Assembly (NCBI GenBank): GCA_003142475.1
Contig: PLMK01000076.1
Coordinates: 7,285 to 42,874, forward strand
Direction of reading: 5' to 3'
Source of the DNA: Ignavibacteriota bacterium
Lineage (GTDB): Bacteria > Bacteroidota > Ignavibacteria > UBA10030
Length of the DNA stretch: 35,590 bases
The first letter of the stretch is position 1. The number at the start of each line of letters is the position of its first letter. The position numbers and the translations under genes were made by a program. Of the stretch, positions 1 through 35,590 are shown piece by piece. The notes beneath the pieces were generated by a model that was given only the letters and a program-made list of their open reading frames with translations, was not told the DNA's origin and did not search any database.

Positions 1-1
1 T

Positions 2-322
2 GGCGGTTCTTCTAAATTTAAGAAAGAAGCCCCCACGAAACTCCTCATAGATTTTGTTAGAGATTGGGGTAATGAGCATGGAGCTCATACGTTTCATCTT
101 GGAGGTGGGGTCGGTTCAATGCGAGACTCACTTTTTAATTTTAAAGAGGGTTTTTCTGATCGAAGGCATATTTTTTCTATCTGGCAAAAGATATTATTGC
201 CAGAAGAGTATAAATATTTATGTGATGCGAAAAATGATTTCAATAGGAAAAACAATTTAATAAACAGTAGCGGGTCTTTTTTCCCACTCTATCGATCTTT
301 AGCAGAGAAAATCATTCTATAA
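2..322 (+). CDS. FemAB/GNAT-like acyltransferase, C-terminal part (5' truncated by window edge)
   Basis: The reading frame is open from base 2 to the TAA at 320-322, so only the last ~106 residues are present. The stretch HLGGGVGSMRDSLFNFKEGF, followed by a Phe-Ser-Asp-Arg-Arg run and FFPLYRS near the end, matches what I recall of the C-termini of FemAB-like/GNAT-fold acyltransferases often found in polysaccharide clusters. Such enzymes usually transfer an aminoacyl or acyl group onto an envelope precursor. The start lies upstream of the window. The two shorter ATG-initiated frames in this stretch (54-260 in another frame, and 119-322) are a shadow and an internal start. The polysaccharide genes downstream fit an envelope role. 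The substrate is unknown. Confidence 0.7.
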   Translation, partial: GGSSKFKKEAPTKLLIDFVRDWGNEHGAHTFHLGGGVGSMRDSLFNFKEGFSDRRHIFSIWQKILLPEEYKYLCDAKNDFNRKNNLINSSGSFFPLYRSLAEKIIL

Positions 323-348
323 AGGTCAAGAACACATCAACATATTTC

Positions 349-358
349 AAAGGAGGTG
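349..358 (+). promoter_or_regulatory. Strong ribosome binding site of the GLUG-repeat gene
   Basis: AAAGGAGGTG is an almost full-length match to the anti-Shine-Dalgarno end of 16S rRNA. It sits about 7 bases before the ATG at 364 and fixes that start. Similarly strong sites precede the genes starting at 9944 (AAAGGAGGGG, 9925-9934) and at 19881 on the minus strand (AAAGGAGTGAG). Confidence 0.75.
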
Positions 359-363
359 TCGTT

Positions 364-1842
364 ATGAAGAACTTAATTAACAAATTGTTTTTTATGATAT
401 TAGTTCTGTCTATGCAGACTTTTTGTGCAGATTTTAGCGGAGGTACTGGAGATCCGGCAGACCCATACCAAATCACAACTGCCGCACAATTAAATTTAAT
501 CAGAGGCTTTAGTTACTCCATCAGTAGCTTTATTCTGGAAAATGATATCGATTTAGTAGCTTATCAAAGTGGAAGTGGTTGGCTGCCAATTGGAGATGAA
601 GTTAATGCGTTTAAAGGGAATTTTTATGGTCATAATCATAAAGTCACCGGATTAAAGATTGATACCGGCGCAAACTATAAAGGACTCTTTGGTATTGTTA
701 ACGGAGGTGAAATTGATAGTCTTGGCGTAGCAGTCAATATTACTATAACCGGGGAGGGTAGTAATGCTGGTGGTTTAATAGGTGTTGCACAAGGCAATTG
801 TACTATTAAAAACTGTTACAGTACAGGCAATATAACAAGTGCTAAAAATTTTGTCGGTGGTTTAGTTGGGTACTGTCCTGGTAGCGTCGTCATTTCAAAT
901 TGCTACAGTAGTGTCGTTGTGCAGGGTTATTCTTATGTTGGTGGCTTGGTGGGTGATGTGGATGCCGGTAGTATTTTAAATTGCTATAGTAGGGGTTCAG
1001 TTACTGGCACTTATTTATTTATTGGCGGTTTGATAGGAATTAATGGTGGGTCTACTATAACCAATTGCTTCTGGGATGTGGATGCTTCAACTCAGGCAGG
1101 CTCTGATGGCGGGACTGGCAAAAGCACAACTGAAATGAAAACAAAATCTACATATACTGGTTGGGATAATACTGGGACTATATGGAAGATTGACTTGACA
1201 GGCGTAATAAATTATGGGTATCCTTTCTTAGCATGGCAAGATGCAGGTGGTACAGCTTTACCTGTAGAACTGACTTCTTTTACATCGGCAGTAAATCAAA
1301 ACAGCGTAACCCTTAATTGGTCAACTGCAACAGAAGTTAATAACTATGGATTTGAAGTGGAGCGAAGATCTGTAAACAGTAAAGGGTCAACGGCGAACAA
1401 TTGGCAAAAAGTTGGATTTGTCTCCGGCAATGGAACTATCAACTCGCCAAAATCTTACTTTTATTCCGATGTAAGTCTTGCTTCTGGCCGATATGCGTAT
1501 CGTCTGAAACAAATTGATAACAATGGTGCGTTTAAGTATTCCCAAAGTATCGAATTGGGAGTGAATTTAGCGCCTGCAACAATCGGACTCAGTCAGAACT
1601 ATCCGAATCCATTTAATCCGAGCACACGGATTTCCTTCTCTGTTTTCAATACAGAGCAAGCAAAGTTAATCGTCTATAATTTGTTAGGACAGCCGGTGAT
1701 GACATTATTTGATGGTGTTGCAATCGGACAGCAAGCATATCAGTTGAGCTTTGATGCGTCAAAACTTGCCAGCGGAGTTTATTTCTATAAGTTAGAAACG
1801 CCTTCGCGAATCGATGTAAAAAGAATGCAATTGTTAAAGTAA
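364..1842 (+). CDS. Secreted GLUG-repeat protein with T9SS type A sorting domain
   Basis: This 492-residue protein begins with a Sec signal peptide (hydrophobic residues ~8-20, likely cleavage after Ala22). Residues ~135-245 hold GLUG-like repeats, with recurring GGLVG and NCYS motifs ending in an NCFWDVD element, as in bacterial adhesins and filamentous surface proteins. A linker from ~298 (LPVELTSF, then LNWSTATEVNNYGFEVERR) is shared with the other T9SS proteins of this window. The C-terminal ~85 residues form a type A sorting domain (YPNPFNPST, LLGQPV, SGVYFYKLE), known to direct export through the type IX system and attachment or release at the surface. Its place between a FemAB-like gene and the sugar genes may be coincidental. 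The ligand is unknown; surface adhesion is an inference. Confidence 0.85.
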   Translation: MKNLINKLFFMILVLSMQTFCADFSGGTGDPADPYQITTAAQLNLIRGFSYSISSFILENDIDLVAYQSGSGWLPIGDEVNAFKGNFYGHNHKVTGLKIDTGANYKGLFGIVNGGEIDSLGVAVNITITGEGSNAGGLIGVAQGNCTIKNCYSTGNITSAKNFVGGLVGYCPGSVVISNCYSSVVVQGYSYVGGLVGDVDAGSILNCYSRGSVTGTYLFIGGLIGINGGSTITNCFWDVDASTQAGSDGGTGKSTTEMKTKSTYTGWDNTGTIWKIDLTGVINYGYPFLAWQDAGGTALPVELTSFTSAVNQNSVTLNWSTATEVNNYGFEVERRSVNSKGSTANNWQKVGFVSGNGTINSPKSYFYSDVSLASGRYAYRLKQIDNNGAFKYSQSIELGVNLAPATIGLSQNYPNPFNPSTRISFSVFNTEQAKLIVYNLLGQPVMTLFDGVAIGQQAYQLSFDASKLASGVYFYKLETPSRIDVKRMQLLK

Positions 1843-1930
1843 TAGTATATTTTTTGTTAAGAATTTATATTTAATTGGTTTGAAGTAAATTTATAATTCT
1901 ATCTAAATTAGTTGCTCAACATGTATTTAA

Positions 1931-2104
1931 TGTAAGTATGAAATTAATGCCGAAGGGTATAAAGCTTTAGGTTCGGCACAGTACGCATTGCAAAGAAATA
2001 CTGATGAAATGTTTTTAATTGCGCCATTGGCGATATATAACCATTTATCTGGACACGAGTCCATCGAAAAAAGTATAACAATTATCGAATGGAGAATGAT
2101 GTGA
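1931..2104 (+). pseudogene. Coding-like C-terminal gene fragment without a start codon
   Basis: An open frame of 57 codons follows the TAA at 1928-1930 and ends with TGA at 2102-2104. It has no ATG near its beginning. The translation is amphipathic and protein-like (for example AEGYKALGSAQYALQRNTDE, then IEKSITIIEWRMM), unlike random AT-rich sequence. Its TGA overlaps the GTG at 2101 (GTGA), the usual layout of coupled neighbours in an operon. I read it as the 3' remnant of a gene that once preceded the acetyltransferase and lost its 5' part. I do not recognise the family. It could still be a chance open frame. Confidence 0.4.
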
Positions 2105-2838
2105 TAGTGAAAGACGATGCCATTCGTGTTGTTGTACTGGGTGCAGGCGAACATGCCAAAATGATTGCTGACGCAATTCTCAATTCAGGATTAAAAAGTA
2201 AGGGTTTTGACCTTGTAGGATTTTTGAATGACAATCCCGCTTTACTAAACCAGTGCATTCTTGATAGACCCGTTCTTGGGTCGATTGATGATTTGAAGAA
2301 TGTGCCGCACGATGCGGTGGTTGTGGGAATCGGAGAAAACGAAAGCTGGTGCCGTCTTTTCGAGTTGTTAACTTCCCGTGGAGAAAAGTTCACGACTATC
2401 ATTCATTCATCTGCAGTTATTGCTTCAGATGTGAAAATTGGCGTAGGAACTGTTGTACTTGCCAGCGTAGTCATCAATACAGGGGCTGATATTAAAAACA
2501 ATGTCATTCTTAATACGAGCTGTACTATGGATCATGATTGTGTAGTCGGATCGCATTCGCACATATGTCCAGGTGCCCATCTTGGTGGAAACGTTTGTGT
2601 GGGGGAAGGATCGTGGATTGGAATTAGTAGTACCGTTTTCCATAAAATAAGTATAGGTGGATGGGCGACCGTTATCAATGATGTCTTAGCTAACACAACG
2701 GTTGTAGATGTCCCTGCTAAAGAATTGCCGCTGCAACGATCTAAGCAACGTTTTAATCGCAACTTCTATATAAACACTCAGTCGACAAGTCAGTCAGCAT
2801 ATCCAAGCGTACATGCATCTTCAGAAATAATATCGTAA
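2101..2838 (+). CDS. NeuD/PglD-family sugar O/N-acyltransferase
   Basis: The product (~245 residues) starts with a Rossmann-like motif VVVLGAGEHAK, typical of the N-terminal nucleotide-sugar-binding lobe of the NeuD/PglD/PerB family. From residue ~100 it continues with left-handed beta-helix hexapeptide repeats (VKIGVGTVVLASVVINTGAD, then CVVGSHSHICPGAHLGGNV). Such enzymes use acetyl-CoA to acetylate sialic acid or a 4-amino nucleotide sugar; His in HDCVVG is the likely catalytic base position. The GTG at 2101 has GGAG six bases upstream and overlaps the preceding fragment's stop. An ATG at 2089 would add four residues but has no visible ribosome site. A PglE-like aminotransferase and a PglF-like dehydratase occur at 14331-17577, so a PglD role is plausible but unproven. 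Confidence 0.85.
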   Translation: MIVKDDAIRVVVLGAGEHAKMIADAILNSGLKSKGFDLVGFLNDNPALLNQCILDRPVLGSIDDLKNVPHDAVVVGIGENESWCRLFELLTSRGEKFTTIIHSSAVIASDVKIGVGTVVLASVVINTGADIKNNVILNTSCTMDHDCVVGSHSHICPGAHLGGNVCVGEGSWIGISSTVFHKISIGGWATVINDVLANTTVVDVPAKELPLQRSKQRFNRNFYINTQSTSQSAYPSVHASSEIIS

Positions 2839-2844
2839 GACCAT

Positions 2845-3897
2845 ATGCAGATAGATAAGACAAAATCGAGTCACACGCATGGTGAAAAGCAGTACGCTAT
2901 AGCAGATGTAAATATCTTGTTTACCAGCGCAGGGAGACGGGTGGAGTTGCTCTGGGCATTCCGGAATGCGTACAAATCTCTAGGTTTGCATGGTCGTATT
3001 GTCGCTCTTGACGCTAATTCTTTAGCTCCTTCTCTTTTAGTGGCAGATCGGTCATATCTTGTCCCTCCACTCTCATCGCAAGAATATATTCCTAGGCTTG
3101 TATCTATTTGTCGGAAGGAACAGATCAGGCTAGTGTTTCCTCTTATTGACCCGGACATAACAATGCTTGCAGAAAATCTCGATGTTATAAAAAAGACAGA
3201 AGCGGAGGTTGTAGTTATTTCAAAAGAGTCCGTTGCAATTACAACAGATAAATGGCTCACCAAAGAGTTTTTCAATCGTATCGGTGTTCCAAATCCATGC
3301 TCATGGTTACCGGAAGACATAGATCCGGAGACGGTTTCGTATCCTCTCTTCATCAAACCTCGTTGTGGAAGCGCTGGTAAAGACTCCTTCAAGGTCGAGA
3401 ATGCAGATCAACTGAAGTTTTTTGTAAAATATGTACGCCAACCCATCATCCAAGAATTCCTGTCAGGCCCAGAAATCACAAACGACGTCATTTGCGACTT
3501 AAAAGGTAAGGTGCTTGCTGTAGTGTCTCGTGAGAGAATTGAGGTAAGATCGGGTGAAGTTTCAAAAGGCGTCACTATCTACGATGAAAAAATCACAAAC
3601 ACATGTATTCGAATTGTGGAAGCACTGGGAGGGAAGGGGCAAATCACCATTCAATGCATTATGAAAAATGGCACACCGCAATTCACTGAGATCAATGCAC
3701 GCTTTGGAGGTGGGGCTCCACTTGGAATCGCGTCTGGTTGTGACGCGCCGCGATGGTTGTTAGCACAGGCGGCCGGACTTTCTGTCGATATCCCGCCTCT
3801 TGGCAGCTACAAAGTGGGTTTGTATGTGACTCGTTTTGATGATTCATTCTTTCTGACAGAGTATGAACGTGACAGAATTGCGCGCAGTTCTCTTTGA
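2845..3897 (+). CDS. ATP-grasp domain ligase
   Basis: A 350-residue protein. Its N-terminal pre-ATP-grasp domain begins with NILFTSAGRRVELL (residues ~23-36), as in carbamoyl-phosphate-synthase-like ligases. The ATP-grasp domain follows, with PLFIKPRCGSAGKDS around Lys171, the hinge segment IIQEFLSG (~201-208), and the metal-binding E-x-N-x-R (Glu282, Asn284, Arg286) before a glycine-rich GGGAP. ATP-grasp enzymes activate a carboxylate as acyl phosphate and join it to an amine or thiol. Those in polysaccharide clusters probably add an amide-linked amino acid, but the substrate here is unknown. The gene starts six bases after the preceding stop and overlaps the next gene by 35 bases, so the three are likely co-translated. 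Confidence 0.85.
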   Translation: MQIDKTKSSHTHGEKQYAIADVNILFTSAGRRVELLWAFRNAYKSLGLHGRIVALDANSLAPSLLVADRSYLVPPLSSQEYIPRLVSICRKEQIRLVFPLIDPDITMLAENLDVIKKTEAEVVVISKESVAITTDKWLTKEFFNRIGVPNPCSWLPEDIDPETVSYPLFIKPRCGSAGKDSFKVENADQLKFFVKYVRQPIIQEFLSGPEITNDVICDLKGKVLAVVSRERIEVRSGEVSKGVTIYDEKITNTCIRIVEALGGKGQITIQCIMKNGTPQFTEINARFGGGAPLGIASGCDAPRWLLAQAAGLSVDIPPLGSYKVGLYVTRFDDSFFLTEYERDRIARSSL

Positions 3898-4579
3898 TCT
3901 CGATGATACGCTCTATCCTGAATCTGAGTTCGTTCTCAGTGGATTTCGTGCCGTTGCGCGATGGGGAAAGGATAGACTAGGCATTTCTGAGGAGAAGAGT
4001 TACAATCGCCTAAGAGGGATGTTCTACAATGGAATTCGTGGAAGAACATTCGACCTCTGGTTGGAGGAGTTAGACCTTGCAGATCCGAAATATATAAATT
4101 TGGCAATAGATATCTATCGTGAACATGTCCCAGTCATCCGACCATTTCCTGAAGTTCCTAATCTCCTTAAGAATCTACAGAAGCACTACATTCTTGGAAT
4201 AGTGACAGATGGTAACTGGCGGATGCAAGAGCGAAAGATAAAAGTTCTTGCCATATCAGATTTCTTTACGACCATGGTTTTGACAGATAAACTGGGACCA
4301 GATTACTGGAAACCCTCGCCAAAACCTTTCCTGGTTGCTCTGAAGCAGCTTGGTGTTGAAGCGGGAACTGCCTGCTATGTGGGAGACAATATCGGGAAGG
4401 ACTTTTGGGGTGCTCGAAAGATTGGGTTAACAACAATCTGGGTTCGAAGAAATGACGGAATCTACAGCGGCACAGAACCTCCAACACGAGATCATATCCC
4501 GGACTACACGATTGATTCACTAAGCAAACTTGAAAGTATCTTTTCCGCTAAGCGAGATAATCATAATCATCATTCATGA
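3863..4579 (+). CDS. HAD-superfamily hydrolase (phosphatase-like)
   Basis: A 238-residue protein with all four HAD motifs: nucleophile motif FDLDDTLY (Asp12, Asp14), motif II Thr115 in GIVTDGN, motif III Lys150 in WKPSPKPF, and motif IV GDNIGKD (Asp175, Asp180). The helical cap at ~20-95 marks a subfamily I phosphatase or dehalogenase fold. Motif I begins within ten residues of the ATG, so the start cannot be downstream of the ATP-grasp stop and the 35-base overlap must be real. Such overlap suggests fixed stoichiometry or a shared pathway, perhaps dephosphorylating a sugar or acyl intermediate. The substrate cannot be read from sequence. The histidine-rich tail (HNHHS) is of unknown meaning. 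Confidence 0.85.
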   Translation: MNVTELRAVLFDLDDTLYPESEFVLSGFRAVARWGKDRLGISEEKSYNRLRGMFYNGIRGRTFDLWLEELDLADPKYINLAIDIYREHVPVIRPFPEVPNLLKNLQKHYILGIVTDGNWRMQERKIKVLAISDFFTTMVLTDKLGPDYWKPSPKPFLVALKQLGVEAGTACYVGDNIGKDFWGARKIGLTTIWVRRNDGIYSGTEPPTRDHIPDYTIDSLSKLESIFSAKRDNHNHHS

Positions 4580-4641
4580 GTCTGCTCTCATCCGATATTA
4601 TAGGTAAGTTCATGATAGTATTTTGAAAGGAAAAATAAAAG

Positions 4642-6237
4642 ATGGCAATTCAGGAACAGATAATCAGTTCGAATCGGTACTTTTCAAATTTCAAATTTGT
4701 AACTTGGGCATCGAATTGCAGAACCTCGACGATATGGTGGATCATTTTTATACTTGCGAGTACGTTATATGGATTAACTGCCCAAACTAGTGTGGCATGG
4801 CAGGACAGCGGGACATTTCAATGGAGAATTTTAATTGGTGATTACGTAGGTACGTTTGGACTTGTCTGTGCTCATCCAATGCTTATTCTGTTGGGCCAGA
4901 TCGCGAAGCTGATCCCCATAGGTAATATACTCTGGAGAATAAACTTCATCAGTGGATTAGGAATGGCTATTGCATTAGCGAACTTCATGGCGCTCGTCAC
5001 GCTCATTACTAATAATCGAAAAGTAGCCGTACTCTTTACAGTCATATTGGGATTTTCGCATTTGGTGTGGTGGATTGCTACTATAGTGGAAAGCTATACA
5101 TGGGTAGTGGCTGGATTGACACTGGAGTTATGGCTGCTCGTGAAGCTCATTCGAGATCCACGATGGTCGCTACTCGTTCTTTTGGCTTTTGTTAATGGTC
5201 TTACGTTTTCATTTCATGATTTTGCAACTTTAACATTACCTGTATATGTTTTATTGTCAGTCTACCTAGTATGGAAGAAACAGATACCGGTGTGGTCGTT
5301 GGGCTTGGCTTCGGTCGCTTTCTTAATCGGTGGAGCATTATTTATAAGCTTGATTGTTTGCGCTGCGGTCGAAAGTGGCAATATAGTTACTGCTATTTCC
5401 TCGGCGTTGTTTGGTCCGTCAAGAGGAATAATCTTGAATACGTCCTTGATTACGCCATACACTCGTGCTAATGCAGCACTCGCCTCTCTTAGCTTTATGA
5501 ATATCATCCTCCCACTGGCAGTAGTCGGTGTGATCAGATTTCGTAAGGATTTAGGAAACATTCTTGCCCTTGCGCTAGGTGCTATCACCTTTATTGAAAT
5601 TGTCTTCATTATTCGTCTAGGATCGGAAGATCAATTCTCATTAATGCTTCCGGCTATGACGGTAATCTCTCTTGCTTCTGCTATTGGGGCGAGTTATCTC
5701 GTTCAGATCTCTAATCGTTGGCGGCAGACAGTTATGGTCTTAGGTTATGCTTCAGTTATTTGCATGCCGCTAATTTATGGATTTCTCCCTAGTGTTCTGC
5801 GCGGTTTAGGGGTTGAGGTACAAAGAACTCGAATGCTGCCATTTAGAGACGAAATGCGCTATTTTATTACGCCATGGAGACAGAATGAAAAATCGGCCCA
5901 GTTATTTTCAGAAACGGCACTGCATCAGGCCGCGCCGGAAGGTATCATAATTGGAGATAATACCACAAGGTATCCACTCTTGATTACGCGATTGTTGAAC
6001 TCAAATATGCACCTTGCAGTAATTCAGTTGGGTGGAAAACCTCTTCCATCATATGATAGCCATCCAGAGAAATTCCGCCAGTTATTAGGTGATCGTCCTC
6101 TTTATATTGTCTCTCCAATTCCAGGATATATCAATGGATTTGATAAAATCTTGCATGACGCCGAAGTACAAAAGCGTCCAGGTGAAGTGATCTATAGAGT
6201 TTTTTGGAAGAAGACGCAGAATGAAAAAGAGAATTAA
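4642..6237 (+). CDS. Multi-pass membrane protein, DUF2723/GT-C glycosyltransferase-like
   Basis: A 531-residue protein with about ten or more hydrophobic segments from residue ~31 to ~400 and a soluble C-terminal ~130 residues. After the first helix a loop reads WQDSGTFQWR (Asp55-Ser-Gly), followed by AHPM (His78-Pro). This D-S-G...H-P layout is what I associate with the first periplasmic loop of DUF2723 proteins, a GT-C-fold group thought to use lipid-linked sugars. AAAGGA precedes the ATG. By family logic it would move a sugar from an undecaprenyl carrier outside the inner membrane, onto a glycan or protein. It has no O-antigen ligase signature that I can identify. Function is inferred from fold only. 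Confidence 0.65.
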   Translation: MAIQEQIISSNRYFSNFKFVTWASNCRTSTIWWIIFILASTLYGLTAQTSVAWQDSGTFQWRILIGDYVGTFGLVCAHPMLILLGQIAKLIPIGNILWRINFISGLGMAIALANFMALVTLITNNRKVAVLFTVILGFSHLVWWIATIVESYTWVVAGLTLELWLLVKLIRDPRWSLLVLLAFVNGLTFSFHDFATLTLPVYVLLSVYLVWKKQIPVWSLGLASVAFLIGGALFISLIVCAAVESGNIVTAISSALFGPSRGIILNTSLITPYTRANAALASLSFMNIILPLAVVGVIRFRKDLGNILALALGAITFIEIVFIIRLGSEDQFSLMLPAMTVISLASAIGASYLVQISNRWRQTVMVLGYASVICMPLIYGFLPSVLRGLGVEVQRTRMLPFRDEMRYFITPWRQNEKSAQLFSETALHQAAPEGIIIGDNTTRYPLLITRLLNSNMHLAVIQLGGKPLPSYDSHPEKFRQLLGDRPLYIVSPIPGYINGFDKILHDAEVQKRPGEVIYRVFWKKTQNEKEN

Positions 6238-6381
6238 ATTCAGTTGCCGATTTTGGAACAATATTATTTTTTCAAGGAGTGTTATACGATAATGTTGTAA
6301 TAGTTGATTTTCTATTAAAATGGTTCTTTGTTTTATGAATGCTTATTTAAATTCTCGTTTGAGTCTTACAAAAGGAAATCT

Positions 6382-7362
6382 ATGACAACAGATCAAAATA
6401 CTACTAAGCCATACGCTGGATTATCACTCGACTTAGATAATGAATGGTCATATTTAAAAGCTCACGGCGATCCGATCTGGAGGAATTTTCCTTCATACAT
6501 TAACCTTGTGATTCCAAGAATTCTCTCCCTTTTAGCGGAATTCAATGTCAAAATAACGTTTTTCATTGTCGGGAAAGATGCCGACTTTGAGAAAAACCAC
6601 GAAGCTCTTTCCTCAATTGTAGAGGCAGGACATAGTGTAGGTAACCATTCGCAGAATCATGAACCATGGATGCGAGAAGAAGCGTCAGAACAAGAAATCG
6701 GTCAAGCAGAAGAGCTTCTTGAACAAGTGACGGGTATGCGTCCTATTGGTTTTCGAGGACCGGGATATAGTATGTCAAATCAGACATTAAAAGTCCTTGC
6801 GCAGCGAGGGTACAAGTACGATTCGTCGACTCTTCCATCATTCATGGGGCCACTTGCTAGAGCGTACTACTTCATGAACACGTCCTTGAATTTGAAGCAG
6901 AAAGAGGAACGTGGTACACTTTTTGGAACCTTTCGAGATGGTTTAAGGCCATTGAAGCCATATCTGTGGCAGATTGGAGATTCGACGCTGACGGAAATTC
7001 CTGTGACCACATTTCCTCTCTTCAGAGTACCTTTCCATTTCAGCTATGTATTGTACATTAGTACATATTCTCCAATTCTCGCCCGGACATATTGGCGTTC
7101 GGCATTACGTTCATGTCGTCTCGCAGGTATAGAACCGACTCTTTTGCTCCATTCCTTAGATTTCTTGGGCAGCGAAGATGTCACAACGCTTTCGTTCTTT
7201 CCAGGAATGAACATGCGGTCTGATGTCAAACTTGGGCGTATTCGGAATTATCTCGCCGATCTTATTGCCGAGCATACAGTGATCTCTTTAAATAAATATG
7301 CTGAGATTCTGCAGTCACGTGTCAAATTGAAAATCAAGTTCCCTGATTTCCGTACTCCCTGA
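6382..7362 (+). CDS. Polysaccharide deacetylase family protein (NodB-like, CE4)
   Basis: A 326-residue protein with the NodB homology motifs in order: catalytic and metal aspartates in SLDLDNEW (Asp17, Asp19), metal histidines in GNHSQNHEPW (His89, His93), and FRGPGYS (Arg125-Pro127), with a late His in LLLHSLDF. No signal peptide is visible, so it probably acts in the cytoplasm on a nucleotide- or lipid-linked sugar. I chose ATG 6382, preceded by AAAGGAAA, over the TTG at 6328, which adds 18 residues without family resemblance. It deacetylates an N- or O-acetyl sugar by family knowledge; the sugar is unknown. The next gene begins 8 bases after its stop. Confidence 0.85.
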   Translation: MTTDQNTTKPYAGLSLDLDNEWSYLKAHGDPIWRNFPSYINLVIPRILSLLAEFNVKITFFIVGKDADFEKNHEALSSIVEAGHSVGNHSQNHEPWMREEASEQEIGQAEELLEQVTGMRPIGFRGPGYSMSNQTLKVLAQRGYKYDSSTLPSFMGPLARAYYFMNTSLNLKQKEERGTLFGTFRDGLRPLKPYLWQIGDSTLTEIPVTTFPLFRVPFHFSYVLYISTYSPILARTYWRSALRSCRLAGIEPTLLLHSLDFLGSEDVTTLSFFPGMNMRSDVKLGRIRNYLADLIAEHTVISLNKYAEILQSRVKLKIKFPDFRTP

Positions 7363-7370
7363 CTTGTACC

Positions 7371-8135
7371 ATGATAGCAGCCACTGTTAAACATATGGAG
7401 ATTTACAACAGCACGTCAGATAAAACATTATTGAACTGGCAGTGGAAGGAACCAAGTCTAAGAAATATCACTCACCTTATTCTCAAGTTAGCTTCTCACA
7501 GCGGCGGTAAGGCATTAGATGTTGGATGCGGGACCGGGAGAGTTTCTTTCGCACTTGCCGACCATGGCTATGATGTTCTGGGAATCGATATTGAAGAACG
7601 AGTTATTAGGCTTGCACGCTTGATTGAAGAAAGCAGAAAGCGCCGTGTGCGGTTCGAAGTTTCAGATTATAGCAGAGCCGATTTAGTTCAGCAGAACTTC
7701 TATGATATCATTGTGTGTTCCGAAGTTCTTGAACACGTGGCTGATTACCATCGTTTAGTCGAGAACATGCACGCTGCACTGAAACCTCGCGGCCGCATCA
7801 TCATTACAGTCCCATTATACCCGAGAAGGTGGTCAGTTATTGATAAATATGGAGGCCATATTCGTAGATTTACCGTTGATCAAATGGAAAAGGAATTGAA
7901 TAAATTTTGTAACGTGAGGACTTTTATAACAGGATTTCCGTTCTACAGATTGATCGTACTTACACATCTGGCAAAACTCCGGCTGCTTAGACAGAAGCAC
8001 TCAAACGAGAAAATTTGGGAAAAAACAGGTACGCCTTTGCTTGCAGCCTTATTATATCCTTTTGTTCGGCTTGATAATTTTTTCGCTTTTACGCGTTTGG
8101 GGGATATGCTTATTATATGGGGGGATAAATGCTGA
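7371..8135 (+). CDS. Class I SAM-dependent methyltransferase
   Basis: A 254-residue protein with motif I LDVGCGTG at residues 49-56, an acidic residue after beta-2 (GIDIEE), and the post-motif SEVLEHV at ~117-123, followed by LKPRGRIIITVPLY. These are the hallmarks of the UbiE/COQ5-like (Methyltransf_11) group. Genes of this type in polysaccharide loci usually O-methylate a sugar or the terminal residue of a chain. The start is not firm: ATG 7371 lacks a clear ribosome site, and ATG 7395 would remove eight residues. Confidence 0.85.
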   Translation: MIAATVKHMEIYNSTSDKTLLNWQWKEPSLRNITHLILKLASHSGGKALDVGCGTGRVSFALADHGYDVLGIDIEERVIRLARLIEESRKRRVRFEVSDYSRADLVQQNFYDIIVCSEVLEHVADYHRLVENMHAALKPRGRIIITVPLYPRRWSVIDKYGGHIRRFTVDQMEKELNKFCNVRTFITGFPFYRLIVLTHLAKLRLLRQKHSNEKIWEKTGTPLLAALLYPFVRLDNFFAFTRLGDMLIIWGDKC

Positions 8136-8278
8136 GGTATTTCTTAAAACCATTGAACATATCGACAGACATTATTATTCTTCACATGCGCTGTCGTTTG
8201 AAGATCACTATTTCAAACCTGGCGGATAGTGAAAATGTGAAGCCGCTGGGACAATTAAAGGGAATGTTATGCATTTGA
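8129..8278 (+). pseudogene. Small ORF, possible radical SAM gene remnant
   Basis: A 49-residue frame starts at ATG 8129 after a GGGGGG stretch. It overlaps the end of the preceding methyltransferase and the start of the next gene (8269). The N-terminus MLRYFLKPLNISTDIIILHM and the later RCRLK...ADSENVKPLGQL resemble the beginning of radical SAM enzymes in sugar clusters, but the CxxxCxxC iron-sulfur motif expected just after RCRLK is absent. I read it as the decayed 5' end of such a gene. It could instead be a small unrelated protein or chance. Confidence 0.3.
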
Positions 8279-8910
8279 CACTACCTGATCCAAAACTTTT
8301 GCAGACGACCGGTGATGTGGACTATTACCAATGGAATTACAAGTTTCCGATAAAGTACATTCAGAGATTCAGGTTTAAAGCAATACTGCGCTTGATGAAC
8401 GGTAGAAATTTCGAAAATTTATTGGAAGTTGGAACCGGGACTGGAATATTTCTCCCAGAACTATCGACGCGATGTACAAATCTTTATGCAATTGACATAC
8501 ACAATAAGATGGACGTTGTGAAGAAAATGTGCGACGCGACCGGCGTTAAAGTTGCGTTATCGGGTCAATCGTTAGAAGCCACAAATTTTACCAACGGAAT
8601 TTTCGATGCAGTTGTTGGGATAAGCGTTTGGGAGTTTGTAGATGAGCTGGAAATGGCTGTTATTGAGACAAAAAGAATTATGAAACAGGGAGCCAGCTTA
8701 TTTACCATTTGCCCCCATAGAAATGCATTTTTGGATTCCGCGGTATCCCTGTACTCTCGAAAGTCGGCAAATGAGGAGTTCAAAAATTCATTCGATTCAA
8801 TTAACACTTTGTTTGAAAGACATTTTGTAGTAACTCAAAAACGCTGGTTTCCTCATGGTATTGGGGATTTCTTGCATATTTATTGTTATTATGAATTGCG
8901 CAAATTGTAA
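8269..8910 (+). CDS. Class I SAM-dependent methyltransferase (second copy)
   Basis: A 213-residue protein with motif I LEVGTGTG (residues 52-59), acidic post-beta-2 AIDIHNK, and a methyltransferase core ending near SLFTICPHRN. Catalytic specificity is not visible. ATG 8269 is preceded by AAAGGG with about seven bases spacing. The sequence differs clearly from the methyltransferase just upstream (N-terminus and post-motif), so this is not a recent duplication. It is likely another sugar or lipid-carrier modification step of the same locus. Confidence 0.8.
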   Translation: MHLTLPDPKLLQTTGDVDYYQWNYKFPIKYIQRFRFKAILRLMNGRNFENLLEVGTGTGIFLPELSTRCTNLYAIDIHNKMDVVKKMCDATGVKVALSGQSLEATNFTNGIFDAVVGISVWEFVDELEMAVIETKRIMKQGASLFTICPHRNAFLDSAVSLYSRKSANEEFKNSFDSINTLFERHFVVTQKRWFPHGIGDFLHIYCYYELRKL

Positions 8911-8916
8911 TGACTC

Positions 8917-9090
8917 ATGTTCGCAATAGGCGAAGATGTCATAATCATAACTGCCCATGCACATTGCGTAAACCAGGAAGCTATCAGGGATAATCGCAAA
9001 ATGATATTTGCTTTATATCGCATAAACTATTTTCTACTGAAAAACTTGTTTCTTGACAGGCTGAATGTAAGACCCTATTTCGGCCTATGA
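8917..9090 (+). CDS. Small hypothetical protein or gene remnant
   Basis: A 57-residue frame starts at ATG 8917, seven bases after the methyltransferase stop, and ends with TGA at 9088-9090. The composition looks protein-like (HCVNQEAIRDNRKMIFALYR, then FLDRLNVRPYFGL) and it fills most of the 220-base gap before the glycosyltransferase. I do not recognise it. It might be the end of a lost glycosyltransferase or methyltransferase gene. There is no clear ribosome site. Confidence 0.3.
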   Translation: MFAIGEDVIIITAHAHCVNQEAIRDNRKMIFALYRINYFLLKNLFLDRLNVRPYFGL

Positions 9091-9130
9091 TGGTCTCCTT
9101 TGTGCATAATCTGGGACTATTGTAGTTTAA

Positions 9131-9853
9131 ATGAAAATTTCATTGATAATACCGTGTTACAACGAGGTTGATGGAATCCATCAGCTCACTGAACGATTGC
9201 GTTTACTTGTTCCCAAACTAGCAACGGATCATGAGGTAGAAATTATTTTTGTCGATGACGGTTCAATCGACGGAACGGCAGGCCAAATCCGTTTGCACGC
9301 ATCAGGATTACCGTACACGATCGTCGCGCACGAGCAGAATCGTGGATTAGGAGCTGCATTGCGGACAGGATTTTCTGTTTGTAGCGGCGATGAAATTGTT
9401 ACGATGGATAGTGACTGCACATACGATCCAATGGACGTAATCAAATTACTGAAAACGCTCCGATCCGGATACGATGTTGTAACAGGCAGTCCTTATCATC
9501 CACAGGGAGAGGTTCTTAACGTTTCACCTTGGAGATTATTTCTCAGTAAGACGCTTTCCAGAATGTACTGGATTATTTTGCCAAATCCGCTCTATACGTA
9601 CACGAGCTGTTTTAGAGCATACAAACATGGAATCCTAACGAAGCTTCACTTCAAGAGCAACGGCTTCTTGGCGGTTACGGAAATTCTTGTCTCGGCTATA
9701 TTGCAGCATGCCAAAGTTGCGGAGGTTCCAGCAAAATTACAGTCAAGACGGTTTGGTACAAGTAAATTGAAAGTCGTTAGAGTTGTATACTCTCATCTGA
9801 AATATCTTATTCGTGTTCTTTTCTGGAGAGTCACAGGACTTCCACAAACATGA
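9131..9853 (+). CDS. Glycosyltransferase family 2 (DPM1/GtrB-like)
   Basis: A 240-residue GT-A-fold protein that opens directly with SLIIPCYNEVDGI. It has the nucleotide-binding VDDGSIDGT (residues 41-49), NRGLGAALRTGF (~70-81) and the metal-binding DSD (93-95). Its length and layout fit dolichol/polyprenyl-phosphate-mannose-synthase-like enzymes, which load a sugar onto undecaprenyl phosphate. It lacks the C-terminal membrane pair of GtrB. A lipid-linked sugar donor made here could serve the GT-C-like membrane protein at 4642; that link is inference. No clear ribosome site precedes the ATG. Confidence 0.85.
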   Translation: MKISLIIPCYNEVDGIHQLTERLRLLVPKLATDHEVEIIFVDDGSIDGTAGQIRLHASGLPYTIVAHEQNRGLGAALRTGFSVCSGDEIVTMDSDCTYDPMDVIKLLKTLRSGYDVVTGSPYHPQGEVLNVSPWRLFLSKTLSRMYWIILPNPLYTYTSCFRAYKHGILTKLHFKSNGFLAVTEILVSAILQHAKVAEVPAKLQSRRFGTSKLKVVRVVYSHLKYLIRVLFWRVTGLPQT

Positions 9854-9943
9854 GATACAATTGAAACAAATCATATCAAAGAAATAATTCAGTGTCTTGT
9901 AAAAACATTATTCCGTCACTTTATAAAGGAGGGGCAAAACCCA

Positions 9944-11176
9944 ATGAGCAATCAAGATAATAAAATGCAGTTACCTACGGAAGGAGATATTTCCGGACGT
10001 GACCTCGGAAACGAAGAATTAACTCTTCTTCACGAGGTGCTAAAAACAGGAATACTTTGGAGTGTACGGGGGAAATATGTTCATCGTTTCGAAGAAGAAT
10101 TTTCAGCTCGTTACGGAATGAAGTATGCCTATGCATGCACTAGCGGTTCTGCGGCAGTTCATTTAGCTATTGCGGCTATTGATCCCAATCCGGGTGACGA
10201 AGTGATTACAACGTCGATTACCGATATGGGTGCATTAACCACAATTATGTACCAAGGCGCAATTCCGATCTTCTGCGATGTAGACCCTGACAGCTACAAT
10301 GTGACTGCAGAAACGATCGAAAAAAGAATTACGAATCGTACTAAGGCGGTTATTGTGACACACTTATTTGGAATTCCCTGCGAAATGAAACCGATCGTTG
10401 AGTTGTGCAAGGCGAGAAACATTCCCTTGATTGAAGATTGTGCGCAGGCATTGGATGCAACTTATGAAGGTAAAGTTGTAGGAACATTTGGTAATATTAG
10501 CACCTTTAGTTTTCAGCAAGGAAAACATATGACAACCGGAGAAGGCGGTATGGTAATGACCAATGATCCGGAATTAGCAAGGAGAATGTTCTTGTTTATT
10601 AATAAAGCATGGGGATATGGTGATCCTAATCCTGATCATTATTTCCTTGCATTGAATTATCGAATGAACGAAGTTACTGCTGCAGTCGGAATAGCGCAAC
10701 TTGCAAAACTTAGTGGTGTTGTCAAGCGGCGGCGGGCAACAGCAGCACGATTTATCGAGAAAATATCCAATATCCCTGGGGTCAAACCTCAAAAAGCACC
10801 GAAAAATTCTTCACCGGTCTATTGGAAATTCTGTGTCAATATTGATGAATCTACTGCAAAGACTTCCTTAAATGATATTGCAAAAAGCATGAAAGAGAAT
10901 GGAATCTTTGCAGCTCCGCGATATATTGGCAAGCCCTCATTCGAATGCAAGGTCCTTCGCGATAAAGTGACGATGGGAAATAGTAGCTGGCCGTTTACTG
11001 ATCTTAGTCGCAAAGGTTTGCCTCCTGTAGATTATGATCGCAAGAATTTTCCAGGAACAACTAAAGCCCTCTCACAAGTGTTGGTAATACCGTGGAATGA
11101 ATTCTATACGGATGCACATGTCGACTACATTGCTGATAATTTGCGCAAAGCTATAATGGGAGGGAAGAAATTATGA
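9944..11176 (+). CDS. DegT/DnrJ/EryC1/StrS-family PLP aminotransferase
   Basis: A 410-residue fold-type I aminotransferase: TSGSAAVHLA (~67-76) for the phosphate of PLP, Asp165 in IEDCAQALDA, and Schiff-base Lys194 in FSFQQGKHMTTGEGG. The SFQQ-K-T-GEGG wording and the NYRMNE segment recall the scyllo-inosose/AHBA-synthase/NtdA branch rather than the ArnB/PglE branch, though I cannot prove this by eye. It transfers an amino group to a keto-sugar or keto-cyclitol. AAAGGAGGGG lies at 9925-9934. Its stop overlaps the start of the dehydrogenase (ATGA at 11173-11176), implying that the dehydrogenase makes the ketone it consumes. Confidence 0.9.
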   Translation: MSNQDNKMQLPTEGDISGRDLGNEELTLLHEVLKTGILWSVRGKYVHRFEEEFSARYGMKYAYACTSGSAAVHLAIAAIDPNPGDEVITTSITDMGALTTIMYQGAIPIFCDVDPDSYNVTAETIEKRITNRTKAVIVTHLFGIPCEMKPIVELCKARNIPLIEDCAQALDATYEGKVVGTFGNISTFSFQQGKHMTTGEGGMVMTNDPELARRMFLFINKAWGYGDPNPDHYFLALNYRMNEVTAAVGIAQLAKLSGVVKRRRATAARFIEKISNIPGVKPQKAPKNSSPVYWKFCVNIDESTAKTSLNDIAKSMKENGIFAAPRYIGKPSFECKVLRDKVTMGNSSWPFTDLSRKGLPPVDYDRKNFPGTTKALSQVLVIPWNEFYTDAHVDYIADNLRKAIMGGKKL

Positions 11177-12168
11177 ATGATAATAATGCTCAATTCCGTA
11201 TTGCACTGGCAGGCTGTGGTCGAATCAGTCAGGTGCATCTTCATACTATTGTACATGAGCCGCGTGCGAAGCTCGTCGCTGTTGTGGATGTCGATAAGAA
11301 GTCAGCAGATAGCACAGCGGAGATGCATGGAGTTGAACCATTTTACGATACAGGAAAGATGTTGGAAAAGATCCATCCAGATGCAATCATTATTTGTACA
11401 CCTCCAAACACGCATAGAAAGCTTGCTGAATTAGCCCTAAATGCAGGTGTTCATGTACTATGCGAAAAGCCTCTTGCACTCACTGTCGATGATGCAAATG
11501 CCATGGTGCAGGCGGCAACCCAGAATAAACGTGTATTGATGATGGCTTCAAAGTTTCGCTTTGTGCGGGATGTCATTCAAGCAAAAAACATTATTGAAAG
11601 CGGAATACTTGGCGAAATAATACTGTTTGAAAATGAATTCTGTGCACGTGTTGATATGAAAAACCGTTGGAATGCGCACTTTGAAATCGCAGGAGGTGGA
11701 GTTCTGATCGATAATGGTAGTCACAGTGTGGATATCGTGCGTTATCTTCTTGGGCCTATTAATGACTTGCAGGCAATCTACGGCAAACGCTGGCAGGATC
11801 TAGAAGTCGAAGATACATGCCGTCTTTTTGTACGATGCCCTGATGGGACCATGGCTTCTATCGATCTGTCGTGGTCTATCCATAAAGAGAATCCGTATTT
11901 TATCCATATCTACGGTACCGCCGGCGTTTTGGAAGTGGGATGGAAAGGAAGTCGCTATCGGCAGAGTGAAAAAATGGATTGGGTTAGTTTTGGAAGTGGA
12001 TATGATAAGTTTCAAGCTGTCGGTAGTCAATTAAAGAATTTCATTGAAACGATCAAGGGAGAAGGAAAGCCCATTATCACACCGGACGATGCTGTTGAAT
12101 CTGTCCGAGTTATTCAATCTGCGTACATAATTGCCAACAAGAATCATTGGGAAAAAGTAAAGCCATGA
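11173..12168 (+). CDS. Gfo/Idh/MocA-family NAD(P)-dependent dehydrogenase
   Basis: A 331-residue protein with the N-terminal Rossmann motif IALAGCGRIS (Gly14, Gly16), the EKP catalytic-lysine motif at 98-100 (LCEKPLAL), and the second-domain pattern GGGVLIDNGSHSVDI, where Asp and His bind substrate. The family oxidises a sugar or inositol hydroxyl to a ketone with NAD(P). It is joined by 4-base overlaps to the aminotransferase before it and the acetyltransferase after it. This oxidise-aminate-acetylate order matches WbpB/WbpE/WbpD (3-amino glucuronate) or an NtdC/NtdA-like 3-amino-sugar route. No WbpA-like dehydrogenase is in the window. Confidence 0.9.
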   Translation: MNDNNAQFRIALAGCGRISQVHLHTIVHEPRAKLVAVVDVDKKSADSTAEMHGVEPFYDTGKMLEKIHPDAIIICTPPNTHRKLAELALNAGVHVLCEKPLALTVDDANAMVQAATQNKRVLMMASKFRFVRDVIQAKNIIESGILGEIILFENEFCARVDMKNRWNAHFEIAGGGVLIDNGSHSVDIVRYLLGPINDLQAIYGKRWQDLEVEDTCRLFVRCPDGTMASIDLSWSIHKENPYFIHIYGTAGVLEVGWKGSRYRQSEKMDWVSFGSGYDKFQAVGSQLKNFIETIKGEGKPIITPDDAVESVRVIQSAYIIANKNHWEKVKP

Positions 12169-12818
12169 ACGATTCTCGATATCCATTAAACCGTGTACAT
12201 CCAACCGCACTTATTGAAGAAGGAGTCGAGTTGGGTGAGGGTACTGCTGTATGGGATAATGTCCACATACGTCGAAACGCAAAGATTGGACGTAGCTGCA
12301 TCGTCGGTGAGAAAACTTATATTGCCTATGATGTTTCGATCGGTAACTATTGTAAATTAAACGCCAACGTATATGTGTGCGCTGGTGTAACGATCGGTGA
12401 CTATGTAATGCTTTCTGCGCATGTTGTATTTACGAATGACCGTTTTCCTCGTGCATTCGACAAAGTACTAGATGGGCTTGCAAGCAGCGAACCGAATGAG
12501 GAAACTCTTTCGACTGTCATCGGCAAAGGAGTAACTGTTGGTGCTGGAGCAGTAATAGGTCCTGGTTTGAACATAGGAGAGTTTGCCATGGTCGGCATGG
12601 GAAGCGTTGTTACTCATAATGTTCCATCGAATGGGCTTGTTATCGGAAATCCTGCAAGGCTAGTGGGATATGTCTGCACTTGCGGCCCAGTGCTTATACA
12701 CTTTATCCAATGGGAGAAAGATGTTCCGGGAGCCACATATACATGTAAAACATGTCAGCGAAAATATCAAAAGGTCAACGAAGGAATTCGAGAAATTGCC
12801 GGACCTGGACAGAAGTAA
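12165..12818 (+). CDS. Hexapeptide-repeat N-acetyltransferase (WbpD/WlbB-like)
   Basis: A 217-residue left-handed beta-helix acyltransferase. It has VHPTALIEEGVELGEGTAVW at the start, then repeats such as AKIGRSCIVGEK and VTIGDYVMLSAHVVFTNDRF (the loop that closes the active site in WbpD-type enzymes), and GVTVGAGAVIGPGLNIGE. A short C-terminal zinc-ribbon-like tail has two Cys pairs (VCTCG and CKTCQ), as in many WbpD homologues. The ATG at 12165 overlaps the dehydrogenase stop (ATGA); an upstream ATG at 12147 is less likely. It probably acetylates the amino group installed by the aminotransferase at 9944, using acetyl-CoA. Confidence 0.85.
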   Translation: MNDSRYPLNRVHPTALIEEGVELGEGTAVWDNVHIRRNAKIGRSCIVGEKTYIAYDVSIGNYCKLNANVYVCAGVTIGDYVMLSAHVVFTNDRFPRAFDKVLDGLASSEPNEETLSTVIGKGVTVGAGAVIGPGLNIGEFAMVGMGSVVTHNVPSNGLVIGNPARLVGYVCTCGPVLIHFIQWEKDVPGATYTCKTCQRKYQKVNEGIREIAGPGQK

Positions 12819-12827
12819 TAATCTTGC

Positions 12828-14162
12828 ATGAATAAAAAAAATGATGTTGTGAGGATAATCGGAGGAGGAATGACCGGTTTGACACTCGCGCTAAAACTAG
12901 CGTGTACTGGTCAAAAGGTTATTGTACATGAACAAGACCCCTATTTAGGTGGACTAACTAGTGAATCAACGCTCGGAGGAATTCCTATTGAGCGATTTTA
13001 TCATTGCATACTACCGACAGATTTTTCATTATTGCAATTGATAGATGATCTTGGACTTACTGAACATATTGGGTGGAATCGTACTCGCACAGGATTTTTT
13101 ACGGACGGAAAATTAATGGAAATGACAACGGTAAAGGATTTTTTGCGATTTCCTGCATTGACGTTATTTGACCGAATACGTCTCGGTTGGACGATCGCTT
13201 ACTGTGGTCTTAATAGAAGTTGGCAAAGATTAGACAATGAGCCTATTGGTCCATTTCTTATTCGGCATAGCGGTAAGCGGCTCTTTGAATCTATTTGGGA
13301 ACCACTCCTTCTTGCAAAACTCGGCCCACAATACAATCGCTTTGCCGCCAGTTTCATATGGGCAACTGTTTATCGAATGCTCTCAGCAAGGAAGGCAAAA
13401 GGACGTTCAGAAAAACTTGGGTTCGTTCGAGGAAGATACGGTAAAGTATTTATTGCACTTCGAAAAAAAATTGAATCCTTGGGAGGAGAGGTTATTGTCG
13501 GAAAAGCTGTTAAAGGAATATCACGTGCAAACAAATCTGCAGATTCGAGATGGTTGGTGCATACCGATGAACAAGATTTTCCAGCACAAGGAATTGTTTT
13601 ATGTGTACCGACTCATCTTGCTACCAAATGGCTTAGCGACTCAATCGATGAGTCATTAAAATCACTTTATGAAGTTGAATATCTTGGTGTAATTTGTGAA
13701 GTTATGCTGCTTAAATCTCCATTAACACCATATTATGTCTTAAACTTGACAGACCGTACCATGCCATTTACCGGTGTGATTGAAACGAGTAATCTCACTG
13801 GAAGAGAAGAATATTTTGGACACAGCCTTGTCTATTTACCAAGGTACAGAAATCAGAATTCGGAATTATGGAATAAAAGCGATAGTTATATTCATCAGGA
13901 AAGTATGGATGGAATCAGAAAAATCAATCCAACTTTTTGCGAAGAAGATATCGTAGCTTGGAGTGTTAACCGTGCACGATATGTACAACCTATTCATCCT
14001 GTCGGCTGGGGAAATCGGATTCCGCCGGTTCGACTTGCTCCTGGACTTGCTTATGTGTCGACTGCACAAATTCATCCATGGACAGTGTTTAATGATAAAG
14101 CGATAGAAAATGTTGATGCTCGGTTTGCCGAGGTTATGGCAATCTTGCAGATAAATGAATAG
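12828..14162 (+). CDS. FAD-dependent oxidoreductase (amine oxidase/UGM-like)
   Basis: A 444-residue flavoprotein with the dinucleotide-binding motif IIGGGMTGLTLALKLA (Gly12, Gly14, Gly17), Glu35 ending beta-2, and GGLTSE after it. This is the pattern of amine-oxidase/protoporphyrinogen-oxidase/UDP-galactopyranose-mutase-like proteins that recur in polysaccharide loci as NAD(P)/FAD-dependent oxidoreductase. The C-terminus keeps a second FAD-contact region (GLAYVSTAQIHPW). The substrate is unknown; a sugar, polyprenyl or isoprenoid-like compound is possible. It starts nine bases after the acetyltransferase stop, so it probably belongs to the same transcript. Confidence 0.8.
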   Translation: MNKKNDVVRIIGGGMTGLTLALKLACTGQKVIVHEQDPYLGGLTSESTLGGIPIERFYHCILPTDFSLLQLIDDLGLTEHIGWNRTRTGFFTDGKLMEMTTVKDFLRFPALTLFDRIRLGWTIAYCGLNRSWQRLDNEPIGPFLIRHSGKRLFESIWEPLLLAKLGPQYNRFAASFIWATVYRMLSARKAKGRSEKLGFVRGRYGKVFIALRKKIESLGGEVIVGKAVKGISRANKSADSRWLVHTDEQDFPAQGIVLCVPTHLATKWLSDSIDESLKSLYEVEYLGVICEVMLLKSPLTPYYVLNLTDRTMPFTGVIETSNLTGREEYFGHSLVYLPRYRNQNSELWNKSDSYIHQESMDGIRKINPTFCEEDIVAWSVNRARYVQPIHPVGWGNRIPPVRLAPGLAYVSTAQIHPWTVFNDKAIENVDARFAEVMAILQINE

Positions 14163-14330
14163 AAATAAATTTTGGTAGTTGAACAAAAAGGCTTAATATG
14201 GTATTATACGTAATATTTGGTGTTCCTCTTTTTGTCATAGTCCAGCAACTTGTTTTTTTCGCACCGTTAATTTATACAATTTTTTTATTAACATCAGATA
14301 CAAAATATTATTACATTCTCTCATCTAATT

Positions 14331-15461
14331 ATGAAACGACTATATCTATCTCCTCCTGATCTCGATGGACGTGAACGCGAGCTTATACTCGAAGCCTATG
14401 AATCAAACTGGATAACTACTTTAGGCCCTCAGGTAGATGCATTTGAGCACGACATTTGTGAACATATAGGTGTTTCATATGCAGCAGCACTCTCCAGTGG
14501 TACGGCAGCATTGCATCTTGCCCTTTTACTTAGTGGAGTTAAACAGGGGGACGAAGTGCTCTGTTCAACATTCACATTTGCTGCATCGGCGAATCCTATT
14601 ACCTATTGCGGTGCTTCCCCCGTATTTATAGATAGCAACGCTGCCACTTGGAATATGGATCCATTACTGCTGGAAGAAGAACTCCAATCTTGTCGAAAAA
14701 AAGGGAAACTTCCGCGTGCATTAGTTGTTGTTGATCTGTACGGTCAATGCGCGGATTATGATCCTATTCTAAAGGTCTGTGATGAGTATGGTGTACCGGT
14801 TATTGCAGATGCGGCGGAAGCGCTTGGTGCGACGTACAAAGGTAAATTTGCCGGCACATTTGGAAAAATGGGTGTTCTCTCTTTTAATGGAAATAAAATT
14901 ATTACAACAAGCGGTGGCGGTATGCTCGTATCGTCAAATAAAGAATTTATAGAAAGCGCGCGTTTTTTAGCGACACAGGCACGTGATGCGGCTCCTCATT
15001 ATCAACATTCTCATATTGGTTATAATTACCGTCTAAGTAATATTCTCGCTGCAATGGGGCGGGGTCAACTAGAGAATCTTGACAAGAAAATAGCACATCG
15101 AAAAGCAATCAATAAATTCTATCGAGAATCATTGTCTGATATTTCAGGCATCGATTTTATGCCAATTGCATCATATGGCAAGCCAAATTATTGGCTTACT
15201 TGTATTACAGTCGATCCTTTACAATCAAAGGTTACAAATGAAGATATTCGGCTTAAGCTCGAAAAAGAAAATATTGAATCGCGTCCGCTTTGGAAACCAA
15301 TGCATCTACAACCAATATTTCAATCTTGTCGAGTTAGAGGCGGTGCCGTCACCGAGAAGCTTTTTGCGGAAGGGCTTTGTCTGCCAAGCGGTTCTGGAAT
15401 GATGGTGAGCGATCAACAACGTGTAGTTGATATATTACGAAAAATCTGTAGTTTCCCATAA
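14331..15461 (+). CDS. PglE-like UDP-4-keto-sugar aminotransferase (DegT family)
   Basis: A 376-residue PLP aminotransferase. It opens with LSPPDLDGRERELILEAYES and has SSGTAALHLAL (~55-65), Asp160 (VIADAAEALGA) and Schiff-base Lys189 in LSFNGNKIITTSGGG. This wording closely resembles PglE/WlaG-type enzymes that aminate UDP-4-keto-6-deoxy-GlcNAc. The gene downstream is a PglF/FlaA1-like dehydratase that would supply that substrate. It belongs to a different branch from the DegT protein at 9944. The 168-base gap before it holds only a doubtful hydrophobic frame. No clear ribosome site is seen. Confidence 0.85.
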   Translation: MKRLYLSPPDLDGRERELILEAYESNWITTLGPQVDAFEHDICEHIGVSYAAALSSGTAALHLALLLSGVKQGDEVLCSTFTFAASANPITYCGASPVFIDSNAATWNMDPLLLEEELQSCRKKGKLPRALVVVDLYGQCADYDPILKVCDEYGVPVIADAAEALGATYKGKFAGTFGKMGVLSFNGNKIITTSGGGMLVSSNKEFIESARFLATQARDAAPHYQHSHIGYNYRLSNILAAMGRGQLENLDKKIAHRKAINKFYRESLSDISGIDFMPIASYGKPNYWLTCITVDPLQSKVTNEDIRLKLEKENIESRPLWKPMHLQPIFQSCRVRGGAVTEKLFAEGLCLPSGSGMMVSDQQRVVDILRKICSFP

Positions 15462-15576
15462 TGTATTGTATATCACAAAATTCTTTTCTCTATTTATGTA
15501 ATTTTTGAATTAATGAATTGTTATTTATAATGCGAGTTGTATATATGCGAATGAATATTGGGGGGGAAGTGATTCT

Positions 15577-17577
15577 ATGAAAAAACGTTTTATAAAAACT
15601 ATACTTCGAATACGGAATCGCCAACTTCTGTTGCTAGATATCATAATTCTTTTACTCAGTCCGCTAATATCATTAATCATGCGGCTTGAGGCATTCACTG
15701 CGATAGACAAGCTTATAAGTCCTTTAGTAATATATACAATAATATTTATGTTGCTGAGATTGAGCATATTCAAATTTATGAATTTCTATACACACTATTG
15801 GCGTTATGCTGACGTTGACGAAATTGCGGCACTTGCTTTCGGCTCAACGATTTCATGGTTTGTGTGTTCAATCGTATTCTTTGCGGTTCTAAAGCCGGCG
15901 AGAATTATTCCTCTTGAATTTCCCAATTCTATGCCTTTTATAGACGGCATAATAACAATGGTATTAATTGCTGCGGTTCGATTTACCATAAGGATTGCTT
16001 ATGTGGTAAATGAACGAAGTGGCATGGATGAGGACAGCAAAAAAGTGCTAATCGTCGGAGCCGGTATTGCTGGTTCGATGATTGTGAAGGAGCTTCGCAC
16101 AAATCCGCATCTTGCTATGAGACCCGTCGCATTTGTTGATGACGATAGGACAAAGCAAAATGCGTTTATCAACGGTGTTAAAGTAGTTGGTAGTCTTGCA
16201 GATATTCCAAAAGTTGTAAGAGAAAATAATATTAGTGAAGTAATTATCGCAATGCCCACCGTATCGGGGAAAGTTATTCGGAATGTTGTTAACGTTTGCA
16301 ATGAGCTTAAGGTAAAGAATAAAACTATTCCAGGTGTGTTTGAGATTCTTGCGGGTTCTGCCGTGGCGCAATTGCGCGAGATTCAAATCGAAGATTTATT
16401 GCGTCGTGATATAGTAGAAATTAATGAAATAAATGTGGAGAAATTGATACAAGGTACATGGGTTATGGTGACTGGAGCGGGGGGGTCAATTGGCAGTGAA
16501 CTCTGCAGACAGATTTCTCGATTCCGCCCTAAAGAACTTATTATGCTAGGGCACGGCGAAAATACAATTTTCAATATTGCCAATGAAATGAAAACCAAAC
16601 ATGGCGTGGCAATAAGTCAAGCGGTAAAATTTAAAACAGTTATTGCAGATATCAGAGACCAAAAACGTATGGGCTACGTGATGGAAAAATGCAAGCCACA
16701 GATTATATTTCATGCGGCAGCTCATAAGCATGTTGGACTTATGGAAGAAAATGCGCCTGATGCCGTTAGCAACAATATTGCAGGTACTCAAAATCTGGTT
16801 GAGCTTGCGGCAATTCATGGTGTTCAAAAATTCGTAATGATTTCATCCGATAAAGCGGTTAATCCAACAGGTGTTATGGGCGTGACGAAACGTATTGCAG
16901 AGTTGGTAGTCCATGATGCTGCAGAACGTTATCAACGTCCGTTTGTGGTTGTGCGCTTTGGAAATGTTTTGGGAAGTCGGGGAAGCGTTGTGCCTATCTT
17001 CAAAAAACAAATTAATGATGGAGGCCCAATTACAATAACGCATCCAGATGTAACAAGATTTTTCATGACAATTCCAGAAGCTGTTAGGCTGGTGCTTCAG
17101 GCTTGTGCTTTGGGAATGCGTAGCGAAACGTTTGTATTAGATATGGGCCAGCCAGTGAAGATTGTAGAACTTGCACGCGATCTTATTCGATTGAGTGGTT
17201 TGGAAGAAGGCACAGATATCGATATTGTCTTCACCGGATTAGTAAAAGGGGAAAAAATGCATGAAGAACTTTTCTATGGTCATGAACTCGCTGAACGGTC
17301 GACGCATGAAAAGATCTTTGTATGTAAAGATATCGTAGATCAAAATATTGCGCTGCCGAAAAGTGAAATTGCTATCAATAATTTTGACAATGATCAATCC
17401 GCATTCATGCAAGATATCAACATACTTATTGATGCTGCCAAAATGGACAAAACAGAACTTGTTTATCAATTATTAAAAAAGATTGTTCCACAGTATTCCG
17501 GTGAAGAGCGCATTGGGAATCATAGTGATAGAGAAGCTCAGAGGATAATTAAGAAAACAACGGAGTTGGCATCATAA
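15577..17577 (+). CDS. PglF/CapD/FlaA1-like membrane-bound nucleotide-sugar 4,6-dehydratase
   Basis: A 666-residue protein. Four hydrophobic segments (~18-36, 45-65, 84-104, 121-140) anchor it. A CoA-binding-like Rossmann domain follows (KVLIVGAGIAGS, ~156-167), then the dehydratase domain with VTGAGGSIGSELCRQ (~298-312), SSDKAVNPTG (~423-432) and Met434-x3-Lys438 in place of the usual Tyr-x3-Lys. S/T-D-K with M-x3-K is what I know of FlaA1/PglF. It dehydrates UDP-GlcNAc to the 4-keto-6-deoxy sugar. Length matches the large PglF type. The ATG is preceded by a G-rich site. It is the last gene of the sugar locus and is followed by a strong terminator. Confidence 0.9.
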   Translation: MKKRFIKTILRIRNRQLLLLDIIILLLSPLISLIMRLEAFTAIDKLISPLVIYTIIFMLLRLSIFKFMNFYTHYWRYADVDEIAALAFGSTISWFVCSIVFFAVLKPARIIPLEFPNSMPFIDGIITMVLIAAVRFTIRIAYVVNERSGMDEDSKKVLIVGAGIAGSMIVKELRTNPHLAMRPVAFVDDDRTKQNAFINGVKVVGSLADIPKVVRENNISEVIIAMPTVSGKVIRNVVNVCNELKVKNKTIPGVFEILAGSAVAQLREIQIEDLLRRDIVEINEINVEKLIQGTWVMVTGAGGSIGSELCRQISRFRPKELIMLGHGENTIFNIANEMKTKHGVAISQAVKFKTVIADIRDQKRMGYVMEKCKPQIIFHAAAHKHVGLMEENAPDAVSNNIAGTQNLVELAAIHGVQKFVMISSDKAVNPTGVMGVTKRIAELVVHDAAERYQRPFVVVRFGNVLGSRGSVVPIFKKQINDGGPITITHPDVTRFFMTIPEAVRLVLQACALGMRSETFVLDMGQPVKIVELARDLIRLSGLEEGTDIDIVFTGLVKGEKMHEELFYGHELAERSTHEKIFVCKDIVDQNIALPKSEIAINNFDNDQSAFMQDINILIDAAKMDKTELVYQLLKKIVPQYSGEERIGNHSDREAQRIIKKTTELAS

Positions 17578-17692
17578 ATCACACTATAAAAGTATGGGAT
17601 CAGTAAGATTATCTTACGGATTTAACTCTGTATTTTCTATTATCTAATAGTCAGTATTCTTCGTTTGAAGAGCAAACTGCCTTAAGTAAAAT

Positions 17693-17728
17693 AAAAGAGC
17701 CTCATCAGAGTTCTGATGAGGCTCTTTT
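17693..17728. terminator. Rho-independent terminator, bidirectional
   Basis: A perfect 16-base inverted repeat, AAAAGAGCCTCATCAG (17693-17708) with its complement (17713-17728), and a four-base loop. A-tract and T-tract flanks make it usable from both sides. It lies between the convergent dehydratase (+) and beta-helix (-) genes. Confidence 0.9.
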
Positions 17729-17757
17729 ACGTATATCCAAAGTGATGTCTTAATAGC

Positions 17758-19881
17758 TTATTTAAGCAAAACTAATTTTTTCGTTTCTGTAAACGAACCA
17801 GTCTGTAAGCGATAAATATAAGTGCCGCTCGATAGTTTCGAACCGTCTAACATTGCTGAATAATATCCAGCTTCTTTTTCCCCATTCACCAATGTTGCGA
17901 CTTCACGCCCGCGCATATCGTATACTTTCAGGCTTACACTGCCGCCTTTTTGTAACTGATAGTTAATTGTTGTCGTCGGATTGAATGGATTAGGATAATT
18001 TTGACTTAGCATATAGATGTTCGGAATGGTTGTCGTAACTACCGTTGTGACTGCCGTCGTTACTAAGACCTCAGCCTCACCATTGTATTGAAAACCTCCA
18101 TCAGTATCTACGGATTTCAGTCTATAGAAGATACTTCCGCTACTGACATTCTTTAGACTGTCTACATACACATAGCTTCGCGGTGCATTGGTTGTCCCAC
18201 CTGCAGGTATCTCACCTATACTTTCCCATTGAGCGGCTGTACGACGCTCAATTACATACGAATAACTGTTGACCTCTGTTGCTGTATTCCAATCCAATTC
18301 AACCGTATTACCTTTTGTCACTGCATTGAATGAAGTTACTTCTACTGGAAGAGGGATGGCAATGGATGACCATGTCGAATTTGTTTCAAGTCCTGTGGCA
18401 GTTTGAAATGCTGCAAGAGTCGCATACTGTTTCAAACTAGGCCACGCTCCTGTGTACCAAGTTGCATTGCCACTGCCACAGTAGGAATTGCCACTCATTG
18501 TTACACCCGTCGTCGTCCAGACATAGGCATATCTTGACGAACCATTATTATACACCTGTACTTGATTACCTGTAACAATTGCGGTTCCACCATTTATATT
18601 AGCTTCAATATCAATCGCGCCACCATTCATTCCAAAGTTAATTAGAGTGTTATTCGTCACTCTTGTTACATTATAGTCCGAAGCAACGTCTATTCCTCTA
18701 CCATAAGTGGGCGATTGGCCTGTAATAGTATTATTGTAGATCGCTATATTTTTTCCCATACCAAAGACACCCTCTTGGGCGTAGAAATTACAATATCGCG
18801 TTGTATCTGATTGATTATAATAGGCATCTACAGCACCATAAACATTTTTGCACCAACAATACTCAATCAGCGTCCACTTACCTGTGGTATAATCAGTTGT
18901 TCCTTCACTACCGAAAGCATTTTTTTCAGCTCCGTGAGTGTATACGCCTCTGACCGTATCAGTTACTTGATTAACGCTATCATATCGAAAAATCGTCCGC
19001 TCGGATTGCGTTTGATAATATGCTGTATATCCAGCAGTATCTACTCTGCAAGAATCAATGAGATTGTTTTTACCGCGCAAATCATATATTCCGTATCCGC
19101 AAACATTTCGAATCTTTATTTGTCTTACTGTGACTGAAATATCATCAGAAAGTCCGATACCATTACTTGTTCCTTGAAATTCTAAATCACGAATCATCAT
19201 AGGATGCACATTGCTTACACCTGATACCATTCCACCTTGCAAGGCAAATACAATCGGACCTACCGCACCATTATCGTGTGTATGATAATAAAGTGTGTCT
19301 TGTATTAATGTTGGGCCCGCGCAACCTGCTGCAAGATTATTAAGCCATGTATTAAGATCAGGTGTTACATCACCAGCACGCGTAACCGCAGTATATACGC
19401 CATTTATCTTTTCATAAGCATAATAAAGATAAGAACTACCAACAAAGGTTTTATAATATCCAGTCCGACCAGGTATTGCTTGCCAAGTATTTTTCCTCAA
19501 ATCTCCAACAAGAATCGGTTTTGCTCCTGTTCCATAAGCGCCAATGAATGAAGGATGTTCGATACCTGTGCTTGCACTAATATTAAAAGCGCCACTGATA
19601 GTATCACCACGTTTGAACAATAAACTATCACCTTGATACCAATGCGGTGTTGCCCAATTGTAGCCAAAAAGAGATGTTGGGTTGGTAGTTTTCCAAGGCG
19701 TTGCAGGAGAAGTGCCATTGTTGGCATCATTTCCGCTTGACGAAACATAATAATTAGTACCAGCGAGAGCTGGGATAGCAAATAGCATTAAAATTAGCAC
19801 TCGTTTAAGTCTGGTCTCACCAATAGTTTGTAAAACCATTGAAAGATTGGTTAAAAAAGGCATTAATCGATTTTGTAACAT
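17758..19881 (-). CDS. Secreted parallel beta-helix protein with T9SS type A sorting domain
   Basis: A 707-residue exported protein. The ATG at 19881 is supported by AAAGGAGTGAG just upstream. This gives an unusually long n-region before the hydrophobic signal segment (RVLILMLFAIPALAG, ~27-41). The mature part begins YYVSSSGNDANNGTSPATPW, typical of right-handed beta-helix (pectate-lyase/poly-lyase-like) proteins; beta-helix-like turns run to ~residue 500. A linker (LPVEVTSFNAV, WNTATEVNSYSYVIERR) and a C-terminal sorting domain (YPNPFNPTT, RLQTGSFTETKKLVLLK) follow. Type IX export is known for this domain. Glycan binding or cleavage is inferred; I see no certain catalytic residues. Confidence 0.85.
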   Translation of the reverse strand: MLQNRLMPFLTNLSMVLQTIGETRLKRVLILMLFAIPALAGTNYYVSSSGNDANNGTSPATPWKTTNPTSLFGYNWATPHWYQGDSLLFKRGDTISGAFNISASTGIEHPSFIGAYGTGAKPILVGDLRKNTWQAIPGRTGYYKTFVGSSYLYYAYEKINGVYTAVTRAGDVTPDLNTWLNNLAAGCAGPTLIQDTLYYHTHDNGAVGPIVFALQGGMVSGVSNVHPMMIRDLEFQGTSNGIGLSDDISVTVRQIKIRNVCGYGIYDLRGKNNLIDSCRVDTAGYTAYYQTQSERTIFRYDSVNQVTDTVRGVYTHGAEKNAFGSEGTTDYTTGKWTLIEYCWCKNVYGAVDAYYNQSDTTRYCNFYAQEGVFGMGKNIAIYNNTITGQSPTYGRGIDVASDYNVTRVTNNTLINFGMNGGAIDIEANINGGTAIVTGNQVQVYNNGSSRYAYVWTTTGVTMSGNSYCGSGNATWYTGAWPSLKQYATLAAFQTATGLETNSTWSSIAIPLPVEVTSFNAVTKGNTVELDWNTATEVNSYSYVIERRTAAQWESIGEIPAGGTTNAPRSYVYVDSLKNVSSGSIFYRLKSVDTDGGFQYNGEAEVLVTTAVTTVVTTTIPNIYMLSQNYPNPFNPTTTINYQLQKGGSVSLKVYDMRGREVATLVNGEKEAGYYSAMLDGSKLSSGTYIYRLQTGSFTETKKLVLLK

Positions 19882-20419
19882 TTCTCACTCCTTTGATTTA
19901 ATACTTTGTTCCTTACTCCTGTGGCATATACATCATGAGAAGGACCATAAAAATGGGTGAGAGCAAAACACTGAAAAACGATGAAAAACGAAGAAATAAT
20001 CGCTTTAAAGGAATGAGAGGTGGTCATAGGAAAACGCTGATTGTAGAAATGTTATATAAATTTTACGAAGGGCAGGGAAGGGTTGAGTGTATATAGAAAC
20101 TTAGTTAAGAAAAAAGAGAAGAATATTCAGAAGATGGAACGCGTATGGTGATGGAGAACTTAGGCTTCATTCAAGTATCCACAATCCGGATTTTCATTGA
20201 AGAAAGCTAGGAGCAGACGATTGAGAAATATGCATTCAACAACAAATCTTATTCAGTAAGCAATCTATCAGCCTGTAAAAAATCTCAGAGAATTGAAATA
20301 TTGGATGAAAACAAACGAGAAAATGCGAAAGGTTGCTAAACGCTTATGGTAGTTATTCTTTGCCATCAATTTGAGGGGGAAGAGAAGTTTTTCTACCTTA
20401 ATTTAAAGGAAATTGTTGA
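19882..20419. other. Intergenic region between divergent genes (538 bases)
   Basis: This must hold the outward promoters of the beta-helix gene (-) and the U32 gene (+). Ribosome sites lie at both ends (AAAGGAGTGAG reading left, AAAGGAAATT reading right). A 47-codon frame at 19953-20096 (+) is lysine/arginine-rich and has no ribosome site; I do not support it as a gene. I see no other structure. Confidence 0.5.
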
Positions 20420-22249
20420 ATGAATAAAAAAGAACATGTCCGACGTATAGAACTTCTCGCTCCCGCTAAGAACTTAGAAGCAGGCATAGCAGCAATCAAT
20501 CATGGTGCTGATGCGGTGTATGTTGGCGCCCCAAAGTTCGGCGCGCGCGCCGCTGCAAGTAATTCGTTAAGCGACATAGTTAAACTTGTGAACTACGCAC
20601 ATCACTATTGGGCGAAGGTCTATATTACACTAAATACGATTTTGTATAATGATGAATTAGACGAAGCACTCGCTCTTGTTCGATCAATTTGTGAGGCAGG
20701 TGCTGATGCTCTGATTATTCAGGATATGGGATTGTTGGAACTTGACTTACCGCCTATTCCACTTTTTGCCAGCACACAAACGCACAATTATTTAATAGAG
20801 AAAATCCAATTTCTTGAGAAAGTCGGATTTCAGCGTGTTATTCTGGCGCGGGAATTATCACTAAAGCAATTGTGCGAAATTAGATCGAAGACAAAAATAG
20901 ATTTGGAATTTTTTATCCACGGTGCATTGTGTGTCAGTTTCAGCGGTCAATGCTATCTTAGTCAGGCGGCACAGAGAAGAAGCGCAAACCGCGGTGAATG
21001 TGCTCAGCCGTGTCGTTTACAATACACTTTAAAAGACAGTTCGGGACGCGTTCTTGAAGAGAACAGATATTTGCTTTCACTCAAAGACTTGAATCTTTCA
21101 GAACATCTTCGCGATTTAATTGATGCCGGTGTGTCTTCATTCAAAATAGAAGGACGTCTGAAGGATATCAATTATGTTAAGAATGTAACGGCATTTTACA
21201 GACAAAGAATTGATGAGATAATAGAGAAGGATAGGTCACTTGTACGGGCATCGTCAGGGAAAACAAATGTAGCATTCCAACCAAATCCATTTAAAACATT
21301 TAATAGAGGATTTACCGAATACTTCATCCGACGACGGAGTAAAGATATTCTTTCCCCCTACACGCCGAAATCTACTGGTGCATATTTAGGAAAAGTGAAA
21401 CAATTAGAACGAAATTGCTTTATTATCGAGACAGAAGAGATATTGCATAATGGAGATGGAATTTGTTTTTTCGATATGCAAAATGATTTACGCGGTACAA
21501 ATATAAATATGGTAGAAGGGAAAAAGATATTTCCATCGGAAATTAATGAACTTGAAATTGGGGCGGCGATCTATCGCAATTATGATTATGTGTTTGCTAA
21601 GGAACTCCAAGCAGATACGACAAAACGTCTAATAGCAGTTAAAATGCAATTCGTTGAGATAAATGATGGCTTTGCTCTTCACGTTGAAGATGAAAATGGT
21701 GTGAAAATAGAAGTTGAGCGAGTTTGCGAAAAAAAACCTGCAAAAAAAAGAAATCAAGTGGGGGAAACTATTCGTCGTCAACTTACAAAATTAGGTGATT
21801 CGATCTTTATCTGCGAAGAAATGAATATTGTATGGGGTCAGCCATATTTTCTTCCCGTTAGTGTGTGCAATGAAATGCGGCGTGAAGGAATATGCCGATT
21901 AGAAGAAGAGCGGTTGAAACAGTACAATAGACAAATCTCTTTTATTCAACCTAATAATGAACTATATCCGGCAAAACAATTAGATTATTTAGCGAACGTT
22001 GCAAACAAGAGGGCGGAAGCATTCTATCATAGGCATGGTGTGGAAAAAATAGAGAAAGCATTTGAGCTGCAAAAAGTAACTGAAGGAAAGACTGTAATGG
22101 CGATGAAGCACTGTTTGCGTTACCAATGTGGTCTATGTACAGGGAAAAGTATTTCCAATGTAGAACCGCTATTTTTGCAGGATGCAAGGAATCGATATAG
22201 ACTTGAATTCGATTGTGAAGTATGCCAGATGAAAATTGTTTTAGAATAA
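20420..22249 (+). CDS. U32 family protein, RlhA/TrhP-like RNA hydroxylation factor
   Basis: A 609-residue protein. The N-terminal half is a TIM-barrel-like U32 domain (ELLAPAKNLEAGIAAINHGA at the start). It carries the U32 signature EFFIHGALCVSFSGQCYLS with Cys171 and Cys178, followed by Cys194 and Cys198 in GECAQPC; in the related UbiU/UbiV and YegQ-type proteins such cysteines hold an iron-sulfur cluster. The second half resembles the DUF3656 extension of RlhA (23S rRNA C2501 hydroxylation). The C-terminus has further cysteines (CLRYQCGLC, CEVC). Length is close to RlhA (~650) rather than TrhP (~450). An RNA hydroxylation role is known for relatives and inferred here. AAAGGA precedes the ATG. 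Confidence 0.85.
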   Translation: MNKKEHVRRIELLAPAKNLEAGIAAINHGADAVYVGAPKFGARAAASNSLSDIVKLVNYAHHYWAKVYITLNTILYNDELDEALALVRSICEAGADALIIQDMGLLELDLPPIPLFASTQTHNYLIEKIQFLEKVGFQRVILARELSLKQLCEIRSKTKIDLEFFIHGALCVSFSGQCYLSQAAQRRSANRGECAQPCRLQYTLKDSSGRVLEENRYLLSLKDLNLSEHLRDLIDAGVSSFKIEGRLKDINYVKNVTAFYRQRIDEIIEKDRSLVRASSGKTNVAFQPNPFKTFNRGFTEYFIRRRSKDILSPYTPKSTGAYLGKVKQLERNCFIIETEEILHNGDGICFFDMQNDLRGTNINMVEGKKIFPSEINELEIGAAIYRNYDYVFAKELQADTTKRLIAVKMQFVEINDGFALHVEDENGVKIEVERVCEKKPAKKRNQVGETIRRQLTKLGDSIFICEEMNIVWGQPYFLPVSVCNEMRREGICRLEEERLKQYNRQISFIQPNNELYPAKQLDYLANVANKRAEAFYHRHGVEKIEKAFELQKVTEGKTVMAMKHCLRYQCGLCTGKSISNVEPLFLQDARNRYRLEFDCEVCQMKIVLE

Positions 22250-22281
22250 GTTGGAAAACATAGTAAGGAAAATTTTCTTCA

Positions 22282-22317
22282 AATGAAAAAGCCCTGGATA
22301 AACAGGGCTTTTTCATT
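22282..22317. terminator. Rho-independent terminator after the U32 gene
   Basis: A perfect 15-base inverted repeat (AATGAAAAAGCCCTG, 22282-22296, against 22303-22317) with a six-base loop and a T-run. It ends the U32 transcript rightward. Reading left, it can also end the tRNA-Arg transcript, whose 3' end lies at 22321. Confidence 0.9.
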
Positions 22318-22320
22318 GTG

Positions 22321-22394
22321 TGCACCCAGAGGGAGTCGAACCCCCAACCTACAGCTCCGTAGGCTGCCGCTCTATCCAATTGAGCTATGGGTGC
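22321..22394 (-). tRNA. tRNA-Arg (anticodon ACG)
   Basis: Read on the minus strand, it folds into a full cloverleaf. The acceptor GCACCCA pairs with TGGGTGC, the D arm is GCTC/GAGC, and the anticodon stem GCAGC/GCTGT surrounds loop CTACGGA, giving anticodon ACG. The T arm has loop TTCGACT, and the discriminator is A. The 3' CCA is not encoded. Confidence 0.95.
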
Positions 22395-22585
22395 AGAGTT
22401 GTTTGTTTAATTATGCATTAATATACAAAACGATGAAAACGGAAGCAACAAACTGATTGCTGTCGTTTCAAATACAACAAACATTCCAGAATCAATCAAA
22501 AGATTTTCATATTCTGTATACAATTGGGTTTAAAATAAAATCCATTACATATTCATAAATTATATATACGGAGAAGATAGAAATC

Positions 22586-24124
22586 ATGAAAAATATTATC
22601 GCTCTATCCTGTCTAGTGCTCATCATTACGTTTGGAACCAATGCACAGCAATCTGCGAATACTTTGATTGTAAATGCTGATTCCGGAAAAGTAACAATCA
22701 GTAAATATATTTATGGACATTTTGCAGAACATCTTGGTAGGTGTATTTACGGTGGTATCTGGGTTGGCAAAAACTCCCCGATACAGAACACGCGCGGCAT
22801 TCGCAATGATGTTTTGGATGCACTTAAAGCCATCCACGTTCCTGTTCTTCGTTGGCCTGGAGGATGCTTTGCAGATACGTATCATTGGATGGACGGTATA
22901 GGTCCAGTTGAAAAAAGGCCGAAGTTTGTAAACACCACTTGGGGCGGAGTTGTAGAAGATAATAGTTTTGGTACTCATGAATTTTTAGATTTTTGTGAAT
23001 TACTCGGTGCCGAACCGTATCTTTCTATCAATATCGGAAGTGGAACAATAAAAGAAGCGCGAGATTGGGTAGAATACGTCAATTCCAATAACGACAGTCC
23101 GATGGCAAACCTGCGCCGTCTCAATGGACGAAGCGAACCATGGAAAGTAAAATTTTGGGGCATTGGAAATGAGACCTGGGGTTGCGGAGGCAATATGACT
23201 GCCGAGTATTATTCAAATCTTTACAAACAATTTTCAACCTTTTGCCCTGGAGAATATAAAATTCTTTCCGGTGGTATTTCAAATGATCTTGATTGGACAG
23301 AGACCATTATGAAAGCCACAAAAAAGAATCGCGAACTCATTCAAGGATATTCCTTTCATTACTATACGATCTGCCATGACTGGACAAAGAAAGGAGCGGC
23401 AATCAATTTCAATGAGAATGAATGGTTCAGCACTATGCAAAAGACAATAGTTGTCGATGAAAACCTGAGCCAGCATTCTGCTATTATGGATCGTTATGAC
23501 CTCGAAAAGAAAATTGCACTGATTGCAGATGAATGGGGAAACTGGTTCGATCCAGAACCGGGTGATAATCCGGCTTTTCTGTACCAGCAAAACACACTAC
23601 GCGATGCTGTAACAGCCGGGCTCTATCTAAATATTTTCAATAACCATTGTGAACGTGTCAAAATGGCGAACATTGCTCAAATTGTAAATGTTTTACAATC
23701 TGTGATCCTGACGAAAAATGATAAAATAGTATTAACTCCAACTTATTATGTTTTTAAAATGTATGCAGTCCATCAGGATGCGACCATGTTACCTGTAAAA
23801 TTGAAAAGTGAAGAATACTCTATCGGTGCCGATAAAATACAATCGTTAAGCGTTTCAGCGTCGAAGGATAAAAACGGAAAGATACACATAAGCATAGCAA
23901 ATTTAGATCCGACGAAAGGAAAAAATTTAAACTGTGAGGTTCGCGGCGCATCAATAAAGAAAGTTACCGGAGAAATTATTACTGCTGATACAATGAATGC
24001 ATATAATGATTTTGGTAGACCGGAAGAAGTAAGGATAAGACCTTTTTCCGGTGTTCAGCTGCAAAAAGGAATACTCAACGTCAATTTGCCGGCAAAATCC
24101 GTAGTGATGCTGGAGTTGGATTAA
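22586..24124 (+). CDS. Secreted GH51 alpha-L-arabinofuranosidase
   Basis: A 512-residue protein with a Sec signal peptide (MKNIIALSCLVLIITFGTNA, likely cut before Gln21). The body follows GH51 throughout: YIYGHFAEHLGRCIYGGIWV near the start, LRWPGGCFADTYHW (~88-101), acid/base Glu196 in WGIGNETWGCGG, and nucleophile Glu316 in IADEWGNWFD. A small beta-sandwich domain closes the protein. The enzyme removes terminal alpha-L-arabinofuranosyl residues from arabinan or arabinoxylan. It has no T9SS sorting domain, so it is probably periplasmic, acting on imported oligosaccharides. It stands alone, with no sugar transporter beside it. Confidence 0.93.
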   Translation: MKNIIALSCLVLIITFGTNAQQSANTLIVNADSGKVTISKYIYGHFAEHLGRCIYGGIWVGKNSPIQNTRGIRNDVLDALKAIHVPVLRWPGGCFADTYHWMDGIGPVEKRPKFVNTTWGGVVEDNSFGTHEFLDFCELLGAEPYLSINIGSGTIKEARDWVEYVNSNNDSPMANLRRLNGRSEPWKVKFWGIGNETWGCGGNMTAEYYSNLYKQFSTFCPGEYKILSGGISNDLDWTETIMKATKKNRELIQGYSFHYYTICHDWTKKGAAINFNENEWFSTMQKTIVVDENLSQHSAIMDRYDLEKKIALIADEWGNWFDPEPGDNPAFLYQQNTLRDAVTAGLYLNIFNNHCERVKMANIAQIVNVLQSVILTKNDKIVLTPTYYVFKMYAVHQDATMLPVKLKSEEYSIGADKIQSLSVSASKDKNGKIHISIANLDPTKGKNLNCEVRGASIKKVTGEIITADTMNAYNDFGRPEEVRIRPFSGVQLQKGILNVNLPAKSVVMLELD

Positions 24125-24649
24125 TGCTATTTTCATTAATCGTTTCTTTGTCGTAGGAGTTCGTAATATTGAATTTCTACGATGAAAAACTTAGACAATT
24201 TTACTCTTTATTCTCACATTGACAACAACATATTCTGCCTTTCCACCAAGAGTGTATAGTCTCATATTCTCAACAAACGCTGTCTACCAGATTGCCTGGG
24301 TTTGAAAATGTTTTCCCGCATAGTGGAATGGGACTTGAACAATCGGGAACTTTTAAGATAACCTAGTCGTTTTGTTGTGCGTCAGGGCTAGGTTTTCGAG
24401 GTGCGGTTTTTTACTTTTTGGAGGAACAATAGTCGTTTGTTTACATTTCGTTTTACTATCTGATTGTATTTAACGCTTGATTTTGTGTAGATGAAGAGAC
24501 ATATTTACAATAGATAAGGTAAGTTAAAATACTACAAATTCCATGTTCACCCATTTCTCTGGGGTGGCGTTTATTGGGAAAAAGAATGTTCCGTTTAATC
24601 CATTGCATATAAGTATTTTCCGTTTTGATTTAAATGAAAAGTCAATAAA
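24125..24649 (+). pseudogene. 525-base gap with a probable decayed secreted-protein gene (24182-24366)
   Basis: At 24182 an ATG opens MKNL. Skipping one base then gives a frame reading TILLFILTLTTTYSAFPPRV, a convincing signal peptide, which continues into YSLIFSTNAVYQIAWV before a stop. Another frame shift gives NVFPHSGMGLEQSGTFKIT and a stop at 24364-24366. This fits a short remnant of an exported-protein gene broken by frame shifts. An imperfect inverted repeat (AACCTAG 24360-24366, CTAGGTT 24388-24394) lies at its end, with T-rich sequence after it. The remaining ~250 bases to the next gene show nothing I recognise. Confidence 0.35.
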
Positions 24650-26446
24650 ATGAAAGTAATCATTTTCTTTTTACCTTCTATCTGTTTTATTAATTTTATA
24701 TTTGCCCAGACAGGATCGCAAATTACGACGACTATAACGTCAGAAAACGAATTTATTGTTAATATAGATCATACTCTTCATCTTCAGTATGGATGTATGT
24801 ATCCTATGACATACCAATTGGATATTCCTTCAGGATTAAGCGGATTGCTTGCTCAACGAAAATATTCAAGTGGTGATAGCTGGAGCCCACTCCAAGAAAA
24901 AACATCAGCGGACACTTTTAATGCCATAGAAGCAGTGCGGTTTGACTACACTAACAATAGAGCGTATGTCTCAGCCGCGTTCTCTCCAACTAGCGATTAT
25001 CTCTTTATTCGAATTATGAATGGTTCAAATCCAATTACACTGACCTTTAGTGGAATAAGTAAGTACTACGATAATCGCGTTGCTGCGGTAACTGTAAGCG
25101 CGGACGATTATTCTTCTTCTGATTATGTTTACAATTCAATTCCTTTGTATCCTCCATTACTCGATATTTTTCGTTCATATAAACTGTATGTCACTGTTGG
25201 CATCGTCACAAGTTATACTGACTCGAATGGCTGGTTAGTTATGCAGCAACAATTAGATACTGGATACGTAGAAGCTGCTTCACATAGTCGTATCCATGGA
25301 TTTACTCCATATGCCGATCCTATTGGCGAGGTCGTGGGAAGTCATAATGACATCCTTGCTAATCTTACACTTCCTGAGCTTTTTCGCTCAGGAAGCCAAG
25401 GATATGTCTATACTTGGATTGCTCCACATGGGTATGATGATACAACAGTCGAGCGACTGGTTGGCGTAGCTGGATATCTTGTATCAAGGCTTTACACTGG
25501 TATACCTAAAGATCCTATACGTGAAAATATATACGGCGATTCTACATTTGCTGCTTGGGATGCTCAGCGAAACCATTTTGTACCTTTCTGGCCCTCTCTG
25601 GAAATTGGCGCACCGGATTGGGGTGGAGGAGATACCAGTTTAACATCATTAAATGGATTCTTTGATGCCGTTATTGCATGTGGTGGCATCTATCATTTTA
25701 TGTGGCATCCGCAGGTCATCTTTGCAGATCGTGACTCATGGTATTTTCGAAATCATTTAGAGCATATCAGCCAACGGAAGAATATATGGTATGTAAATCT
25801 AGGGCATCTTTATCTTTATCATTTGCTTCAAATTTCTGACGGAGTACTTCCCGTTGAATTGTCTGAATTTACTGCTTCTTCTCTTGGAACTTCTATTGAA
25901 TTAAAATGGACAACTGCCACAGAAGTGAATAATTATGGTTTTGAAGTAGAACAGAGAATTATCAGAGATCAGTCTCAAGGTAGCATGAATTGGAAGAAGA
26001 TCGGATTTGTTAAGGGTGCCGGCACGAGTAATATAAAGCATACGTACAATTATTTAGATTCAAAACTTCAAAGTGGCCGTTACGCTTATCGTTTGAAACA
26101 AATAGATAATGATGGAGCTTTCAAATATTCTCAGAGTGTGGAAGTAATGGTTGACGCGCCCAAGATTTTTTCATTGAGACAAAACTATCCCAATCCTTTT
26201 AATCCTTCGACTTATTTTTCGTTTGATATTCCATCAAATGCTTATGTTTCTCTAAAAGTATTTGACCTTCTTGGGAGAGAAGTCGCATCACTTATTTCAG
26301 AGAAAATGAATGCTGGAACATATACGCATCAATGGAATGCCTCAGGTTTTCCAAGCGGAGTTTATTTTTATCGTTTACAAGCTTACCCCGACGTAGTCGG
26401 GGCAGGTTCGTTTACAGAAACAAAGAAACTCATGTCGCTGAAATAA
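24650..26446 (+). CDS. Secreted polysaccharide deacetylase-like protein with T9SS type A sorting domain
   Basis: A 598-residue protein with a signal peptide (hydrophobic to ~18, cut near Ala19). An N-terminal beta-rich domain (~30-135) is followed by a divergent NodB-like domain: VTVSADDYS (Asp152, Asp153), SHSRIHGF (His212, His216), WIAPHGYDD (~256-264) and FMWHPQV (His353) occupy the positions of the CE4 motifs. The usual linker (LPVELSEFTAS, WTTATEVNNYGFEVEQR) and a sorting domain (YPNPFNPST, SGVYFYRLQA) follow. Seven residues, YPDVVGA, interrupt the sorting domain and come from a palindromic insertion. The assignment as a deacetylase rests on motif order and is not certain. No clear ribosome site is seen. 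Confidence 0.75.
   Translation: MKVIIFFLPSICFINFIFAQTGSQITTTITSENEFIVNIDHTLHLQYGCMYPMTYQLDIPSGLSGLLAQRKYSSGDSWSPLQEKTSADTFNAIEAVRFDYTNNRAYVSAAFSPTSDYLFIRIMNGSNPITLTFSGISKYYDNRVAAVTVSADDYSSSDYVYNSIPLYPPLLDIFRSYKLYVTVGIVTSYTDSNGWLVMQQQLDTGYVEAASHSRIHGFTPYADPIGEVVGSHNDILANLTLPELFRSGSQGYVYTWIAPHGYDDTTVERLVGVAGYLVSRLYTGIPKDPIRENIYGDSTFAAWDAQRNHFVPFWPSLEIGAPDWGGGDTSLTSLNGFFDAVIACGGIYHFMWHPQVIFADRDSWYFRNHLEHISQRKNIWYVNLGHLYLYHLLQISDGVLPVELSEFTASSLGTSIELKWTTATEVNNYGFEVEQRIIRDQSQGSMNWKKIGFVKGAGTSNIKHTYNYLDSKLQSGRYAYRLKQIDNDGAFKYSQSVEVMVDAPKIFSLRQNYPNPFNPSTYFSFDIPSNAYVSLKVFDLLGREVASLISEKMNAGTYTHQWNASGFPSGVYFYRLQAYPDVVGAGSFTETKKLMSLK
26384..26404 (+). repeat. 21-base palindromic in-frame insertion
   Basis: CCCCGAC (26386-26392) and GTCGGGG (26396-26402) form a perfect seven-base hairpin around GTA. 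The 21 bases encode YPDVVGA between RLQA and GSFTETKK. The beta-helix protein of this window reads RLQTGSFTETKK at the same place, without the extra residues. The insert keeps the reading frame. It looks like a small mobile palindromic element of the kind that inserts inside genes. Confidence 0.75.
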
Positions 26447-26613
26447 AAATGTAATATGACCACTTTTAAAGAGAAAAAGTCATGAAAAAACCGTAATTCC
26501 CAATGGATTGTTTGAATAGGGAAGGTTTAACCCACATCCAATTATGAAAACTATATTTGAAAATGAGGGAGTAAAATAGGTTCTAATAAAAGCGCTAACT
26601 GTTTAGGCAATAA

Positions 26614-26644
26614 AAAAACGAGGATATCAAAAATCCTCGTTTTT
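26614..26644. terminator. Rho-independent terminator, bidirectional, next to tRNA-Asp
   Basis: A perfect 12-base stem AAAAACGAGGAT (26614-26625) with 26633-26644 and a seven-base loop, flanked by A and T runs. It begins two bases from the tRNA-Asp 3' end, so it ends that minus-strand transcript, and it can also stop the secreted deacetylase transcript coming from the left. Confidence 0.88.
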
Positions 26645-26645
26645 G

Positions 26646-26720
26646 CGGGGCCGACGAGGATCGAACTCGCGACCTCCTGCGTGACAGGCAGGCGCTCTAA
26701 CCAAGCTGAGCTACGACCCC
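26646..26720 (-). tRNA. tRNA-Asp (anticodon GTC)
   Basis: On the minus strand, the acceptor GGGGTCG pairs with CGGCCCC (one T-G pair). The D arm is GCTC/GAGC, and the anticodon stem CCTGC/GCAGG surrounds CTGTCAC, giving GTC. The T arm is GCGAG/CTCGT with TTCGATC, and the discriminator is G. CCA is not encoded. The recombinase gene lies beyond its 5' end. Confidence 0.95.
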
Positions 26721-26780
26721 AGATGATTTTTGCTTATTCTCGCCGATTTTCACTCCATCTCCACCCATTACTTCCTGAGA

Positions 26781-26804
26781 AACTGTTAGGTGAACTGTTA
26801 GGTG
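26781..26804. repeat. Perfect tandem duplication of a 12-mer
   Basis: AACTGTTAGGTG occurs twice back to back (26781-26792, 26793-26804), between tRNA-Asp and the recombinase stop. Its place beside an integrase suggests an arm-type binding site or att-region repeat. It may also be simple slippage. Confidence 0.6.
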
Positions 26805-26860
26805 ATTTATCGACATTTGAAATATAATAAAAATCATCTTTATGTGCAATCAAAACAAAT

Positions 26861-28138
26861 TTAACTGTTAACTTTTTCGTTTGACGATGAAGAATGTTTG
26901 GGTTTTGCGTCTTCATTAGTCTTCAAATTGTTTTGACTTTGCTCATGTTTATTCAACGCCTCTCTTTGGCTGTCCACATTTATTGATAGATATTTCTCTG
27001 TTGTCGTAAAATGTGAATGTCCCATGAGTTCTCTAATAGTCATATTTGGGACGCCGTCCTGAGCAAGCCACGATCCAAATGATGCACGAAGACTGTGAAG
27101 TTTGATTGAATCAAGGCCGACCTCACGTACGATCTTCTTCCAATACTTTGTTACGTAGTTCTCTTTATACGCCTTTCCTTCGTCGTCAGTGAAGACAAAT
27201 TCACTAACTTGTTCTATCGACCGAAGAAGAGTCTCTATGGCATTAGACATTGGAAAATCTCGTTGTTTTCCATTTTTTATATAGTAGTATTTACTGTCGA
27301 CCAAATGGATTACTTTGTTCTCAAAATCGACATTATCCCAAAGAAGATAAAGCGCTTCTCCGCGACGGAAGCCAGTCAATACATAGAACTCGAAAAGTTT
27401 CCTGAGCATCGGATGTATGATAATTGACATACATATAGAGAACTCCTCCTTCGTCATCAGCGGTGTTCTTTTATTAGAGCAAGCAGGTAATTCAACTTTT
27501 TTTCTGTCAAAGGGATTTGTTTGAATATGCTCCCATCTTATGGCTCTTTCTAATGCGCCATGAAGTGTCCTTGAATCCATCCGCAATGTATCATTGCTTA
27601 ACTTTCTCGAACTATTTTTCCTACGGTAGTTGAAATATTCTTCAAGGTGCTTTGGTTTTAATTCATGCAGAGAACCATTTCCATAGAATTTCGCAAAGTG
27701 CTCCATTACCCTTTGAGCGTTTTCATAAGTTTTATTTCGCTTTTTTTCTTGAACATATTCCAGATATTTTTCTTTGAACTCTGAGAAAGTAATTGGAATA
27801 ATTTTTCCGTCACCTGGAGCGAGTCCGGATTCACCGGTCATCAATGGAAGCATTTGACTGCTCAAATGGATACGCAAGAAAGCTCCTTGTCGTTCGAACT
27901 GAATATGTTCGAGTTCTGTCAAGGTTCGCAGCTCATTTTCAACTTCCGGCTGAGAAAATTGTAGTCTTGTTGATATTTCGTCCGGCGAAATGAATACCTC
28001 ATCGCGCTTCAGAGTCACGACGCTTCCATTAACAAGAAGCTTCGTTCGTTGCCGGATTTTACAGTTGATAAGATAGCTGTACAGGAGTACGAGGGGAAGA
28101 TGGTTCCACAGATCGTCTGGAATACTGGGAGTCTGCAT
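26861..28138 (-). CDS. Tyrosine recombinase/integrase with N-terminal winged-helix-like domain
   Basis: A 425-residue site-specific recombinase. The catalytic set is complete: Arg258 (TGFRRGEAL), His348-x2-Arg351 (LHSLRASF), His374 (MGHSH) and nucleophile Tyr383 (TEKYLSI). A SAM-like core-binding domain spans ~115-215. The first ~95 residues are unusual: LKRDEVFISPDEISTRLQFS and the following ELRTLTELEHIQFERQG resemble a winged helix of the replication-initiator type (promoter or origin recognition), which normal XerC/D or phage integrases lack. The tail after ~390 is polar and low-complexity. AAAGGAAA precedes the ATG. Lying near tRNA-Asp, it is probably the integrase of a genomic island, though the tRNA faces it with its 5' end. 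Confidence 0.9.
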   Translation of the reverse strand: MQTPSIPDDLWNHLPLVLLYSYLINCKIRQRTKLLVNGSVVTLKRDEVFISPDEISTRLQFSQPEVENELRTLTELEHIQFERQGAFLRIHLSSQMLPLMTGESGLAPGDGKIIPITFSEFKEKYLEYVQEKKRNKTYENAQRVMEHFAKFYGNGSLHELKPKHLEEYFNYRRKNSSRKLSNDTLRMDSRTLHGALERAIRWEHIQTNPFDRKKVELPACSNKRTPLMTKEEFSICMSIIIHPMLRKLFEFYVLTGFRRGEALYLLWDNVDFENKVIHLVDSKYYYIKNGKQRDFPMSNAIETLLRSIEQVSEFVFTDDEGKAYKENYVTKYWKKIVREVGLDSIKLHSLRASFGSWLAQDGVPNMTIRELMGHSHFTTTEKYLSINVDSQREALNKHEQSQNNLKTNEDAKPKHSSSSNEKVNS

Positions 28139-28488
28139 AGCGGTTTCCTTTCTTTGCCACAGCTATCACTGTGAAAGTAACCGCAAGTACTGTCCTTTGC
28201 GTCATGAATAAAACTCTGATAGGAGCCGAGTTCGTATTTCCCTGATCGGTTAATTCTAAATTAATGGGTTGATTAATTATTTGGGTTAAATTTTCGTCAA
28301 GTCATAACGTATTCCTCCTTCATTGTGATTGAATGTGTAGAAGCATGAGATTTGTGTATCAAGAACTCTTAAATTCTTCTTTAAAAAAGAATGATTTGAG
28401 CAGCATATTCCTTTTCCCGATTTATTTTATTATAAATTTCTAATCGGTTTTGACTAAGGTTTTTCAATTGTTTACCCATTTAATAAAA

Positions 28489-28519
28489 ATGCCCAACTCT
28501 TGGTTTAAGAGTTGAGCAT
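28489..28519 (-). terminator. Rho-independent terminator reading leftward
   Basis: Arms ATGC + CAACTCTT (28489-28501) and AAGAGTTG + GCAT (28507-28519) pair, with one C-A mismatch and a GGTTT loop. On the minus strand the stem is followed by TTTTTATT, so it stops leftward transcription before the recombinase. No gene directly precedes it; the TPR gene stop is 1.2 kb upstream. Confidence 0.65.
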
Positions 28520-29220
28520 GTTTGAAACTTGGAATTAAATTTTAAGTGGTTAAGTCAACTCTGTCCTTTTCGTGATTTGTGGGAGTTCATGCAAAACTCT
28601 TGCTATAAAATTAGAATATTTTACTAATACAATCAAGCACTGTGTCATTATTTTTCTTTGGTCCATCTGTTTACAGGTTGAGAATCTTGAGGTGTTAGAT
28701 CTAGATGAAGCTAGTCTTTGCCAGATAAATCGACTTGAGAATATTCAGATTGAATATATTCTGCTTTCTTAAAAAAAGAATACGAACATAAAGATCACTG
28801 AGTTTTAATTTTGTGAATACGATGTGCTAATTTATTATTTCCATGCCTCTTTAATCATACATTTGTATAATTTAACGGCATTTTAGCAGTGTTAAAACCC
28901 TAACATAACCCTAATATCGCTCTATTATAACATATTATTTTAAAATGCGATAATTTTGATGCTAAAGGTGAATATCAATCTGCTAACAAAACTGCGCCTA
29001 CATTGTGTTAAAAATTCGGATGTCAAGAAAAAAGTTAACGAAATGACGGATCCTGAGATACTAGTCTATCGTGTTTCAGAATAAAATAATGTTCAGTTAG
29101 TCATTTATTTCAATGGAACATTTATCAATGTAATCTTCTACATCTCCATGCCCAATATTTTACCATTATTTCGTGTTCAGAATTGTTAGAATTCTATAGA
29201 TATAATCAATCTAATATCTT

Positions 29221-29510
29221 AAAGGAGTTGCCATCCACTAGGCGTACCGACGATAAATCAATCGCTCCTACATTCTTAGAGCAGACCTACGAAGGGCTGT
29301 AAATGACACTCTATACAAATGCACCTAAGAATCACTGGCAACGGGAATTGAAATAGCCTCTGCCGAACCTTCAGTTGTATACCTTAAAGGTCAGCAGATT
29401 ACCTCAATATCCTGGTGGCTGGGCAGGAAGAATGTGAAAACACAAAGCCAGTGAAACAAAAACTCCCATCTGACGCCAAGTAGCCGCGATGGACCTGCCC
29501 CCCAAAAAGT
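29221..29510. other. Possibly structured non-coding segment or mobile-element remnant
   Basis: This segment is richer in G+C than its surroundings and has several complementary pairs. TCTGC (29359-29363) pairs with GCAGA (29394-29398), enclosing ACCTT/AAGGT. TGGCT (29416-29420) pairs with AGCCA (29446-29450), and GGGCAGG (29421-29427) with CCTGCCC (29494-29500). The last two interleave, as in an H-type pseudoknot. I do not recognise tmRNA, RNase P, SRP or 6S RNA features. It ends in ACCTGCCCCCCAAAAAGT, which resembles IS3-type termini, so a decayed insertion sequence is the alternative. Confidence 0.3.
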
Positions 29511-29752
29511 AATCCATTTTAAACTTAGTAAAAAGTACCGTCGTTAAAGTCAATTGGAAAGAAGGGAATATTTAATAGAGATAATTTGAGTTGTTCTTAT
29601 AACACCTGTGGACATCTATGTTGATTGAGTGACGGATTGGACGTCACCACTGTATGTTAGTGACGTTTGGATGCATCGGAATAATATTGATTCCTTGGCT
29701 CTTTACTTATTAAAATGGTTAGGTCACAAAAAGATTTGCGTCCGCACGTTTA

Positions 29753-32700
29753 TCATTTTAAAAGACTCTTCCAATTCTTCTCGATGCTATTCAATGAATT
29801 AAGCATCTCGTTTTTCTTATCGGATTTCAATACACTAATCAAATCAAGCAGTATAGTTCGATATCTAGTATCTAAGTGTTCATATGTTTTAAGAAAAAGC
29901 GTCGTCCCTGTCCAGTCCCATGTTCTTTTTGGTTGTGGCTTTAAACAATCTGTTTTGAATCCTCCAAACTCACTGAAGCCGCCAAAGATATCTCCATTGA
30001 GAACTTTTGATGCTATAAGTATAAACACCATTGCAAGTCTTTCGTCAGGATTCAAAGGACTATTTCCTAATGAACCAGTGATATGTATTTTCTCTGCTTC
30101 ATGAGAAGACTCGTCGAATTTCTTCGCCACCAACAACGAGTCAGCAACAAGTATTTTCTCTGCCTCGTGAGAAGACTCATCGAATTTCTTCGCCGACAAC
30201 ATTGCCTCTATAGTGTTTAATATGTAATCTCGGGGCAATGAACCGATAGAAAGCATATTTATTCCAAACATATACGACTTTTCATAATCAATAATGAACT
30301 CATGGTAAATGATCTGCAACGTTGCAAGCGGTGAGATCCATTTAGGAAACAACTTACTTGCCTTTTCAAGGTACTGTATTGCTGTTGACATATAATTTCG
30401 TACAGCCGCTGTATCAATCGCATTAGATGCTTCTAACCCCTGGCTATAGTAAATCATAGCACAGAGATAGTATGCATCAGCAGTGTCTACTTTTGTTTGA
30501 GAAGTCTGAATAGCCATCAATGCAGCATCTAAACTTTTATTATACGTTTGTTTAGCTCTATATGCCCATCCTAAATTATTATATGCTTTTGATGTTCCTT
30601 CTTCTTTTGATATTCGTTCCAGTATATTTATCATTACATCGAGGGCTGGTAAATATGAATCATGATAATACAGGGAATCTAAAAGAGCTTGAGCATCTTT
30701 GTATTTTAAATCTAGGTCAAGCGCCTTCCTAGTATAGTCCAGAGACAATTCAAATTTCTTTATCTCTCTATACAGTTTTGCCATTTGAATAAAATACCAG
30801 AGCGAATCGTTTCCTGATATACTTTGTTGTCGATACTCATTCAATGCTGATTTGACCTCATCATATTTTTTGAGCGCCATTCCCGATAGATAAAAGCCTT
30901 CTATTGTTGCAAATGATATATTCTTCTCAACATTCCTGGCTTTTTGATATGCCATATATGCGCTATCGTACTTTTCATCGTTCAAGTAAATGCTGCCTAA
31001 TATTGTATATGATGCTACGCTTTGCTTGATGTATAGAGCCTTCTGAATATTTTGTAGAGCTTCTTGCCTATATGTCGAATCATTCCCGTAAATATATGCA
31101 AATAAACGATACGACCACTCGCCCTTGGGTTCAAGTATTACTGCTTTTCTGGAATATTCTTTTGCCGCCTCTATTTCCAAATTTTTATTTGCAAACCAGG
31201 CAAGATAGTTCAAACTCTCTGCTGTTAATTCCTTGTCATAGCTTTCTATCTGGCTCGACATTAAAAATTTTTCCTTTGCCATTTTCTCTAAAGACGCTTT
31301 GTAATCTTTCGTGAGAGAGGTATCCTCGCTGTTCCAGGCATCATAGTACACCTTTGCCCAATAGTTCAACAGGTAGGCTTGGTTCCTTACGGATGTGCTA
31401 TCATTGGAAAAACGCTTTGCACTTTCACAGAAATATTCAATAGCCAAATATATATCTGTTGTATCGCTCACTTTTTTGAACAACTCTGAATATCGAAGGA
31501 AGCAAGCATTTCCAATTCCATACCAAGTCTGGCTGTCATCTTTGTTTATTTTCAGAGATCGATCAAAATAATTAATTGCCAAAGAATAGTTCTTTTTTTG
31601 TGAATTTAGTACTCCAAGCCATCTGTAGCCTTTGGAAATGGCTTTAGTGTTCTTGCTCCTTGTAGCTTGTGTAATCGCCTCCTCGAAATACCACAATGCT
31701 AAACTATCTTGTGAATTATAATAATATGTTTCACCCAAGCCGAGGTATGTATCCGTCAATTTAGGATCTATACTCAAGGCTCGCTTATATATCGATATCG
31801 CATCGTCATAGTTTTGCTTTTCCTTAAGTAATTCTCCAAGTCGAACAAGGGCTGGGATACAATACGGATCGAGTTGCAAGGCTTTATTTAACATTACCTC
31901 TGCCTTTGCTTTAGCATTTGGATCATTTGAATTGTTAAAGTACTTTTCTGCTTGCGTAAAAAAATCTTTTGTTCCCTGAAGTTCTACTAACTTATTATAT
32001 ATTTCTTGATATACCTTTAAAAATGTTTTAAGCTTTTCAACAAGAATTCGTGGGATATCAACAATATCATGTGCATTGACAGTCGTTGACACCTCATAAA
32101 AATTTTTGACGCCTGAAACGTCTGATATCAATGCAGATGCAGTTATGGAGTTTCCGACGGCTTGAAGCGTTCCACTAACAATTAAGGAGAGATTATTAAA
32201 GACCTCCTCCTTAGGCGGTAAATGAGTTCTAATATCCTCTCGTTCGACAGCAGATATATTGGGAAGATCATGTAACTCGGATATTAAAGATGAGGCAAGA
32301 TAATCACTTACTTGATTTAGAGAAGAATCCGATACCATGGATTTAAAAGAATCCACCCATACATGGATGCCCTCGTTATTCTCGGACACTGAAATGGATT
32401 CTTGAATTATTGAAGCGAGTTCCTTTGACATCCTATTAACCTGAACCAGTATACTGTCTGACAATATTTGGTAGTTTTTTATAATCAATAAATTGCTTTT
32501 GCCTACTTTATCTATTAGGCTAATCTTCAAGTTTATGTTGAATTTGTTGCCATAATCTAGTATGCTTCCATTTAATAAAAACTTATTTCCTCGGACAAAA
32601 ACAGATGTATCAGTAATCACCTTCAACCAATTGTATTTATCACCCTGAAGACCTTCTTGAAAGAGTATTGGCAAAGCACTTGAAAACTGTTCACCGATTT

Positions 32701-32875
32701 CTGATTGGAACGTCGTAGTAAATTTCGTGACAACAAGAGTGGCAGTTACGCTTTTGGATGGTTTTTCATTCGCACTTACAATTTGCAGCAACAATGGTAC
32801 ACTAAGAACGATAAATAATAGAAGAGACCATTTGCAAATTATGCCGCGTAGATAGGGATTGGGAAAACTTTTCAT
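29753..32875 (-). CDS. Large exported protein: two FlgO/TolB-N-like domains and a TPR array
   Basis: A 1040-residue protein with an N-terminal hydrophobic segment (~16-33, ending VSANEK) acting as signal peptide or anchor. Residues ~40-160 and ~165-295 look like two successive FlgO/CsgG/TolB-N-type domains (FLLNGSILDYGNKFNINLKI; WVDSFKSMVSDSS, then LSLIVSGTLQAVGN). From ~300 to ~990 follow many 34-residue TPR units (for example ALQLDPYCIPALVRLGELLK and ALSIDPKLTDTYLGLGETYY). Residues ~925-965 contain a 22-residue tandem duplication of AKKFDESSHEAEKI. The gene overlaps its upstream neighbour by ATGA. It is likely a periplasmic scaffold; partners are unknown. Confidence 0.8.
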   Translation of the reverse strand: MKSFPNPYLRGIICKWSLLLFIVLSVPLLLQIVSANEKPSKSVTATLVVTKFTTTFQSEIGEQFSSALPILFQEGLQGDKYNWLKVITDTSVFVRGNKFLLNGSILDYGNKFNINLKISLIDKVGKSNLLIIKNYQILSDSILVQVNRMSKELASIIQESISVSENNEGIHVWVDSFKSMVSDSSLNQVSDYLASSLISELHDLPNISAVEREDIRTHLPPKEEVFNNLSLIVSGTLQAVGNSITASALISDVSGVKNFYEVSTTVNAHDIVDIPRILVEKLKTFLKVYQEIYNKLVELQGTKDFFTQAEKYFNNSNDPNAKAKAEVMLNKALQLDPYCIPALVRLGELLKEKQNYDDAISIYKRALSIDPKLTDTYLGLGETYYYNSQDSLALWYFEEAITQATRSKNTKAISKGYRWLGVLNSQKKNYSLAINYFDRSLKINKDDSQTWYGIGNACFLRYSELFKKVSDTTDIYLAIEYFCESAKRFSNDSTSVRNQAYLLNYWAKVYYDAWNSEDTSLTKDYKASLEKMAKEKFLMSSQIESYDKELTAESLNYLAWFANKNLEIEAAKEYSRKAVILEPKGEWSYRLFAYIYGNDSTYRQEALQNIQKALYIKQSVASYTILGSIYLNDEKYDSAYMAYQKARNVEKNISFATIEGFYLSGMALKKYDEVKSALNEYRQQSISGNDSLWYFIQMAKLYREIKKFELSLDYTRKALDLDLKYKDAQALLDSLYYHDSYLPALDVMINILERISKEEGTSKAYNNLGWAYRAKQTYNKSLDAALMAIQTSQTKVDTADAYYLCAMIYYSQGLEASNAIDTAAVRNYMSTAIQYLEKASKLFPKWISPLATLQIIYHEFIIDYEKSYMFGINMLSIGSLPRDYILNTIEAMLSAKKFDESSHEAEKILVADSLLVAKKFDESSHEAEKIHITGSLGNSPLNPDERLAMVFILIASKVLNGDIFGGFSEFGGFKTDCLKPQPKRTWDWTGTTLFLKTYEHLDTRYRTILLDLISVLKSDKKNEMLNSLNSIEKNWKSLLK

Positions 32876-33840
32876 GGGCTTCCTCTTTTAATACTATAAA
32901 TGTGAACGGCCTTATTTAATTTCTTTGATAGATCTTCAACCAACGCCTTTATTGCATCTTCAAAAGTCCCACTACGATTTGTATAAAATGTGTTAAAAGC
33001 AGCCATTGGGATAGATTTTTTTATTCCTTTCGCAGGCTTTATCTCGGCTTTAATAAGGAGTTGAGTCGTATCCGATGGATTACTGGTTAGTTCCACATTA
33101 AGATATGCACTAACAACACTGTCTTCATCCGTTTCCTCCAGCAACATAGCATTCTGAGTAACCAATTGAGTCAACAGATATTTCGGTGTACCTTTCCATC
33201 GATTTAGTAAAGAATCGGGGAGACCTTTTATAGGGCGAGGATATATCCTCCACATTTCCCTTTCCATATCGAATATCTTAAGCAAGCATTCAGTAAGTTG
33301 ATTTGCCAGCCGTGCTATTGATTCTAGAATAATAGTTGTTTCCTCATCTTTCTTGCAGTTAATTTCATCTTGAGCAGTATATTCCGCAGGTCCCCAACCC
33401 ATATTTTTGCCATGCGAGCCCTTTATAGGTTTGTTGATAGTTGAAGTGATGATATACTTATTACCAGTCCTTACATATCCAGTTATAATACCGTACACAA
33501 CATCTTTGCCTGATATGTCTTCAATTTGCACGTTTTCTTTCGTTACTTTAGAAAGATCCTCGCTGGCGCTTCCTTGTGTAGAAAAATCCTTTTCACTATT
33601 TAAGGATAAGTTATAAATACGGCATAATTCTTCGCACATTGGTTTTAATGTGAAGATTAAAAAAGCGTCTCCAAAAATCGAAAGAGTATCAGATCTCCCC
33701 AATTGCTCTTTAAACTTGTTAACCCAGATTATACGTACTTCCTGTTTAGTGGAATCACGATCGTTCTTTCCTTCTGCATATGATCCCCAATAAATAACAA
33801 GAAAATAAAATAGAAAAAACTTTCTCAGATTTAAAAACAT
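32872..33840 (-). CDS. Exported protein of unknown function, weakly FlgO/CsgG-like
   Basis: A 322-residue protein beginning MFLNLRKFFLFYFLVIYWGS, a clear signal peptide. I chose the ATG at 33840, with GAGGAA eight bases upstream. The frame is open to an ATG at 33897, but that would overlap the gene before it and hide the signal peptide. The segment VVYGIITGYVRTGNKYIITS recalls the 'retrieve parameter and test' beta strands of FlgO/TolB-N-type domains, and the C-terminal third (LNVELTSNPSDTTQ, then EDLSKKLNKAV) looks like a second small alpha/beta domain. I do not recognise a family. Its stop overlaps the TPR gene start (ATGA), so the two are translated together. Confidence 0.7.
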   Translation of the reverse strand: MFLNLRKFFLFYFLVIYWGSYAEGKNDRDSTKQEVRIIWVNKFKEQLGRSDTLSIFGDAFLIFTLKPMCEELCRIYNLSLNSEKDFSTQGSASEDLSKVTKENVQIEDISGKDVVYGIITGYVRTGNKYIITSTINKPIKGSHGKNMGWGPAEYTAQDEINCKKDEETTIILESIARLANQLTECLLKIFDMEREMWRIYPRPIKGLPDSLLNRWKGTPKYLLTQLVTQNAMLLEETDEDSVVSAYLNVELTSNPSDTTQLLIKAEIKPAKGIKKSIPMAAFNTFYTNRSGTFEDAIKALVEDLSKKLNKAVHIYSIKRGSP

Positions 33841-33856
33841 AAATGATTCCTCTTTG

Positions 33857-34897
33857 TCAGGGAATAAAAATTGTTTGATTCCTGTTAATGTCAACATCTT
33901 TATGCTGGGGGGATTGACCAGGAACTCTAAATATTATGTTAGATCCCTCTGGAATAGAAATCTCTTTTTGGGTCCCTTTATAGATCTTATTATTTATTGT
34001 AAGTTCTATGTCATCAGAAGTACCAATAATTTGTATCTTATAGAGCTTCCTGAGCTTTATTGGCCCATAATTTTTATTCAGATCCTTCTCATGGTTTGGC
34101 TCGAACTGCAAAAGGTCAATTGAATCTTTAAAATCTTCAAAACCTTTTAATTTCAGTTCAATCAAAAAAGTTTTTCTTTCAAGATCGTTGAACGTGTAAG
34201 GTGTGGAATGATTAGTGTCCGAGCCATTTATCCAGATTTCTGCTCCAGGGGGTGTCGATTTGACAGTTAACCTGCTAATGATCCGTTTGTCATAGAGTTT
34301 TACTAAAAGTGTTTCGCCCGGATTTAGAGTGCCCGATTTTTTATCGTGGTAAATGCTATTTTCAATAATCTCAAAAGTATAATTTCCGGGTCTACCGTCG
34401 AAAGAACTCGGAGCATCAATAGTATCCCGAACAAGGATGGTATCGTTGTAAGTTCTACGTACCGCTATTTTCTGATCTGTTTTCGCATAAGTCAGCTGTA
34501 GATTGATGACGCCTGGTCTTGAAGTCAAATATGCATATGCTGTTAAACCAAATACGAATAAAAACAGCTCCCACGCCGCTATTTGCAGAAAACCATTTTC
34601 AAGAAATCTAGTAAATGACTTAGGTGGATTTTTGATAATACCATTAACGGCGAATCCAAAAATGGTTAGTGCAGCTATGATTGCAGGCCATATGACTTTT
34701 ATTATGTCTGCGACCCGATAGAACAGCGATCTCTGAAATATTCCTAAAATGATAACAATAAGCACTGAAGTAAAAAGCAAGAAAAATGATATGTATTTTC
34801 TTACTTTATGAAAAATATTTTTGCTTTTTCTTTTGCTATATTGGCCAGAAGATTGAAAGGGTTTGTTTGATGAGTTGCTTAACGAGTCATCTGCCAT
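33857..34897 (-). CDS. Three-helix membrane protein with PEGA domain
   Basis: A 346-residue protein from ATG 34897, with AGAGG upstream (an earlier ATG at 34972 adds 25 residues). A polar, basic ~40-residue N-terminus is followed by three membrane segments (about FFLLFTSVLIVIILGIF; IWPAIIAALTIFGFAVNGII; AAWELFLFVFGLTAYAYL). The region outside has an immunoglobulin-like stretch, then a PEGA domain (LTVKSTPPGAEIWINGS, with TPYTF and ERKTFLIELKLKGFEDF). A last beta domain ends in IPEGSNIIFRVPG. PEGA domains occur in exported surface proteins and sometimes in protein-kinase-linked modules. The protein would anchor in the inner membrane with its PEGA part in the periplasm. Function unknown. Confidence 0.8.
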   Translation of the reverse strand: MADDSLSNSSNKPFQSSGQYSKRKSKNIFHKVRKYISFFLLFTSVLIVIILGIFQRSLFYRVADIIKVIWPAIIAALTIFGFAVNGIIKNPPKSFTRFLENGFLQIAAWELFLFVFGLTAYAYLTSRPGVINLQLTYAKTDQKIAVRRTYNDTILVRDTIDAPSSFDGRPGNYTFEIIENSIYHDKKSGTLNPGETLLVKLYDKRIISRLTVKSTPPGAEIWINGSDTNHSTPYTFNDLERKTFLIELKLKGFEDFKDSIDLLQFEPNHEKDLNKNYGPIKLRKLYKIQIIGTSDDIELTINNKIYKGTQKEISIPEGSNIIFRVPGQSPQHKDVDINRNQTIFIP

Positions 34898-35029
34898 ATT
34901 TACCTCTATTTCCCTTAATGTTATTGTTTGCTCGCCATGCATTGTAGCGGAGAGGGAGGACACCACTAGCATGAGTTGACATGATTTTGAATTACTCTAT
35001 TGATTTCTCAACATCTGTCAGATTACTTT

Positions 35030-35461
35030 TTAAAATCTCATCTTTGCTGCAACCGCCTCAAGAGAGGGAATAGTGTCATTCTGGTGTAATTTTATAACTG
35101 TATCGATAAACGCTGTATGTGAATTATCTCCAATAATTTCCTTCTCACCACTGTAGAATAATAATATCAGGAACGCATTCTTTTTAGTTTTAAAATAATG
35201 TTGATCAGCTTTTTTTACGGTGCACATGATTCCTTCGATAGACGGTGTTGTTTTTTCCTTATCGGAGAAATAATGCATGTAATACTCGTAAGTAAGTGTA
35301 TCCAGGTTATTGTTAAAAACATCTAAGTATAGTTCGCCTTGAATTTTATTATTCTCGGATGGAAAAGCCGTCAGGAAACGGTCACCAATATCCAGACCTC
35401 GGAAAGTACAACAGCCACTAGAAAAGAAAATAATGGAAAAAAGAATAATGAGTTTTTTCAT
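35030..35461 (-). CDS. Small lipoprotein of unknown function
   Basis: A 143-residue protein with a lipoprotein signal: MKKLIILFSIIFFSSGC, lipobox Ser-Ser-Gly-Cys17. The mature part is a small beta-rich domain (ELYLDVFNNNLDTLTYEYYM, FLILLFYSGEKEI). GGAG lies six bases before the ATG. The lipoprotein is the second gene of the minus-strand array, two bases after the preceding stop. I know no family with this sequence. Confidence 0.75.
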   Translation of the reverse strand: MKKLIILFSIIFFSSGCCTFRGLDIGDRFLTAFPSENNKIQGELYLDVFNNNLDTLTYEYYMHYFSDKEKTTPSIEGIMCTVKKADQHYFKTKKNAFLILLFYSGEKEIIGDNSHTAFIDTVIKLHQNDTIPSLEAVAAKMRF

Positions 35462-35463
35462 GG

Positions 35464-35589
35464 TTAGCTCCAGAATATTGGTATGAGATCAAGTTTATCG
35501 GATGCAATCAATCGGCCAGTGTCCAGATCTATCGCTGGAATATCTGCTTCCGTAAGTACCGCGCCTGATCCGTAAATATAATCGTATGC
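35464..35589 (-). CDS. C-terminal end of a gene that begins beyond the window
   Basis: On the minus strand an open frame enters from the right edge and ends at the TAA (35464-35466), two bases before the lipoprotein ATG. The ~41 visible residues (AVLTEADIPAIDLDTGRLIA, ending LIPIFWS) read like protein. Spacing shows it is in the same operon. Family not recognised. Confidence 0.5.
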   Translation of the reverse strand, partial: AYDYIYGSGAVLTEADIPAIDLDTGRLIASDKLDLIPIFWS

Positions 35590-35590
35590 T

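Follow-up and report, generated by a model that had tools for sequence, protein, structure and literature searches.

How does a perfect DNA palindrome come to lie, in frame, within the C-terminal sorting signal of a secreted bacterial protein? The question is raised by a 35,590-nucleotide stretch of an Ignavibacteriota genome (hereinafter, the window), in which the translation of ORF 24650-26446 contains the seven residues YPDVVGA between the peptides YFYRLQA and GSFTETKKLMSLK. An earlier note on this DNA had attributed these residues to a palindromic 21-bp insert in an otherwise conserved T9SS C-terminal signal, and this description holds for the sequence, for the reading frame and for the profile matches of the C-terminus, which scores 35.6 bits with TIGR04183 (cut-off 23), as is characteristic of a T9SS type A domain, and 33.9 with PF18962 (cut-off 27). 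Over the passenger domain of the same protein, no Pfam family scored above its own cut-off; by eye, this domain resembles a polysaccharide-deacetylase-like protein (VTVSADDY...SHSRIHG). The coordinates of the relevant features are collected in the table.

Table. Features of the window and of the loci compared with it
Feature	Position	Strand	Basis
598-aa protein with C-terminal T9SS type A sorting domain, host of the insert	24650..26446	+	ORF, profile matches
C-terminal sorting domain (mean pLDDT 86.5)	26162..26443	+	AlphaFold2 model
Near-identical tract (90-97%) with the end of the T9SS gene of G000 C39; putative exchange tract	26352..26442	+	identity profile
Penultimate beta-strand, model residues 66-76	26357..26389	+	AlphaFold2
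21-bp in-frame insert TACCCCGACGTAGTCGGGGCA coding YPDVVGA (residues 75-81, turn)	26384..26404	+	sequence, translation, paralogue comparison, model
Left arm CCCCGAC	26386..26392	+	sequence
Right arm GTCGGGG (loop GTA, 26393-26395)	26396..26402	+	sequence
Last beta-strand, residues 84-92, part of the C-terminal motif	26411..26437	+	AlphaFold2; PMC11285876 for the motif
Insert-free paralogous T9SS tail YIYRLQTGSFTETKKLVLLK, end of ORF 17758-19881(-)	17758..18009	-	translation
tRNA/GIY-YIG modules	L113 1420-1920 (own genome C26); L014 1164-1600; L082; L030; L008; L124		

The palindrome, CCCCGAC-GTA-GTCGGGG, occupies positions 26386-26402 in frame and forms a perfect 7-bp stem with a 3-nt loop. 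Hairpins of this geometry are common by chance when any base composition is allowed (3.1 expected in the window, 4 observed); with at least six G/C in the stem, the window contains one, and 30 simulated windows contain none. The fixed 17-mer does not recur elsewhere in the window. The insert is flanked by GCTTA and CAGG; neither a convincing target-site duplication at CAAGC...GCAGG nor a consistent terminal tag on the insert was found. The sequence GTTTA was considered as a general tag of the hairpin and dropped because the search pattern had partly selected for it and because intergenic copies lack it.

The structural context of the insert was examined using an AlphaFold2 model of the sorting domain built with 45 relatives. 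The modelled domain is a seven-stranded sandwich that ends with the strand 84-92, the strand architecture of T9SS type A domains; it shares with this type (TIGR04183, PF18962) the Ig-like sandwich and the retained C-terminal strand but differs in the seven additional residues of the beta6-beta7 turn. In the model, YPDVVGA lengthens precisely this turn of the last beta-hairpin and leaves the last strand untouched. A Foldseek search with the domain yielded no match at E<0.001; PorU of P. gingivalis was among the matches. In P. gingivalis mutants, the C-terminus and the beta3-beta4 loop are essential, and other loops differ in length (PMC11285876). Secretion is presumably left intact by the insert, which would be neutral for a signal that still works.

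The own genome (3.58 Mb in 81 contigs), which probably belongs to the Ignavibacteria to judge from what its nearest tails are called, encodes about 99 T9SS tails of this kind, and insert-free tails are among them. The tail that the earlier note named as ancestral is indeed YIYRLQTGSFTETKKLVLLK, which closes the ORF on the opposite strand of the window, and two further insert-free tails (L041, L042) retain the empty site CAAGCTGGTTCG, with CAAGCT|GGTTCG against CAAGCT-[21 bp]-GGTTCG in the window. When up to 2 mismatches were allowed, the palindrome was found in this genome as one exact copy and one single-mismatch copy, both at the identical T9SS site; the second insert-bearing gene (G000 C39) reads YRLQV-YPNVVGA-GSFTETKK, and among the approximately 50 own-genome tails that were read, none beyond these two has the insert. 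The other insert-bearing gene that had been sought exists, at the same site, and the palindrome is not unique in the genome, whereas uniqueness, together with the presence of the seven residues in all orthologues, is what the earlier note would have taken as evidence against its reading; the wide dispersal over many genes that it had envisaged, however, gives way to a low copy number, with both copies in T9SS tails.

The comparison of the two insert-bearing genes is suggestive with respect to the route of the second copy. The tails are 60-70% identical upstream, 90-97% identical over approximately 26352-26442 and 67% identical past the stop codon, and such near-identity of ~90-bp ends within otherwise diverged genes indicates that the insert probably reached the second gene by short-tract exchange between T9SS tails. 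Only three tails are 87-92% identical to the end of the window gene. Constraint on the peptide is an incomplete explanation of this patch of identity, given that the L043 tail, which has nearly the same end peptide, is only 73% identical to the window tail in DNA. Four copies of CCCGACN1-8GTCGGG are present in the own genome, and a 400-kb sample of it contains no dispersed family of GC-rich hairpins, a CRISPR-like array aside; given this and the near-confinement of the palindrome to two T9SS tails, recent mobility is not established in this genome. The CRISPR-like array (L377, C26:149332-156045) consists of about 102 repeats with a period of ~66 bp, and its repeat includes CGCGCCCGCATGGGGCGCG.

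So do the relatives provide the missing dispersal? The orthologues of the passenger domain in five other genomes (42-62% identical) have different tails, without the insert wherever the tail is readable; this alignment, which the earlier note had proposed, is in line with its expectation but is weak evidence by itself because the tails differ altogether. In a sister species from the same genus, this site contains a diverged copy whose loop is AGA (YRLQV-YPDRVGA-SSF). Furthermore, the search of relatives that had been suggested along with the alignment revealed related hairpins dispersed in sister genomes: CCCCGACN1-6GTCGGGG is present in 34 of 61 relatives, with up to 24 copies in a genome of the family (1 match for the reversed-pattern control), and the six genomes examined from the genus contain CCCGACN1-8GTCGGG 48 times in total, with up to 16 copies per genome (reversed control, 0). 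These CCCGAC-N-GTCGGG hairpins are mostly intergenic or belong to tRNA/GIY-YIG modules, the intergenic ones standing alone, beside tRNA fragments or nested in other repeats, e.g. GTCATTGCGA[hairpin]GCAATCTC. In one sister genome (L356, near 501), a copy of tRNA-Asn has an anticodon arm whose 3' side is replaced by the hairpin TCCCGACGAAGTCGGGA.

The turn itself turned out to host palindromes that are unrelated to the one in the window. A class-wide search that included the T9SS context identified three genomes in which this turn contains another hairpin, CCCGCNAANGGCGGG, and a survey of long turns, with a pattern that did not specify a palindrome, added TCCTGAATCAAATTCAGGA, TAACGCAACAAGGCTTGTTGCGTTA and CCCTTCGACAAGCTCAGGG. 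The prediction derived from CCCTTCGACAAGCTCAGGG, that this unrelated palindrome would recur in frame at the turn, was borne out: 18 tails from 11 of 391 genomes of the class, representing 9 genera, contain CCTTCGRCARGCTCAGG in frame at this turn. All 18 tails use a single reading frame, with the palindrome 13 or 10 bases before ETKK, and the reversed-pattern control gave 0 matches. In an 800-kb sample (21%) of one such genome, selected in part so that known cases would be covered, the palindrome has four copies, all of them in the turn and none elsewhere; three insert-bearing tails of this genome are each closer to an insert-free tail of the same genome than to any of the other insert-bearing tails compared, which points to repeated arrival. 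Codon shuffling of the surveyed long turns singled out 4 of 44 at p<=0.01, a moderate signal that comes in part from related tails of one family; the pattern test of CCTTCGRCARGCTCAGG across the 391 genomes is the stronger evidence. The peptides encoded by the palindromes (YPDxVGA, YPANGG, DPSTSSGQ, DPESNSGQ) would all be turn-forming. It is tempting to generalize that the beta6-beta7 turn is a recurrent landing site for several unrelated palindrome families across the class, each read in a frame that yields a turn peptide and spread through the secretome by tail recombination, but we put this forward tentatively, with somewhat more doubt than confidence.

For the locus in the window, the scenario that we consider likely is more specific, namely, the in-frame insertion of a REP-like palindrome into a tolerant turn of a T9SS domain followed by spread via tail recombination. 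Under this scenario, a short palindrome of the CCCGAC-N-GTCGGG class of this lineage would have entered, in frame, the turn that joins the last two strands. The 21 bp amount to seven codons, with the Y-P-D-x-V-G-A frame providing turn-forming residues, so that the fold and the C-terminal motif would survive. Short-tract recombination among the ~99 paralogous tails would then have carried the altered gene end to at least one other T9SS gene, and the same turn would tolerate, and repeatedly receive, other palindromes in related bacteria. The observations behind this scenario are the in-frame insert, the empty sites, the second copy at the same site, the patchy identity, the dispersal of hairpins in relatives and the unrelated palindromes at the turn; a mobile mechanism of insertion, perhaps involving a Y1/RAYT-type transposase, and recombination as the means of spread are inferred from them.

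If a transposase was involved, could the T9SS insert be simply one intragenic REP, mobilized by a RAYT (Y1_Tnp) of the lineage, with CCCCGACNNNGTCGGGG as the putative substrate hairpin? Y1_Tnp genes are present in all 12 genomes checked, hairpins of this design adjoin some of those in relatives (CCCCGACATGAATGTCGGGG at L153 and L158, CCCCGACGCAAGCGTCGGGG at L145), one of the weak Y1_Tnp matches in the own genome has a related hairpin, TCCCGACTTCATCGGGA, at a distance of ~320 bp, and intragenic REPs are on record (PMC3733652). The RAYT-flanking hairpins, however, are mostly 20-mers with longer stems whereas the insert is built on a 17-mer with a 3-nt loop, neither a GTAG nor a CGTC tag adjoins the insert, and, in the own genome, REPs are nearly absent and the Y1_Tnp matches are limited to two weak ones, which makes the mobilization of the insert in this manner unlikely, although to be taken seriously. 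Hairpin-flanked, RAYT-like Y1_Tnp genes were seen at L145, L146, L147, L149, L153, L158 and L172, with a hairpin sequence that differs by gene. A different source is suggested by modules in which a complete tRNA (Asn, Leu or Ser) is followed by a GIY-YIG ORF, the hairpin CCCGACNNNGTCGGG and a partial copy of the tRNA 3'-half, sometimes in tandem; these look like a tRNA-targeting mobile element, and nothing relevant to them was found in the literature. An origin of the insert by copying of the hairpin end of such a module into a T9SS tail would fit with the own-genome module, where the hairpin TCCCGACAGAGTCGGGA follows tRNA-Asn (those of relatives are located at tRNA-Leu and tRNA-Ser), with the loop AGA that the module hairpin shares with the T9SS insert of the sister species, and with the GTTTA that precedes both the T9SS copies and the hairpins of the tRNA-Leu modules. 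Nevertheless, the two settings share nothing beyond the hairpin and a handful of bases, and many intergenic copies have neither a tRNA nor a GIY-YIG neighbour, so this derivation appears quite improbable.

The remaining alternatives dispense with a mobile element. Replication template switching makes or perfects inverted repeats, and the palindrome could have arisen in place by this route and been kept as a good coder of a turn. The variation among lineages in the palindrome found at this turn and the direct repeats TCGTTTACA on both sides of the insert site, as expected of slippage-prone DNA, are compatible with such an origin, which nonetheless leaves unexplained the recurrence of the same palindrome families in intergenic DNA of relatives and is, accordingly, rather unlikely. 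Alternatively, the seven residues might be a native, selected variant of the loop, the palindrome being incidental or acting as a hairpin of the mRNA close to its 3' end. This turn does include natural long loops that have no palindrome, and the hairpin of the insert is stable as RNA; the clean empty sites, the presence of unrelated palindromes in this turn and the scattering of the same DNA through non-coding regions argue against this possibility, to which we assign very little probability.

How, then, does the insert compare with known systems? Most known cases of palindromic DNA in working proteins come from Rickettsia and Wolbachia, where the affected genes are usually single and scattered. 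The insert shares with the palindromic elements of these bacteria the in-frame location in coding genes, whose protein products apparently continue to be made, as well as the occurrence in intergenic regions. The likeness to the rickettsial elements (RPEs) drawn in the earlier note stands insofar as the palindrome is in frame and absent from homologues; it does not extend to membership because RPEs are 105-146 bp long and are found in many unrelated conserved genes (PMC2229807), as opposed to 21 bp and, within 2 mismatches, only two T9SS tails. REPs are closer in size, being palindromes of 20-40 bp with stems of 5-13 bp and short loops, mostly intergenic and some intragenic, and related hairpins flank Y1_Tnp genes of relatives; unlike in the REP/RAYT systems (PMC3733652), the insert has no GTAG/CGTC tag, GTAG merely spanning the loop and the right arm, and its genome has a low copy number and no strong RAYT. 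By analogy, then, the insert appears to resemble RPEs and intragenic REPs in its working, with membership in neither established. In agreement with the earlier note, which knew of no description for this lineage, the literature searched (Ignavibacteria, CCTTCGACAAGCTCAGG, palindromes in T9SS domains) contained none.

What is new here is a recurrent, structurally defined site. Because each genome contributes roughly 100 paralogous tails, one defined and tolerant position can be compared many times over, and such comparison could measure the entry of palindromes into coding DNA, the frames that survive and the rate of gene-end exchange among secreted proteins. For annotation, it is a warning that motifs such as PSTSSGQ in T9SS tails derive from DNA palindromes. 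Two further observations concern the tails of other genomes. In G034 and G039 (L398, L399), several T9SS tails of one family contain VTQxGxLRY coded by near-perfect palindromes around GTAACGCAA...TTGCGTTAC, and these words recur in intergenic repeats of that genome. In G211, three insert-bearing T9SS tails (C1:915657, 2759056, 2762150) have a hairpin of the form CCCTCTCC-NNN-GGAGAGGG at ~80 bases from their palindrome.
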